This document shows, piece after piece, positions 1-64,000 of a DNA stretch of 64,000 bases. The DNA comes from Pseudomonadota bacterium (lineage in GTDB: Bacteria > Pseudomonadota > Gammaproteobacteria > Burkholderiales > Rhodocyclaceae). Positions within the stretch are counted from its first letter, which is position 1. Every line of letters starts with the position of its first letter. The notes beneath the pieces were generated by a model. The model was given only the letters and a program-made list of their open reading frames with translations, did not search any database and was not told the origin of the DNA. The DNA lies in assembly GCA_018240785.1 (NCBI GenBank), contig JAFEFC010000002.1:32120-96119 (forward strand), read 5' to 3'. The translations under genes were made by a program, and so were the position numbers.

Positions 1-824
1 AGGTAGGTCAGGCGCACCAGCGTGCCGCGCAGCTTGTCGCTCATGTAGGCGTGCGCCGGGTCGAGGCTGGCCGCCGCCAGCGCGTCGCTTTGCGCCACCA
101 TGCTGCGCGTCACCGCATGCCGCGGATGCAGGAACACATCCGCCACTTTCCCGGACTCGACGATGCGCCCGCCATCGATCACCGCGACGCGATCGCAGAT
201 CGTGCGGATGACCTGCATCTCGTGCGTAATGAGCACGATGGTGAGGCCGAGCTGGCGGTTGATGTCGAGCAGCAGCCTGAGGATGGACTGCGTGGTCTCG
301 GGATCGAGCGCGGACGTCGCCTCGTCGCACAGCAGCAGGCGCGGCCGGTTGGCCAGCGCACGCGCGATGCCCACACGCTGCTTCTGGCCGCCCGAGAGCT
401 GCGACGGGTACTTGTGGCCATGCTCGGACAGCCCGACGAGTGCGAGCAACTCCGCAACCCGCGCGGCGCGCTCGGCCGCGTTGCCATGCCCGGTCGCCTT
501 CAGCGGCCAGTCGATGTTCTGCGCCACCGTCTTGGCGTTGAGCAGGTTGAAGTGCTGGAAGATCATGCCGATTCGGCGGCGCAACGCGTACAGGGCCTCG
601 CGGTCGAGGCGGGTGATGTCCTCGCCGTCGATCAGCACGCGGCCCGAGCTCGGCCGCTCGAGCAGGTTCAAGGTGCGGATCAGCGTGCTCTTGCCGGCGC
701 CGGAGCGGCCGATGATGCCGAACACTTCGCCACCCGCGATCTCGAGGTCGATGTCGGCAAGCGCCTGGACTTCGCGGCCGTCGGCGGCGCGGTAAGTCTT
801 GTGCAGGTTTTCGATGCGGATCAC
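1..824 (-). CDS. metN: Methionine ABC transporter ATP-binding protein MetN (partial, C-terminus beyond window)
   Basis: ATPase subunit of the D/L-methionine importer MetNIQ, acting at the inner face of the cytoplasmic membrane. Visible in order from the N-terminus are the Walker [10 protein letters not shown], the Q-loop region IFQHFNLL, the signature LSGGQKQR, the Walker [13 protein letters not shown] and the H-loop ITHEM. The HFNLL and [15 protein letters not shown] context is typical of MetN rather than of other amino-acid ATPases. The start is a GTG at 822-824; no ATG lies nearby in frame. About 274 codons are present. The regulatory C-terminal NIL domain and the metI/metQ partners would lie to the left of the window. 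Confidence 0.88.
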
Positions 825-969
825 GACGGGGCGTCCGGAATCTGAAGAAAAGCGGTGGAGTGTACCCCGCCGGCGTGAGCTGCACCACGCTTTCCGGGCA
901 GCCGACGGCGGAACGCGGCGCCCAAGGGCTTGAGCGATGGGGTAAAATGGCGGTTTTTCGACACGCCTG

Positions 970-1998
970 ATGCCCATGCAGTTCGCCGGATTCACGCTGC
1001 GCAACAACCTTTTCGTCGCCCCCATGGCCGGAGTGACCGATCGTCCGTTCCGCCAGTTGTGCAAAAAGATGGGCGCCGGGTTGGCGGTGTCCGAGATGGT
1101 CACGTCCAACTCGCTGCTTTACGGTAGCGAGAAGACACAGCGTCGCGCCAACCACGACGGCGAGGTGGAGCCGATCTCCGTGCAGATCGCCGGCGCCGAC
1201 CCGGCGATGATGGCCGAGGCCGCGCGCCACAACGCGGAGCGCGGCGCCCAGATCATCGACATCAACATGGGCTGCCCGGCGAAGAAGGTGTGCAACGTGA
1301 TGGCCGGCTCGGCGCTGATGCAGGACGAGCCGCTGGTCGCGCGCATCCTCGAGGCGGTGGTGAAGGCGGTGCCCGAAACGCCGGTCACGCTCAAGTTCCG
1401 CACCGGCTGGAACCGCGCCAACAAGAACGCACCGACGATCGCGCGCATCGCCGAGGAATCCGGCATCCGCGCCATCGCCATCCATGGCCGCACCCGTGCC
1501 GACCAGTACATGGGCGACGCCGAGTACGACACCATCGCCCACGTCAAGTCGCGGGTGACGATCCCGGTGATTGCCAACGGCGACATCACCTCGCCGCAGA
1601 AGGCGAAGCACGTGCTCGACTACACCGGCGCCGACGGCGTGATGATCGGCCGCGCCGCGCAGGGCCGGCCCTGGATCTTCCGCGAGATCGAGCACTTCCT
1701 CGCCACCGGCGAGGAACTGCCGCCGCCGCTGGTGAGCGAGATCCACCGGGTCTGCCGCGAACACATCGATGACCTGTACGCGTTCTACGGCGAAGCCAGG
1801 GGCGTGAAGATCGCGCGCAAGCACATCTCCTGGTACACCAGGGGCCTCGTCGGCTCCGCGGCCTTCCGCTTCGCGATGAACCAGATCCCCGACATCCCAG
1901 CGCAGCTCGCCGCGGTCGACGAGTTCTTCGGCAAGCTGGCCGAAGCCGACACGCGCCTGCGCTATGAAGCCGAACCGCCTCAGGAGCTCGCCGCATGA
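970..1998 (+). CDS. dusB: tRNA-dihydrouridine synthase B
   Basis: FMN enzyme that reduces uridine to dihydrouridine in the D-loop of tRNAs using NADPH. The 342-residue length is normal for the family. The N-terminal FMN-barrel motif [12 protein letters not shown] (about 17-28), the catalytic Cys in GCPAKKV (C102), the phosphate-binding GDI and VMIGRAAQG motifs and the C-terminal helical RNA-binding part are all visible. Two ATGs lie six bases apart (970 and 976), so the exact start is uncertain. The stop codon overlaps the fis start as ATGA, the classic dusB-fis operon of Proteobacteria. Confidence 0.95.
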
Positions 1999-2231
1999 GC
2001 CGCAGCAACGAGATCGCCGAATCCGTCTTCCGCACTCTGGACCAGTACTTCCGTGACCTCGACGGCGAGAAGCCGGCCGCCATCTACGACATGGTGATGC
2101 GCAACGTCGAACGCCCGATGCTCGAGTTCGTCCTGCAGCGCACCAACGGCAACCAGACCATGGCGGCAGAATTGCTCGGCATCAACCGCAACACCCTGCG
2201 CCGCAAGCTGACCGAGTACGACCTGCTCTGA
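1995..2231 (+). CDS. fis: Nucleoid-associated DNA-binding protein Fis
   Basis: Small homodimeric DNA-bending protein that activates rRNA/tRNA promoters and shapes the nucleoid. The 78-residue protein has the N-terminal dimerisation helices and the C-terminal helix-turn-helix GNQTMAAELLGINRNTLRRK. Betaproteobacterial Fis is shorter than the 98-residue enterobacterial form, lacking much of the N-terminal beta-hairpin arm, so Hin-type recombinase activation is unlikely (inference). Translation is probably coupled to dusB through the 4-bp ATGA overlap. Confidence 0.93.
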   Translation: MSRSNEIAESVFRTLDQYFRDLDGEKPAAIYDMVMRNVERPMLEFVLQRTNGNQTMAAELLGINRNTLRRKLTEYDLL

Positions 2232-2297
2232 GACGCCGCGCGCACCTGGTCGAGTCCACCAATCCCCACGCTTTCACTTTTTAGCACCCAGACAACG

Positions 2298-3887
2298 ATG
2301 AACGTCACCCAAGCCCTGATCAGTGTTTCCGACAAACGCGGCGTGCTCGATTTCGCGCGCGAACTCGCCGGCCTCGGCATCAAGCTGTTGTCGACCGGCG
2401 GCACCGCCAGCCTGCTGCGCGAGGCGGGGCTGGAAGTGAAGGATGTGTCCGAGCACACCGGCTTTCCGGAAATGCTCGACGGCCGCGTCAAGACGCTGCA
2501 TCCCAAGGTGCATGGCGGCATCCTCGCGCGCCGCGACCTGGCGGAGCACATGGACACGATCGCCGCACACGACATCGGCCGCATCGACCTCGTCGTCGTC
2601 AATCTCTACCCCTTCCAGCAGACGGTCGCCAAGCCCGACTGCAAGCTGGAAGATGCGATCGAGAACATCGACATCGGCGGTCCGGCCATGGTGCGTGCCG
2701 CCGCCAAGAACCACGGCAACGAGCAGGGAGGCGTCGGCATCGTCACCGATCCGGAAGACTACGCCGGCATCGTCTCCGAGCTGAAGAGCAAGGCCTGCAA
2801 GCTGAGCTACAAGACCCGCTTCGCTCTGGCGGTGAAGGCCTTCACCCACACCGCGCGCTACGACTCGGCGATCTCCAACTACCTCACCGCGCTGGTCACC
2901 AACGAGGCCGGCGACGTCTCGCTGCAGACCTACCCGGAGCGCCTGCAACTGGCCTTCGACAAGGTGCAGGACCTGCGCTACGGCGAGAACCCGCACCAGA
3001 CCGCCGCCTTCTATCGCCAGCCGGGCGCGGCCGAGGGCGGCATCGCCGGCTACACCCAGTTGCAGGGCAAGGAGCTGTCCTACAACAACATCGCCGACGC
3101 CGACGCCGCCTGGGAATGCGTGAAGGCCTTCGACAGTTCCGCCGCGGCCTGCGTGATCGTCAAGCATGCCAACCCGTGCGGCGTGGCCGTCGCTGCCAGT
3201 CCGCTCGAGGCGTACAGGAAGGCGTTCTCCACCGACCCGACCTCGGCCTTCGGCGGCATCATCGCGTTCAACGGTGAAGTCGACCGTGCCGCCGCCGAAG
3301 CGGTGTCGGCGCAGTTCCTCGAAGTGCTGATCGCGCCGTCCTACACGGCAGACGCACTCGAGCTGCTGCGCGCCAAGCAGAACGTGCGCGTGCTCACCTG
3401 CCCGCTCGGCCAGCCCGCCGGCGCCTTCGACTACAAGCGCGTGGGCGGCGGCCTGCTGGTGCAGAGCGCCGACGAGGCACGCATCCAGCTCACCGATCTC
3501 AAGGTCGTCACCCGCCGCGCGCCGACGGAAGCCGAAATGCGCGACATGCTGTTTGCCTGGCGCGTGGCGAAGTACGTCAAGTCCAACGCCATCGTGTATT
3601 GCAGGGATGGCATGACGGTGGGCGTCGGCGCCGGCCAGATGAGCCGAGTCGATTCGGCCCGCATCGCCAAGATCAAGGCCGAGAACGCCGGGTTGCAGAT
3701 CGCAGGCTGCGTGGTCGCGTCCGACGCCTTCTTCCCCTTCCGCGACGGACTCGACGTGCTCGCCCAGGCCGGCGCCACCGCGGTGATCCAGCCGGGCGGC
3801 TCGATGCGCGATGCTGAGGTGATCGCCGCGGCCGACGAACAGGACATTGCCATGGTGTTCACCGGTTTCCGCCACTTCCGGCACTAA
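2298..3887 (+). CDS. purH: Bifunctional AICAR formyltransferase / IMP cyclohydrolase
   Basis: Catalyses the last two steps of de novo IMP synthesis in the cytosol. At 529 residues it is full length: the N-terminal MGS-like cyclohydrolase domain (about 1-150, starting [15 protein letters not shown], with the [14 protein letters not shown] motif) is followed by the AICAR transformylase domain with LRYGENPHQ and the catalytic region KHANPCGVA. The C-terminal GGSMRD and FTGFRHFRH are typical. It is followed 31 bp later by purD on the same strand, so the pair is probably co-transcribed; whether transcription reads in from dusB-fis (66 bp upstream) is unknown. Confidence 0.97.
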
Positions 3888-3918
3888 GCGCAGACCCAGC
3901 AGAAACTCGGAGCATCAC

Positions 3919-5208
3919 ATGAAAGTCCTCGTCATCGGTTCCGGCGGACGCGAACACGCGCTGGCCTGGAAGCTCGCCCAGTCGCCCAAGGTAACCCGCG
4001 TGCTGGTCGCGCCGGGCAACCCCGGCACCGCGCGCGAGCCCAAGCTGCAGAACGTGGCGGTGAGCGCCGTTCCCGAGCTGGTGGAGCTGGCGCGCCGCGA
4101 GCAGGTCGGCTTCACTGTCGTCGGACCCGAGGCGCCGCTCGCCGCCGGCGTCGTCGATGCCTTCCGCGCTGCCGCCCTGCCGATCTTCGGACCGACCAAG
4201 GCTGCAGCGCAACTGGAGAGCTCGAAGGACTTCGCCAAGCAGTTCCTCGTCCGCCACAACATCCCGACGGCGAAGTACCGCACCTTCTCCGACGCCGCGC
4301 AGGCGCACGCCTATGTCGACGCCGAAGGTGCGCCCATCGTCATCAAGGCCGACGGCCTGGCCGCCGGCAAGGGCGTCGTCGTGGCCATGACGGCCGACGA
4401 AGCCCACGCCGCGATCGACATGATGCTGCTCGACAACAGGCTGGGCGTGCAGTACGCCGACGGCGGCGCGCGCGTCGTCATCGAGGAGTTCATGCAGGGC
4501 GAGGAGGCCAGCTTCATCGTCATGGCCGACGGCAAACACGCGCTGCCGCTGGCCACCAGCCAGGACCACAAGCGCCTGAAGGACGGCGACACCGGCCCCA
4601 ACACCGGCGGCATGGGCGCCTACTCGCCGGCCCCGGTGGTGACGCCGGAAGTCCACGCGCGCGTGATGCGCGAGATCATCCAGCCCACACTCCTTGGCAT
4701 GGCCGCCGAGGGCCTGCCCTACACCGGCTTCCTTTACGCCGGCCTGATGATCGATGCCGCCGGCAAGGCGCGCGTGGTCGAATTCAACTGCCGCATGGGC
4801 GATCCTGAGACGCAGCCCATCATGATGCGGCTGAAGACGGACTTGTCCGACCTCGTCGAAGCTGCCATTGCAGGCCAGTTGGACAAGATCGAGGCTCAGT
4901 GGGACCGTCGCTTCGCGCTCGGCGTCGTGCTCGCTGCCGCGGGCTACCCCGACAGCCCGCGCAAGGGCGACGTGATCGGCGGCCTGCCCGCCGGCAGTGC
5001 CGACGACGTCCACGTGTTCCACGCCGGCACCGCCGAGCAGGACGGCAAGGTGGTCACCGCCGGTGGCCGCGTGCTGTGCGTCACCGCGCTGGGCGACAAC
5101 GTGCGCCAGGCGCAGAAGCGCGCCTACGAATTGGCTGACGGCATCCATTTCGACGGCAAGCAGTATCGCCGCGACATAGGCCACCGCGCCCTGACGCGCA
5201 AGACCTGA
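3919..5208 (+). CDS. purD: Phosphoribosylamine-glycine ligase (GAR synthetase)
   Basis: ATP-grasp enzyme joining glycine to phosphoribosylamine in purine synthesis. The 429-residue protein begins [19 protein letters not shown], the family N-terminus. The ATP-grasp region has [23 protein letters not shown] and the metal-binding [12 protein letters not shown]; the [19 protein letters not shown] motif is diagnostic. The frame is open upstream to 3847 inside purH, but the ATG at 3919 with a GGAG eight bases ahead gives the conserved N-terminus. It forms a unit with purH. Confidence 0.96.
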
Positions 5209-5231
5209 CCCACCTGCCGCCCCAAGATCCG

Positions 5232-6140
5232 ATGGACTCCAGCCGCGTCAAGCCCTTCCTGCTCGAACTCCAGCAAGGCATCGTCGACCGACTCGCAGGC
5301 TTCGACGGCAAGCCTTTCCACACCGACACCTGGGAGCGCCCTGCGGGCGGTGGCGGCATCACCCGGGTGATCGAGGAGGGCAATTTCTTCGAGCGCGGCG
5401 GTGTCAATTTCTCGCATGTGCTGGGCGACGGCATGCCGGCCTCAGCCACTGCGCATCGCCCCGAGCTCGCCGGGCGCCGCTTCGAGGCGATGGGTGTGTC
5501 GCTGGTGCTGCACCCGCGCAATCCCTGGTGCCCCACGGTGCACATGAACGTGCGCTTCTTCATCGCCACGGCTGAAGGCAAGCCGCCGGTGTGGTGGTTC
5601 GGCGGCGGCATGGACCTTACGCCCTACTACGGCTTCGAGGAAGACGTGCGCCACTTCCACGCCACCTGCAAGGCGGCGGTGCTGCCCTACGGTGGCGAAG
5701 CGGAATACCGCAGGCTGAAGGACTGGTGCGACCGCTATTTCTTCCTCAAGCACCGCAACGAACCGCGCGGCGTCGGCGGGCTGTTCTTCGATGACCTTGG
5801 CGCAGACGGCAAGATCGGTTTCGAACAGGCCTTCGGGCTGACGCGTTCGGTCGGTCACGCCTTCCTCGATGCCTATCTTCCCATCGTCGAGCGCCGCCGC
5901 GACCTGGCCTACGGCGAGCGCGAGCGCGACTTTCAGGCCTACCGCCGTGGGCGCTACGTGGAATTCAACCTGGTTTTCGACCGCGGCACGCTGTTCGGCC
6001 TGCAATCGGGCGGGCGCACCGAATCCATCCTGATGTCGATGCCGCCGATCGTGAAATGGCGCTACGACTGGAAGCCCGAACCAGGCACGGCGGAAGCGCA
6101 ACTGTACGAGACTTTCCTACAGCCGCGCGACTGGATCTGA
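5232..6140 (+). CDS. hemF: Oxygen-dependent coproporphyrinogen III oxidase
   Basis: Converts coproporphyrinogen III to protoporphyrinogen IX with O2 in the cytosol. The 302-residue protein carries the family signatures [17 protein letters not shown] and [27 protein letters not shown], and the C-terminal [21 protein letters not shown]. The length is normal. It sits 23 bp after purD and ends convergently with the hemC-hemD-hemX-hemY cluster, so heme genes meet tail to tail. Presence of the aerobic isoenzyme fits an oxygen-respiring or facultative organism. Confidence 0.97.
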
Positions 6141-6197
6141 GCAGAGCAGGCAGGATCGCGACGCCGTCATGCGACGCCGCGCTCCCCCGCCGCCCTC

Positions 6198-7394
6198 TCA
6201 TTTCGCCGACGCGCCCCCGGCGACCATCTCCGCCGCTGCACGGTAGTGCTTTTGCGCCTCTTCCTGTCTACCGAGCCGCTCCAGCAACCCCGCCAGGGCG
6301 AGGCGGACATCAACAGTGGGCGTGCGATTGAGCGAGGCTTCCAGGTAGCTCTGCGCCTTGCCCCACAGTTGCGCGCCCATGCACAGGCGACCGAGCGCAA
6401 AGAGCAGGCCGCCGTCGTTGGGCTGGCGTTTCAGCCAGCCCTCGGCCTTGGCAAGGCATGCCACGGCATCGCCTTCGCCGTCGCCGCAATGCGCATAAAG
6501 GCGCGCCAGTGCACCATCCCATTCATTGTCGAGCAAGCGCTCCAGCGTGCGGCGCGTGAGCGCACCATGCCCAGCCGCGGCCAGCATCGGCACCGCGCGC
6601 TCGACGAGCCGACGATCCTGTAGCTCGTCAACCGGAATGGCGTTCCAGTAGCCGGCCAGCGCGACCGGATCGCCGCGCAGCTCGTGCATGCGCTCGAGAT
6701 GGGCGCGGCGCAACAGCGGCGCGGCCTGGTCGGCGGTCAGCGCCTTGTGCTTGAGCAGTTGTCGCGTGGCGCGCAGCAGTTCGTCCCACTGCTCCAGGGC
6801 CGAGGCCACCGTCAGCGACATGCGCAGCACCGCGATGTGCCGATGCCCGGCCTGGCGCAGGGTCTCCAGGCGCTCGGCCGCCTCGTCGAAACGACGTCCG
6901 TCGATGGCGAGCTCGGCTTCCGTCATCAGGCGCGCGACGCGCGCATCGTCGCCCTGTTCCGCCGCATGTCCCAGCCAGATGCGGTAACGCGTATCGTCGT
7001 GCATCGCGTGGGCTGCGCGCGCCGCCACCAGTGAGGCCATCGCCGCACTCTCGCCGGACGAAAACGCCGCCGAGGCGAACTTGAGCGCCTGCGCGAAGCG
7101 GCCTTCGAACAGCGTGCGCAAGGCCTCGCGCAGTGCCAGGCCCGCCTTCTCGCGCCGCCGCCGCTCCCGCCACTGGGCCACGCGCCCGGGCAGTTCCAGC
7201 GTGCGTCGGACGAGCCTGACGAGGAGGTAGGCGACGACGAAGCCGAGTACCGCCAGCACCGCGAACAGGTTCAGCGACAACTGCGCGCGCCAGGGCGGCA
7301 GCACCAGCAGGACGTAGCCGTCGTTCAGGCCGGCAGCCATGGCCAGGCCGGCCGCCAGCGCGAAGATGCCAATCAGCCAGATCAATGCACGCAT
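6198..7394 (-). CDS. hemY: HemY-type inner-membrane TPR protein of the heme cluster
   Basis: Proteobacterial HemY (not the Gram-positive protoporphyrinogen oxidase of the same name), an inner-membrane protein of unclear role in heme metabolism. The 398 residues show two N-terminal membrane helices (about 1-22 and 40-63) followed by a basic stretch and a long alpha-helical TPR-like cytoplasmic/periplasmic part, ending GRLCMGAQLWGKAQSYLEA and the LGRQEEAQKHYRAAAEM repeat. It lies 9 bp after hemX, the last gene of the cluster. Confidence 0.9.
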   Translation of the reverse strand: MRALIWLIGIFALAAGLAMAAGLNDGYVLLVLPPWRAQLSLNLFAVLAVLGFVVAYLLVRLVRRTLELPGRVAQWRERRRREKAGLALREALRTLFEGRFAQALKFASAAFSSGESAAMASLVAARAAHAMHDDTRYRIWLGHAAEQGDDARVARLMTEAELAIDGRRFDEAAERLETLRQAGHRHIAVLRMSLTVASALEQWDELLRATRQLLKHKALTADQAAPLLRRAHLERMHELRGDPVALAGYWNAIPVDELQDRRLVERAVPMLAAAGHGALTRRTLERLLDNEWDGALARLYAHCGDGEGDAVACLAKAEGWLKRQPNDGGLLFALGRLCMGAQLWGKAQSYLEASLNRTPTVDVRLALAGLLERLGRQEEAQKHYRAAAEMVAGGASAK

Positions 7395-7403
7395 GGCCGC
7401 CCC

Positions 7404-8603
7404 TCAGCGCCGCGGCGCCGACGTCGCGCCCGCGGGCGCGGCGACCGGCGGCGCGACCTCGCGGCCGCGCGACTGCAGCTGCCGCAGCGCGGCGAAGCTC
7501 TCCGTCAGCGCGGGCAGTTCGGCGCCCAACGCGACGTGGCCAAGCTCGTTCAACTCCGCCAGCGTCGCCTGCACACGTTCGTCGCGCGGATCGAAGTAGC
7601 GCTCCACCCACTGGCGTGCCTGGGCGACATCGGCTGCGTAGGTGCGCCCATCGCGCGCGAGCAGCGCCAGCCGCGCCGTGAGCAGCCGGATCTTCAGGTT
7701 TTCACGCAGGAAGGTGTTCTGCGCCGGAGCCAGCAACACCGGGTCGGGCTGATCGAGCCGTTCCACCCGCACCAGCGACTTCACTTCGCGCCATACGTCC
7801 GCAAGCAGCGCACGTGCATAGCTCATCGCCCGCGCCGTCATGTCGCCCCCCTCCGCCGTGGCCGGGGACGGCGCGGCCGAAGGCTCGGCGGCGGGCAACT
7901 GGCCCTCGAAGGCCAGCGGCATCGCATCCGCGCGCTCGAGCAGGCGCTCCAGGCGCAGGCCCAGGCCCGGGATGTCGATCGCCGGCTGCAGCTTGAGGGT
8001 CTCGATGTCCTTCGCCAGGGCACGACGCAGGGGCGCGAGCTGGCCCTTGTCCTGGATGGCGAGGCGTTGCTCGGCACCCTGCAGCGCGATCAAGGCGGCA
8101 TGCACGTTGCCGGCCAGTTGCAGCTGCTGCGCAGCGCCGGCCACCGTCTGCTCGACCTCGGCCATCACCTGATCTTCCTGCGTGCGCGAGAAGGACTGGT
8201 ACAGGGCTTCCAGCGCGGCGGCCTGGCCTTCGGTGGCTTCGACCTTGGCCTCGATCGCCCCCAGCTTGCCCTGCAGTGCGGCGATCGTCTCCTGCTGCTG
8301 CCGCGCGATGCCGCGCGCCTCGGCGGCGATCGTGTCGCCCTCGCTCACGCGACGCGCCACTTCCTCCCTCAGGCCGACCGCCTGCGAGCGCATGTCCCAG
8401 GACTGCCAGCCCGCCCAGCCGGCAGTGCCCGCAGCAAGGATGGCGACCAGCAGCGCCCACCCCGACAGCGACGAGCCTGCCGGAGAAGCTTGATCATATG
8501 CGGAACTGGCGCGTCCTCCCGCGGCCATGCCGGGCGGGAGGGCGGCAGACTCGCGCTCGCCGGGGACGGGCGAGGCGGTGAGAGCAGGTTTTTCTTCGTT
8601 CAT
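7404..8603 (-). CDS. hemX: HemX-like membrane protein
   Basis: Member of the HemX family, often annotated as uroporphyrinogen-III C-methyltransferase although the fold lacks a methyltransferase motif; its role is not established. The 399-residue protein has a Pro/Ala-rich cytoplasmic start, one transmembrane helix (about 48-66, SGWALLVAILAAGTAGWAGW) and a long coiled-coil/helical periplasmic domain containing YFDPRDERVQATLAELNEL, the conserved family stretch. It sits 9 bp from both hemD and hemY, so the three are surely one transcript. Confidence 0.88.
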   Translation of the reverse strand: MNEEKPALTASPVPGERESAALPPGMAAGGRASSAYDQASPAGSSLSGWALLVAILAAGTAGWAGWQSWDMRSQAVGLREEVARRVSEGDTIAAEARGIARQQQETIAALQGKLGAIEAKVEATEGQAAALEALYQSFSRTQEDQVMAEVEQTVAGAAQQLQLAGNVHAALIALQGAEQRLAIQDKGQLAPLRRALAKDIETLKLQPAIDIPGLGLRLERLLERADAMPLAFEGQLPAAEPSAAPSPATAEGGDMTARAMSYARALLADVWREVKSLVRVERLDQPDPVLLAPAQNTFLRENLKIRLLTARLALLARDGRTYAADVAQARQWVERYFDPRDERVQATLAELNELGHVALGAELPALTESFAALRQLQSRGREVAPPVAAPAGATSAPRR

Positions 8604-8612
8604 GGCAAGAGT

Positions 8613-9419
8613 TTAACCAAAGTGGCTCACAAGCGCCCGCACCATGCCGTCGTCACCGGCGCCGGTCTCGACCACGGCAAGGAAGCCCACATCGCGCGCG
8701 CGCGCAGCGATGCGCGGATGCGGAGTGAAGACGGGCACTGCCTTGAGTACTTCCATGCCCGCGACGCCGACGATGGCGGCGAGGTTATCCACGCCTTCGC
8801 TGCTCGTCAGCAACAGCGCGTCGAGTCGCTTCTCCAGCGCGCGCGACAGCAGGGGCACGGGATCGACCTCCGGCCGCGAGCGGCGATAGCAGGTCACGAA
8901 CTCCACCTCGGCGCCACGCTGGCGCAAGGTGTCTGCGAGCAGATCACGGCCGCCGTCGCCGCGGAAGATCACCACGCGGCGCCCGGCCACCGCGCTCGCC
9001 GCAAACTCGGGCAGTGCGATCACCGCCTCGCTGTCGAACCCCGCCTGCGGCGCGATGACTTCGGTGAAGCCATACCGCGCCAGTTCGCGCTCGCTGCCTT
9101 TGCCCACCGTCGCCACGCGCAGGCGCGGCGGCCAGGGGCGCCGGGGCAGAAGGCCGTCGAGCGCGTGGCGTACCGCATTGGGGCTGACGAAGAAGGCGAG
9201 GTCGAAGTCCTCCAGCCGTTGCGCGATCGCGCGCAGCCCGGCGTCGTCGGGCGCCGGACCGATGGCGATGACGGGAAACAGGACGGCCTCGCCGCCCGCC
9301 TCCCGGATCGCCCGGCACAGGTTCGCGGCCTGATCCTGCGGCCGCGTGACCACGATGCTGCGGCCCGCGAGCGGCGCGCAGCCCGCGCCGGCCCCAGGGC
9401 ACGAGATCGCCTGGCTCAT
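8613..9419 (-). CDS. hemD: Uroporphyrinogen-III synthase
   Basis: Cyclises hydroxymethylbilane to uroporphyrinogen III, inverting ring D. The protein is 268 residues. Sequence conservation is low in this family, but the SIVVTRPQDQAANLCRAI start, LAFFVSPNAVRHAL, RGDGGRDLLADTLRQRGAEVEFVTCYRR and LLTSSEGVDNL are characteristic. It follows hemC by 21 bp and precedes hemX by 9 bp. Confidence 0.93.
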   Translation of the reverse strand: MSQAISCPGAGAGCAPLAGRSIVVTRPQDQAANLCRAIREAGGEAVLFPVIAIGPAPDDAGLRAIAQRLEDFDLAFFVSPNAVRHALDGLLPRRPWPPRLRVATVGKGSERELARYGFTEVIAPQAGFDSEAVIALPEFAASAVAGRRVVIFRGDGGRDLLADTLRQRGAEVEFVTCYRRSRPEVDPVPLLSRALEKRLDALLLTSSEGVDNLAAIVGVAGMEVLKAVPVFTPHPRIAARARDVGFLAVVETGAGDDGMVRALVSHFG

Positions 9420-9440
9420 GAGGCGGTGAAGACCGGGTCG

Positions 9441-10373
9441 TCAGCCGAGTTCAGCGAGGATCTCGTCCGCGCCCTGGGCACGCAGCGCTTCCGCCAGCGC
9501 GCTGCCCAGCGCCTCGGCCTCGGCCGCCGCGCCCTCGCCTTCGGCACGCACGATGCGGCTGCCGTCCGGTCGCGCGACGAAGCCGCGCAGCCAGACGCGG
9601 CCATCACGCAGCTCCGCATAGGCCCCGAGCGGCACTTCGCAACTGCCGGCAAGGGCTCGCGCCACCGCGCGCTCGGCGCGCACACAGGCAGCCGTCGCGT
9701 CGTCGTTGAGCGGCTGCAGCCAGCCGATGATGTCGGTTCGCGCCGCGAGGCACTCGATGCCGAGCGCACCCTGCCCGGCCGCCGGCAGCGACACCTCGGA
9801 GGGCAGCACGCTGCGGATGCGGTCCTTCAGGCCGAGCCGCGTCAGGCCGGCAGCGGCGAGGATGATGGCGTCGTACTGCCCCTCGTCGAGCTTGCGCAGC
9901 CGCGTGTCGAGGTTGCCGCGCAGGCTGGTGACGCCGAGGAAGGGGAACTGGGCATGGAGCTGCGACTCGCGGCGCAGCGACGAGGTGCCGACGATCGCGC
10001 CCGGCGGCATCTCGGCGAGCGATGCGTAGCGGTTGGAGACGAAGGCGTCGAGCGGGACCTCACGCGCCGAGATGCAGGCGAGCGCGAACTCCTCGCCCAT
10101 CTGCATCGGCACGTCCTTCATCGAATGCACCGCGATGTCGGCACGGCCATCGAGCAGCGCCGTTTCCAGCTCCTTCACGAACAGCCCCTTGCCGCCGACC
10201 TTGGCCAGCGGGCGGTCGAGGATCTGGTCGCCGCGCGTGGTCATGCCGAGCAGCTCGACGCGACAGCCCGGATACAGGGATTCCAGCCTCGCCTTGACGT
10301 GCTCTGCCTGCCACAGGGCGAGGCGGCTTTCACGGGTGGCGATGACGATGCGCTCGGGGATTGCTCGGCTCAC
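9441..10373 (-). CDS. hemC: Hydroxymethylbilane synthase (porphobilinogen deaminase)
   Basis: Polymerises four porphobilinogens into hydroxymethylbilane in the cytosol. The protein contains [51 protein letters not shown] and the Cys that carries the dipyrromethane cofactor in [13 protein letters not shown] chose the GTG at 10373 (310 residues), which gives the usual family length; a TTG at 10391 in the same frame would add six residues. It is the first gene of hemC-D-X-Y and is divergent from ppc; the 239-bp gap must contain both promoters, but I see no clear consensus box there. Confidence 0.95.
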
Positions 10374-10612
10374 GTTGGAACACTCGGACAATGGACTGAA
10401 GGGAAGGACCGGACGGGGCAGGCTTGCGCGAAGGCTCGCCGCACTGCAGCATGCGGGTTCGCACCAATGGTACCCTGACGGGCCGCGATTCTAGCATGCA
10501 GGGCTGTTTCCCCTGCCGCCGGGACCGCGCAGTGCACCGCCACGGATTCCGGGCGACGCCACGCCGGACGACGCGCCCGGCCCCACTTCCTCTTCTGCCG
10601 ACCTACAAACCC

Positions 10613-13372
10613 ATGACCCAGGACAAGGACGCCCCCCTGCGCGACGACATCCGCCTGCTCGGCCGCCTGCTCGGAGACACCGTGCGCGACCAGCAAGGCG
10701 CCGCCGTTTTCGATCTGATCGAGCGCATCCGCCAGAACTCGGTGCGCTTTCGCCGTGACGACGACATCGCCGCGAGGCGCGAGCTCGAGGACATGCTCGA
10801 TGCCCTGTCGCGCGAACAGACGATCCAGGTGGTGCGCGCCTTCAGCTACTTCTCGCACCTGGCCAACATCGCCGAGGATCAGCACCACATCCGCCGCAGC
10901 CGCGCCCACCTGATCGCCGGCTCGGCGCCGCGCGAGGGCAGCCTGGCGCATGCGCTGCAGCGCGCCTTCGACAGCGGATCGGCGAGCGCTGCCAGCCTCC
11001 AGGCCTTCCTCGAGACGGCCCTGGTGTCGCCGGTGCTGACCGCTCACCCCACCGAAGTGCAGCGCAAGAGCATCCTCAACTGCGAGACGGTGCTCGCCCG
11101 CCTGCTCGACGAGCGCGACCGCATGCAGCTCACGCCGGAGGAGGCCGAGGCCAATCTCGAGGCACTGCGCCGCGCGGTGCTGACCTTGTGGCAGACGCGC
11201 ATGCTGCGCTCGGCCCGCTTGTCGGTGATCGACGAGGTGAACAACGGCCTGTCGTACTTCGAGACCACGTTCCTGCGCGAGCTGCCGCGCCTGTACGCCA
11301 GCCTGGAGGATCATCTCGCCAGCGCAGGCCGAGCCGGCGCCACCGCGCCGGTCGAACTACCCGCCTTCCTGCAGGTCGGAAGCTGGATCGGCGGCGATCG
11401 CGACGGCAACCCCTATGTCACCGCCGACGTGCTGGAGCGCGCACTGGCGATGCAGGCCGAGGTCGCGCTCGACTACTACCTCAGGGAACTGCACATCCTC
11501 GGTTCCCAGCTTTCGCTCGCCATCGGCCTCGTCAGCGCCTCCGACGCCCTGCTGGCGCTGGCCGCGCGCTCGCCGGACCAGTCGCCACACCGCAGCGACG
11601 AACCCTACCGGCGCGCCATCTCGGGGATCTATGCGCGCCTCGCCGCGACCTACCGCGCCCTGCTGGGCCACGCACCGGCGCGCCACGCCGTCGCCGAGGC
11701 CGAGCCCTACCCCGACGTCGAGGCGCTGAGCGAGGATCTCGATGTCCTGCACCGCTCGCTGGTGTGCAACGGCTCCGCCGCGCTCGCCCGCGGCCGGCTG
11801 CGCCACCTGCGGCGCGCGGTGAAGGTGTTCGGCTTCCACCTGGCGCCGATCGACCTGCGCCAGAACTCCGACGTGCACGAGCGGGTGGTCGCCGAACTGC
11901 TGGAAGTCGCGCGCCCCGGCACCGGCTACCGCGCCCGCGACGAAGCCGGGCGCTGCGAAGTGCTGCTGGAGGAGCTCGCCACTGCGCGCCCGCTCGCCTC
12001 GCCGCACGTAAGGTATTCGGACGAGACCGACTCCGAGCTCGCGATCTTCCACGCCGCCCGCCGCGCGCACCTGCGCTACGGCACCGCGGCGATCCGCCAG
12101 TGCATCATTTCCAAGGCGGACGACGTCTCGGACCTGCTCGAACTTGCAGTCTTGCTGAAGGAAGCCGGCCTGCTGCGCCCGGTCGACAAGGCGCTGGACG
12201 TGAACCTGGTGCCGCTGTTCGAGACCATCGGCGACCTGGAGAATGCCGCCCGCGTGATGGATCGCCTGTTCTCGCTGCCGGGTTACCGCGAACTGCTCGC
12301 TGGCGCGCGCAACGACACCCAGGAAGTGATGCTGGGCTACTCCGACAGCAACAAGGACGGCGGCTTCATGACCTCCGGCTGGGCGTTGTACAAGGCCGAA
12401 GGCGAGCTGGTCGAGGTCTTCGCCCGCCACGGCGTGCGCCTGCGGCTGTTCCACGGTCGCGGCGGCTCGGTGGGCCGCGGCGGCGGGCCGAGCTACCAGG
12501 CCATCCTGGCGCAGCCCGAAGGCGCGGTGCAGGGGCAGATCCGGCTCACCGAGCAGGGCGAGGTGATCGGCGCCAAGTACGGCAACCCGGAAGTCGGCCG
12601 CCGCAACCTCGAAGTGCTGGTCGCCGCCACGCTCGAAACCAGCCTGCGCCCGGCCGGCGCCGAACCCACGCCACAGGCCTTCCTCGACGCGATGCAGGCC
12701 CTGTCCGACGAGGCCTTCACCGCCTACCGCGGCCTGGTCTACGACACTCCCGGTTTCGAGCAGTACTTCTGGGAGTCGACGGTGATCTCCGAGATCGCCG
12801 GCCTCAACATCGGCTCGCGCCCCGCCTCGCGCAAGAAGGGCACGCGCATCGAGGACCTGCGTGCGATTCCGTGGGTGTTTTCGTGGGCACAGTGCCGGCT
12901 GATGCTGCCCGGCTGGTTCGGCTTCGGCAGCGCGGTGAAGCGCTTCCTCGCCACGCGGCCGGACGACGGCATGGCGCTGCTGCAGCGCATGCATCGCGAG
13001 TGGTCGTTCTTCGCCACGCTGCTGTCGAACATGGACATGGTGCTGTCCAAGAGCGACCTCGCGATCGCCTCGCGTTACGCCGGCCTGGTGAAGGATGTGG
13101 AACTGCGCGAGACGATCTTCAACCGCATCCGCAGCGAGTGGCAGGACACGGTGGACGCCCTGCTGGCGATCACCGGGCAACAGGAGCTGCTCGACGGCAA
13201 CCCGCTGCTGAAGCGCTCGATCCGCAACCGCTTCCCCTACCTCGACCCGCTCAACCATGTGCAGGTCGAGCTGCTGCGCCGCCACCGTGAACAGGGCGAC
13301 GACGAGCGCATCCGCCTCGGCATCCAGATCTCCATCAACGGCATCGCCGCGGGGCTGCGCAACAGCGGCTGA
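10613..13372 (+). CDS. ppc: Phosphoenolpyruvate carboxylase
   Basis: Anaplerotic enzyme forming oxaloacetate from PEP and bicarbonate. The 919-residue protein includes the catalytic His motif [15 protein letters not shown], the FFHGRGG-like segment [19 protein letters not shown], the SDSNKDGG motif and the C-terminal [11 protein letters not shown]. The frame is open upstream to 10424, but the ATG at 10613 gives the normal N-terminus [20 protein letters not shown]. It converges with the algR-like gene, with only six bases between the stop codons. Confidence 0.97.
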
Positions 13373-13378
13373 GCCGGC

Positions 13379-14134
13379 CTACAGCCCCAGCGCCTGCTTC
13401 ACTGCCGGCCATTGGCGGCGGCTGACCGGCAGGCGCTCGTCGCAGCCGGCAAGCAGGATCTGCCAATGCGCATCGCCGTCGTCCTCGCCCACCCGCTCGA
13501 CGCCCTTCACTGCCGCGCGGGCGACGAGGCAGTTGCGATGGATGCGCAGGAAGCTGTGGCAGAACTCGCGCTCGAGATTCACCAGCGACTCGTCGAGCAG
13601 GTAGTCGCGCTCGGCGGTGCGCGCGGTCACGTACTTGAGTTCGGCGCGCAGGTAGAGCACGTCGACCACCGGCAGCAGCAGCGTGCGGTTGCGCTCGCTC
13701 ACGCTCAGGTGGCGCCGCCCTGCGGCCGGCTCGGCGGCAGGAGCGGCGCTGCGTCGGCGCGCCCTCACCTTCGCCAGCGCAGCGGCCAAGCGCTCTGCAC
13801 GCACCGGCTTGAGGAGGTAATCCGCAGCGGTCAGCTCGAACGCCTCCACCGCGTAGCCGTCGTAGGCCGTCACGAAGACCACGTCGGGCGGATCGGACAG
13901 GCGCGCAGCCTGGCGCGCGAACTCCACACCATCCATCGCCGGCATGCGGATGTCGGCCAGCACCACATCGGCGGCCTCCGATTCGAGCAGCCGCATGGCC
14001 TCGACGCCATTGGCCGCCATGCCGAGCAGCACCGTCGGCTGCTCGGCCTCGATGTCGCCCAGCAGATCGCGCAGGCGGCCGCGGGCCGGCGCCTCGTCGT
14101 CGACGATCAGCACGCGAAGCGGAGTCAGATTCAT
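13379..14134 (-). CDS. algR: LytTR-family response regulator (AlgR-like)
   Basis: Transcription factor with an N-terminal receiver domain (1-120; acidic pocket DDE at 12-14, phosphoacceptor D61 in [13 protein letters not shown], Lys in YLLKPV) and a C-terminal LytTR DNA-binding domain (about 150-250; [28 protein letters not shown]). The 251-residue length fits AlgR. The ATG at 14134 overlaps the stop of the sensor gene as ATGA. In pseudomonads AlgR controls alginate and type IV pilus genes; here the targets are unknown. The assignment to AlgR rather than another LytTR regulator rests on its partner and the argH neighbour. Confidence 0.85.
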
Positions 14135-15189
14135 GGCTGCGCGCTCCTGAAGGGCAGGCGGATGCACACGCGGTAGCGGCCGCCACCGGTGACGATGTCG
14201 AGCGAGGCCTCGAGGTCGAAGAACAGCATCAGCCGCTCGCGGATATTGTCCAGCGCCATGCGGTTACCGGCCTGGTGACGCGACACGTCGCACACCGGGT
14301 TATCCACCTCGATGCGCAGCTCGCCGCCGCGGCGCGCGATGCGCACCAGCACCTCGCCCGCTTCGGTGGCCGGCTCGATGCCGTGGTAGACGGCATTCTC
14401 CAGCAGCGGCTGCAACATCAAGGGCGGCACCCGCGCGCGCATCAGCGCCAGCGGCGCATCGGCGACGCCACCCACGGCGCCGTCGTCGTCCAGCTCCCAG
14501 CGCACCCCCAGCCGGTCGCCCAGGCGCAGGCGCTCGAGATCCACGTAGCGCTCGCACAGCGCGACCTCCTCGCCCAATGCCACGAGATCGCGATTCTCCT
14601 GCATGAACGCGCGGAAGAGGTCGGCCAGCTCCTCCAGCGCACGCTCGGCGCGGCGGGGCTCGCTGCGGATCACGCCGAGCACGCCGTTGAGGCTGTTGAA
14701 GAAGAAGTGCGGTCGGATGCGGGCGGTGAGCGCAAGCAGGCGCGCCTCGGTCACGGCGGGCGAGTAGCGACGGTTGCGATAGTCGAAATACGCCAGGCAC
14801 AGCACCGTCGCGCCCAGCGCCCACGCCAGGCGCCGCACCAACGCACGTGCATCGACGCCCTCCACGCCTTCCAGCAGCGGGAAGCTGGCGATGACGACCA
14901 AGGCGACGATACCGAACACGGCGCCGAGTCCAGCGCGCGGGCCCAGCCGCGAGAGGCGTGGCGCCGCCAGGTAGAGCGTGAGCGCGACGAGCAGCAGCGG
15001 CAGTTCCAGCCGGCCGCCGGCGAGGACGAACTCGGAAGCCAGCATCGCCGGGTCGTCAACCCGCAGCAGCACGGTGAACACACCCAGCAGATTCACCACC
15101 AGCAGCAGGCGCAGCATCACCCCGAGATTGCGGAAATCCGGCAATCCCGGCGGGGAAAGGGGTGCAGCCTTTTGCCTTATACTTTCCAT
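14131..15189 (-). CDS. algZ: LytS/AlgZ-type membrane sensor histidine kinase
   Basis: Integral-membrane kinase of the His_kinase (PF06580) type. The first 150 residues hold four or so hydrophobic helices; then comes the phosphorylation site [19 protein letters not shown] (H161), a dimerisation region and a degenerate ATPase domain with [17 protein letters not shown] and [13 protein letters not shown]. At 352 residues it fits AlgZ/FimS. It is transcribed with the AlgR-like regulator, and divergently from argH as in Pseudomonas and many betaproteobacteria. Confidence 0.87.
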
Positions 15190-15279
15190 CGTTCCTCAGG
15201 GCGCCGAACCGCCCGCAAGCCACAGGCCTTCCGGGCAACGCAGCACCGCCCGGCGGCATCATTTCTCGACTCGCACATT

Positions 15280-16725
15280 ATGACAGACACCACGATGCCG
15301 GCCGCCGGCGCCAACCCTGCCACCGATGCTTCCGCCAAGGCCTGGTCCGGCCGCTTCACCGAACCCGTCTCCGACCTCGTCAAGCGCTACACCGCCTCCG
15401 TGTTCTTCGACCAGCGCATGGCGAAGCAGGACATCCGCGGCTCGCTCGCGCACGCGAAGATGCTGGCCAGGCAAGGCATCATCGGCGTGCAGGACCTCGC
15501 CGACATCGAGCGCGGCATGGCGCAGATCGCCGGCGAGATCGAGCGCGGTCAATTCGCCTGGAACCTCGACGACGAGGACGTGCACCTCAACATCGAGAAG
15601 CGCCTCACCGCGCTGGTGGGCGATGCCGGCAAGCGCCTGCACACCGGGCGCAGCCGCAACGACCAGGTCGCCACCGACATCCGCCTGTGGCTGCGCGACG
15701 CGATCGACCAGATCCTGGCGCTGATCGCCGACTTCCAGAAGAACCTGCTGGATGTGGCCGAGGCCAACGCCGCCACGCCCATGCCCGGCTTCACCCACCT
15801 GCAGGTCGCGCAGCCGGTGACGTTCGGCCACCACCTGATGGCCTACTACGAAATGAGCCGGCGCGACAGCGAGCGCTTCGCCGACTGCCGCCGCCGCGTC
15901 AACCGCCTGCCGCTGGGCAGCGCGGCGCTCGCCGGCACCAGCTACCCGATCGACCGCGAATTCGTGGCGGCAGAACTGGGCTTCGACGAGGTCTGCTACA
16001 ACTCGCTCGACGCCGTCAGCGACCGCGACTTCGCCATCGAGTTCTGCGCCGCCAGCGCGCTGCTGATGACGCACCTGTCGCGCCTGTCGGAAGAGCTGAT
16101 CCTTTGGATGAGCCCGCGCGTGGGCTTCATCGACCTCGCCGACCGCTTCTGCACCGGCAGCTCGATCATGCCGCAGAAGAAGAACCCCGACGTACCCGAG
16201 CTGGTGCGCGGCAAGACCGGCCGCGTCAACGGCAGCCTGATCGCGCTGCTGACGCTGATGAAGGGCCAGCCGCTGGCGTACAACAAGGACAACCAGGAAG
16301 ACAAGGAGCCGCTGTTCGACACCGCCGACACGGTGATCGACACGCTGCGCATCTACGCCGACATGATCACCGGCATCAGGGTCAAGGCCGAGGCGATGCG
16401 CGGCGCGCTCAGCCAGGGCTACGCCACCGCCACCGACCTCGCCGACTACCTGGTGAAGAAGGGCCTGCCCTTCCGCGACGCACACGAAGCGGTCGCCCTG
16501 GCGGTGCGCGCGGCCGACGTCAAGGGCTGCGACCTGCCGCAATTCACGCTCGACGAGCTGCGCATCGCCATGGCGCACGTACCCGGCGCCGCCGAGCGCC
16601 TGGGCGACGACGTGTTTGCCGTGCTGACGGTGGAAGGCTCGCTCGCTTCGCGCAGCCACGTCGGCGGCACCGCGCCCGAGCAGGTGCGCGCCGCCATCGC
16701 GGGTGCGCGCCAGCGCCAGGGCTAG
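15280..16725 (+). CDS. argH: Argininosuccinate lyase
   Basis: Splits argininosuccinate to arginine and fumarate, the last step of arginine synthesis. The 481-residue protein contains [21 protein letters not shown], the [17 protein letters not shown] region and the fumarase-superfamily signature [12 protein letters not shown] with the catalytic Ser. The ATG at 15280 yields an N-terminal extension of about 18 residues before AKAWSGRF, common in this family. It is followed three bases later by the Ser/Thr kinase gene. Confidence 0.96.
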
Positions 16726-16728
16726 GCG

Positions 16729-18018
<1,290 letters not shown>

Positions 18019-18166
18019 TCGCCGACCGCAACGCCAATTTGTCGGGGATTTTGACACGTTCTGCGCAAAGCGCTCTGGCCGGAAGGTAGCCACTCCTTCA
18101 AAATCATTGGCTTATCGGCCAGATTCACATCAGGCGTGAAATTTGCATCATCCCCGGGCAGGAAAA

Positions 18167-18195
18167 GGGCCCGAACCCGGGCCCATGGATATAAT
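18167..18195 (+). promoter_or_regulatory. Perfect -10 box with an adjoining inverted repeat, upstream of the 18232 gene
   Basis: A perfect TATAAT lies at 18190-18195, 36 bases before the ATG at 18232. Immediately upstream, 18167-18184, is an inverted repeat GGGCCCG-AACC-CGGGCCC that occupies the place of a -35 box; no TTGACA-like sequence sits at 16-18 bp. This suggests either activator-dependent initiation or a hairpin at an RNA end. The gap 18019-18231 otherwise shows only an isolated TTGACA at 18051-18056. Confidence 0.45.
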
Positions 18196-18231
18196 CAGGG
18201 GAAAGGACTCAGCGCTCCCCCGGGGAACAAA

Positions 18232-18807
18232 ATGGAACAGGCCCAATCGACGAATTCGACCGAGCAGCGACGCAGGCTGCTGAAGGGAGCCTTGGGGGCC
18301 TCCACGGTAATGGGCATGGGATACAGCAGCGCTGCCCTGGCCTCATTCCAGTGCATCACGAGCACGACACCGTATCCCTCCAGTGGCCCCGGCTTCAAGA
18401 AGTCGATCAACACCACTTCCAACTGGGCATGGTTGAAGTTGCAGGTTTTCAGCACCAACAAGAGCAATTCGACCAATAGCTGGAAGGCCGTCAAGATTCC
18501 AAACGGGACCGACCCTACGGTGGCAAACGGGGACGCCGGCACGAGTGTCTATTTCTTCGACAATTTGGCCACAACACCGCTTCTCTATGCTGCCGGGAGC
18601 AGGTCGCTGCCGAGCGGCATAAAGGTCAGCTCCGCGGAATCAGGTAATTACGTTTACGTTATCGTTTATTTCAAGGTTGACGGCTCCATCGCCGGTTTCT
18701 TCCCAACCTATACGCCGATAACGGGCTCGGACTATCCCGCTCAAGGATCGTGCCTCACTTCACTGAACCCCAATCTCGTTCAGACGAATATTTTCTATGG
18801 CGGCTGA
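18232..18807 (+). CDS. Exported protein with twin-arginine-type leader, first gene of an HPr-rel-A cassette
   Basis: Protein of 191 residues that I do not recognise functionally. The leader contains RRRLLKGALG followed by a small-residue hydrophobic stretch ending AALA at about residue 38, which resembles a Tat signal. The mature part is rich in Ser, Thr, Asn, Gly and Tyr with beta-strand character (YVYVIVYFKVDGS) and only a few Cys (one just after the leader). Start: ATG at 18232 preceded by GGGGAA; the frame is open further upstream to 18136. Its G+C is visibly lower than its neighbours. The end overlaps the PqqD-like gene by 11 bp, so it belongs to that operon and may be the substrate of the cassette (inference). 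Confidence 0.72.
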   Translation: MEQAQSTNSTEQRRRLLKGALGASTVMGMGYSSAALASFQCITSTTPYPSSGPGFKKSINTTSNWAWLKLQVFSTNKSNSTNSWKAVKIPNGTDPTVANGDAGTSVYFFDNLATTPLLYAAGSRSLPSGIKVSSAESGNYVYVIVYFKVDGSIAGFFPTYTPITGSDYPAQGSCLTSLNPNLVQTNIFYGG

Positions 18808-19099
18808 ACCAAGGGCGTTGCCGCCCGCAGAAATCTCTCCGCATCAATGGCTGCAACAATACTGCCCGGTCCTCGACGGGCAGTTTCTTTTTCTGGATCC
18901 GATTTCGTGGCGCACCTTCCAGTTGTCCGAAGGCGCCGTGACGGTGCTGCAGGAGACTGCGACTGCCATCGAGTTGGGCCGTTTCAGCGACTTTCTGGTG
19001 GAAGTGCAGGAAGCTGGGGGCTGGCCACCGGAACTCGAGCCGCTTGCATGGTCGTTGAATTCGTTGATCAGATCCGACGCGTTCCGGCCTGCTGAATGA
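18797..19099 (+). CDS. PqqD-like protein of the HPr-rel-A system
   Basis: Small 100-residue protein resembling the PqqD fold used as a peptide chaperone by RiPP-modifying enzymes: a first strand pair around DGQFLFLDPISWRTFQLSEGA, then a helical domain (AVTVLQETATAIELGRFSDFLVEV). In databases such proteins next to an HprK-like kinase are named HPr-rel-A system PqqD family proteins. It overlaps the preceding gene by 11 bp and the kinase gene by 4 bp (ATGA), so the three are translationally coupled. Its peptide partner is unknown; no radical-SAM enzyme is nearby. Confidence 0.72.
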   Translation: MAAEPRALPPAEISPHQWLQQYCPVLDGQFLFLDPISWRTFQLSEGAVTVLQETATAIELGRFSDFLVEVQEAGGWPPELEPLAWSLNSLIRSDAFRPAE

Positions 19100-19965
19100 T
19101 CGCGACGCCATACCGCTTGCTCGACGTCGGTGCGGCCAGGCTGGCCGTGGCATCGCCGATCGAAGGCTTTCATGCGCACCTCGACCGGGTCTATCCCCAC
19201 CACGAGCCGATCGCCGATCCGGTTTTCGCCGATGCCCGCGTTGCGCTGCTGCCCGGCTCGAGATGGCGTGTGCGCGGTCGCCAGGTCGTGCTGTGGGCCG
19301 ATGGCCAGCGTCCGTTCGAGCCCTACCCGTACGACTGCGCGCTGCCGCTGTTCGAATGGGGCAGCAATTACCTGCTTTCCCAGCGCCTGAACGCCTACCT
19401 TCTGCTGCACGCCGGCGTGGTCGCGCGCGGCGATCGCGCGCTGATCCTGCCGGCGGCACCCGGCTCGGGCAAGACCACGCTGACCTGCGCGCTGCATCTG
19501 GCCGGGTGGCGCTTCCTGTCGGACGAGTTCGGCGTCGTCGACATGGGCAGCGGGGAGCTGCTGCCCATGGTGCGACCGGCACCACTGAAGAATCGCTCTA
19601 TCGACGTCATCGGCAGCCGTCCGGGCGCCGTGCTCGGGCCATTGTTCCCTAAGACGCGCAAGGGCGACGTGTCGCACTTCGTGCCCGACCGCGACAGCTT
19701 CGTCGCCCGCCACCGCCGTGCGACGCCCGCGCTGGTGGTGTTCCCGCGCTTCCAGGCCGGCGCCGCGCTGCAATGCACGCCCGTGCATCGTGCGCAGGCG
19801 GCGATGCGGATCGGCCTGAACAGCTTCAACTATCAGGCACTGGGCCCGCTCGGCTTCCAGGCCGCGGTCGCGCTGGCGCGGCGCACGGCCGCCTTCGAGC
19901 TGGTCTACGGCGATCTCGACGACGCGATCGCCCACATCGAAACCCTGTTCGAGGGCGCGCCTTGA
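19096..19965 (+). CDS. HprK-related kinase A
   Basis: Protein of 289 residues related to the C-terminal P-loop domain of HPr kinase/phosphorylase. It has the Walker A PAAPGSGKTTLTCAL (about 119-133), then LSDEFGVVDM, equivalent to the metal-binding SDD region of HprK, and PLKNRSIDVI. The N-terminal half (HAHLDRVYPHHEPIADP) is family-specific. True HprK phosphorylates HPr Ser46 in sugar control; members of this family lie away from pts genes in conserved company with a PqqD-like protein and a nucleotidyltransferase, and their target is not known. Starts overlap the PqqD gene (ATGA) and the next gene (TTGA). Confidence 0.8.
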   Translation: MIATPYRLLDVGAARLAVASPIEGFHAHLDRVYPHHEPIADPVFADARVALLPGSRWRVRGRQVVLWADGQRPFEPYPYDCALPLFEWGSNYLLSQRLNAYLLLHAGVVARGDRALILPAAPGSGKTTLTCALHLAGWRFLSDEFGVVDMGSGELLPMVRPAPLKNRSIDVIGSRPGAVLGPLFPKTRKGDVSHFVPDRDSFVARHRRATPALVVFPRFQAGAALQCTPVHRAQAAMRIGLNSFNYQALGPLGFQAAVALARRTAAFELVYGDLDDAIAHIETLFEGAP

Positions 19966-21068
19966 GCAGCAACGGCCGGTCCGACATCGCACTGCTGATG
20001 CGCGGCGTGCGCGAGCCGCTCGACATCGACGAAGCACGCTGGGAGCGGCTGCTGCGCATCGCGCGCGCCAGCGGCCTGCATGCGCGACTGGCCGTCGCGA
20101 ACCTGGACAGGACGAACACGACCGACGTCGTGCGCCGCCATCTGCTGTCGTCGGCGCGCATCGCCGCCTATCGCGCACAGATGGTGCGTGCCGAGCTGTT
20201 CCACCTCGCACCGCTCGTCACCGACGACTTCCCGGTGATCGTGCTCAAGGGCGGCGCCTACATCCTGCAGGGGCGCGCGCTGGCAGAAGGGCGTTTCGTG
20301 TCCGACGTGGACCTGCTGGTGCCCAACGCGCACCTGCGCGCGATGGAAAGCCGCCTGCGGGCGGCGGGCTGGCAGCCGGAGAAGCTGGACCCTTACGACG
20401 AGCGCTATTACCGCGACTGGAGCCACGAGACGCCGCCGATGCGCTTTCCCGGCCACAGCCTGGAAGTGGATCTGCACCACGCGATCACGCCGGTGACCGG
20501 CTCGCTGGCCTTCGATCCGGCCAGCCTGTTCGCGCGCAGCGAACCGATACCCGGCACGCCCTTCCGCGTGCTGTGCGCCGAAGACCAGGTGCTGCACGCC
20601 TGCCTGCACTGCTTTCACGACGGCGAACTGGACCTGCGGGTGCGCGAAGTGGTCGACATCGACGGGCTGCTGCGGGCTTTCGGCGCGCGCGAAGGATTCT
20701 GGGACCGGCTGTTGGCGCGGGCCGCGGAACTGGCGCTGCAGCGCCCGCTCTGGTACGGACTGCATTTCGCGCGGACCTGGCTCGAATGCCCGGTGCCGTC
20801 GGAAGTGTGCAATGCGCTGCCGGCTCCGTCCGTCTTGAGCCGCACGCTGATGGACGCGCTCGTGCCGCTGGCGATGCTGCCACCGGATCCGGACTTTCCG
20901 CCGCCCATGCGGGCGCGGATTGCACGCACATTGATGCGCGCCCGCTATCACCTGCTGCGCATGCCGCTGCACCTGCTGGTGCCCCATCTGGCACGCAAGA
21001 CCCTGCGACGCCTCAAGGCAAGGCTGGATCGCAGGGCGGAAGCGCCGGCGGAAGACGGCACCCCCTGA
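19962..21068 (+). CDS. Nucleotidyltransferase-family protein of the HPr-rel-A cassette
   Basis: Protein of about 368 residues in the uncharacterised nucleotidyltransferase family (NTP_transf_5 type). The hallmark is VIVLKGGAYI followed by GRFVSDVDLLVP, where the SDVDLL acidic residues bind metal, and then RLRAAGW. Further conserved pieces are VDLHHAITPV and LCAEDQVLHACLHCFHDG. The TTG at 19962 overlaps the kinase stop; an ATG at 19998 is the alternative. It is the last gene of the operon and ends before a strong hairpin at 21082. Whether it adenylylates protein, peptide or sugar is unknown. Confidence 0.78.
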   Translation: MSSNGRSDIALLMRGVREPLDIDEARWERLLRIARASGLHARLAVANLDRTNTTDVVRRHLLSSARIAAYRAQMVRAELFHLAPLVTDDFPVIVLKGGAYILQGRALAEGRFVSDVDLLVPNAHLRAMESRLRAAGWQPEKLDPYDERYYRDWSHETPPMRFPGHSLEVDLHHAITPVTGSLAFDPASLFARSEPIPGTPFRVLCAEDQVLHACLHCFHDGELDLRVREVVDIDGLLRAFGAREGFWDRLLARAAELALQRPLWYGLHFARTWLECPVPSEVCNALPAPSVLSRTLMDALVPLAMLPPDPDFPPPMRARIARTLMRARYHLLRMPLHLLVPHLARKTLRRLKARLDRRAEAPAEDGTP

Positions 21069-21081
21069 GCGGCGCCCCCTG

Positions 21082-21105
21082 AGGCTCGGGCAGACACCCG
21101 AGCCT
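21082..21105. terminator. Hairpin between convergent genes
   Basis: Perfect 9-bp inverted repeat AGGCTCGGG-CAGACA-CCCGAGCCT between the stop of the nucleotidyltransferase gene (21068) and the stop of grxD (21117). Neither side has a T-run, so it is a probable but not canonical bidirectional terminator. Confidence 0.6.
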
Positions 21106-21116
21106 GCGCAAATCCC

Positions 21117-21437
21117 TTACACCACGCCGGCGTCCTGCAGCATCTGCTGCAGCTCGCCGTTCTGGTACATCTCGCGCATGATGTCGCTGCCGCCGACGAA
21201 TTCGCCCTTGACGTAGAGCTGCGGGATGGTCGGCCAGTTGGAGTATTCCTTGATGCCTTGGCGGATCTCGTCGTCGGCAAGCACATTGACGGCGAGCACG
21301 TCGGGCACACCGCAGGCCTTCAGGATCTGCACGGCGGCGGACGAAAAGCCGCACTGCGGGAACTGCGGCGTACCCTTCATGTAGAGAACCACGTCGTTGC
21401 TGGTGACCTGATCGCGGATGACGTCCTGGATGCTCAT
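21117..21437 (-). CDS. grxD: Monothiol glutaredoxin Grx4
   Basis: Monothiol glutaredoxin that binds and transfers [2Fe-2S] clusters in the cytosol. The 106-residue protein has the CGFS active site (29-32, in QFPQCGFSS), the glutathione-binding [19 protein letters not shown] and a normal length. The ATG at 21437 follows an AGAGG box. It is the last gene of the hemA-prfA-prmC-grxD group, with 82 bp between it and prmC. Confidence 0.96.
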
Positions 21438-21519
21438 CTGATGCCTCTGAAAAACTGAGTGAATTAGTCGGGTAATTTTAGGGAGCGCGCCAGCCGGCGT
21501 CAACCGCGCGCCATCGATC

Positions 21520-22386
21520 TCACGCGCGTCCCAGCCACCGTCCACCCGACACGCGGTCGATGCCGGCAAGATCCTTCCACGACTGGATGGAAGCGAAGCC
21601 GGCATCCGCCAGCAGGCCGCGCACCGCGAACGCCTGGTCGTAGCCGTGCTCGCACAGCAGCCAGCCGCCTGCTTCCAGATACCGCGCCGCGCCAGCGACG
21701 ATCTCGACCAGGTCGTCGAGCCCGGCCGGCCCGGCCGCCAGTGCGGTGCGAGGTTCGAAGCGCAGGTCGCCCTCCTCGAGGTGCGGGTCGGCGGCGGCGA
21801 TGTAGGGCGGGTTGGACACGATGAGCTCGAAGCGCTCCTCGCCCAGCGCAGAAAACCAGTCGCTCTGCACGAAGGACACGCTGGCGCCGAGGCGCGCGGC
21901 ATTGGCCATCGCCACCCACAGCGCCTCGCGTGAACGGTCGAGCGCGATGACGTCGGCTTCCCCCAGCTCCAGCGCCAGGGTCACCGCCAGCGCGCCGCTG
22001 CCGGTCCCCATGTCGAGCACGCGCACCTGGCGGCGGCCGCTCATGTGGGCGAGCGCCAGTTCGACGAGCAGCTCGGTATCGGGCCGCGGGATCAGCACCG
22101 CCGGCGTGACCATGAAGTTCCGCCCGTAGAACTCGCGCTCACCGGTGAGGTAGGCCACCGGCTCGCCCGCCGCGCGGCGCTCGACCAGTTCGCGGAAACG
22201 CGCCCAGTCCTCGGCATCGAGGATCTGCTCGGGCCAGGCCGCCAGACGCGAGGCCGGGCACTGCAGCACATGGCGCAGCAGCACGCGCGCATCCATGACG
22301 TCGATGCGCTGGCGCGCCCACGCCAGGGCGCGCGCGATGTCGGGCAGCTCGTCCGGCAGGCCGTCGCTCCTCGTCGGCTCGTTCAT
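21520..22386 (-). CDS. prmC: Release factor glutamine methyltransferase
   Basis: SAM-dependent enzyme that methylates the Gln of the GGQ motif in RF1 and RF2. The 288-residue protein has the N-terminal helical RF-binding domain, the SAM-binding [13 protein letters not shown] and the substrate-binding NPPY (192-195). The start overlaps the prfA stop by 4 bp (ATGA), and the enzyme is encoded directly after its substrate. Confidence 0.96.
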
Positions 22387-23462
22387 TCTTCGGCCAGGGC
22401 TGCGAGCTGGTCGGCCTGGTGCTCCAGCGTCAGTGCCGCGATGAGTTCGTCGAGATCGCCCGCCATCACTGCATCCAGCTTGTATAGCGTCAGGTTGATG
22501 CGGTGATCGGTGATGCGCCCCTGCGGGAAGTTGTAGGTGCGGATGCGCTCGGAGCGGTCGCCGCTGCCGACCAGGCTCTTGCGCGTCGCGGCCTCGGCGC
22601 TCTGCTGCGCGCGCACCTTGGCATCATGGATGCGCGCCGCCAGCACCGACATCGCCTGCGCCTTGTTGCGGTGCTGCGAGCGGTCATCCTGGCACTCGAC
22701 GACGATGCCGGTGGGGACGTGGGTGATGCGCACCGCCGAATCGGTCTTGTTGATGTGCTGACCGCCGGCGCCCGAGGCCCGGAAAGTGTCGATGCGCAGG
22801 TCGGCCGGATTGATATCCACCATCGCGACTTCGTCCGCCTCGGGCAGCACTGCCACGGTGCACGCCGAGGTATGGATGCGCCCCTGGGTTTCCGTGACCG
22901 GCACGCGCTGCACGCGGTGCCCGCCGGACTCGAACTTCAGCCTGGAATAGGCGCCGGCGCCGACGACGCGCGCGATCACTTCCTTGTAGCCGCCGAGGTC
23001 GGATTCGCTGGCCGACACGATCTCCAGCTTCCAGCGCTGGCGCTCGGCGTAGCGCGCGTACATTCTCAGCAGGTCGGCGGCGAACAGCGCCGCCTCGTCG
23101 CCGCCGGTGCCCGCGCGGATCTCCAGGAAAAGGTTGCGCTCGTCATTGGGGTCGCGCGGCAACAGCGCGCGCTGCAGTTCACCGTCGAGCTCGGCGATGC
23201 GCGCCTCTCCGGCCTGCAGCTCAGCCTCGCCTAGCTCGCGCATGTCAGGGTCGTCGAGCAACTCGCGCGCGGTGTCGCAATCCGCCTCGGCCTGGCGGTA
23301 GGCGCGATAGAGCAGCACCACCGGCTCGATCTCCGCGCGCTCGCGCGACAGCTCGCGGAAGGCGTTCATGTCCTGCGCCGCCGTCTCCGCGGCGAGCGTG
23401 CGGTCGAGCTCTTCCAGGCGGCTGGCGAGGTGTTCGAGTTTGTCTCGGATGCTTTGCTTCAT
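22383..23462 (-). CDS. prfA: Peptide chain release factor 1
   Basis: RF1 recognises UAA and UAG at the ribosome and releases the nascent chain. The 359-residue protein contains the universal GGQ in [15 protein letters not shown], the [13 protein letters not shown] region and the [14 protein letters not shown] segment. The start at 23462 gives [19 protein letters not shown], the usual N-terminus. It lies between hemA (74 bp upstream) and prmC (4-bp overlap). Confidence 0.97.
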
Positions 23463-23536
23463 CGTTTCGGGATCTGGGTCGGGGTCGCGACGCGGCAACC
23501 ACGCCCGCGGCGAAAGGCGATTCGAGGCCTGCGCGG

Positions 23537-24790
23537 CTAGCCGTTGCGCGGCAGATTGAACAACTGCTGCACCAGGCGTCCGGCTTCGGCCTGCGCCTCG
23601 CCCTCGGCATGGTTCAGGAAGCGCGAGGGTCCATGCATCAGCTTGTTCATGAGGCCATGGGACAGCGCCTCGAGCACCCGCTGCGGGTCCTCGCCCTTGG
23701 CGAGCAGGCGCAGCGCGCGCTCCATTTCGTGCTGGCGCAAGGCCTCGGCGTGCTCGCGCAGCGCGCGGATCGTCGGCACCGCATCGCGCGCCTCCATCCA
23801 GTGCAGGAAGCCGTCGACACGGGTGTCGATGATCTGCTCCGCCTCCACCACCGCCTGCTGGCGCGATTCCATGCCGGCGTCGACCACTTGCGCGAGGTCG
23901 TCCACCGTGTACAGGAACACATCATCGAGTTCGCCGATCTCGGGCTCGATGTCGCGCGGCACGGCGAGATCCACCATCACCATGGGGCGGTGGCGGCGCG
24001 CCTTCACTGCGCGCTCGGCCATGCCCAGGCCGACGATGGGCAGGGGCGCGGCGGTACAGGACACCACCACGTCGAAGCGCGGCAGCATGTCGCCGATCTG
24101 GTCGATGCGCATGGTGCCGGCACCGAAGCGCGACGCCAGCAAGGCAGCGCGCTCGGCGGTGCGGTTGGCCACCATCATCGACTTCGGCCTCGCGCCGGCG
24201 AAGTGCGCCGCACAGAGTTCGATCATCTCGCCGGCGCCGATGAACAGCACGTGCTGGTCGGAGACGCGCTCGAAGATGCGCTCGGTCAGATGCACCGCGG
24301 CCGCGGCCATCGACACCGTGTTGGCGCCGATCGCGGTGGTCGAGCGCACTTCCTTCGCCACCGCGAAGGTGTTCTGGAACAGCTTGTGCAGCAAAGTACC
24401 GACCGTGCGCGCCTCTTCCGCGCGGCGCGCGGCTTCCTTCACCTGGCCGAGGATCTGCGGCTCGCCCAGCACCATCGAATCCAGCCCGCTGGCAACGCGG
24501 AACACATGGCGGATCGCATCGCGCTGCGGGTAGGCGTACAGGTAGGGCGACATGTCGTTCAGCGACAGGTCATGGAAGCGCGCCAGCCAGTCGGCGGCGT
24601 GCTGCGGGTGTTCCGCGGCGAAGTAGAGCTCGGTGCGGTTGCAGGTGGAGAGGATGGCGGCCTCGCGCACCGAATCCGCACGCGCGAGATCGTGCAAGGC
24701 CTGTCCCATGTGCTCGGGCTGAAACGCCACCCGCTCGCGGATCGCAAGCGGTGCGGTGTGGTGGTTCAGGCCAAGGGCGTAGAGCTGCAT
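23537..24790 (-). CDS. hemA: Glutamyl-tRNA reductase
   Basis: First committed enzyme of C5-pathway tetrapyrrole synthesis, reducing Glu-tRNA to glutamate-1-semialdehyde with NADPH. The 417-residue protein begins [20 protein letters not shown] and contains the active Cys in [10 protein letters not shown], the [12 protein letters not shown] motif and the NADPH site [12 protein letters not shown]. The frame is open to 24844 but the ATG at 24790 gives the conserved N-terminus. hemA-prfA-prmC order is common in Proteobacteria. A TATAAT lies 31 bases ahead of the start. Confidence 0.97.
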
Positions 24791-24820
24791 GCGTGACAGG
24801 GGACGACCAATCGGGAGCGC

Positions 24821-24826
24821 ATTATA
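24821..24826 (-). promoter_or_regulatory. -10 box of the hemA promoter
   Basis: On the minus strand a perfect TATAAT lies here, 30 bases upstream of the hemA ATG. The matching -35 is poor (TTTTTG at about 17 bp). The rest of the gap 24791-25066 shows no coding signal. Confidence 0.5.
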
Positions 24827-25066
24827 GCACCCCGCAAGCCGCACAAAAATTGAGCAAAATCAGCCACTTCGTCGCCGCCGGGGGCGAAGGGCGAGCGGAA
24901 CGGGGCGACGCCGGCGCGCCCTCCTGTGCCCCGACCACCCCGTTGGAGACATAGCGACAGCTCCGAAATTCACCCGCGCGCGGCAAAAACCCACATGTTA
25001 TGAACGACTTCGGGAGGACATTGCACGACCAGCCATATGCTGCCGATGCCCCTCGGGGAGACGGGC

Positions 25067-25540
25067 TCAGATCAACTTCTTGAACAGCGAGGCGGTCTCC
25101 AGTGTCTCGATCGGCTTGTAGAACAGCTCGCCGAAAATGCGATCGACCATCGTGTACTTGCCATCGCACAGGTGCACGGCGTGGCAGACGTTGCCCGCCG
25201 GGTCGTCGAAGTTCTTGATGCCGAACTCGGCCAGATCCATGTCGAGCACGTACTCGCAGTCCTTCCCGACGTCCGGCGAAACGTCGAAATAGATCTTCGC
25301 GTTCGCATCCACGTTCCACCAGTGCTGCAGGATTTCCGTCTTCCTCAGCATCCTGTCGTAGGGCTTCACCAGCCAGCCGCTGACGATCCTGATGTTGCGC
25401 GCGCGATCGATGCGCCCGTGGGCGTTCATGTAGCTACTGTCTGCAGTGCCTCCACCGATCTGCTTCACGCTGACCGCCTTCACCTCGAAGCGGGCGAACT
25501 TCTGCCGGGCGTTGATGAAATCCCGCGTCGCTTTGTACAT
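25067..25540 (-). CDS. Hypothetical protein
   Basis: Protein of 157 residues that I do not recognise. It is soluble, without signal peptide or membrane helix, and mixed alpha/beta: MYKATRDFINARQKFARFE, then LVKPYDRMLRKTEILQHWW, YFDVSPDVGKDCEYVLDMDL and FGELFYKPIETLETASLFKK. The ATG at 25540 is the best start; upstream the frame runs through a terminator hairpin and the tRNA-Phe gene and cannot be coding. The Shine-Dalgarno is weak. G+C is lower than in surrounding genes and it sits alone between tRNA-Phe and hemA, which hints at acquisition beside the tRNA. Confidence 0.65.
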   Translation of the reverse strand: MYKATRDFINARQKFARFEVKAVSVKQIGGGTADSSYMNAHGRIDRARNIRIVSGWLVKPYDRMLRKTEILQHWWNVDANAKIYFDVSPDVGKDCEYVLDMDLAEFGIKNFDDPAGNVCHAVHLCDGKYTMVDRIFGELFYKPIETLETASLFKKLI

Positions 25541-25603
25541 GGCCAGGCAACCTGCATTCGTAGTGGGACGGCACAGCCGCGCAAATGCGCGCTGTGTGAA
25601 CGC

Positions 25604-25634
25604 AAAAACGCCGATCAATACGATCGGCGTTTTT
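25604..25634. terminator. Bidirectional intrinsic terminator after tRNA-Phe
   Basis: Perfect 13-bp stem: left arm AAAAACGCCGATC (25604-25616), loop AATAC, right arm GATCGGCGTTTTT (25622-25634). A-run and T-run flank a GC core, so it terminates in both directions. It lies 11 bp beyond the 3' end of the minus-strand tRNA-Phe and ahead of the hypothetical gene at 25540, which therefore needs its own promoter. Confidence 0.88.
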
Positions 25635-25644
25635 GCTTGTCTTT

Positions 25645-25720
25645 TGGTGGCCAGTCGCGGAATCGAACCACGGACACGCGGATTTTCAATCCGCTGCTCT
25701 ACCAACTGAGCTAACTGGCC
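25645..25720 (-). tRNA. tRNA-Phe (GAA)
   Basis: Full 76-nt cloverleaf on the minus strand. The acceptor stem GGCCAGT pairs with ACTGGCC and the CCA end is encoded. The D-arm is GCTCAGTTGGTAGAGC, the anticodon arm GGATTGAAAATCC carries GAA (reads UUC/UUU), and the T-arm is GTGGTTCGATTCCGC. Confidence 0.97.
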
Positions 25721-25732
25721 AACAGAGCGCGC

Positions 25733-25760
25733 ATTATAGCGGGCTTTCGCCCCCTGTCAA
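25733..25760 (-). promoter_or_regulatory. Sigma-70 promoter of tRNA-Phe
   Basis: On the minus strand: -35 TTGACA (25755-25760), 16-bp spacer, -10 TATAAT (25733-25738), then the GC-rich stretch GCGCGC before the mature 5' end at 25720. Both boxes are perfect; the GC discriminator is typical of stringently controlled stable-RNA promoters. Confidence 0.88.
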
Positions 25761-25820
25761 ACACATTCTGGATTTTTCCTCGCCTGCACGAAGATGCCAT
25801 GCGGGCGACCCAACGGAACA

Positions 25821-25847
25821 CGGCGGGCGCCGAAGGGGCGCCCGCCG
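25821..25847. terminator. GC-rich hairpin downstream of actP
   Basis: Perfect 11-bp stem CGGCGGGCGCC-GAAGG-GGCGCCCGCCG, 57 bases after the actP stop (which is at 25905 on the minus strand). The T-run (TTTTT) lies on the plus side only, so for actP it is an atypical terminator; no plus-strand gene precedes it. Confidence 0.5.
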
Positions 25848-25904
25848 TTTTTCAATCACCCGGTTGCCGGCCTCCCTCCCCGGGAGTCCGGCCGGGCTTG
25901 CTGC

Positions 25905-27623
25905 TTAGTGGCCGGACGCGCCAGCGGCACCGATACCCGTCTCCGAGCGGACGCGCTGGGCCAGGTAGCCGGCGCGGTCTTCCTTCGCGCGCTGGCTGTT
26001 GTCGAGGATCGAGAACAGCCAGATGCCGATGAAGCCGGCGGCCATCGAGAACAGTGCGGGCGAGGTGTAGGGGAACAGCGCCGAACCCTTCGGGTTGCCG
26101 AGCGTGGCTTCCCACACCGACGGCGACACGACGGTCAGCACCACCGCGACGATCAGGCCGAGGAAGCCGCCCAGCGTCGCACCACGGGTCGTGCAGTCCT
26201 TCCACAGCACCGACATGAACAGCACCGGGAAGTTGGCCGAGGCGGCGATCGCGAAGGCCAGCGACACCATGAAGGCGATGTTCTGCTTCTCGAAGGCGAT
26301 GCCCAGGATCACCGCGATGACGCCCAGCGCAATGGTGGTCATGCGCGACACGCGCAGCTCGGACGCCGAGTCGGCATTTCCATGCTTGAACACCGTGGCG
26401 TAGAGGTCGTGCGACACCGCCGAGGCCCCCGACAGCGTGAGGCCGGCGACCACCGCCAGAATCGTGGCGAACGCGACCGCGGAGATGAAGCCGAGGAAGA
26501 CGTTGCCGCCGACTGCGTTGGCGAGGTGAATGGCCGCCATGTTGCCGCCGCCGATCAGGCCGCCCTTGGCGTCGAGGAACTGCGGGTTGGTGGACACCAG
26601 CACGATCGCGCCGAAGCCGATGATGAAGGTCAGGATGTAGAAGTAGCCGATCCAGGTGGTCGCCCAGAACACCGACTTGCGGGCTTCCTTGGCGTCCGGC
26701 ACGGTGAAGAAGCGCATCAGGATGTGCGGCAGGCCGGCGGTGCCGAACATCAGCGCCATGCCGAAGGAGATCGCCGAGATCGGATCCTTGATGAAGGAAC
26801 CGGGACCCATGATCGCCTGACCGATGACACCCGCCTCCTCCGGCGTCTTGCCGGCAGCGGTCGCCACACCCGCCTTGATGCGGACCGCGTCTGCGAACAG
26901 CGCCTCGGGCGAGAAACCATAGTTCAACAACACCATGAAGGCCATGAAGGACGCGCCAGCGAGCAGCAGGCAGGCCTTGATGATCTGCACCCAGGTGGTT
27001 GCCGTCATGCCGCCGAACAGCACGTAGATCATCATCAGCGCACCAACGATGACCACCGCCATCCAGTACTCGAGGCCGAACAGCAGCTTGATGAGCTGGC
27101 CGGCACCGACCATCTGCGCGATCAGGTAGAAAGCCACCACCACCAGCGTGCCCGAGGCCGCGAAGGCGCGGATCGGGGTCTGCTTGAAGCGGTAGGCGGC
27201 GACGTCGGCGAAGGTGAACTTGCCGAGGTTGCGCAGCTTCTCGGCCATCAGGAAGGTGATCACCGGCCACCCGACGAGGAAGCCGATCGAGTAGATCAGG
27301 CCATCGTAGCCGCTGGTCATCACCGCTGCGGAAATACCGAGGAAGGAAGCCGCCGACATGTAGTCGCCGGCGATCGCCAGGCCGTTCTGGAAACCGGTGA
27401 TGCCACCGCCGGCAGTGTAGAAGTCGGCCGCCGACTTGGTCTTGGCCGCCGCCCACTTGGTGATGAACAGCGTGAAGACGACGAACGCGCCGAACATGAT
27501 GATCGCGGTCCAGTTGGTGGCCTGCTTCTCCGCCTGACCGAGGTCACCGCCCGCCGCCAGCGCCGCCGCCGACAACGCCGCCAGCGCGACGCCGGCAGAC
27601 AGTTTCATGAAGCGTCCGCTCAT
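25905..27623 (-). CDS. actP: Cation/acetate symporter ActP
   Basis: Sodium:solute symporter family permease importing acetate and related short monocarboxylates. The 572 residues show an N-terminal signal-like segment ([18 protein letters not shown]), then about 13 membrane helices; SSF-family stretches such as [40 protein letters not shown] and [13 protein letters not shown] are typical of ActP. It overlaps the DUF485 gene by 4 bp (ATGA), the standard yjcH-actP arrangement. A hairpin follows the stop. Confidence 0.94.
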
Positions 27624-27928
27624 TTGCCGCTCTCCTTGACGATTTCCTGGGTCAGCGCGTCGAACTCGGAGTTCGCACGACGGACGTAGATGCCGGTGAT
27701 GATGATCGTGAAGAAGATGACGCCGAGGCCGACCGGAATGCCGACCGTCATGACACCGGCACCGAGCTTGGCGGCGAGCGTCTCTTTGCTGAAGGCGATC
27801 ACGGCGATGTAGCCGTAATACACGATCAGCATGATGATGGTGAGCAGCCAGCCGTAGGATGTGCGCGTCCCCACCAACTGCTGATATTTCGGATTGGCGG
27901 TGATCTTCTTCACCAGGTCGTCTTCCAT
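27620..27928 (-). CDS. yjcH: DUF485 membrane protein (YjcH-like), partner of ActP
   Basis: Small 102-residue inner-membrane protein with two helices (about 27-45 and 60-82) and the DUF485 pattern [19 protein letters not shown] and [21 protein letters not shown]. The start at 27928 is set by a strong GGAGGG box six bases ahead; the frame is open further to 27982. Always found beside acetate or lactate symporters, its own role is unclear. A direct repeat with 11-bp period lies 69 bases upstream. Confidence 0.92.
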
Positions 27929-27996
27929 GTCTCCCTCCGCTTGCAATTTGGATGAACCGGACTTTCGCCCGGACGATGACAAGTTAGCCGCGGAGA

Positions 27997-28013
27997 CTTA
28001 CGACCGGCTTACG
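27997..28013. promoter_or_regulatory. Direct repeat CTTACG-N5-CTTACG, candidate response-regulator box upstream of yjcH-actP
   Basis: Two identical hexamers CTTACG at 27997-28002 and 28008-28013, separated by ACCGG. The 11-bp period puts both half-sites on one face of the helix, as in PmrA/QseB-type OmpR-family operators. The same core and spacing recur in front of the neighbouring response-regulator gene at 30281-30297. Binding is inferred. Confidence 0.55.
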
Positions 28014-28123
28014 AAATGCAACATTCGTTTATCAAAGAAGAAATTCGGTGAATGTGGTACCGAAAGATGAACGCTGCCTGCATGGCGACTCACGCCGCAC
28101 GCGCTCGGCGCCGGGGGAACGAC

Positions 28124-29608
28124 TCAACCCAGGGGATAGAAGTCGCCGTGCACTGGTGGCGGCAATTGACGCTGGCTGCGGGGAAACACGACCTGCGCTA
28201 GCGTTCCCTTGCCGTGGGGATTGGGACTGAGCGCGACCGTCGCACGATGCAGCTCAGCGATCTCGCGCACGATGGGCAGGCCGAGGCCCGAGCCGTCCAC
28301 GCCGCTGCCGAGCACGCGGTAGAAGCGCTCGAAGACGCGCTCGCGGTCCGCCTCGGGGATGCCGACGCCGGTGTCCTCGACTTCGAAGATGGGCGCGCCG
28401 GCATGCCGGGTGCGCGCGGTGACGCTGCCGCCGCGCGGCGTGTACTTGATCGCGTTGTCCATGAGGTTCTTGATCATCTCGCGCAGCAGCACCGGGTTGC
28501 CTTCGATCTGCAGGTGATGACCGGAATCTTCCACGCCGAGGTCGATGCCCTTGGCGAGCGCGCGCGGGAACAGGTCCTGCGCCACTTCGCGCACCACCGC
28601 CGCGAGGTCGAGCGACTCCACGACATAGAGCTTCTCGAAGCTCGCCTCCGCGCGCGCCAGCGACAGCAACTGGTTGATCAGGTGAGCGGCACGATCGGTG
28701 CTCTCGGCGATGTGGGCCAGCGAGCGGCGCAACTGGTCGGGATCGGTCTCCTGCAGCGCGAGATCGGTCTGCATCTTGAGGCCGGTGAGCGGAGTGCGCA
28801 TCTGGTGCGCCGCGTCGGCGATGAAGCGCTGCTGCGCCTGCAGGTTCTCTTCCAGGCGCGCCATCATGCCGTTGTAGGCGACGATGAGGGGACGCACTTC
28901 CTCGGGCACCGTCGCCGGCTCCACCGGCGACAGGTCGGTCGGCCGCCGCATGCGGATCAGGCTCTGCAGCCGGTTGAGCGGCGCGATGCCGCGCGACAGG
29001 CCGACCCACACCAGCACCACCGCAAGCGGAATGATCGCGAACTGCGGCAGCAGCACGCCGGTCACAACGCGTGATGCCAGGTCGGTACGCTTGTTGCGCG
29101 TCTCCGCCAGTTGCACGACCATCAGCGGCAGCGGGCTGCCGCCCGGGGCCCGCACGAACTGGTAGGCGACACGGACTTCCTCGCCCTGGATCACCTCATC
29201 GCGGAACAGCACCTCGTCGATGATGGGCGCAGGGGGCTTCGGCGCGGGCGGAATATCGACGTCGCCGCTCAGCATCTCGCCGTATTCGTTGGCGACCTGG
29301 TAATACAGGACGTCGTCCTGGTCGGCGCGGAACAGCGCGCGTGGCGGAGCGGGAAAGCGCATCACCGCCCGCCCCTCCTCCACCGCGATGAAGCGCGCCA
29401 GCGTGCGTGCACCCTCGGCCAGCGCACGGTCGTAGGGCTGACTGGCGATGTTGTCCGCCACGTTGTGGGTGACGATGATGGAGATCGGCCACAGGAACAG
29501 CAGCGGCGCCAGCATCCAGTCGAGGATCTCGCCGAACAGCGAATTCGGCTGGCCGGACACCCGGCCGCGTGCAGCACGCTTGCTAGGCTTTCGCCGCCGG
29601 AGCTGCAT
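28124..29608 (-). CDS. TctE-like sensor histidine kinase
   Basis: Membrane sensor kinase of 494 residues. Two membrane helices (about 30-47 and 182-203) flank a periplasmic domain of the 2CSK type (about 50-180). Then follow a short linker, the H-box RFIADAAHQMRTPLTG (H268), the N-box KNLMDNAIKYTPRGG and the G boxes VEDTGVGIPEADRERVFERF and GSGLGLPIVREIAELH. TctE relatives sense tricarboxylates; the ligand here is unknown. It overlaps its response regulator by 26 bp, and yjcH-actP lie directly downstream, suggesting control of acetate uptake (inference). Confidence 0.9.
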   Translation of the reverse strand: MQLRRRKPSKRAARGRVSGQPNSLFGEILDWMLAPLLFLWPISIIVTHNVADNIASQPYDRALAEGARTLARFIAVEEGRAVMRFPAPPRALFRADQDDVLYYQVANEYGEMLSGDVDIPPAPKPPAPIIDEVLFRDEVIQGEEVRVAYQFVRAPGGSPLPLMVVQLAETRNKRTDLASRVVTGVLLPQFAIIPLAVVLVWVGLSRGIAPLNRLQSLIRMRRPTDLSPVEPATVPEEVRPLIVAYNGMMARLEENLQAQQRFIADAAHQMRTPLTGLKMQTDLALQETDPDQLRRSLAHIAESTDRAAHLINQLLSLARAEASFEKLYVVESLDLAAVVREVAQDLFPRALAKGIDLGVEDSGHHLQIEGNPVLLREMIKNLMDNAIKYTPRGGSVTARTRHAGAPIFEVEDTGVGIPEADRERVFERFYRVLGSGVDGSGLGLPIVREIAELHRATVALSPNPHGKGTLAQVVFPRSQRQLPPPVHGDFYPLG

Positions 29609-30269
29609 CCGGGTTTTCCAGGCAGTAGCCGAGGCCGCGCACCGTCACGATGCGCACGCCGCTGTCCTCGAGTTTCTTGCGCAGGCGATGCACATAGACT
29701 TCAATCGCATTGCTCGACACTTCCTCACCCCAGCCGCACAGGTGATCGACGAGCTGATCCTTGCTCACCAGCCGGCCCACGCGCAAAAGGAAGACTTCGA
29801 GCAGGCCGATCTCGCGCGCCGAAAAATCCACCACCTGGCCGGCGATCTTCACCACCCGATCGGCCTGGTCGTAGCTCAGGCGACCGACCTCGATGCATCG
29901 CGCCTGCCCGGTGCCACGCCGCGTCAGCGCACGCGCCCGGGCTTCGAGCTCCGGCAGGGCAAAGGGCTTGGTGAGGTAATCGTCGGCGCCCGCATCGAGG
30001 CCGCGCACGCGGTCGTCGACCCCATCCTGGGCGGTGAGGATCAGCACCGGCACCGCGGACTTGCGCGCGCGCAGGCGCTTGAGCACCTCGATGCCGGGCA
30101 GGCGCGGCAAGCCGAGATCGAGGATCAGCAGGTCATAAGGTTGCGACGCAAGGGCGGCGTCCGCCTCGACCCCGTCGGCGACGTGATCGACCGCATAGCC
30201 GCCGCGGCGTAGCGCACGTCCGATGCCGTCGGCAATCACCGGGTCGTCTTCAGCCAGCAGAATGCGCAT
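29583..30269 (-). CDS. TctD/QseB-like response regulator
   Basis: OmpR-family transcription factor of 228 residues: receiver domain (1-115; EDD at 7-9, phosphoacceptor D51 in LLILDLGLPRLPG, Lys in YLTKPF) and winged helix (about 125-220; VDFSAREIGLLEVFL, SSNAIEVYVHRLRKKLE, TVRGLGYCLE). The ATG at 30269 matches the family; the frame is open further upstream but passes through the groEL terminator. The CTTACA-N5-CTTACA repeat 12 bases ahead may be its own operator. Confidence 0.93.
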   Translation of the reverse strand: MRILLAEDDPVIADGIGRALRRGGYAVDHVADGVEADAALASQPYDLLILDLGLPRLPGIEVLKRLRARKSAVPVLILTAQDGVDDRVRGLDAGADDYLTKPFALPELEARARALTRRGTGQARCIEVGRLSYDQADRVVKIAGQVVDFSAREIGLLEVFLLRVGRLVSKDQLVDHLCGWGEEVSSNAIEVYVHRLRKKLEDSGVRIVTVRGLGYCLENPDAAPAAKA

Positions 30270-30280
30270 GGGTTTCCGGG

Positions 30281-30297
30281 TGTAAGTTGCATGTAAG
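30281..30297. promoter_or_regulatory. Direct repeat TGTAAG-N5-TGTAAG ahead of the response-regulator gene
   Basis: Hexamers TGTAAG at 30281-30286 and 30292-30297 separated by TTGCA; on the minus (coding) strand this reads CTTACA-N5-CTTACA. Period 11 bp. It ends 12 bases before the start codon of the TctD-like gene, a position suited to autoregulation. The 304-bp gap 30270-30573 also holds the groEL terminator and nothing else I can call. Confidence 0.55.
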
Positions 30298-30483
30298 CGG
30301 GTGCCGATAGATTCCGCCCCGCTGTTCTCCTTTTGCTCGGTCCTGGGGAATGCCCGCTGCGAGCGGCCGCATTCCCGGGGGGCGGCTGCCTGTCGCTCCC
30401 CACCGATTTTTCTCCCAAACGATCCAATTATCACATGCTTCGCGCGGCTCGGCGCGCAGCCGGGGCTGCGTTCGCGCGCGTGA

Positions 30484-30522
30484 ACGACAAACGGCCCCGC
30501 ACCATGCGGGGCCGTTTGTCGT
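30484..30522. terminator. groEL terminator hairpin
   Basis: Perfect 17-bp stem: left arm ACGACAAACGGCCCCGC (30484-30500), loop of five bases, right arm GCGGGGCCGTTTGTCGT (30506-30522). It lies 52 bases past the groEL stop codon on the minus strand. There is no long T-run, but the stem is very stable. Confidence 0.75.
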
Positions 30523-30573
30523 CGATGCTGCCAGGCTGCGGCCCCGGCGAGCCGGGGTCGCAGGCAAGGGCGA

Positions 30574-32217
<1,644 letters not shown>

Positions 32218-32270
32218 TTACTGAAACTCCAGATTTATTCGGTTAGCGGATCACGGGATGCGAGGGAGGC

Positions 32271-32561
32271 TCAAGCCTCGACCACGCCCATGATGTCTTC
32301 CTCGCGCATGACGAGAAGCTCTTCGCCTTCGACCTTCACAGACTGGCCGGCATACTTGCCGAACAGCACCTTGTCGCCCACCTTGACGGCCATCGGACGG
32401 ACCTTGCCGTCGTCCAGGATCTTGCCGTTGCCAACGGCCAGCACTTCGCCCTGGTCAGGCTTCTCGCCGGCGCTGTCGGGGATCACGATGCCGCTGGCGG
32501 TCTTGCGTTCGGCTTCAAGGCGCTTGACGATCACGCGATCATGCAAGGGACGAATCTTCAT
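32271..32561 (-). CDS. groES: Co-chaperonin GroES (Hsp10)
   Basis: Heptameric lid of the GroEL chamber. The 96-residue protein begins [18 protein letters not shown] and has the mobile-loop segment [14 protein letters not shown] and the [20 protein letters not shown] end. The ATG at 32561 is the family start; the open frame upstream to 32654 crosses the leader. It is the first gene of groES-groEL. Confidence 0.99.
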
Positions 32562-32647
32562 CAGGTTCTCTCCTACCAGGTTTCGACTAATGCGGGACCA
32601 GCCCGCCGGAAAATTCGCGAGTGCCACACGGGCACCGCCCGGGGCTG

Positions 32648-32674
32648 TTAGCACTCACTGCCAACGAGTGCTAA
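32648..32674. promoter_or_regulatory. CIRCE operator (HrcA binding site)
   Basis: Perfect match to the consensus TTAGCACTC-N9-GAGTGCTAA (32648-32656 and 32666-32674). It adjoins the -10 box of the groES promoter, so bound HrcA would block transcription. It implies an HrcA repressor elsewhere in the genome. Confidence 0.95.
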
Positions 32675-32702
32675 TAATAGGGTCGAGGTTCAGCGATTTC
32701 AA
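32674..32702 (-). promoter_or_regulatory. Sigma-70-type groESL promoter
   Basis: Minus strand: -35 TTGAAA (32697-32702), 17-bp spacer, -10 TATTAT (32674-32679), directly followed by the CIRCE element. The pattern fits the housekeeping sigma factor; sigma-32-type CTTGAAA/CCCCAT features are partly present in the -35 (ACTTGAAA) but the -10 is sigma-70-like. Confidence 0.78.
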
Positions 32703-32772
32703 GTGCCCTGCCACTCGCAAGTTCGATTCCCCCCCACGACGGTCGCCCCCTGCAGGGCGACGGTGTAGACGG

Positions 32773-32811
32773 CACGAGGGGCTACCCGGTCAATCCGGGC
32801 AGCCCCTCGTG
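32773..32811. terminator. Hairpin downstream of the phasin gene
   Basis: Inverted repeat with an 11-bp outer stem (CACGAGGGGCT at 32773-32783 pairing with AGCCCCTCGTG at 32801-32811), one mismatch and a 5-bp inner CCCGG/CCGGG stem. It lies 50 bases after the phasin stop on the minus strand and before the groES promoter, separating the two units. Confidence 0.7.
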
Positions 32812-32860
32812 TCCTGCATGCGGGCCTTGCGGCCCGTCATGCGGCGTGCAGCAAACCTGC

Positions 32861-33409
32861 TTACGCAGCCTTCTTGGAGGAAACGGCCTTGACGGTCGCT
32901 TCGGTGGCGGCGGCGATGTTGGCCTCGGCCACTTCCGACGCCTGCTTCACCGCCTTGGAGGCGTTGTCGTACAGGCTGTTGGCGGCTTCCATCGACGACT
33001 TGATGGCGGCGAAAACCGGCTCGGAACCAGCCGGCGCGGCCTTGGCGGCCTGCTCGAGGGCGCTGTTCACGTTCTTGTTCAGCTCGGCAACCTGGGCTTC
33101 GAACAGCTTGGCGACTTCCTGCTGGGCTTCGGCGGCGATTTCGTAAACGCTGCGGGCATAGGCCACGGCCTTGTCCATCATCGGCTGGGCCAGCGAGGCC
33201 TGCAGACCGGCGATGTCCTGCGGGTTCTTGACGGCCAGCAGGGTCTTGGTGGCGGCAACGCCGTCTTCCAGCGCGGCACGGGCGGTGTTGATGTTCAGGG
33301 CCGACAGGCGCTCGACGCGGGCGACGTTGCTGTTGGCCAGCGCGATCAGGGTCTCGATGTTGGCCTTGGCGACGGCGGAGAACTGCTCGGGAGTGGTGAA
33401 TTTCGACAT
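32861..33409 (-). CDS. phaP: Phasin family protein
   Basis: Polyhydroxyalkanoate granule-associated protein of 182 residues with the Phasin_2 pattern: MSKFTTPEQFSAVAKANIET, ALANSNVARVERLSALNIN, then long amphipathic helices rich in Ala, Glu and Lys, ending VKAVSSKKAA. Phasins coat PHA granules and regulate their size. The ATG at 33409 matches the family start. It has its own strong promoter and terminator, so it is monocistronic and likely highly expressed. Confidence 0.92.
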   Translation of the reverse strand: MSKFTTPEQFSAVAKANIETLIALANSNVARVERLSALNINTARAALEDGVAATKTLLAVKNPQDIAGLQASLAQPMMDKAVAYARSVYEIAAEAQQEVAKLFEAQVAELNKNVNSALEQAAKAAPAGSEPVFAAIKSSMEAANSLYDNASKAVKQASEVAEANIAAATEATVKAVSSKKAA

Positions 33410-33517
33410 GACGGTCTTCCTCTGGTTGATGCGGCGATTTGATGGCAAGAAATCGATCGTTTGCGAGGCAGCATGGCGCTTGAATTGCGCTTCTTTGCTG
33501 CGACGCAACATGTGGCC

Positions 33518-33545
33518 ACTATATCGTCGAAAATTTTCCTGTCAA
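33518..33545 (-). promoter_or_regulatory. Strong promoter of the phasin gene
   Basis: Minus strand: -35 TTGACA (33540-33545), 16-bp spacer with an AT-rich GGAAAATTTTCGACGA, -10 TATAGT (33518-33523). Transcription would begin about 100 nt before the phasin ATG. Confidence 0.8.
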
Positions 33546-33612
33546 TGCTTTTTGCGCATCGCAACAAACCGCATCGCACCGGCCCCGGCGCGCTCGAACC
33601 CGGCAGCCGGTT

Positions 33613-34116
33613 TCAGTCCGGCGAAGGGGGCCGCTGCGGCGCCGACTCGGGCTCGTCGTCGGCTCGCGGTCGAGCACGGCCGCGCATCTGCGCGACCCGG
33701 CGCATGAAGGTCGCCGCCGACGCCGCGCCGGCGTCCGCCGCAATCGCCTGCAGTTCCTCCGGCCAAAGGCGCAGCATGGCGGCAGGGATCGGTGCAACGC
33801 TGCGAAAACCCTTGCCGAGCGCGTCTTCCAGCCGATGCGGCAGGCCGCTCGCGATCGACAGGTCACCGAACATGGCGAACTGTTCGAGGAAATCCTCGCC
33901 ATCGCTCACCCGGAAGAGGCTGCGCCGCGTCGCATGCACCGGCTCGCCATCCTCCTCGCGCAGCAGGCTCCAGCCCTTTGGCAGCAGGACGCACACGCCC
34001 GGCGCACCATGCGCGAGCAGGCGATCGATGAGCAAGGCGGGGGTCCAGTTCCCGGCGGTCTGCGCCGACAACCACTGCGCCGCGGCGCCCAGCGATATCA
34101 GTTCGCTCTCGTTCAT
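33613..34116 (-). CDS. Hypothetical protein
   Basis: Protein of 167 residues of unknown function. It starts MNESELISLGAAAQWL and has an all-alpha look with one beta segment (GVCVLLPKGWSLLREEDGEP), then RVSDGEDFLEQFAMFGD, PAAMLRLWPEELQAIAADAG and a charged, Pro-rich disordered tail (RGRARPRADDEPESAPQRPP). No signal peptide or membrane helix. The ATG at 34116 is divergent from the CYTH gene (114 bp apart). A cytosolic, possibly nucleic-acid-associated role is only a guess. Confidence 0.6.
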   Translation of the reverse strand: MNESELISLGAAAQWLSAQTAGNWTPALLIDRLLAHGAPGVCVLLPKGWSLLREEDGEPVHATRRSLFRVSDGEDFLEQFAMFGDLSIASGLPHRLEDALGKGFRSVAPIPAAMLRLWPEELQAIAADAGAASAATFMRRVAQMRGRARPRADDEPESAPQRPPSPD

Positions 34117-34230
34117 TGTCCTGTCAGTGATCGACCATTCGTCCCGAAAACAAGGAGACTTTTTGCGCCGCAACAGCCGACGCAAAATATTTTGCTACAA
34201 TTCGATCTCCGCTTGCCTGATCGGTGCCCC

Positions 34231-34770
34231 ATGGCGACAGAAATCGAACGCAAGTTCCTGGTACGCGAAACCGGCTTCCTCGACGGACGCAAGGGCGACC
34301 GCATCATACAAGGCTATGTCGCAAAGGAACCGGGCGCCATGTCCACGCGCGTGCGCCTGCGGGCCGAACGCGCTTACCTGACGCTGAAGGGGCCGCACGA
34401 GGGAATTTCGCGCGACGAGTTCGAATACCCCATCCCGGTCGCCGACGCCCAGCGCATCCTGGCGCAATACTGCGGCAATCGCATCATCCACAAGACCCGC
34501 TACGTGGTCGATTTCGCGGACCAGGCGTTCGAGGTCGATGTATTCGAAGGGCGCCACGCCGGCCTGGTGATCGCCGAGATCGAACTGCCGCGCGAGGATA
34601 CCCCCGTGGTGCTGCCACCCTGGGCGGGACTCGAAGTCACGCACGACCGGCGTTACGGGAACTACATGCTCGCCCAGCACGAAGGGCCTGCGCGACCGCT
34701 GCGCATGAGTGATCTCACGGCATCCTCGCCCCCTTTTCCCGGGTTGCCGGGCTTGGGCGCACCCCACTGA
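34231..34770 (+). CDS. CYTH-domain protein (triphosphate tunnel metalloenzyme)
   Basis: Single-domain CYTH protein of 179 residues with the signature EIERKFLV at 4-11, then RVRLRAERAYLTLKGP and the acidic tunnel residues in RDEFEYPIP, FEVDVFEG and IAEIELP. This family hydrolyses inorganic triphosphate or related polyphosphates; there is no CHAD domain. The start ATG at 34231 is placed by the motif. A PPK2 polyphosphate enzyme is encoded at 61.4 kb, but no direct link is shown. Confidence 0.9.
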   Translation: MATEIERKFLVRETGFLDGRKGDRIIQGYVAKEPGAMSTRVRLRAERAYLTLKGPHEGISRDEFEYPIPVADAQRILAQYCGNRIIHKTRYVVDFADQAFEVDVFEGRHAGLVIAEIELPREDTPVVLPPWAGLEVTHDRRYGNYMLAQHEGPARPLRMSDLTASSPPFPGLPGLGAPH

Positions 34771-34822
34771 CGGCATCCGCGCAGGGCATTGCACCCCGCG
34801 GCTGCCGCCAGATCCACCGACC

Positions 34823-35335
34823 TCAGTGCGCCGCGACCGTTGCCACGCGTTCGTCCTGGCCTGAAGTACGGCACAGCAACTCGCCCTCACCCTCCAGGCG
34901 CTTGACCATCAATACGCCGGCATCGGCCAGGTTTTCGGTCGCGCTTTCAGCCGCGTCGAGCGCCAGATCGATCGCGCCGACCGTGGTGTCGAATTCGCGC
35001 GGCAACCACTTGTGCATCTGGTGTACCGCGGCATGCGCGCAACGGTGCGAGATCGCCCACTGCGATTCGGCCACCTTCACCAGGTCGATCAACCATGCGG
35101 AAGTCAGATGCAGGGATTCGTGGAACAGCCCACGGACCTCATCGACCGCGCGATAACCCGCAACACCGTCGCCCGGCAACAGCGCCTGCTGCAGCGACAT
35201 GCCCGCGCTGGCTTTGAGCGCTCGGAGCGACAGCCCATTGAGCTGATGCATCACATTGAAGGTGAGCATCGCCGCCTCCCGAACGTTGGCGAGCGAGTTC
35301 GACTGGTAGTTCGAGATCATCGTCTGTTGCAGCAT
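34823..35335 (-). CDS. Phasin-like protein
   Basis: Protein of 170 residues, almost all alpha-helical, with a start resembling phasins (MLQQTMISNYQSNSLANVRE, LTFNVMHQLNGLSLRALKAS) and a second half of amphipathic helices. It has no signal peptide. The ATG at 35335 has a GGGAGA box. I call it phasin-like because of composition and the nearby phasin; remote similarity only. It converges with the CYTH gene. Confidence 0.55.
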   Translation of the reverse strand: MLQQTMISNYQSNSLANVREAAMLTFNVMHQLNGLSLRALKASAGMSLQQALLPGDGVAGYRAVDEVRGLFHESLHLTSAWLIDLVKVAESQWAISHRCAHAAVHQMHKWLPREFDTTVGAIDLALDAAESATENLADAGVLMVKRLEGEGELLCRTSGQDERVATVAAH

Positions 35336-35574
35336 CTTGTTTCTCCCGCTTCAGCACATGCGAACTGTCCCGGCACACTGTCGAACAATGACCAGCGTCG
35401 CGATGGCAAGCTTTCTTGCTTGATGTTTATTTTGCGACGAGCGCGCGCAAAGTCGCGGTACTTGCTCACACGCCGGCTCACTTCGCCCTTGCTGCCGTGA
35501 TCGTGCGCCTACCTGCTTTGCCCCAACAAGGGGCACGATTATGCTTGGCATAAAAACCACACGAGGTGCGTCCG

Positions 35575-38040
35575 ATGGGCCGTCCCACCCCGCTTGCGCC
35601 GCAGTCCCTGTACACCGCGTGCGACCCCGCCTCGTTGCCGTTCAACGACACCACCGAACTGCCTGAAATCGATGCGGCGCTGATCCACACCCGCGCCGTC
35701 GAGGCGATGCGGATGGGGCTCGACATACCGCACAGCGGCTACAACCTCTTCGTGCTCGGCGAAACCGGCAGCGGACGCCACGCCATCATCAACCAGTTGC
35801 TCGAGGGCGAACGGCGCAGCGGCGAGCCGCCGGCGGACTGGTGCTACGTCTACAACTTCGCCGACGCCGCCCGCCCCGACCTGATGCGCCTGCCCTGCGG
35901 CCGCGGCGCGCAGCTGCGCGACGATATGCAGAACTTCGTCGAGGAACTGCTGCCTGCCATCACCGCGGTGTTCCAGAGTGACGAATACCGCAGCCGCATC
36001 GAGGCGATGCAGGAGGAGCAGAAGCAGCGCGAGGAGGCCGCGCTGCACGCCCTTGGGCACGAATCCGCCGAGCTTGGCGTGGCGCTGCTGCGCACCCCGC
36101 ACGGTTTCGCCTTCGTGCCGATGAAGGACACGGAAACCACCCTGTCGCAGGAGGAGTTCGAACAACTCCCCGAAGAGCGGCAGCGCGAGCTGGCAGCGCA
36201 CATCAAGACCATGCACGAGCGCATGCACAAGCTCATGAACGAGTTCCCGCGCTGGCGCCGCGAGCTGCAGAGCCGCATCAAGGAGGCCGGCAGCGAGGCG
36301 CTGCGCATCACCGTGACGCACCTGGTCGAGGACCTCAAGCCGGCCTACGGCGACTTGCCCGAAGTCATCGCCTGGCTCGACGCGGTGCTGCAGGACATCG
36401 TCGAGAGCGGCGAATCGCTGCGCGAATCCTCGCAGAGCGAAGGCGACACCGAGACCACGACCTACTCCGGCAGCATTTCGGTGCAGCGCTACCTGGTCAA
36501 TCTGCTGGTCGAGAATCCCGCCGACGGCACCCGCCCGGTGGTGTATGAAGACCACCCCACGCTGCAGAACCTCGTCGGCCGCATCGAGCATGTGGTGCAC
36601 ATGGGCACGCTGATGAGCAACTTCACGCTCATCCGCGCCGGCGCGCTGCAGCGGGCCAATGGCGGCTTCCTGGTGCTCGACGCCATCAAGGTGCTGTCGC
36701 AGCCCTATGCCTGGGACGGACTCAAGCGCTGCCTGCGCGCCGGCAGGATCCGCATCGAGTCGCTGTCCGACATCATCGGTCTCACCAGCACGGTGCAGCT
36801 CGAGCCCGAGGCGATGCCGCTGGACCTCAAGGTGGTGCTGATCGGCGAGCGCCTCGTCTATTACCTGCTGTGCCAGTACGACCCGGATTTTCCGCAGCTC
36901 TTCAAGATCAATGCCGACATGGAGAGCGAGATCGAGCGCGATACGGACAACACCGCGGCCTACGCGCGCCTGATCGCGACGATGGCGCAGCGCGGCGGGC
37001 TGCGGCCGCTGTCTGCCGCGGCGGTGGCGCGCACCATCGAGCACGCCGCCCGCCTGGCGAGCGATGCGCAGCGCCTCACCACCCAGACGCAGCCATTGGG
37101 CGACCTGCTGCGCGAGGCCGACCATTTCGCCGCGACGCGCCAGGCGCCTCGCATCGAGCGCGAGCACATCGAGTCCGCGCTCGAGGCCCATCGCCGGCGC
37201 AACGACCGCATCCGCGAGCGCTTCCTCGATCACATCCTGCGCGGCCAGTTGCTGGTCGACACCGCGGGCGAGCATGTCGGACAGGTCAATGGCCTCGCCG
37301 TGGTGCTGCTGGGCGAGAGCACCTTCGCCCATCCGGTGCGCATCACCGCCACCGTGCGCGTGGGCGATGGCGAGGTGGTGGACATCGAGCGCGAGGTCAG
37401 GCTCGGCGGGCCCATCCACTCCAAGGGCGTGCTCATCCTGTCGTCCTTCGTCGCCGCGCGCTTCGGTCTCACCCTGCCGTTGTCGCTGAAGGCGAGCCTG
37501 GTGTTCGAGCAGTCCTACGGCGGCGTCGAGGGCGACAGCGCCTCGCTGGCGGAACTCGCCGCGCTGCTGTCGGCACTGGCGGGCGTGCCGCTGCGGCAGT
37601 CGCTGGCGGTGACCGGCTCGGTGAACCAGTTCGGCGTGGTGCAGCCGGTGGGCGGCATCAACGAGAAGATCGAAGGCTACTTCGACGTGTGCGCGGCGCG
37701 CGGCCTGAGCGGCGAACAGGGCGTGCTGATCCCGCGCGCCAACGTCTGCCACCTGATGCTGCGCCCGGAGGTGGTGGAGGCAGTGGAGGCGGACCGCTTC
37801 CATGTGTGGGCCGTCGCCGACGTCGATGAAGCACTCGAACTGCTCACCGGGCTCCCGGCGGGAAAGCCGGAGGAGATTGGCGAAATGAAGGCCGAGCTTC
37901 TTGCGGGTTCGATGAACGCACGCGTCGTCGAGGGGCTGCGCAAGCTGGCGAAGATGCGCAAGGAGTTCTCGCGCGCGCAGTCGGCGGACCGCGATCGCAC
38001 GGGGGAGGCGGCGCATCGCGCCGAAGACGAGGAACGGTAG
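35575..38040 (+). CDS. Lon-family ATP-dependent protease (AAA_32/LonB-YcbZ type)
   Basis: Cytosolic protease of 821 residues. An N-terminal AAA_32 ATPase with a long coiled insertion (about 130-240) is followed by a C-terminal Lon protease domain. The Ser-Lys dyad is intact: S655 in EGDSASLAE and K698 in GGINEKIEG, 43 residues apart as in E. coli Lon. The P-loop is altered to GETGSGRH (62-69), with Arg for the usual Lys. The ATG at 35575 has GAGG eight bases ahead; a GTG at 35566 is the alternative. Upstream 35519-35535 is a small hairpin TGCCCC-N5-GGGGCA. Confidence 0.87.
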   Translation: MGRPTPLAPQSLYTACDPASLPFNDTTELPEIDAALIHTRAVEAMRMGLDIPHSGYNLFVLGETGSGRHAIINQLLEGERRSGEPPADWCYVYNFADAARPDLMRLPCGRGAQLRDDMQNFVEELLPAITAVFQSDEYRSRIEAMQEEQKQREEAALHALGHESAELGVALLRTPHGFAFVPMKDTETTLSQEEFEQLPEERQRELAAHIKTMHERMHKLMNEFPRWRRELQSRIKEAGSEALRITVTHLVEDLKPAYGDLPEVIAWLDAVLQDIVESGESLRESSQSEGDTETTTYSGSISVQRYLVNLLVENPADGTRPVVYEDHPTLQNLVGRIEHVVHMGTLMSNFTLIRAGALQRANGGFLVLDAIKVLSQPYAWDGLKRCLRAGRIRIESLSDIIGLTSTVQLEPEAMPLDLKVVLIGERLVYYLLCQYDPDFPQLFKINADMESEIERDTDNTAAYARLIATMAQRGGLRPLSAAAVARTIEHAARLASDAQRLTTQTQPLGDLLREADHFAATRQAPRIEREHIESALEAHRRRNDRIRERFLDHILRGQLLVDTAGEHVGQVNGLAVVLLGESTFAHPVRITATVRVGDGEVVDIEREVRLGGPIHSKGVLILSSFVAARFGLTLPLSLKASLVFEQSYGGVEGDSASLAELAALLSALAGVPLRQSLAVTGSVNQFGVVQPVGGINEKIEGYFDVCAARGLSGEQGVLIPRANVCHLMLRPEVVEAVEADRFHVWAVADVDEALELLTGLPAGKPEEIGEMKAELLAGSMNARVVEGLRKLAKMRKEFSRAQSADRDRTGEAAHRAEDEER

Positions 38041-38103
38041 GCGCCGCTCATCTTCCGCGCGTGCTGGGTGACAGGCTCAGCCGCGCGGATGCAGCGCGGC
38101 GCA

Positions 38104-39978
38104 TCAGCGATCCTCCACGCAAAGCACGGGATCCTCGACCACGCAGTCCGTATCGGCGGCGGCGGGGCCGCCGCCACGCGTGCGTACCGCCCGCTCGCGC
38201 GCCGCAATCGGCAGATCACGCGGGAAGAGCACCCACATGCGGCCGCTTTCCTTCATGCGCGCGGCCAGCAGATAGGCTCGGCTCCCGCCGCCCCAGAAGT
38301 AGTCGGCACGCACCGCGCCACGGATGGCGCCACCGGTATCCTGCGCGACGACCAGGCGGTTGAGCCGCCCTTCGCGCCCGGGCAGACTCGTCGACAGGAA
38401 CACCGGAAAGCCCAGCGGCGTGGTGCGGGGGTCGACAGCCACCGAGCGACCGGCCGTCAGTGGCACGCCCAAGGCGCCGATCGGCCCTTCCGGACCATCC
38501 GGGATCTCGCGGAAGAACACATAGCTGGGATCCGAGAGGATTGCCTCGCGCATTGCGGCGCTGGGTTGGGGAAAGTCGATCGGTGCGCCGTCGCCAGGTG
38601 ACGCCTCACTCGTCTTGCCTTGCGTGGGTCGCTCCGCGCCAACCACGACGCCGGGTTGCGCCACCGCCTTGCCGGCCTTCGCCGCTGGCGCGGGCCTGTC
38701 GCCCGACGAGGGCGTGGACACGGGCGGACGCTCCGCCGCGGACGGCTTTCGCGCGCCCCCGCCGCCTATCCCCCGGCCGCTCGCGAGATCCTCGATCAAC
38801 TGTGCCACTTCGGGCTCCAGCGCCCCGGCCCCGCCCGACGGCGCGGCACCAGGATCGGTCCGAATTCGCTTCAGGGCGTGTCCCCCGCGCGTGAGAGGGG
38901 CCGACTCGTCGTCAGGCAACATCAGCGCCGCACGCCAGGAAATGTCATCGGCGTCGTCGACGCCGGCACCATCGGCGCCAATCGACCTGCCCCCCCGCGT
39001 TGCAACGCGGCTCCTGGCGACGGGTGGCCTGAAGGGGTGGCCGTTCTGCTCGGCGTACGCAAGCCGGATGATGCGTCCATCGGTCAGGCGGATCTTGCCC
39101 GAGCCCTGGATCTGCATCGAATACAGCGCCGCCGGGTTATCCACCCAGGCGATGATGCGCCCCCGAGACAGCCCGTCACGCTCGATCTCCGCCCGGGACG
39201 GATACGGAACGATGCGGTTTCCCTCGCGGCGCACGCGCAACTTCTTGTCACGCACATCGGACTGAAGATCGCCCACGTCGAGCACATAGGGCGCGTCGCC
39301 GCTCGTGACCGGCACGACCGTGCGCCCTGCGATGCGCACGCCGACGACCTGGCCCCGCAGCTCGCGAGGCACGCTGCGGATGTCCAGCGTCAGCAGGTCT
39401 TCGGGGGTCGCATACACCGGGTAGACGAACACCCCGCCCTTCGTGCGACTGCCGTGGAGCAGGGGTTCGTAATAGCCGGTGATCACCCCCATCGGACTCC
39501 GGTCCGCCTTGAGCACCGCATAAAGCGAAAACTCGCGCTGCATGAAGCGACGCACGCCCGCATCATCGACTGCGCCCAGCGCCAGCGCCCGGGCGCACAC
39601 GCCGCGCCACTCCGCCCTGCTGGCCAGGGCGCCGCAACTGCGGCGAAAGGCCGTCCACCCTTCGGCCACGGCGTCGCGCTCCCAATCCGGCAGATCGTCC
39701 CAGCGCGCAGGCTCGAAACTGGCGAATCGCGTGGAGAATCCCACCCGTTCGTCGGCACCGCCCGCCGCGGTGGCCGCCTCGCGCAGCGGTTTCTGCTCAT
39801 CGGGTACGCTGTCCGCAGGCGCCGTCGCGCCAGCCAGCGGGGCCGAAGCCGTGGATGCCGACGGCGCGGTGGCCACCGTTGTCGTCGGTGGTGCAATCGC
39901 AGTGCCGGTGCAAGCGCCAAGCAGCATGGCCCCCAGCAGGCCCCCGACGTTCAGCCGAACGCACCACCGAGCTGTCAT
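38104..39978 (-). CDS. mltA: Membrane-bound lytic murein transglycosylase A with a large insertion
   Basis: Outer-membrane lipoprotein that cleaves peptidoglycan glycan strands to anhydro-muropeptides. Of 624 residues, the signal peptide has the lipobox LLGAC (C23). The MltA domain has VITGYYEPLLHGSR, ALYSMQIQGSGKIRL, AEQNGHPF, and later SYVFFRE, the 3D domain VAQDTGGAI with the catalytic Asp (D547) and DYFWGGG. Between AEQNGHPF and the SYVFFRE region sit about 150 extra residues (roughly 316-468) of low complexity. The ATG at 39978 gives the lipoprotein start. Confidence 0.9.
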   Translation of the reverse strand: MTARWCVRLNVGGLLGAMLLGACTGTAIAPPTTTVATAPSASTASAPLAGATAPADSVPDEQKPLREAATAAGGADERVGFSTRFASFEPARWDDLPDWERDAVAEGWTAFRRSCGALASRAEWRGVCARALALGAVDDAGVRRFMQREFSLYAVLKADRSPMGVITGYYEPLLHGSRTKGGVFVYPVYATPEDLLTLDIRSVPRELRGQVVGVRIAGRTVVPVTSGDAPYVLDVGDLQSDVRDKKLRVRREGNRIVPYPSRAEIERDGLSRGRIIAWVDNPAALYSMQIQGSGKIRLTDGRIIRLAYAEQNGHPFRPPVARSRVATRGGRSIGADGAGVDDADDISWRAALMLPDDESAPLTRGGHALKRIRTDPGAAPSGGAGALEPEVAQLIEDLASGRGIGGGGARKPSAAERPPVSTPSSGDRPAPAAKAGKAVAQPGVVVGAERPTQGKTSEASPGDGAPIDFPQPSAAMREAILSDPSYVFFREIPDGPEGPIGALGVPLTAGRSVAVDPRTTPLGFPVFLSTSLPGREGRLNRLVVAQDTGGAIRGAVRADYFWGGGSRAYLLAARMKESGRMWVLFPRDLPIAARERAVRTRGGGPAAADTDCVVEDPVLCVEDR

Positions 39979-40184
39979 GAACCTGTCCTCACCAGACGAA
40001 CTGTCCATCTTTCATTCACGCGTGCAGTTGCACGTTTCACGTGTTCAGCATAGTTCGCGCACCGCAGCGGCGCCATGTACTAGAGTGAATGGCATCGACG
40101 TCGCTGGCGTGCGCCGGAACACCAGTGGACGGCTTGCGTGCGCGCGACGAAAATGGCCCGGACGATCCCACTTCGGAGAGCGAC

Positions 40185-40667
40185 GTGTTCCGACCTGCCG
40201 ACACCGCGTTCCGTGTTCCCTGTCTCGTGCTCGCGGCATGCGCGCTGAGCTTGCTGAGCGGCTGCGGCTCAGCGCCGCCCAAACCCACGGTGATCGACGC
40301 TGCGGTCGAAGCCGCGGCGGATCTCAATCCCGACAGCCGCGGACGCGCATCGCCCGTGGTCGTCCGCCTGTTCGAGCTGAAATCCGACGCCGCCTTCAAT
40401 CGTGCGGACTTCTTCTCGCTGTGGGACCGCGAGGCGCAGACGCTCGGAGCCGACCAGTTGGCGCGGGAGGAACTCCAGTTGCGCCCGGGCGAGCGCAAGC
40501 GTTTCGAGCGCACCCTGCAACCCGACACCCGCCATGTCGCGGTGATCGCCGCCTTCCGCGACCTGGAACGCGCCCGATGGCGCGGATCGATCGCGGTGGT
40601 GGCGCACCAGAAGCAGCCCATCACGATCAAGGTGGAGTCACGCTCCGTCACCTTGTCGACCGAGTGA
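40185..40667 (+). CDS. tssJ: Type VI secretion lipoprotein TssJ
   Basis: Outer-membrane lipoprotein that anchors TssM in the T6SS membrane complex. The 160-residue protein starts at GTG 40185 with GGAGAG four bases ahead; this gives a clean lipoprotein leader with lipobox LLSGC (C27). The mature part has the TssJ beta-sandwich pattern: SPVVVRLFELKSDAAFNRADFF, LWDREAQTLG, LQPDTRHVAVIAAFRDLERARW. It opens the tssJ-K-L-M-tagF-ppkA operon. Confidence 0.9.
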   Translation: MFRPADTAFRVPCLVLAACALSLLSGCGSAPPKPTVIDAAVEAAADLNPDSRGRASPVVVRLFELKSDAAFNRADFFSLWDREAQTLGADQLAREELQLRPGERKRFERTLQPDTRHVAVIAAFRDLERARWRGSIAVVAHQKQPITIKVESRSVTLSTE

Positions 40668-40720
40668 CCCGCCGCGTCAGGCAACCGACCCCGATTCCGC
40701 CCACCCATCAGAGATCGTCC

Positions 40721-42058
40721 ATGTCCTGGAACAGCAAGGTCGTGTGGTCAGAAGGAATGTTCCTGCAGCCGCAGCATCTGCAGCAGCATGACCGTCACAT
40801 CGAGCGACTCATCCAAGGCCGCACCCAGCCCATCGCGGGGCACGCGTGGGGCTACGTCGCGCTCGTCGTCGACGAGGCCGCGCTCGCGCTGGGCAAGCTC
40901 GCGCTGTCGCGCGCACGCGGCATCCTGCCCGACGGCACGCCCTTCGACCTGCCGGGCGACGACGTGGCGCCCTTGCCCCTGGACGTGGCACCCGACATCC
41001 GCGACGAACTCATCGTGCTGGCCCTGCCCCTGAGACGCCCGGGAACGCTCGAGGCCGACGTCGCCGGAGAAGACACGATCGGGCTGACCCGCTATCAGGT
41101 CAGCGAGCTGGACGTCGCCGACAGCACGCTCGCCAGCGCGCCGACGGCGCCGGTGCAGGTCGGCGACCTGCGCCTGAAGCTGATGCCGCGGCGCGACGCG
41201 ACCGATGCCTATGCCACGCTCGGCGTCGTCCGCGTGGTGGAACGCCGCGCGGACAACCAGCTCGTGCTCGACAAGGCCTACATTCCGCCCACCCTCGCCT
41301 GCAGCGGCAATCCGATCCTGGCCGGCTACGTGCGCGAACTGCTCGGCCTGCTGCACCAGCGCGGCGAGGCGCTCGGCGCCCGCCTGTCGCAGCCGGGGCG
41401 CGGCGGCGTGGCCGAGATCGCCGACTTCCTGCTGCTGCAGACGGTCAATCGCCACGAACCGGTGTTCAGGCAGTTCGACGACCTGCCGCTGCTGCATCCC
41501 GCCGTGCTCTACGGCCACTGCCTGATGCTCGCCGGCGACCTGTGCACCTTCTCGCGCGAAAGTCGCCGTCCGCCGGACTATCCGCTCTACAACCATGATG
41601 AACCGCAAGCCTGCTTCGGCCCGCTGATCGCCGACCTGCGCCGTTCGCTGTCCATGGTGCTCGAGCAGGGCGCGATCCCGATCGAGCTGCAGGACCGCAA
41701 GTACGGCGTTCGCGTCGCCATCGTGCCCGACCTCGAGCTGCTGCGCACGGCATCCTTCGTGCTGGCGGTCAACGCGCAACTGCCGGGCGAGACCCTGCGG
41801 CTGCGCTTCCCCACCCAGGTGAAGATCGGCCCGGTGGAGCGCATCCGCGACCTGGTGAACCTGGCGCTGCCGGGCATCGGGCTGCGTGCGCTGCCGGTGG
41901 CGCCGCGGCAGATTCCCTATCACGCCGGCTTCAACTACTTCGAGCTCGAACGCAGTGGCGAGATGTGGAAGCAACTGCAGCAGTCGGGCGGTCTGGCGAT
42001 GCACATCGCCGGCGAGTTTCCCGGGCTCGAGATCGAGTGCTGGGCCATACGGGCTTGA
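40721..42058 (+). CDS. tssK: Type VI secretion baseplate protein TssK
   Basis: Trimeric adaptor that links the baseplate to the TssJLM membrane complex, cytosolic. The 445-residue protein begins MSWNSKVVWSEGMFLQPQHL, the diagnostic TssK N-terminus, and includes LLLQTVNRHEPVFRQF, HPAVLYGHCLMLAGDL and the C-terminal YHAGFNYFELERSGEMW. It lies 53 bp after tssJ and 9 bp before tssL. Confidence 0.95.
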   Translation: MSWNSKVVWSEGMFLQPQHLQQHDRHIERLIQGRTQPIAGHAWGYVALVVDEAALALGKLALSRARGILPDGTPFDLPGDDVAPLPLDVAPDIRDELIVLALPLRRPGTLEADVAGEDTIGLTRYQVSELDVADSTLASAPTAPVQVGDLRLKLMPRRDATDAYATLGVVRVVERRADNQLVLDKAYIPPTLACSGNPILAGYVRELLGLLHQRGEALGARLSQPGRGGVAEIADFLLLQTVNRHEPVFRQFDDLPLLHPAVLYGHCLMLAGDLCTFSRESRRPPDYPLYNHDEPQACFGPLIADLRRSLSMVLEQGAIPIELQDRKYGVRVAIVPDLELLRTASFVLAVNAQLPGETLRLRFPTQVKIGPVERIRDLVNLALPGIGLRALPVAPRQIPYHAGFNYFELERSGEMWKQLQQSGGLAMHIAGEFPGLEIECWAIRA

Positions 42059-42067
42059 GAGACGACG

Positions 42068-43369
42068 ATGAGCCAGGAAGACCCGTTTGCCTCGTTTGAA
42101 TCCGACCGCACCTTCGTCATGCCCTCGCCCGGGCAGCGCGGCGCCAGAGTCGGTGCGGCAGCCCGTGGCGCGCCCGACTTCGGCGCCGCCGGGGCGGTCA
42201 CGCTTGACAGCCTGATTCCCGAACACGGCCTCAACCCCATCGTCACGGCGGCGAGCCCTCTCCTCAACGCGGTGCCGCCGCTGCGAGCCTCGCTGCAGCA
42301 GCCCGACCCGGTTGCGCTGCGCGACACGCTGGCCGAGGCCGTGCGCGCCTTCGAACGCAAGGCAGCGCAGCTCGGCGTCGAATCGCGCAACATCATTGCC
42401 GCGCGCTACATCCTGTGCACCTTCCTCGACGAAACCGCGGCCGGCACGCCGTGGGGCGGTTCCGGCGTGTGGGGGCGCAACAGCCTGCTGGTGATGTTCC
42501 ACAACGAAACCTGGGGCGGCGAAAAGGTGTTCCAGTTGATGGCGAAGCTGGCCGAGAACCCCGCCGCCAACCGCCACCTGCTGGAACTGCTGCAGATCGT
42601 GCTCGCGCTCGGCTTCGAGGGCCGCTACCGGGTCATCGACGGCGGGCGCGAGCAGCTCGCCCAGGTGCGCGAGCGCCTGTACGCCATGCTGCGGGAACAG
42701 CGCGGCGACTTCGAGCCCCAGCTCTCGCCGCATGCCGCAGGGGTGGAGGCGCGCCGCAGCCTGATGGCGACGCTGCCGATGTGGGTGGTGTTCACGGTGG
42801 TGGGGGTGCTTGCGCTGGCGCTCTACCTCTTCCTGTCGCTGCGCCTCAACAGCCACTCCGACCCCGTCTTCGCCCGCATCCAGGCCTTGCGCGTCGAGGC
42901 CCCGCCTGCGCCGCCCGCACAGCCTGCGCAGAAGCCGCGACTGAGTGCCTTCCTGCAGCCGGAGATCCGCGCAGGCCTGGTCGCGGTCGATGACCTGGCC
43001 GATCGCAGCGTGATCACGATCCGCGGCGACGGTTTCTTCCGCCCGGCAAGCGCGACGGTCGACGACGCGGTGCTGCCGCTGATGAAACGCATCGCCGAAG
43101 CACTCAATGCCGTCGAGGGCAACATCCTGATCACCGGCCACACCGACAGCCAGCCGATCCGCAGCGCACGCTTTCCGTCGAACTGGCACCTGTCGCAAGA
43201 ACGGGCGCAGTCGGTGCAGGCCCTGCTGGCGCAATCCGTGCAGCCGGCGCGGATGCGGGCCGAAGGCCGGGCCGACGCTGAACCGGTCGCCGGCAATGCG
43301 ACGCCCGCCGACCGTGCCAGAAACCGGCGCGTCGAGATCACGCTCTATGTCGCTGGCGCCAGTCGCTGA
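42068..43369 (+). CDS. tssL: Type VI secretion protein TssL with C-terminal OmpA domain
   Basis: Inner-membrane component of the T6SS membrane complex (DotU/IcmH family). Of 433 residues, the cytoplasmic domain has FERKAAQLGVESRNIIAARY and FHNETWGGEKVFQLM, then one membrane helix (about 235-258, MWVVFTVVGVLALALYLFL), then a periplasmic OmpA-like peptidoglycan-binding domain with ILITGHTDSQPI and NWHLSQERAQSV. This is the extended TssL form that needs no separate TagL anchor. Confidence 0.95.
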   Translation: MSQEDPFASFESDRTFVMPSPGQRGARVGAAARGAPDFGAAGAVTLDSLIPEHGLNPIVTAASPLLNAVPPLRASLQQPDPVALRDTLAEAVRAFERKAAQLGVESRNIIAARYILCTFLDETAAGTPWGGSGVWGRNSLLVMFHNETWGGEKVFQLMAKLAENPAANRHLLELLQIVLALGFEGRYRVIDGGREQLAQVRERLYAMLREQRGDFEPQLSPHAAGVEARRSLMATLPMWVVFTVVGVLALALYLFLSLRLNSHSDPVFARIQALRVEAPPAPPAQPAQKPRLSAFLQPEIRAGLVAVDDLADRSVITIRGDGFFRPASATVDDAVLPLMKRIAEALNAVEGNILITGHTDSQPIRSARFPSNWHLSQERAQSVQALLAQSVQPARMRAEGRADAEPVAGNATPADRARNRRVEITLYVAGASR

Positions 43370-43411
43370 ATCGACTGCCGAACCGACCGCCGAGCCGACT
43401 GGACCCAAAGC

Positions 43412-46400
43412 ATGAAGAAGATACTCGGTTTCCTCACCCACCCGCTGCTGCTGGCCCTCATCGGCTTGTGCGCCGCCGCGGCGATCATCTGGTTCGTCGG
43501 CCCGCTGATCGCCATCGGCCGCTTCCGGCCGCTCGAATCCGAAACGGTGCGCTGGATCGCGATCGCGGCTTTGGTGTCCCTGTGGCTGCTGAAGAAGCTG
43601 TGGGCGCTGTTCAAGGCCAAGCGAATCAATGCGCAGTTGATGGACGGCCTGCTGGCGAAGGCGCCCAAGGCTGCGCCTGCCGCACCGACGCCCGCCGAGG
43701 AGGAAGTCGCCACCCTGAACCAGCGTTTCGAGGAAGCGATCGGGGTGCTGAAGAAGGTGCGCCTGTCCGCAGCCGGCAAGAAGCCGGGCCTCGGCGACCT
43801 CGTCGCGCTGAGCGGACGCCAGTATCTCTACCAGTTGCCGTGGTACATCTTCATCGGCGCCCCGGGCTCGGGCAAGACCACGGCGCTGATCAACTCCGGC
43901 CTGCAGTTTCCGCTTGCCGACAAGTTCGGCACCGCCTCCATCCGTGGCGTCGGCGGCACGCGCAACTGCGACTGGTGGTTCACCGACGAAGCCGTGCTGC
44001 TCGACACCGCCGGCCGCTACACCACCCAGGAATCCGATCGCGAGGTCGACAGCGCCGCCTGGCAGGGCTTCCTGCAATTGCTGAAACGGTCACGCCCGCG
44101 GCGGCCGATCAACGGCGTGCTGCTCACCGTCAGCGTGGCCGACCTGCTGCAGCAGTCGGCGGCCGAGCGCGACGCCCAGGCCGACGCCGTGCGCGCACGG
44201 CTGCAGGAGCTGCACGAACGCTTCCAGATCCGCTTTCCGATCTACGTGCTGGTGACCAAGGCCGACCTGCTGGCCGGCTTCACCGAATTCTTCGCCGACC
44301 TCGGCAAGGAGGAACGCGCGCAGATCTGGGGCACGACGTTTGCCTATGACCCGGACGCGAAGGCCCTGCCGCTGGGCAGCTTCGGGGCGGAGTTCGACCA
44401 GCTCGAGCAACGCCTGCTGGATCGGCTGCCCGCCCGCCTGCAGGCCGAGCGCGACCCGGCCCGGTGCGCGCAGATCTTCGCCTTTCCGCAGCAACTGGGC
44501 ATCCTGCGCCCGATGCTGACGGCCTTCCTCGAGCGCGTGTTCGCCGCATCGCGGTACGAGGAGGCACCGCTGATCCGCGGCATCTACTTCACCAGCGGCA
44601 CTCAGGAAGGTAGCCCGATCGACCGCGTCATCGGCGCCCTCGCCCGCAGCTTCGGCGTCGAGCGCAAGCTGCCCGCGCCGCCTGCGGGAAGCGGACGCAG
44701 CTTCTTCATCACCCGGCTGCTGCGCGACGTCGTCTTCCGCGAGCAGGGGCTGGCGGGCACCAACCTGCGCTGGGAGCGCCGGCGCAACCTGCTGCAATGG
44801 TCCGGTTACGCACTGGCGGTGGCGCTGCTGGTCGGGGCAGCCGCCGCGTGGATGACGAGCTATTCGCGCAACACCGCCTACGTCACCGAAGTCGAGGCCC
44901 GCCTGCCGGCCATCGCCCGGCAGATCGAAGGCCTGCCGCGCGCGGGGCGCTCGGCGGACGTCGTCGCCCTCATGCCGGTGCTCGACGCGGTACGTCAGGT
45001 CACGGTCACGCCCGCCATCGCCAACGGCGTGCCGCTGTCGATGGGCTTCGGCATGTTCCAGGGCGACAAGCTCGGCGCCGCCGCCGAGCAATCCTACGGC
45101 CGGCTGCTCGACCAGGCTTTCCTGCCCAGGCTCGCGCTGCGCATCGAGGAGCAGTTGCGCGGCGCCAATGCCAACAACCTCGAATTTGCCTACGAGGCCC
45201 TGAAGGCCTACCTGATGCTCAACGACGGCTCCCGCTTCGATGCCGATGCGCTGAAAGCGTGGATCCGCTTCGACTGGGAGCGCTCGCTGCCGCGCGACAC
45301 GACGCAGGAGCAGCGCGCCGCGCTCGACGCCCACCTCGACGCCCTGTTCGCGCGCGGCGCCCCCGCCAGCCCGGTACCGGCGGACCAGAACCTGATCGCC
45401 TCGGTGCGCAACATGCTGGCCCGCTACCCTCTCGCCAACCGCGTGTACAGCCGGCTCAAGCGCGAAGGCGTGGGCAGCGGCATCCCGGAGTTCACCATCG
45501 CGCGGGCGGGCGGGCCGTCGGCCCCGCTCGTGTTCACCCGGCTGTCGGGGCAGCCGCTGACCAAGGGCGTCGCCGGCCTGTTCACCTACGACGGCTACCA
45601 CAAGGCGTTCAAGCGCGAGGCCGAGCGCGTCGCCAACCAGCTCGCCGATGAAGAGCCCTGGGTGCTGGGCCAGAAGGACCCCGGCGTGATCGGGCGACTC
45701 GCCGACCCGGCCGCGCGCGCGCGCCTGACCGAAGACGTGCGCCGGCTCTACCTCAACGACTACGCGCGCACATGGGAAGAGTTCCTGAACGACGTCAAGC
45801 TGGTGCGGCCCGGCGATCTGCAGCAGACGATCGACGTCGCCCGCCTGCTGTCGGCCCCCGACAACCCCCTGGTGCCCTTCCTGCGCGCCGCGTCGCGCGA
45901 GACGACGCTGATCAAGCCGGAGAGCGAGAAGAGCGTGGCCGACAAGGCGGCCGACCGGCTGGCGCAGGAATCCCGCCGGCTGAGCACGATCTTCGGCCCC
46001 GACACGCAGGCCCCCGCCGCACCCGCCGACGTGGTCGAGAACATCGTCGATCGGCGTTTCGAGGCCCTGCGGCGCTACGTCACCAGCAGCGCACCGGGCC
46101 AGCCTGCGCCGGTCGACGCCGCGGTCACGCTGATGGGCGACCTGCATACCCTGCTCAACGCCACCGACACCGCACTCAAGGCGAAGACGGCGCTACCGCC
46201 CTCCGATGTGCCGAACAAGGTGAAGGCCCAGGCGCCGGGCATGCCGGAGCCGCTGCGTTCGGTGGTGCAGAGCCTGGCCGACGTCAGCGCCCGGCTCGCC
46301 GGCGGTGCCATCGTCGCCAACACCAACGAGGCCATCCAGACGCAGGTGGGCGATTTCTGCCGCCAGGCGATCGCCGGCCGCTATCCGCTGGTGCGCTCGT

Positions 46401-47008
46401 CCTCTCGTGACGCCACCCAGGACGACTTCGCCACCCTGTTCGCACCGGGCGGCAAGATGGACCAGTTCTTCCAGCAGAACCTCGCGCCGCTGGTCGACAT
46501 GTCGACCACGCCGTGGTCCTTCCGCCGCATCAACGACGTCGCCATCGGCGGTCCGGCCGCGCTGATCCAGTTCCAGCGCGCGCAGAAGATCCGCGAGGTT
46601 TTCTTCCCCACGGGCGGCCGCACGCCGGGACTGAAGCTGGAGTTCAAGCCCATCGAGATGGACGCCACCATCGACCAGTTCATCCTCGACGTCGACGGGC
46701 AGCTCGTGCGCTACAGCCATGGTCCGCAGGTGCCGCAGAGCGTGGTGTGGCCCGGGCCGCGCGGCAGCACGCAGGTCAGGGTGCAGATCCAGCCGGCCGG
46801 ACCGACGGGCGTCTCGGGCGTCACCACCGAGGGCCCATGGGCCCTGTTCCGGCTGTTCGACAAGGTTGCGATCGCGCCCAGCTCGCAGCCCGAACGCTTC
46901 AACGTCACGTTCACCGTCGATGGCCGCCGGGCGCAGTTCGAGGTGACCGCCAACAGCGTGCAGAACCCCTTCCGCCTGCGCGAACTGGAACAGTTCCAGT
47001 GCCCATGA
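43412..47008 (+). CDS. tssM: Type VI secretion protein TssM (IcmF)
   Basis: Large inner-membrane protein of the T6SS trans-envelope complex, contacting TssL and TssJ. The 1198-residue protein has two N-terminal membrane helices (about 10-35 and 45-63), a GTPase-like domain with Walker A GAPGSGKTT (149-157) and DTAGRYTTQ, a third helix near 462-482, and a long periplasmic part ending in the TssJ-binding beta-domain. Length and motifs are normal, so it is probably functional. Its stop overlaps tagF by 4 bp (ATGA). Confidence 0.96.
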   Translation: MKKILGFLTHPLLLALIGLCAAAAIIWFVGPLIAIGRFRPLESETVRWIAIAALVSLWLLKKLWALFKAKRINAQLMDGLLAKAPKAAPAAPTPAEEEVATLNQRFEEAIGVLKKVRLSAAGKKPGLGDLVALSGRQYLYQLPWYIFIGAPGSGKTTALINSGLQFPLADKFGTASIRGVGGTRNCDWWFTDEAVLLDTAGRYTTQESDREVDSAAWQGFLQLLKRSRPRRPINGVLLTVSVADLLQQSAAERDAQADAVRARLQELHERFQIRFPIYVLVTKADLLAGFTEFFADLGKEERAQIWGTTFAYDPDAKALPLGSFGAEFDQLEQRLLDRLPARLQAERDPARCAQIFAFPQQLGILRPMLTAFLERVFAASRYEEAPLIRGIYFTSGTQEGSPIDRVIGALARSFGVERKLPAPPAGSGRSFFITRLLRDVVFREQGLAGTNLRWERRRNLLQWSGYALAVALLVGAAAAWMTSYSRNTAYVTEVEARLPAIARQIEGLPRAGRSADVVALMPVLDAVRQVTVTPAIANGVPLSMGFGMFQGDKLGAAAEQSYGRLLDQAFLPRLALRIEEQLRGANANNLEFAYEALKAYLMLNDGSRFDADALKAWIRFDWERSLPRDTTQEQRAALDAHLDALFARGAPASPVPADQNLIASVRNMLARYPLANRVYSRLKREGVGSGIPEFTIARAGGPSAPLVFTRLSGQPLTKGVAGLFTYDGYHKAFKREAERVANQLADEEPWVLGQKDPGVIGRLADPAARARLTEDVRRLYLNDYARTWEEFLNDVKLVRPGDLQQTIDVARLLSAPDNPLVPFLRAASRETTLIKPESEKSVADKAADRLAQESRRLSTIFGPDTQAPAAPADVVENIVDRRFEALRRYVTSSAPGQPAPVDAAVTLMGDLHTLLNATDTALKAKTALPPSDVPNKVKAQAPGMPEPLRSVVQSLADVSARLAGGAIVANTNEAIQTQVGDFCRQAIAGRYPLVRSSSRDATQDDFATLFAPGGKMDQFFQQNLAPLVDMSTTPWSFRRINDVAIGGPAALIQFQRAQKIREVFFPTGGRTPGLKLEFKPIEMDATIDQFILDVDGQLVRYSHGPQVPQSVVWPGPRGSTQVRVQIQPAGPTGVSGVTTEGPWALFRLFDKVAIAPSSQPERFNVTFTVDGRRAQFEVTANSVQNPFRLRELEQFQCP

Positions 47009-47715
47009 GCACAACGGGCATCGCCGGCTGGTACGGCAAGACCGCAAGCTTGGGCGATTTCGCCTCGCGCAGGCTGCCCTCGTCCTTCATCTCGCCGTGG
47101 GATGCCTGGCTGCAGGAGGCGATCACGGCATCACGAGACCGACTGGGTGCAGGCTGGCTCGACGCCTACCTCGGCTGTCCGTTGTGGCGTTTCGTGCTGT
47201 TCCCGGGCATCTGCGGCAGTGCCACCTGGGCCGGCGTGTTGATGCCCAGCGTCGACCGGGTGGGACGCTATTTCCCGTTCACGATCGCCTGCGAGCTGCA
47301 GTCCTTCGCCACCACGGAGCACGAATTCGATCTCTACGCCGACTGGCTCGGACACCTCGAGCGCCTCGCGCTCTCCACCCTGGATACCGCCTGCGACATG
47401 CAGCATTTCGACCATGCACTCGCCGCACTGCGTGCGCCCGTCGTCGCCGCGCCGCGGGTGGGTTTTGCGCAGGCGATTCTTGCGGCACTGCTCGACGGCC
47501 ACTCGACGACGCTCACCCTGCCGTCCGGCGATGAACTGTCCGCCACGCTGATGGCCGCCGGGGCCGCCTTGCTGGCGAAGACGGCTCAGGGCAGTTCGCT
47601 GTGGTGGACGGCCGGCGAGCCCGGCAGCGGCGTTCCCGTCCTGGCCTGCCGCGGGCTGCCGGATGCCGCCCGCTTTGCTGCTATGCTGCAGGGGCATTCC
47701 CCCGCTCCTGCCTGA
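47005..47715 (+). CDS. tagF: Type VI secretion-associated protein TagF
   Basis: Cytosolic 236-residue protein with the family start GWYGKTASLGDFASRRLP and LYLGCPLWRF-like YLGCPLWRFVLFPGICG, VLMPSVDRVGRYFP. In Pseudomonas aeruginosa TagF represses T6SS post-translationally, acting opposite to the PpkA/PppA threonine-phosphorylation pathway; here it lies between tssM and the kinase gene. Translation is coupled to tssM by ATGA. Confidence 0.92.
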   Translation: MSTTGIAGWYGKTASLGDFASRRLPSSFISPWDAWLQEAITASRDRLGAGWLDAYLGCPLWRFVLFPGICGSATWAGVLMPSVDRVGRYFPFTIACELQSFATTEHEFDLYADWLGHLERLALSTLDTACDMQHFDHALAALRAPVVAAPRVGFAQAILAALLDGHSTTLTLPSGDELSATLMAAGAALLAKTAQGSSLWWTAGEPGSGVPVLACRGLPDAARFAAMLQGHSPAPA

Positions 47716-47742
47716 CAAGACGGCATCCGCCCGGTTCTGCCC

Positions 47743-49575
47743 ATGGCCCTTCCCGACAACGACGCACGCGGCGACAGCGACGACAGGACCGTTTATGCCG
47801 GCGCGGTTCCGCCCGCACCGGTGACGAATCCGGCATCAGCAGGCGAGCCGCCCGCCCCTGCCGCGATCCCCCCAGATCGTAGCGACCATGCCGACAACAC
47901 CCTACCGGCCGGCACCCGGCTGGGGGAGTTCGAGATCATCGGCCTGGTCGGCATCGGCGGGTTCGGCATCGTCTATCTCGCCGAGGATCACTCCCTCGGT
48001 CGGCGTGTCGCGCTGAAGGAGTACATGCCCTCGTCGCTGGCCGCGCGCGGCCAGGGGCTGCAGGTCACGGTGAAGTCGCAACGCCACGTCGAGACCTTCG
48101 AGGCCGGCCGGCGCAGTTTCGTCAATGAGGCGCGCCTGCTCGCGCAGTTCGATCACCCCGCGCTGGTCAAGGTGTATCGCTTCTGGGAAGCCAACGGCAC
48201 CGCCTACATGGTGATGCCCTACTACGAGGGACTCACCCTCAAGCGCACCCTGCAGCAGATGAAGGGGCAGCCCGACGAAGCCTGGCTCAGGCGCCTGCTG
48301 GCGCCGCTGCTCGATGCGCTGGAAGTCATGCACGCCGCGCAGGTCTATCACCGCGACATCGCCCCGGACAACATCATGCTGCTGTCGGGCGAACGCCCTC
48401 TGTTGCTGGATTTCGGCGCCGCACGCCATGTGATCAGCGACATGACGCAGGCGCTGACGGTGATCCTGAAGCCGGGTTATGCGCCGATCGAGCAGTACGC
48501 GGAGATGCCCGAACTCAAGCAGGGCGCGTGGACGGACATCTACGCGCTGGCCGCCGTCGTACACCTCGCCATCGTCGGCAGGACACCGCCGCCTGCCGTC
48601 GGCCGCGCGGTGAATGACACGATGCAGCCGCTCGCGCAGCAGCTCGCCGGACGCTATTCGGACGCCTTCCTGCGCGCCATCGATCGCGGGCTGGCGGTCC
48701 AGCCCAAGGACCGGCCGCAGACCGTGGCGGAATTCCGTCGCCTGCTCGGCCTGGACCACGCCTCAGCGATGACCGCGCCGACATCACCGGCGGGCGGTTC
48801 TCCGGCACACGCGGCCGCGCGCATCGGCGATGCCGGCAAGCCCCCGCGGAGCCCACTGCTGATGGCGGGAGTCGTCGTCGCACTGGCCCTTGCCGCCGGC
48901 GGATACTGGCTGAGCCAGCGGCCGGCGACACCGACAGCGGCGCGGGCCCCCGAGGCGCCCGCGGCCCCACCGGCCAGCGACACGGCACGGGCGACGCCCT
49001 CTGCGCCGGACGCGATCGCGCCCGTGGCGACACCGGCCACGGTGCCCGCCGGCCCGTTCAATGCGCTCGACGAAATCGACCGCATCTTCCAGCAACGCGA
49101 TCGCGATCACAGCGTCACCGTGGCCCTGGAGAAGGCGCAGGTGCGCATCGGCCGCGACCGCCTGAGTTTCCGCGTGAGTTCGTCGAAGCCCGGCTACCTT
49201 TACGTGCTGATGGTGGGCACGGACAAACAGCACTTCTACAAGCTCTTTCCCAATGCGGTGGATACGCGCAACCGCATCGCCGCCGGCCAGTCGATCGCGC
49301 TGCCGCGCAGCGGCTGGGTCATGGTGGCAGGCGGGCCACCGGGCGCGAATCAGTTCGTTGCGGTGGTCAGCGCAAACCCGAGGGATTTCGCCGACACCGG
49401 CCTGGTCGCGGTGGACCCCTTCGCCGAGTTTCCGCTCGACTCCGCCGCATCGATCGTCGCGGCGCACCCGGGAACGCAATCGCCCTTCCTCGGCAAGCCC
49501 GTATGCCCGAAGGGCGCGACTGCGTGCTCGGACGCCTACGGCGCCGCCGCCTTCACGATCGAGGAAACCGACTGA
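47743..49575 (+). CDS. ppkA: T6SS-associated Ser/Thr kinase (PpkA-like) with C-terminal DUF4384 domain
   Basis: Membrane-spanning kinase of 610 residues. The kinase domain (about 60-335) has the Gly loop GIGGFGIVYLA, K92 in VALKEYMP, HRDIAPDNIM (203-212) and DFGAARH; one membrane helix at about 371-391; a Pro/Ala-rich linker; and a periplasmic DUF4384 domain (about 455-565; DRLSFRVSSSKPGYLYVLMV, FYKLFPN). PpkA phosphorylates the FHA protein to activate T6SS; the FHA and phosphatase genes lie convergently downstream. Confidence 0.9.
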   Translation: MALPDNDARGDSDDRTVYAGAVPPAPVTNPASAGEPPAPAAIPPDRSDHADNTLPAGTRLGEFEIIGLVGIGGFGIVYLAEDHSLGRRVALKEYMPSSLAARGQGLQVTVKSQRHVETFEAGRRSFVNEARLLAQFDHPALVKVYRFWEANGTAYMVMPYYEGLTLKRTLQQMKGQPDEAWLRRLLAPLLDALEVMHAAQVYHRDIAPDNIMLLSGERPLLLDFGAARHVISDMTQALTVILKPGYAPIEQYAEMPELKQGAWTDIYALAAVVHLAIVGRTPPPAVGRAVNDTMQPLAQQLAGRYSDAFLRAIDRGLAVQPKDRPQTVAEFRRLLGLDHASAMTAPTSPAGGSPAHAAARIGDAGKPPRSPLLMAGVVVALALAAGGYWLSQRPATPTAARAPEAPAAPPASDTARATPSAPDAIAPVATPATVPAGPFNALDEIDRIFQQRDRDHSVTVALEKAQVRIGRDRLSFRVSSSKPGYLYVLMVGTDKQHFYKLFPNAVDTRNRIAAGQSIALPRSGWVMVAGGPPGANQFVAVVSANPRDFADTGLVAVDPFAEFPLDSAASIVAAHPGTQSPFLGKPVCPKGATACSDAYGAAAFTIEETD

Positions 49576-49679
49576 GGCTGCTGCCCGGCGGCAAACGCTC
49601 AAGCTCGCGCTGCAGGCGGGCGCCCCCGCCGGACCGCCCGCCATGCCGCATCGACCGGGAAGTCAGCGATCGCAGGAAC

Positions 49680-50255
49680 TCACTCACGCACGGTGAGGAT
49701 GGTCACCCGACGATTTTCCGGCGCAGCCGGGCGCGCGGGGTTGGCCAGCTCGGTGTCGCCCTTGCCGACGGGCTTGAGGCGGTCACGCTGGATGTGATGA
49801 CGCGTCGTCAGGTATTCCACCACGCTCTCCGCACGCGCCTGCGACAGTTGCAGATTGCGTTCGTGACTGCCGCGCGGATCGGCATGGCCTTCGACCGAGA
49901 AGCTGAAATCCGCGAGTTTTTCGGCCTGCAACGCACGCGCGACGATGTCGAGCTTGGACTGCGCATCCGGCGTCAGCTCTGCCGAGTTGGTCACGAAGGT
50001 GATCAGCAGCGAAGCGCCGGGCCGCTTGGCGGCCGTCACTGCCGGCGACTTTTCACCCGGCTTCGCCAGCGCCTTGTCGCGCTCGACGCGGATGCTGCGG
50101 GTGCGGATCTCCTCGGGTTCGGGGGTCAAGGCCTCGATGAGGTTCTTCTCATTGAGGTTCTTGCCCTTCAGGATCTCCTGGGCATGGAGCCCGGTTGCCA
50201 ACGTCGCGCACATCAGCGCTGCCGCAACATGGCACGACACGATCGACATCTTCAT
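49680..50255 (-). CDS. OmpA-family protein
   Basis: Exported protein of 191 residues: signal peptide to about 26 (ending GLHAQ), a 75-residue linker, then an OmpA-like peptidoglycan-binding domain with NSAELTPDAQSKLDIVARAL, FSVEGHADPRGSHERNLQLS and DRLKPVGKGDTELANP. It lies 18 bp after pppA on the same strand, so it belongs to the tagH-pppA unit; since TssL already carries an OmpA domain, this may be a second anchor. Confidence 0.88.
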   Translation of the reverse strand: MKMSIVSCHVAAALMCATLATGLHAQEILKGKNLNEKNLIEALTPEPEEIRTRSIRVERDKALAKPGEKSPAVTAAKRPGASLLITFVTNSAELTPDAQSKLDIVARALQAEKLADFSFSVEGHADPRGSHERNLQLSQARAESVVEYLTTRHHIQRDRLKPVGKGDTELANPARPAAPENRRVTILTVRE

Positions 50256-50273
50256 GGTCCTTCTCCTCGCGGC

Positions 50274-51044
50274 TCATCCAACGACCTTGATCTGCGTATC
50301 CTCGGTCGGGTCGCCCACCCACACCGCGATCGCGCTGTAATTGTCGTGACCACTGCGTGCGTGCGCCAGCACCTCGGCCTCCAGCGCCGCCAGCCACGCC
50401 TGCGCGCTGGCACTGCCGGCGAGCAGGCGCTCCATCACCGACTCCTCGACGTATTCCCACAGCCCGTCGCTGCACAGCATGAAGACATCGCCATCGCGCA
50501 CCGGTTCGCCCGCCGGCGGAACCTCCGGCTCGACATCTTCGGGCGAGCCCAGCGCCGCCAGCAGCACCCCGCGCTGCGGATGCCGGCGCAACATTGCCGC
50601 ATCGCCGAGGCCGGCATCGATCATGCTCTGCATCACGCTGTGATCGCGCGACTGGAAGCGCACGTGGCCGCTGCGGAAGCCGTAGATGCGCGAATCACCG
50701 ACATGGCCCCGGCATGAGATGCGCCGCTCCCGATCGATCGTCAGCACGGCCACGGTCGCCCTCATGTCCCGCAGGCGCGGCTCGGATTGCTGTTCGTCCA
50801 GCAACACCGCATGTGCCCGGCGGATGAGGCCGGACACCGTCGCGGGTGAACCCTCGGGCAAGGCCGCGAACTCGCTCACGATCGTACCGACGACGATCTT
50901 GGAGGCCACGTCACCGCCACCGTGCCCACCCGCACCATCGGACAGCACCCAGCAGCAGCCCGCATCCGAAGTCCAGTAGCCGCACGCGTCCTCGTTGCCT
51001 GGCCGCCCGCCCGCCCTGGACAGCACCGCGATGTCGAGCTTCAT
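50274..51044 (-). CDS. pppA: T6SS-associated PP2C-type phosphatase (PppA-like)
   Basis: Cytosolic metal-dependent Ser/Thr phosphatase of 256 residues. PP2C motifs: SRAGGRPGNEDACGYW, VLSDGAGGHGGGDVAS, CRGHVGDSRIYGFR, DHSVMQSMI and MLCSDGLWEYV, with all metal-binding Asp present. It should reverse PpkA phosphorylation of the FHA protein. The ATG at 51044 has GAGG ahead; it lies 25 bp after tagH. Confidence 0.92.
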   Translation of the reverse strand: MKLDIAVLSRAGGRPGNEDACGYWTSDAGCCWVLSDGAGGHGGGDVASKIVVGTIVSEFAALPEGSPATVSGLIRRAHAVLLDEQQSEPRLRDMRATVAVLTIDRERRISCRGHVGDSRIYGFRSGHVRFQSRDHSVMQSMIDAGLGDAAMLRRHPQRGVLLAALGSPEDVEPEVPPAGEPVRDGDVFMLCSDGLWEYVEESVMERLLAGSASAQAWLAALEAEVLAHARSGHDNYSAIAVWVGDPTEDTQIKVVG

Positions 51045-51069
51045 GACTGCCTCGCGCATGTCATCGTCG

Positions 51070-52893
51070 TCATGCGTCGCGCGCCTTCAGGCGCTCGACC
51101 TGCTCCTCGTAGGCGCGCAGGAACTCGCGGCCGAACAGGGCATGAAAATCGTCCTCGGCCTCGCTCGCGATCTCGCGATAGAGCTCGGTGTAAAGATCCC
51201 AAAGACGCGCGCGACGATTCATCGGCAGCAGACTGTCCAGCATCGACTTGCCGCTGAGGCGCTGCTCCAGCACCGCCGGGTCGAAGCGGTGCAGCACGCC
51301 GGCGAGCGCCGCCCGCATGCCCGCCATGAAGCCCAGCTCGTGCGAACGCAGATCGTCGTAGGCGTCGCGCATCGCCTCCACCGGCGGCAGGAATCCCTTG
51401 CCGCGCGGCGCGAGCAGATGCGCCAGCGCCGCCTCCGCATTGGGCGAGAACTTCAGCGGATTGTTGTCGCGGCTGACGATCATCGTCACCTCGGCGCGCA
51501 CCTCGCGCTTGGTCACCGCGCGCGCCAGCAGCAGGGCGAGCGTGCCCTCGGTGGCCTCGCGCAGCAGCCGACCGACCGCCTCCATCGTTGCGGGCGTCAA
51601 GCCCTGCGGCAGCGCCAGATCGGGCATGCCGAGGCCGTTCAGGAAGGCGCGGAGCAAGGCTTCCTCGCCTTCGCTCACTGCGCCCGAGACCGTTTCGACG
51701 GGTGCTGGGACAGCTGCGTGGAACTCGGCCCCGGGCGCCGCACCGGCTGCCACGTCGCTCACTGCAGCTTGTCGGGGCGGCAGCCCAAGAGACACTTCGA
51801 TGTCGACGCGCGGCCGAACGTCGACCGATGCGTCCTCGCCCCGACGAGGCGCCTCCACGCGTCGGCCTGCCCGTTCGCTGCCACCTTCGCGCCCACGTTC
51901 GCCGCCAACCTCCCCGGCCTGCTCCCACGACAGGAAGGCATCGTCAGGCAGCACGGCTGCCGGCGGCCGGTAGGCGCCCTGAACTTCGGGCACCCGGTCG
52001 GGCACAGGTGCCGGCTCCGCCGCCTGCGGTCGCACGCCGGCCAGTGCTGCCAGCGGTTCGACCACCTGCCCGCCCCGCTCCTCGCCCGGCGGCGGCGCGG
52101 CGAGCGCACTCCCCGCCAGCGGATCCTTCCCGCTCGCAGGCGCCGAAGCTCCGAGCCCGAACATCGTGTCGATGCCCGGACCCGACACCGACTCGCCGCT
52201 CGGCCCGAAACCCAGATCGTCGAGCGCCGTCGATGCCGGCGGCGTTTCCGCGGGACGCGGCGCAAAGGGATCGGCGAAGGGATCGAAATCGTCCGGGATC
52301 AGCGCGCCGGGCCGAGCGGGAGTAGCCGCGGGCGATGGCGAGCGTCCCGCGCCAGTCGCCTCCCGCTCGATCTTTGCGGAAGGCTCGGCGAATACCGCGA
52401 ACGGATCGTCGGACAGGCGGGACGGCGGCGCCGACGCTGCCGGCGTCGCCTCGCGTGCGCTGGCCAGCACGCCGGCGAAGGGGTCCTCGCGCGCCGCGGG
52501 CTTCTCCCCCGCCCCGAACAAGCCGAGCGGGTCGTCCACCGGCGCCGCGCCGGCCTCCTGCTGCGCAGCCCTCTGCGCGACCGCAGCGCCCGTCACCTCG
52601 AGCACATATCCGCCGATGGTGACGAGGTCGCCCGGGCGTATCGTGGCTGCGCCGCCGTTGGCCACCGATTGCGCCTCCACCTCCAGCGCGTTGGCACCCA
52701 CATTGACGATTTCGAAGCCACTGCTGCGCCACACGATGCGCGCCTGCAGCCGGGAGACATGACGCTCGGGGTCGGGCAGCACCAGTTGGTTCGTATCCGA
52801 GCGCCCGATCGTGCCGCCCAGTTCGTCGAACTCGAAACCGATCGGCTGCGCAGGCGCCTGACCATTGAAGGACACGACCCGGATCATGATCAT
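51070..52893 (-). CDS. tagH: T6SS FHA-domain protein TagH (Fha)
   Basis: Phosphothreonine-reading scaffold of 607 residues. The N-terminal FHA domain (about 1-98) has GTIGRSDTNQLVLPDPERHV and the SRLQARI loop; a long Pro/Ala/Gly-rich disordered middle (about 110-400) follows; the C-terminal T6SS FHA domain (about 410-607) has LLARAVTKREVRAEVTMI, NPLKFSPNAEAALAHLL and AYDDLRSHELGFMAGM. It is the expected target of PpkA/PppA. The ATG at 52893 has AGGGG eight bases ahead. Confidence 0.93.
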   Translation of the reverse strand: MIMIRVVSFNGQAPAQPIGFEFDELGGTIGRSDTNQLVLPDPERHVSRLQARIVWRSSGFEIVNVGANALEVEAQSVANGGAATIRPGDLVTIGGYVLEVTGAAVAQRAAQQEAGAAPVDDPLGLFGAGEKPAAREDPFAGVLASAREATPAASAPPSRLSDDPFAVFAEPSAKIEREATGAGRSPSPAATPARPGALIPDDFDPFADPFAPRPAETPPASTALDDLGFGPSGESVSGPGIDTMFGLGASAPASGKDPLAGSALAAPPPGEERGGQVVEPLAALAGVRPQAAEPAPVPDRVPEVQGAYRPPAAVLPDDAFLSWEQAGEVGGERGREGGSERAGRRVEAPRRGEDASVDVRPRVDIEVSLGLPPRQAAVSDVAAGAAPGAEFHAAVPAPVETVSGAVSEGEEALLRAFLNGLGMPDLALPQGLTPATMEAVGRLLREATEGTLALLLARAVTKREVRAEVTMIVSRDNNPLKFSPNAEAALAHLLAPRGKGFLPPVEAMRDAYDDLRSHELGFMAGMRAALAGVLHRFDPAVLEQRLSGKSMLDSLLPMNRRARLWDLYTELYREIASEAEDDFHALFGREFLRAYEEQVERLKARDA

Positions 52894-52942
52894 TGCTGAA
52901 GCCCCTGGAAGTATCGCCGTCGCCACGCCCTCGCGACTCGCT

Positions 52943-53782
52943 TCAATTATGGCACGCGGTCGATTCCTGCAATGGCGGCCGGCACAGAAAACGCGGCCAC
53001 TCCGCCTCCCAGCAGCAACGGTGATCGAAGCCCGGAACCTCGACCACGCGAGCACCCGGATCGCGCTTCGCATAGCCTTGCACCATCGCCGGCGTAATGG
53101 TGCGATCCTCCGAGCCGACGTAATGAAGCTGAGTGATCGCCGACGGCAAGGGCGCGCCCGCTGCCGGATTCAACGACCCAACGAGCGGAGAAAAACCATG
53201 CTCGCGGGACCAGGCAGCGACGTCGAGATTTCCCGCGATCGTCACCACCGCGCGCGTCTGCGGCAGACGCGGGGCCATCAGCATGACGATCGCCCCACCG
53301 CCGCTGTGGCCGATGAGCACGACCTCGTCGAAGCCGTGCGACGCGGCGAATTCCTGCACGGCGCGCGCCATGCTCGCCACCACGCGCTCGCCATAGCGTT
53401 CGTGCGTCCACTGCAGCGGCTGACAGCGTTGCGGGCCATCGACCTCGAAATGGCAGGGTCGTCCGACATACAGGGCAGGGCCCGGATCTCGGGCCATGAG
53501 GCGCAGGGCGACCGGGTCGCGCGGGGTCGGATCGGCAGCCACGAACTGGCCGGCCAGCCACGGGCTTCCGTCATGGTCCACATAGACATGCAGTCGCCGG
53601 CCGCCTTGCCCCGCCCGATACTGGCTCCAGTGCCGGAAGCCTTCGCCCTGAAGCACGACAGGCTCGAGGCCTGCAGCGCGCGCGAACCGCCCTGCCTGCT
53701 CGGTTGGCGTGGCGCAAGCGCCGATCAGACAAGCGGCGGCGACGCGGATCAGCCACTGCCGCTCCGCGCCGCCGCGCCGCAC
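52943..53782 (-). CDS. Alpha/beta-hydrolase-like lipoprotein
   Basis: Predicted lipoprotein of 279 residues starting at GTG 53782 (AGG seven bases ahead), giving lipobox LIGAC (C23). The body has an alpha/beta-hydrolase nucleophile elbow GHSGGG with S160 (LIGHSGGGAIVMLMA), an acid candidate in the YVGSEDRTI segment and a late His in FDHRCCWE, so the triad looks complete. Family-wise it resembles an esterase/lipase; the substrate is unknown. An ATG at 53815 would overlap the autotransporter gene by 20 bp. It runs 49 bp ahead of tagH on the same strand. Confidence 0.75.
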   Translation of the reverse strand: MRRGGAERQWLIRVAAACLIGACATPTEQAGRFARAAGLEPVVLQGEGFRHWSQYRAGQGGRRLHVYVDHDGSPWLAGQFVAADPTPRDPVALRLMARDPGPALYVGRPCHFEVDGPQRCQPLQWTHERYGERVVASMARAVQEFAASHGFDEVVLIGHSGGGAIVMLMAPRLPQTRAVVTIAGNLDVAAWSREHGFSPLVGSLNPAAGAPLPSAITQLHYVGSEDRTITPAMVQGYAKRDPGARVVEVPGFDHRCCWEAEWPRFLCRPPLQESTACHN

Positions 53783-53795
53783 CCGACAGCCTCGC

Positions 53796-55187
53796 TCAGA
53801 ATTCCAGGCGCACACCGACGGTCAGGCTTGTGCTGGTCGTGTCGCGCAGTCCGACCACGGTATCGATGTTGGCAAAGGCGGACACGCCGGATGGAAAGAC
53901 GCTGGTGAGTCCGGCGCGCAGGGTGAAGTAGTCACGATCAGGATGCGCGGTCGGAATCGTGAAGAAGGTATTGAACGGGTCATGCGTGTATTTCGCCACG
54001 ATGTTCTCGTTGTTGTTCTGGAACTCGTGATTCCACTCGATCGCCGCATACGGGCTGATGACGCCCGACTGGACACTGATTGCCTTCGTGATCTGCGCGC
54101 CGATCGCGCTTTGCAGCGAATTCACCGAACGCGATTTCACGTCCAGCCCCAGGCTGCTCCGCGACTCGCGTTCGGTGAAACCATCGATCCCCAAGTGCGC
54201 GTAGCTCAGGCGCGCGAAGGGCGTGATCGTCATGCTGTCCCGGCTCCAGTCGTAGCCGGTAGCGATCGACGCCGTGTACTGATCCGCATTGGTGCTGCCC
54301 TTTGCCGTGGTGTCGAAGCCGCTGACGCCCGTCGTGCTGGGCACCAGAATGCGACGCGCGCTGTCGAAATCGACCTTGGTGTAGCCGACGAAGCCCTCGA
54401 CGTAGGCCTTGCCGAACGAATGCGACCCATACAGGCTGACACCGGCGTTGTTCGATTCGACGTCGCCCAGCCCGTTGTCGAAGTCCGCCTTGGTGTGCGC
54501 ATAGCTCAGGGCAATGCCGGCGACGGTGGAATCGCTGAAGCGGTAGTCGACGCCAGCGGTGACGCCCACATCATGGAAGTCGAAGCGATCCTCCAGTGCC
54601 GATCGGTCCCGGGTCCCCCAGTTGTAATGCCCCTGCACGAAGCCGCTCCAGGGCCCGCCGGGACCGGAATCAGCGCTGGCGCCGCCGCCGCGGGTCCCGG
54701 CCGGCAGCATTTCGGACAACAGCACCGGTTGCCCGTTGAGGTCGAATCCGGAACTGGCCAGCGGGCCGCCGCCTGCACCACGGCGCAGCGCCAGCAGCCG
54801 CGCACCGATCGGCGCATTGCCGGCAAAGGTGCGGCTACGGTTCTGCGCGTTCATCTCCTCCGGCGACACTCCCTGCAGCGCCGCGCGCAGGCCGGATTCG
54901 GTCAATCCGAGGCTCTGCCCGGAAGGGCCGCTGTGCTGCAGGCCATTGCTCGTCTGCACCAGCTTGCGGCATGAGCTCAGCAGCAATTGTTGTTCCGCGG
55001 TCAGCGACGACGACTGGGCCCCCATCTTCGGACAGATCGTCTGAATGGTACCGGCCACCGGTGCCTGTACCGGCGTCATGCCGGATACCGCATTGAGATC
55101 GGCGTTTGCGCAAGAGGCGTAGAAAAAACCGGCCGACACGGCCAGCAGCGACGGAAGCGACCCGCGGGTCGCCTGGATGCTCTTCAT
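53796..55187 (-). CDS. Autotransporter beta-barrel domain protein
   Basis: Exported protein of 463 residues: signal peptide to about residue 30 (ending SCANA), a short N-terminal region (about 31-175) and a 12-strand autotransporter barrel (about 185-463) with alternating aromatic strands such as GFVQGHYNWGTRDRS, YRFSDSTVAGIALSYAHTKAD and the terminal LTVGVRLEF ending in Phe. The passenger is unusually short, so it may be an esterase-less display scaffold. The ATG at 55187 has GGGAGA. It lies 13 bp before the hydrolase gene, then tagH. Confidence 0.85.
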   Translation of the reverse strand: MKSIQATRGSLPSLLAVSAGFFYASCANADLNAVSGMTPVQAPVAGTIQTICPKMGAQSSSLTAEQQLLLSSCRKLVQTSNGLQHSGPSGQSLGLTESGLRAALQGVSPEEMNAQNRSRTFAGNAPIGARLLALRRGAGGGPLASSGFDLNGQPVLLSEMLPAGTRGGGASADSGPGGPWSGFVQGHYNWGTRDRSALEDRFDFHDVGVTAGVDYRFSDSTVAGIALSYAHTKADFDNGLGDVESNNAGVSLYGSHSFGKAYVEGFVGYTKVDFDSARRILVPSTTGVSGFDTTAKGSTNADQYTASIATGYDWSRDSMTITPFARLSYAHLGIDGFTERESRSSLGLDVKSRSVNSLQSAIGAQITKAISVQSGVISPYAAIEWNHEFQNNNENIVAKYTHDPFNTFFTIPTAHPDRDYFTLRAGLTSVFPSGVSAFANIDTVVGLRDTTSTSLTVGVRLEF

Positions 55188-55246
55188 GGCAGTTCTCCCT
55201 GGAGGGACCGAGTTTGATCCGAACGTGGTTGGGGCACGTCCCCTGC

Positions 55247-55274
55247 ATTAAAGACAAGATTCGCCGTTTTTCAA
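55247..55274 (-). promoter_or_regulatory. Candidate promoter of the autotransporter gene
   Basis: Minus strand: -35 TTGAAA (55269-55274), 16-bp spacer, -10 TTTAAT (55247-55252); the leader to the ATG at 55187 is about 55 nt. If no other promoter exists, it would also drive the hydrolase, tagH, pppA and ompA. It lies in the 319-bp divergent gap 55188-55506. Confidence 0.6.
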
Positions 55275-55348
55275 CGCGCTGGCACCCTCGGGATCCCCCG
55301 CTGTGGCCGGGCCGAAGCCAGCGCGGGCTCGCCAGAAGACGGTCGGGA

Positions 55349-55357
55349 TGCTATAGA
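55349..55357 (+). promoter_or_regulatory. Candidate extended -10 promoter of the first caspase-like gene
   Basis: TGCTATAGA, an extended -10 (TGnTATA), about 150 bases before the ATG at 55507. No good -35 is present, which extended -10 promoters can tolerate. Confidence 0.35.
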
Positions 55358-55506
55358 AAAAGTGTCCCGCCCACGGTTCGCACCGGGCCTGCGCGCGCGC
55401 CGACACTTGCCGCCGAGACAGCATGTCTGCCGGCGGCGTCGATTTGCGCAGCAAGGTCGTCACCCGCCGGACCGCGGGCTGGGCTCGAACTCGCAGGGGT
55501 GAGGTC

Positions 55507-57828
55507 ATGTTTCTCACGAACCAGTTGCGCAAATGCGCCCTCGCCGGCCTGTGGCTGCTTGGTTCGTCGCTCGCCCCGTCCCCGCTCCTCGCCGAGATCA
55601 GTTCCCCTTCCCCCGCGCAACTGGCGCTGGCGCAACGCGAAGTCGACAAGCTGCTGGTCGTCGACTGCCTCTTGCCCGGCCAGGTCCGCCGCCTCGGCAC
55701 GCAACTGACCTATCTGAGCGCCCGGCGCCCGGCCAAGCTCAGCGCCGACGAATGCGCCCTGCGCGGCGGCGAGTACGTGATGTACGACCGTGCCGATCTC
55801 GGCACCGCGTTGTCGTCGTGGCTGCCCCTTGCCAACAAGGGCGATCCCGAGGCACAGACCTACGTCGGCGAACTCTACGAGCGGGGGGTCGGCGGCGAGG
55901 CCCCGCGCTACGCGGACGCTGCGCAGTGGTACCGCAAGGCGGCCGACCAAGGCTACGCGCGGGGCATGATCAACCTCGGCTTTCTGTACGAGAAGGGCTT
56001 GGGCGTCGCGCGCGATCCGGCCGTCGCACTGGCCTGGTACCGCAAGGCGGCCGGGCTGGGCGACGCCATCGCGCTCGAAGGCGGAGATCGCGCCAACAGC
56101 GAAGCGGAGTTGCGCAAGCTGCGACGCGAACTCGAAGACACGCGCCGACAGCTCGACGACGCGCGCAGGCAGCTCGACAAGGAGCGGAACAACTCGCAGA
56201 GCGAGTTGCGCCTGCTCGAGGAACGCATCCGCCAGGCACAAGAATCAGGAGACCGCGACACTGCCGCACGACTCGGTGCGCAACTGCATGACCGCGAGGC
56301 TGAACTCGAGCGGCGGGGCCGCCAGGTCGCCGAGCTCTCTTCGGCCGCCGAAGGTTTTCGCCGCCAGCTTGCCGCACTCGAAGCCGAAACCGCTACGCTG
56401 CGTGACCAATTGAGCCAGGCGCGCACGCAACTGAACGACAGCCAGGTCGAGCTCGCCGCGCGCCAGGCCAACGTGCAGGAAACGGAGCGTCGCCTGCAGG
56501 CGATGCAGGCCCAACTTGCTCGACAGAAGGATGCCGCTGGCAACGCGGACGCCGAGGCATCCCGCCGGCTCGAGGCGCAGTTGCGCCTCAGCGAGCAGGA
56601 ACTCGTCCGTCAGCGCCAGGACATCGCCCGCGTCGAACGCGAGGCCGCCGACTACAAGAGTCGCCTGCAGGCACTCGAGGCGCGCAATGCGCAGGCGGCG
56701 CAGGCGGCCGCGGCACCGGTGGCCGTCGCCATCGCACCACCGAGCATCCAGTTGATCGATCCTCCGGTCATGACCACGCGCGGCCCCATCCTCGTCAAGA
56801 TCCGCGGCAGCCTCAAGGCGCGCGAACTCGTCGGCAAGGTGACCGCGCCTGCCGGCCTGTTGTCCTTCACGGTGAACGATGCAACGCAACAGGTCGATAA
56901 CCAGGGACTGTTCAAGACCGAGGTTCCCGTGCGCGCGGCGAACACACCGGTCAGCCTCGTCGCAGTCGACCGCAACGGCAAGCGCGCCGACCTCGAATTC
57001 AGCCTCGTGCCCGAGGGCGTGGAGCTTGCGCCCGCTCCGCCACCCGCACCGTCACCGATCCCCGATATCCAGTTCGGCCGTTATCACGCGCTGGTGGTGG
57101 GCAACCAGGACTATCGTCAGTTGCCGAAACTCGACACGGCGATCGAGGATGCCCGGGCGGTCGGCGATCTGCTCGCCGGCAAATACGGGTTCAAGGTGAC
57201 GCGGCTCACCAACGCCACCCGCTACGAGTTCCTGTCCGCGCTCAACAAGCTGCGCGCCGAACTCACCGAACACGACAACCTCGTCATCTACTACGCAGGC
57301 CATGGCGAGATCGACCGCGCCAACCAGCGCGGCCACTGGCTGCCGATCGACGCCGAACCCGACAGCGACGCCAACTGGATCTCCAACGTATCGATCACCG
57401 ACATCCTCAACGCGATGTCGGTCAAACACGTGCTGGTCATCGCCGACTCCTGCTACTCGGGCACCCTCACCCGCTCCTCGATCGGCCAGCTCGACGTCGG
57501 CGTGTCGCCCGAAGCGCGCACCAAGTGGCTGAAGGCCATCGTCCAGTCCCGCACCCGCACCGTGCTCACTTCCGGCGGCGTGCAACCGGTGCTCGACGGC
57601 GGCGGCGGCAAGCACTCGGTGTTCGCCAAGAGCCTGCTCGAAGTACTCACCGAAAACAGCGAAACCCTGGAGGCCCAGCGCCTCTACCGCGAAGTCGCCG
57701 CCCGGGTCCTCGACCGTGCCAGCCACTTCCAGATGGACCAGCGGCCGGAGTACGCTCCGATGAAGTTCGCGGGGCATGAGTCGGGGGATTTTCTGTTCGT
57801 GCCAACGACGCTCGTTGCTGGTCGCTGA
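55507..57828 (+). CDS. Exported caspase-like (C14) protease with Sel1 repeats and coiled coil
   Basis: Multidomain protein of 773 residues. Signal peptide (1-29, ending PLLAE), an N-terminal Cys-containing region, two Sel1-like repeats (about 110-190; PEAQTYVGELYERGVGG, ARGMINLGFLYEKGLGV), a coiled coil (about 195-395), a small beta domain (about 412-500) and a C-terminal caspase domain (about 524-765). The catalytic dyad is present: H599 in YYAGHGEID and C649 in IADSCYSGTL. Bacterial homologues are called orthocaspases and cut after Arg/Lys; the target here is unknown. The ATG at 55507 follows GAGG. Confidence 0.88.
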   Translation: MFLTNQLRKCALAGLWLLGSSLAPSPLLAEISSPSPAQLALAQREVDKLLVVDCLLPGQVRRLGTQLTYLSARRPAKLSADECALRGGEYVMYDRADLGTALSSWLPLANKGDPEAQTYVGELYERGVGGEAPRYADAAQWYRKAADQGYARGMINLGFLYEKGLGVARDPAVALAWYRKAAGLGDAIALEGGDRANSEAELRKLRRELEDTRRQLDDARRQLDKERNNSQSELRLLEERIRQAQESGDRDTAARLGAQLHDREAELERRGRQVAELSSAAEGFRRQLAALEAETATLRDQLSQARTQLNDSQVELAARQANVQETERRLQAMQAQLARQKDAAGNADAEASRRLEAQLRLSEQELVRQRQDIARVEREAADYKSRLQALEARNAQAAQAAAAPVAVAIAPPSIQLIDPPVMTTRGPILVKIRGSLKARELVGKVTAPAGLLSFTVNDATQQVDNQGLFKTEVPVRAANTPVSLVAVDRNGKRADLEFSLVPEGVELAPAPPPAPSPIPDIQFGRYHALVVGNQDYRQLPKLDTAIEDARAVGDLLAGKYGFKVTRLTNATRYEFLSALNKLRAELTEHDNLVIYYAGHGEIDRANQRGHWLPIDAEPDSDANWISNVSITDILNAMSVKHVLVIADSCYSGTLTRSSIGQLDVGVSPEARTKWLKAIVQSRTRTVLTSGGVQPVLDGGGGKHSVFAKSLLEVLTENSETLEAQRLYREVAARVLDRASHFQMDQRPEYAPMKFAGHESGDFLFVPTTLVAGR

Positions 57829-58120
57829 GCACGAGCTTCTGGCAATTGGTGTCCGCCGCCCCGCCCGACCGTCGCATCGGATGAGCAGCGCCCAATCAGC
57901 CTGCATGCCTCGTGCGTACTCCAGGCGTGCATCGAGCCATGACATCCTGCTTCAAATGCTCGGAACCGGTGCTAGAGTAAAGCCATAAGCATCTGTGCGC
58001 CGGCGGGCTCCTTCGGCTCGCGTTCGCGTCAACCAACTAGAACCGTTACGCTCAGATCATTCAACAAGCGCGTAGCGCACTTGCTCGACATCATCATCGC
58101 AACCGTCGCTGAGGGGAGCG

Positions 58121-59473
58121 TTGGTCATCGTGTTCGTTTCGGGGGAAGGCCGGAACTTGCGCTTTGCTGGAGGGGGAGTACGCGCCGTTCGGGCGATCCT
58201 CCTTGTGTTGTGCTGCGCGCTTGTTTCCTTTGCCTGTCCGGCCGGCTCGCAGGAGCGCGCCATCAAGACGGCAACTGCCGTCCCAGTGGAGATCGCTCCC
58301 ACGCGCAAGCGGGTCGCCCTCGTCATTGGCAATACGGCATATCGCTCACTCGTTCCGCTGCCAAACGCCATCAACGATGCCAGCGACGTGTGCGCTGCCC
58401 TGAAGAGCATCGGCTTCAGGACAACCTGCCTTGCAGATGTGACGACTCGCCGGCAACTTCGCGAGGCGATCCAGACCTTTGCCGCGGACGCTGCCGCTGG
58501 CGCCGAAACCTTCTTCTTCTACGCCGGCCACGGGATCCAGTCCAACGGCGAGAACTACCTTATTCCAACGGAGGCGCAGATCCTGACGGAAGCCGACATC
58601 GATTACGAAGGCGTCGGCGTCGGCTACCTGCTGCAAAGCCTCGAACAGGCGCGCAGCTATCCGAACGTGATCATCCTGGATGCCTGCAGGGATAACCCCT
58701 TCGGGCGGAATGCCCGCTTCCGGGTCGAAAAGGGTCTCGCCCGACTCGACCCCCCGATTGGCACCGTCCTCGCCTATGCGACCGCCCCCAACAAGACCGC
58801 CCTGGACGGCACCGGACGTAACGGCCTCTTCACCAAGCATCTGCTTTCCCGCATGACCGAGTTCGGCATTCAACTCGACGAAATGCTGCGTCAGGTTGCC
58901 AAGGGTGTCGAAGACGAAGCGCGAAGCGCCTATCGAGTCGAACAGGTTCCCTACCGCAGTTCCTCCTACTCGGCTTCATATTGCCTGGCCGGATGTGACG
59001 ATCCCAAGCTTCAGGACCGTGTCAAGGAGATCGAAGCGCAGAGAAACGAGCTCAATCACAAGCTCGAGCAGATGTCCGTCGAGAATGCCCGACTCAAAGC
59101 CCAGGCACAAAGCGGTGCCGATGAAATCACCCGCCTTGAACAGCACATCTCCCGTCTCACCGCCGATGAAACCACAAAAGGCGCATCGAACAGCAATGTG
59201 CGCCTGGAGCTGGAGCGCGCTCGATCAGAACTTGCCGCAATGAAATTCGAGCAGACCCGGCGCGACACCATAGAGCGCGAGAATCAAAAGCGCATGACGG
59301 AACTCGAAGGATTGCGCGCCGAGCTGCAGCGGCAAGCCGCAGAGATCGACGAATACCGTCGCAAGATCCGTGAACTCGAAATCTCCAGGGAGCGAAGCCG
59401 TGGGCTCGACGACTCCTCGCAGCCCTCACGAGACGCACCTCGAAAACCGGCCGTCATCGTACCCAGTTTCTAG
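58121..59473 (+). CDS. Second exported caspase-like (C14) protease with C-terminal coiled coil
   Basis: Protein of about 450 residues. An N-terminal hydrophobic segment (about 22-40) acts as signal peptide or anchor; the caspase domain (about 62-285) has H137 in FFYAGHGIQSNGENY and C189 in IILDACRDNPFG, an active dyad; then a coiled coil (about 298-420). The start is uncertain: TTG at 58121 or GTG at 58130, both after a GAGGGGAG box. The gene lies 292 bp after the first caspase gene, with domain order reversed (protease first). Confidence 0.85.
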   Translation: MVIVFVSGEGRNLRFAGGGVRAVRAILLVLCCALVSFACPAGSQERAIKTATAVPVEIAPTRKRVALVIGNTAYRSLVPLPNAINDASDVCAALKSIGFRTTCLADVTTRRQLREAIQTFAADAAAGAETFFFYAGHGIQSNGENYLIPTEAQILTEADIDYEGVGVGYLLQSLEQARSYPNVIILDACRDNPFGRNARFRVEKGLARLDPPIGTVLAYATAPNKTALDGTGRNGLFTKHLLSRMTEFGIQLDEMLRQVAKGVEDEARSAYRVEQVPYRSSSYSASYCLAGCDDPKLQDRVKEIEAQRNELNHKLEQMSVENARLKAQAQSGADEITRLEQHISRLTADETTKGASNSNVRLELERARSELAAMKFEQTRRDTIERENQKRMTELEGLRAELQRQAAEIDEYRRKIRELEISRERSRGLDDSSQPSRDAPRKPAVIVPSF

Positions 59474-59527
59474 TCATCCCGTTTTTTCGTCGCGTGTGCA
59501 GTGCCATTGATCGAGAGGAGAAGGATC

Positions 59528-60397
59528 ATGAATCGTATGCTCGGAATCGCCGCTGGGATTGGCTTGGGAATGATCTCGGCTACCCCGTCCATTGCGCAGA
59601 CGGCAGGTGCGCCTGCAGACACGTCCGCCACGCACACCGTCGCGACGGTCGGGGACGTTCAATTCTTTGCCGGCATCCGGCTCTGGGCAAACGAGTGGGA
59701 TTTCAGCTCACTCAGCGCGCGGCGGGCTGTCGACCCATCCAATCCATCCAACGTCGTGCTACGCGACGAAGTCGTGTCCGACGTCAGCGATGTCAAATTC
59801 GTTCCCATGCCCACATTCGGCGCGCGGTATGGCAACTTCCTGGGCTCGATCACCTATTTCGTGCCGACATCCTATTCTGTCAAAGGAGTCCTCTCGCGGG
59901 ACGTCAAACGCAGCGAACTCGACGTGACGGCCGGCTATTTCGTCCTGCCCTCGCTGCTGCTCTCAATCGGCTACAAACACGCCAAGGTCGACCGCCTGAT
60001 AGAAGGTCTGGACTCGGGACAGGACATTTCGGCAATCCTGCTAGGGCTGAGCGCCAGCGCTCCGCTCTCGGACCGCCTCTCCCTCTACGGAAACTTCGCC
60101 TACGGACTGGGCCGCCAGAAATCCGATTCACCGGATCCTCGTGGAAAGGACAGATACTCTTCCACCTACGCGATTGGCGAGGTCGGTCTTAGCTACCGCA
60201 TACTCGAAGGCCGCGCCGGCATGTTCGTCAAATCCCTGACGGGCTCGATCGGCTATCGCGCCCAGAGCTATACGACCAAAGATGTCGGCCTGGGAACCTA
60301 TGCCATGGCAAACCCCAACGTCCCGATCGCAACCACGACGCGCGACGTACAGACGTCGACAAACGGTGTCGTCGTCGCTCTGGTCGCGTCGTTCTGA
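59528..60397 (+). CDS. Predicted outer-membrane beta-barrel protein
   Basis: Exported protein of 289 residues, signal peptide ending SIAQT (about 25). The mature part is a run of amphipathic beta-strands (FFAGIRLWANEWDFS, ARYGNFLGSITYFVPTSY, LDVTAGYFVLPSLLLSIGYK) and ends VVVALVASF with the terminal Phe used by the BAM complex. I do not recognise a specific family. It has a good GAGGAGAAGG box and lies 54 bp after the second caspase gene, so the two may be co-transcribed. Confidence 0.72.
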   Translation: MNRMLGIAAGIGLGMISATPSIAQTAGAPADTSATHTVATVGDVQFFAGIRLWANEWDFSSLSARRAVDPSNPSNVVLRDEVVSDVSDVKFVPMPTFGARYGNFLGSITYFVPTSYSVKGVLSRDVKRSELDVTAGYFVLPSLLLSIGYKHAKVDRLIEGLDSGQDISAILLGLSASAPLSDRLSLYGNFAYGLGRQKSDSPDPRGKDRYSSTYAIGEVGLSYRILEGRAGMFVKSLTGSIGYRAQSYTTKDVGLGTYAMANPNVPIATTTRDVQTSTNGVVVALVASF

Positions 60398-60727
60398 GCC
60401 GCTGGGTACCTAGAAAAGCGCCGGACTGAGCAGTGATCTCTTTTTCGCATCACTGATAAAAGCAGTCATTGCCCAGAAATCGGCGTCCTTTCGGGGTACC
60501 CACTAACCTGTCAACGTGAAGCAACAATGCAATCCATTGAAAGGACTTCCGGGGGAGCTCAACCCTTGCACTGCCGTCAACACAACGGAAGTCGTCAGGC
60601 AACTTTGGACTCATTTCTGAAAATTATTGACCAATGACGCCCATGCACCCTGCGTTTATTCCCTCAATAATGCGACGAAAGACGAAACACATCAGGTGCG
60701 TCTGCATATAAATCCGGGGAGACCCTC
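60398..60727. other. 330-bp AT-richer non-coding gap
   Basis: No plausible coding frame, tRNA or strong terminator is visible. Composition shifts to lower G+C than the left neighbours and continues so into the next gene. There are weak AT-rich boxes (TTGACC at 60627, TATAAA at 60710) but no well-spaced pair. It may be the left edge of an acquired segment. Confidence 0.4.
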
Positions 60728-61252
60728 ATGAGCAATAACCTTCGATATAGCATTAGCGATGAAATGCTATATGGCTCCATTGGCGGAAAATCATTTTCAA
60801 TGAAGGCCTACTCAGGCGGGGGGAGGGGAAGCACTGCAAACATGGAGTTATGCGACCTTAGGCACTGGAGCAGTCAAAAGAAGGCACCACCTGCATTCTC
60901 ACGTTCGGATCGAGGCGGACCATTACCGCCCGGACACTATCTCGTCAATTACTATGGCGTACACGAGCATCTTGGAAGGTGTGCAGAACTTTCTCAAACT
61001 CTAACTTCATTACTTTATTCCGACCCCTTCTCGTCGATCGGACTGTCAGTGACGGAACGTTCCGGCTTCTTCATTCATGGTCGCGGTCCAAAAGGAAGTG
61101 ACGGATGTATCGTTCCTGATAAGGCTACAGACCTAAGAGCGCTTCTGGATGCCATTGAATCATCGCCATCCCCGATTCTTCTTACCGTTTATAGCGAAGG
61201 TATGAACGCAGAGAAAATCGATGCAGCAAGGTTCTTTGGAAATGTTGGCTGA
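60728..61252 (+). CDS. L,D-transpeptidase-like (DUF2778/Tlde1-type) protein, candidate effector
   Basis: Small protein of 174 residues without signal peptide. It has GGPLPPGHYLVNYYG (63-77), matching the G-x-L-P-x-G-x-Y start of DUF2778/YkuD-type domains, and the active-site-like FFIHGRGPKGSDGCIV with H117 and C127. The known peptidoglycan-targeting T6SS effector Tlde1 and YkuD enzymes use an H...S-x-G-C arrangement. The spacing here is short (H-x9-C). G+C is clearly lower than in neighbours, and T6SS genes lie on either side. No immunity gene is obvious. The RBS GGGGAG supports the ATG. Confidence 0.7.
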   Translation: MSNNLRYSISDEMLYGSIGGKSFSMKAYSGGGRGSTANMELCDLRHWSSQKKAPPAFSRSDRGGPLPPGHYLVNYYGVHEHLGRCAELSQTLTSLLYSDPFSSIGLSVTERSGFFIHGRGPKGSDGCIVPDKATDLRALLDAIESSPSPILLTVYSEGMNAEKIDAARFFGNVG

Positions 61253-61427
61253 TACAAGGTCGCTCGCAACGTCGCAGTGGTATCCAATGCTTCTGTCCCG
61301 CTGGCAGTGACTCCGCGCGCTCGCGGCAGACGTCGAAAGAAAAAAATCGGCGTTGCCGTAGCGACGAGAAAAGCGGAGCACCTCGAGGAGGCAGTTCCCT
61401 AGAGTTCATTAGGCTACGTAGGCGATC

Positions 61428-62234
61428 ATGACTAAGAATCAAAAGCAGGACAACGCGGCGACCAAAGCCCCACACGTCAGCAAGAAGGAATACAAGCGGA
61501 CCCTCCACGCCCTGCAGATTGAACTGGTGAAGCTGCAGCGCCACTTCATCAAGTGCAACGACAGGATCCTGGTGATCCTCGAAGGCCGCGACGGCGCCGG
61601 AAAGGACGGCACGATCAAGCGCATCGTCCAGCACCTCAGCCCGCGCGAGACGCGCGTGGTGGCGCTTGGCAGGCCATCCGATCGTGACCGTGGCACCTGG
61701 TACTTCCAGCGCTATGTTCCTCATCTGCCGGCGTCGCAGGAATTCGTGCTGTTCAACCGGAGCTGGTACAACCGTGCCGGTGTCGAGCGGGTCATGGGCT
61801 TCTGCAGCGAGGCGGAGTACGACGAGTTCATGGAGACCGTTCCCGATTTCGAACACATGCTCGTCCGCTCCGGCATCAAGCTGTTCAAGTACTACCTCGA
61901 CATCAGCCAGGCGGAACAGAAGAAGCGCCTGCAGGACCGGCGCAAGGACCCGCTCAAGCAATGGAAGATGAGCCCCATCGACGCGGAAGCGCTCAAGCAC
62001 TGGGCCGACTACAGCCAGGCCCGCAACGAGATGTTCACGCGCACGCATACGCTGCCAGCGCCCTGGACGGTGGTGCGCACGGACAACAAGGAGGTCGCCC
62101 GCATCAACCTCATCAAGGATCTGCTGATGCGGCTGCACTACGATGGCAAGGATCGCGACCTGGTCCTGCCGAATCCGGAGGTTGTGTTTGCGTATGACGA
62201 GGCACATCTAACGAGCGGAATGCTGGCGAAGTAA
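61428..62234 (+). CDS. ppk2: Polyphosphate kinase 2 family protein
   Basis: Cytosolic kinase of 268 residues that transfers phosphate between polyphosphate and nucleotides. Walker A GRDGAGKDG (53-61), GRPSDRDRGTWYFQRYVPHLP, the lid/Walker B segment FNRSWYNRAGVERVMGF and QKKRLQDRRKDPLKQWKMS are diagnostic of single-domain (class I) PPK2. Start ATG 61428 has only a weak GTAGGCG box. It converges with the TIGR02270 pair. Confidence 0.95.
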   Translation: MTKNQKQDNAATKAPHVSKKEYKRTLHALQIELVKLQRHFIKCNDRILVILEGRDGAGKDGTIKRIVQHLSPRETRVVALGRPSDRDRGTWYFQRYVPHLPASQEFVLFNRSWYNRAGVERVMGFCSEAEYDEFMETVPDFEHMLVRSGIKLFKYYLDISQAEQKKRLQDRRKDPLKQWKMSPIDAEALKHWADYSQARNEMFTRTHTLPAPWTVVRTDNKEVARINLIKDLLMRLHYDGKDRDLVLPNPEVVFAYDEAHLTSGMLAK

Positions 62235-62303
62235 AGCGATACGGCATCCATCATTCGATTGCGGCCGCCCACCTTCAGGCGATGATGCCTATCCCGTGGC
62301 GTG

Positions 62304-62474
62304 TCAGAGTTGCCGGTGATTCAACCACCACGACACGATGCCGAATATGGCAGCCATCAAGAGCCAGGTTCGTGTCGCAGCATCCGGCTTGCCTCGCGAC
62401 CTCAACCAGCGCGCAGCAGCCAGCAGGACAAGAATCACCGCGATGACGGGGAACAGGTTCCGCGGCTCGAACAT
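62304..62474 (-). CDS. Small membrane protein coupled to the TIGR02270 gene
   Basis: 56-residue protein with two hydrophobic helices, about 8-23 (FPVIAVILVLLAAARWL) and 36-51 (TWLLMAAIFGIVSWWL), joined by a basic loop (RSRGKPDAATR). Its ATG overlaps the TIGR02270 stop by one base (TGATG), good evidence that it is translated. Function unknown; by position a T6SS accessory. Confidence 0.65.
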   Translation of the reverse strand: MFEPRNLFPVIAVILVLLAAARWLRSRGKPDAATRTWLLMAAIFGIVSWWLNHRQL

Positions 62475-63739
62475 CAGTTCATCCTCTCCAGCAGCCGCTT
62501 CTGCCGCCACGCCGGAGCGGCGCAGTTGAACAGCGGCGTGCCCGGCCGCAGCAGGCACAGGTATTGCGCGGCCGCGATGCGCTGCCGCTGGTAGCCGTCC
62601 TTCAACACCTGCAGGCAATGTGCCCATGAGGGTGGAGCGCCCATGAAGTAGCGCACGCCCGGCTGAAAGCGCTGCGAGTTCGCCACCCACCACGCGTGCA
62701 CTTTGGCCTGATCGGGCCAGGGCAGGCCATCGTCCTCGTCCATCGACACATCCTCGTCCTCGGGATTGTCATTGGGACCCGACTCGAAGTGTTCCGGTGG
62801 CTTGCGCTCAAGATCAAGCCAGGCGAGGTCGAGGCCGGTGATGAAGCTGAACGACTCGCCCGCCAGGCGCGCGAGCTTGTCGTCGGACATCAGGCCGATC
62901 AGCCATGGGATGCGCTCCGCATCCCATGCAAAACCCACCGCCCGAATCAGGAGACGCACGTCCTCACGCTGGCTAGCCACCTGTCTCATCAATTCACTCG
63001 CAGACGCGGGATCCGCAGCGAAAAGTGTCAGCGCGAGTGCGCCCAAACGGAACGGCCCCGGCCGCAGCGCGGTCTCCCGAAGAACCGTCAGCGCCACACC
63101 ACGATCGCCAAGCAACACCGCCGACTGTGCCGCACGAAACCGGCATTCCATGTCGCCATCCTTGAGCGCAGAAGCCAGCGCCGGCAGCAGGTCCGCGCGC
63201 CCTACTTCGCCGGCACACCGCAAGGCGCGGGCACGCAATGCCGGTTCCGGGGACACGATTGCACCCGCCAATATCGGACCAGGATCCACCCGATGCAGTG
63301 CGCAGGCGGTGATCCCAATGCGCTGCCGGAACAAGTCAGGACTGGTTAGCAGGCTGGTAACGACTCCCTTCAGGTCCGTCGCCGAGACCCAGCCAAACGC
63401 CGAGACGAGGCCGGTCAGTGCTTCGGGCAGCGCGGCCGCAAGCGCCAGCGCTTTGTCGAGGCTATCGACCTTCCGCACATCGAGGGCGCGCACGGCGGCG
63501 AAAAAAAATTCGCCGGTACCCGGCGATTCGAGCGCCGCATCGCATAGCCGCGAACCGAATTCACCCGCTACCGCCAAGCCGTCGAGATGCGCGGCAATCC
63601 GGTCGTCCAGCCGTCGCAACTGGAGCAGTTTCACATGTGGGGCGGCGATCAGAACGGAGCGTACCTGGCGCAGGTGCGCGGCTTCGCTGGCGTGCTGCTG
63701 CACGACAATTGCGATGGAGCGGGAAGGAGTGGCTGCCAT
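62474..63739 (-). CDS. TIGR02270-family protein (T6SS-associated, HEAT-like repeats)
   Basis: Protein of 421 residues, mainly alpha-helical repeats (ALRARALRCAGEVGRADLLPAL, CRFRAAQSAVLLGDRGVAL) with an N-terminal VVQQHASEAAHLRQVRSVL and a C-terminal domain with GLDLAWLDLERKPPE, WW and the ending FNCAAPAWRQKRLLER. This family is found in many T6SS loci next to PAAR/DUF2169-type genes; its role is unknown, perhaps effector loading. The ATG at 63739 lies only 28 bp from the end of a transposase gene, so its native upstream partner has been cut off. Confidence 0.75.
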   Translation of the reverse strand: MAATPSRSIAIVVQQHASEAAHLRQVRSVLIAAPHVKLLQLRRLDDRIAAHLDGLAVAGEFGSRLCDAALESPGTGEFFFAAVRALDVRKVDSLDKALALAAALPEALTGLVSAFGWVSATDLKGVVTSLLTSPDLFRQRIGITACALHRVDPGPILAGAIVSPEPALRARALRCAGEVGRADLLPALASALKDGDMECRFRAAQSAVLLGDRGVALTVLRETALRPGPFRLGALALTLFAADPASASELMRQVASQREDVRLLIRAVGFAWDAERIPWLIGLMSDDKLARLAGESFSFITGLDLAWLDLERKPPEHFESGPNDNPEDEDVSMDEDDGLPWPDQAKVHAWWVANSQRFQPGVRYFMGAPPSWAHCLQVLKDGYQRQRIAAAQYLCLLRPGTPLFNCAAPAWRQKRLLERMN

Positions 63740-63766
63740 AGTTTACTAACTTTTCAATAAGTAGAG

Positions 63767-64000
63767 TCATTCCAGGATATAGCGGCACTCTGGCTGCCTG
63801 AAGAATGACTTCACGAGTTCAGGGAGTTTCTGGATGCTGCGCAATGCGCCGAGTGCGAGCCGCTTCATCTCGTCGGCGCTCTCGACCAACAGGCGCGAAA
63901 CCCTCCGCTTCACATGAGCCCAGACCGTTTCATCCGGGTTCAGATGCGGCGAGTACGGCGGCAGATAGAAGAGCTTGAGCTTGCCGCCCAAGCCCTCGAC
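63767..64000 (-). mobile_element. IS630-type transposase, C-terminal part (continues beyond window)
   Basis: The last 77 codons of a DDE transposase: LKLFYLPPYSPHLNPDETVWA contains the third catalytic acidic residue (E after NPD) in the signature of IS630/Tc1-mariner transposases, followed by HVKRRVSRLLVESADEMKRL. The N-terminal part lies off the right edge. The element's left end must fall in 63740-63766; a TA target site is visible there but the inverted repeat cannot be confirmed without the other end. Confidence 0.85.

Follow-up and report, generated by a model that had tools for sequence, protein, structure and literature searches.

A kinase related to HprK, a PqqD family protein and a nucleotidyltransferase make up the three-gene set that we take to define the HPr-rel-A cassette of NCBIfam. 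The closest described systems place phosphate on peptides. In the LPP cluster, which combines an RRE, an HprK-type kinase and an NTP-transferase, LppK phosphorylates Ser3 of the core; the same study saw no visible consequence of deleting lppN (PMC13381572). In lasso peptides, PadeK, ThcoK and SyanK phosphorylate a C-terminal serine, and PsmN is required for adding hexoses to the C-terminal phosphoserine of pseudomycoidin (PMC9266682).

In the window, by which we mean the whole 64,000-nucleotide stretch of DNA analysed, such genes stand in a row of four that, read as open reading frames, overlap by 11, 4 and 4 bp. The initial annotation had described this arrangement, and the re-derived coordinates agree with it throughout. 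The features are as follows.

18232..18807, + strand: precursor gene, 191 aa, with the leader MEQAQSTNSTEQRRRLLKGALGAS...AALAS (ATG open reading frame)
18268..18342, + strand: leader core R13-A37 (RRRLLKGALGASTVMGMGYSSAALA), with a probable Tat motif and signal-peptidase site, and putative RRE-binding segment (five-row class-B alignment)
18748..18768, + strand: C-terminal motif S173-C-L-T-S177-L-N, with S177 as the favoured candidate modification site (class-B alignment)
18797..19099, + strand: PqqD-like protein, putative RRE, 100 aa (ATG open reading frame; position and a weak profile match to TIGR04353-type relatives)
19096..19965, + strand: HprK-related kinase A (TIGR04352), putative serine kinase, 289 aa (ATG open reading frame; 338.6 bits)
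19962..21068, + strand: NTP_transf_5 nucleotidyltransferase, 368 aa (TTG start; PF14907, 180.2 bits)

The TTG start of the nucleotidyltransferase was picked by the 4-bp overlap, and its open frame extends further upstream. Two further assignments of the initial annotation, an HprK-related P-loop kinase and a nucleotidyltransferase with the motif SDVDLL, are borne out by scores well over the cut-offs (200 bits for TIGR04352 and 31.2 bits for PF14907), and by homology the last three genes are an HPr-rel-A cassette with a divergent PqqD-like protein. In a 22-row alignment the kinase keeps H105, the Walker A residues G123, G125, K126 and T128, the pair D143-E144, and K189-G190 invariant; its D-E pair differs from the D-D described for lasso kinases (PMC9266682). 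HPr kinases are its best PDB matches (E 0.002), and the nucleotidyltransferase has no PDB relative at E<=1.

We propose, with a probability of roughly 0.6, that these four genes work together as a single unit for modification and export. The PqqD-like protein, acting as an RRE as its homology suggests, would hold the conserved leader; the HprK-like kinase would phosphorylate, and perhaps polyphosphorylate, one conserved serine, for which Ser177 of SCLTSLN is favoured in the window; the NTP_transf_5 enzyme may then put a sugar or a nucleotide on that phosphate, as proposed for PsmN in pseudomycoidin; and the modified product would leave by Tat, cut between ALA and S. Overall, this would be a phosphate-modified RiPP-type pathway in which the leader doubles as a Tat signal and the core is a whole small protein.

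The reading depends first on whether the leader gene belongs to the cassette. The initial annotation had proposed looking for it at other HPr-rel-A loci, and there it is far from missing: 121 of 133 HprK_rel_A loci have a twin-arginine leader gene of the same kind upstream of the kinase and on its strand (118 of 130 once three loci that were reached via the leader protein are set aside), and four further loci have one at another position. No precursor was present in the sequence examined at L028 and L073 (about 1.3 kb upstream each) or at L053 and L074 (more upstream). Of 398 genomes sampled from the phylum, 61 have a kinase that scores above the TIGR04352 cut-off; the 133 loci, which omit 10 of the 60 non-own genomes with a kinase over the cut-off, were obtained from 150 by removing identical kinase cores. 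They yielded 123 precursor rows, window included, with two of 124 frames left out (L029, truncated, and one L136 frame) and three leader-HMM frames removed as false or duplicate.

Chance association of leader gene and cassette was rejected on three grounds. A generic Tat-signal pattern, independent of these leaders, is positive in the upstream same-strand window of 99 of the 133 loci, against 12, 13 and 28 loci for three control windows of equal span. A held-out leader HMM, whose sensitivity is low (26 of 80 loci), places 22 of 23 matches in the upstream window when the threshold is E<1e-3, and 26 of 29 when it is E<1e-2; that window contains 856 of the 10180 ORFs. In the survey of the loci, as distinct from this held-out test, 13 leader-HMM matches lie outside the upstream window, of which five resemble precursors and eight resemble chance matches. 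Finally, all 48 alphaproteobacterial genomes with a strong class-C precursor match also have a kinase above the cut-off, compared with 104 of 246 alphaproteobacterial genomes overall. Precursor and kinase lie within 700 nt of each other in 36 of the 48 and within 4 kb in three; in the other nine, all of one genus, the two are unlinked and both retained. These sequence statistics show that the HPr-rel-A cassette has the leader-bearing protein as its constant partner. This protein is probably the substrate as well.

It is also conceivable, although we give this little credence, that the leader gene is co-transcribed but its product is a secreted surface or matrix protein, the cassette modifying a component of exopolysaccharide synthesis, an HPr-like regulator or some other target. 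The flanks of 51 of the 105 loci longer than 9 kb do hold one or more XrtA/PEP-CTERM exopolysaccharide-like genes, a count that comes without a background rate; yet about half of the loci, that of the window included, have no such neighbours, while the leader gene keeps its upstream place at the frequency given above. Nor would another target explain why nine genomes retain both precursor and kinase though unlinked, and among neighbouring ORFs of at least 180 aa the next real gene group after the nucleotidyltransferase (homologue present in 120 of 133 loci) reaches just 31 loci. A stricter nucleotidyltransferase pattern (84 of 121 loci) was discarded as too narrow.

The leader of the window's precursor has a twin-arginine motif, an uncharged stretch and a cleavage site (RRRLL...ALA before S), and the same genome encodes TatC (239.5 bits). 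Judged by these signal features and the presence of TatC, from which we infer export, the precursor is probably a Tat substrate. Precursors match no Pfam or NCBIfam family, and searches of Pfam, NCBIfam and the PDB gave chance-level matches alone; an AF2 model of the precursor (pLDDT 48, five-row alignment) was set aside. Homologues found with the window's own sequence occur in three other genomes of the family, just upstream of PqqD, HprK and nucleotidyltransferase genes. When the order was searched with just the precursor family of the window, 2 of 399 genomes matched, the window's own included, and in the other one (G815) PqqD-like, HprK and nucleotidyltransferase genes follow the precursor too. 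The rarity that this count suggests is misleading, because the mature part diverges fast.

This divergence is a general feature. In the alignments of classes A to D, which were picked by hand (20, 5, 9 and 26 rows), identity is higher in the leader than in the mature part for 190/190, 10/10, 33/36 and 321/325 pairs, respectively. For the ordinary Tat substrate PhoX this holds in 117 of 351 pairs and in 16 of 200 diverged pairs, figures that omit three rows with misplaced leaders (117 of 435 and 16 of 262 with them). The leader is better conserved than the exported part, the opposite of an ordinary Tat substrate.

Redox enzymes have Tat proofreading chaperones, the REMPs, and a conserved Tat-like leader, leaders being what RREs bind, is also what one would expect if the PqqD-like protein were such a chaperone timing export. 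Kinase and nucleotidyltransferase would then target this chaperone, or the decision to export, and leave the exported protein itself unmodified. We regard this as improbable, since a pure leader chaperone does not need the serine motifs that precursors share outside the leader, and since in the precedents it is the precursor that the HprK-like kinase modifies (PMC13381572, PMC9266682).

For the PqqD-like protein as a leader-presenting RRE, the family and the window's own member have to be told apart. The "PqqD-like" label given earlier holds through the proteins in the same slot at other loci, all four of which, when scanned, match TIGR04353 ("HPr-rel-A system PqqD family peptide chaperone"); the window's protein itself has no Pfam or NCBIfam match at E<=1, TIGR04353 included, and a PF05402 search of the genome matched two other places and not this gene. 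Local hhalign relates its subfamily to such slot proteins over 31 columns (probability 31%, E 5e-4), and a family HMM trained partly on its close kin scores it at 22 bits. Its AF2 model (pLDDT 82.6) has the RRE order strand-strand-helix-helix-helix, and Foldseek found no significant match to it (best E 1.1), the four best being lasso RREs. A profile of the PqqD family built without the window's subfamily matches the lasso RRE TfuB1 (6jx3, E 4.4e-7) and, weakly, TbiB1 (E 0.053), both solved with leader peptides according to their PDB titles. The earlier suggestion that the PqqD protein presents the leader is thus supported by homology for the family, and weakly for the window's own member. The motif [Y/W]xxP, bound by lasso and LPP RREs, is seen in 4 of 123 precursors when the 40 aa from RR onward are considered, and the window's leader lacks it; these leaders would therefore have to be bound in a different way.

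Where the modification might fall is suggested by the serine motifs. S173, C174, T176, S177 and N179 are invariant in the five class-B rows, and the other classes have a serine-bearing motif of their own, either CxxS[F/L] near the C-terminus or C..S..S just behind the leader. Among the 123 precursors 45 carry the C-terminal motif, 65 the one behind the leader, none both and 13 neither, exactly one of the two being present in 110. The patterns were drawn up after the sequences were seen; CxxS[FLIVM] within the last 40 residues (the 45 precursors) compares with a mean of 1.6 in shuffles, and shuffling still leaves 18 of 123 sequences with a match to the behind-leader pattern. The motif partly guided which rows entered classes A, C and D, so only the count over all 123 and class B are free of this selection. 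On the kinase tree, three changes suffice between the two motif positions. We consider phosphorylation of a precursor serine rather probable; that the nucleotidyltransferase acts on this serine phosphate we put slightly short of even odds, and Ser177 is our tentative choice of modified residue, Ser173 and Ser38, right after the cleavage site, being the alternatives in the window.

A variable core and the two precursor genes found in each of L113, L127, L128 and L136 would also suit a strict RiPP precursor, from which a short modified fragment such as the C-terminal tail is released as the active product. The precursors, however, measure 89-270 residues from RR (median 176), the conserved blocks of class D span the entire length, and a peptidase or peptide-exporter gene is not recurrent (judged by patterns only), all of which makes this very improbable.

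Under the modification-and-export reading, a candidate substrate with a named residue is now available for a widespread, functionally unexplained cassette, and its function can therefore be tested by one mass-spectrometry experiment. More speculatively, HPr-rel-A might make exported phospho- or phosphoglyco-proteins throughout the Pseudomonadota, with one leader read by RRE and Tat translocon, which would couple modification to folded export, and a phosphate-linked sugar tying the protein to the exopolysaccharide of neighbouring XrtA-type genes, a wider picture that we think somewhat unlikely.

How new would such a pathway be? The kinase above cut-off, the PqqD slot and NTP_transf_5 agree with HPr-rel-A (TIGR04352, TIGR04353), from which the locus differs in a PqqD-like protein below TIGR04353 detection and in precursors for which NCBIfam and Pfam have no model. 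With paeninodin and pseudomycoidin (PadeK, ThcoK, SyanK, PsmK, PsmN) it shares a discrete PqqD-like RRE, an HprK-like kinase acting there on a C-terminal serine and a nucleotidyltransferase for hexose on phosphate (PMC9266682, PMC8498205). We did not file the four genes as a lasso peptide system: neither macrolactam cyclase nor B2 peptidase is found among the ten scanned genes flanking the window's cassette, and the presumed substrate, once its leader is gone, is still a protein of about 150 residues. The LPP system of Bacillota (LppA/K/B/S/D/N) likewise combines RRE, HprK-like kinase, NTP-transferase and precursor; its precursors have 35-200 aa with a conserved N-terminus and a variable C-terminus, as here, and polysaccharide loci are frequent neighbours, comparable to the XrtA-type genes here (PMC13381572). 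Filing the locus as LPP was also rejected. The LPP leader carries YxxP (PMC13381572), the serine motifs differ, and the SpI-like leader peptidase and MsbA-like transporter of the LPP cluster have no recurrent counterpart: Pfam finds neither among the ten genes flanking the window's cassette, and patterns alone give an ABC-ATPase signature in 6 of the 133 loci and no convincing signal-peptidase box. The "new kind of RiPP-like pathway" first suggested therefore does not stand as such, phosphate-modified RiPPs made by an RRE, an HprK-like kinase and an NTP-transferase being already known; what the literature searched did not contain is the Pseudomonadota form, with Tat-type leaders and protein-sized substrates. 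If our reading is true, the logic of phosphate-modified RiPPs would reach from the peptides of Bacillota to whole Tat-exported proteins of Pseudomonadota, with the same chemistry tied to polysaccharide loci in both phyla.

The cassette of the window comprises four overlapping genes on the forward strand:

18232-18807, +, leader-bearing protein of 191 aa (the presumed precursor; open reading frame)
18797-19099, +, PqqD-like protein of 100 aa (slot, relatives, weak profile match, AF2 model)
19096-19965, +, HprK-related kinase A (TIGR04352, 338.6 bits)
19962-21068, +, nucleotidyltransferase with a TTG start (PF14907, 180.2 bits)

The initial annotation had described overlaps of 11, 4 and 4 bp, and an HprK-related kinase followed by a nucleotidyltransferase; the coordinates of the reading frames bear out the former and the family matches the latter. 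Its term "PqqD-like" holds in part: the window's protein matches no family in Pfam or NCBIfam and is identified by its slot, by relatives that match TIGR04353 (4/4 of those scanned), by a weak profile match to such relatives and by an AF2 model whose shape is as expected (pLDDT 82.6). A Pfam scan of ten flanking genes found a two-component pair, argininosuccinate lyase, glutaredoxin, PrmC, RF-1, glutamyl-tRNA reductase, a sodium:solute symporter, a sensor kinase and porphobilinogen deaminase. Directly upstream of the cassette (16729-18018, +) lies a gene whose product joins a Ser/Thr protein kinase to a cyclic-nucleotide-binding domain; L037 and L038 also have, by reading, a similar gene upstream.

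With the window's precursor as query, only 4/101 genomes of the family match, its own among them, and in the three others the genes for precursor, PqqD, HprK and nucleotidyltransferase follow one another in identical order. As the mature part of the precursor diverges fast, the survey was restarted from the kinase, drawing on 50 of 60 non-own genomes over the kinase cut-off, 80 further records and three loci found via the precursor, which left 133 distinct kinase loci after 17 duplicates were taken out. A same-strand leader gene, its frame ending no more than 1600 nt ahead of the kinase frame start and no more than 450 nt past it, was found by a leader HMM in 117/133 loci, and a second pass added L094, L141, L154 and L145 (the last by eye, E 1.5). 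The search of many HprK_rel_A loci that the initial annotation had proposed thus places the leader gene upstream in 121/133, or in 118/130 when the three precursor-found loci are left out. In another four, L019, L124, L127 and L128, it lies elsewhere within the locus, and in L068 elsewhere in the genome (G214); L100, L147 and L155 have less than 600 nt of upstream sequence, and no leader gene was seen in L028 and L073, each with about 1.3 kb upstream, nor in L053 and L074. Two precursor genes with similar leaders occur in L113 (3892-4434 and 5151-5633), L127, L128 and L136, as is often so in RiPP clusters.

Since the leader HMM was seeded from these same loci, a held-out version was built from L003-L076 only and scored on 80 other loci, where 26/29 matches at E<1e-2 and 22/23 at E<1e-3 fell in the upstream window, where 856 of the 10180 ORFs lie; the sensitivity of this HMM across classes was low (26/80 loci). 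A generic twin-arginine pattern, built independently of these leaders, occurs upstream in 99/133 loci. Three control windows as long as the upstream one contain it in 12, 13 and 28 loci, and what is left of either strand, a longer stretch, in 38 each. Among 246 genomes of one alphaproteobacterial order, the profile of one precursor class (C) matches 50, 48 of them strongly (E<=1.6e-12), and the kinase is above cut-off in 48/48 of these against 104/246 overall, although a hypergeometric figure for this overlap overstates independence because the genomes share descent. Precursor and kinase lie within 700 nt in 36 of the strong genomes and within 4 kb in 3; in the other 9, all of one genus, they are unlinked yet both kept. 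Two weak matches break the pattern, one being unlinked and one without a kinase. The association of the leader gene with the HPr-rel-A cassette is strong.

The 123 precursors (the window's and 122 others), which match no covering family in Pfam or NCBIfam beyond single weak matches, have little in common past the leader; the columns with >=90% conservation are R13, R14 and C41 (window numbering). The mature parts of class D have in common an SPGYWKNHP..WP..LNA domain, for which Pfam and NCBIfam give no match at E<=0.01. Leader identity exceeds mature identity in 190/190, 10/10, 33/36 and 321/325 pairs of the four classes (A-D). In PhoX, taken from related genomes as an ordinary Tat substrate, leader identity is the higher in 117/351 pairs, and in 16/200 of those with mature identity <50% (117/435 and 16/262 before three rows with misplaced leaders were removed). 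A leader conserved above its cargo would be the expected product of a dedicated leader-binding partner. A PqqD-like protein is present in 120/133 loci, and a profile of 25 PqqD-slot proteins, with the window's subfamily left out, finds in the PDB the lasso-peptide RRE TfuB1 (6jx3, solved with leader peptide; E 4.4e-7) and TbiB1 (E 0.053). By profile comparison, the family has a good link to RREs and the window's own member a weak one. Elsewhere in the window's genome there are two PF05402 PqqD-family matches above cut-off, on contigs C7 and C33 (L002, L001).

Candidate target serines occupy two positions. CxxS[FLIVM] lies in the last 40 residues of 45/123 precursors (shuffles: mean 1.6, max 8) and C-x(1-4)-S-x(2-3)-S directly behind the leader in 65/123 (mean 18.2, max 30); no precursor has both, and the 13 with neither include L125 and L130 (C-terminal ALASF) and L041 (AYTSI). 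As the patterns were written after the sequences were viewed, and the motif played a part in the choice of rows for classes A, C and D, the argument is carried by the all-row counts and by the window's class B, whose invariant residues include S38, S173, C174, T176, S177 and N179. On a FastTree of 121 kinases, 108 of them labelled by motif position, 3 changes between the two labels suffice; when unlabelled rows count as a third group, 4 changes are needed for the C-terminal label and 9 for the behind-leader label (shuffled means 36.6 and 40.6; 0/500 as low as observed). Shared descent contributes to this agreement.

The best PDB match of the kinase profile is HPr kinase (E 0.002), and H105, the Walker A lysine K126 and D143-E144 are among the residues invariant in a 22-row alignment. 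Set against the catalytic set His-Lys-Asp-Asp described for lasso kinases (PMC9266682), this suggests that HprK_rel_A kinases may have Glu in place of the final catalytic Asp.

At least one gene resembling XrtA/PEP-CTERM exopolysaccharide genes lies in 51/105 loci longer than 9 kb, as a raw count; these neighbours were assigned by BLAST to groups whose representatives nearly all exceed NCBIfam cut-offs, a partial PrsK falling just short. The ten genes scanned around the window's cassette include none, and XrtA lies on another contig of its genome. Capsular polysaccharide loci are also reported as frequent neighbours of the linear polyphosphorylated peptide (LPP) loci (PMC13381572). A role at the polysaccharide surface would be a fair guess. 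Beside one locus, an XrtA-type amidotransferase (L072:3181-5220, -) is similar to lasso-peptide cyclases as well, scoring 238 bits where the cut-off is 525. A trypsin-like serine protease of HtrA/MarP type (representative L090:7939-8721, -) was grouped in 31/133 loci, 23 on the kinase strand, at a median of about 1.8 kb upstream; it is possibly a processing enzyme or a plain neighbour.

In a literature search that left out most subscription journals, no paper turned up that names HPr-rel-A, HprK_rel_A, TIGR04352, TIGR04353, PqqD_rel_X, NTP_transf_5 or "HprK-related kinase", none joining RiPP, twin-arginine, precursor peptide and RRE, and none joining exosortase and HPr kinase. The modification chemistry is inferred by analogy with known systems. 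LPP clusters of Bacillota encode an RRE, an HprK-like kinase, an NTP-transferase, an SpI peptidase and an MsbA-like transporter, with precursors of 35-200 aa whose N-terminus is conserved; Ser3 of the core is phosphorylated by LppK, and lppN deletion brought no visible change in the host studied (PMC13381572). In lasso systems the C-terminal Ser is the kinase target, and hexoses on it need PsmN, possibly acting indirectly (PMC9266682; PMC8498205). The two known site positions, just behind the leader and C-terminal, are mirrored by the two motif positions in HPr-rel-A precursors. The HPr-rel-A system differs from LPP in phylum, in its Tat-like leaders ([YW]xxP in 4/123 precursors), in cargo size (89-270 residues from the RR, median 176) and in having no recurrent peptidase or exporter gene: pattern searches of the 133 loci gave ABC-ATPase signatures in 6 and no convincing signal-peptidase box, and the ten genes scanned around the window's cassette include neither kind. 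On these four counts it lies outside the LPP class, yet by analogy it appears to work like LPP.
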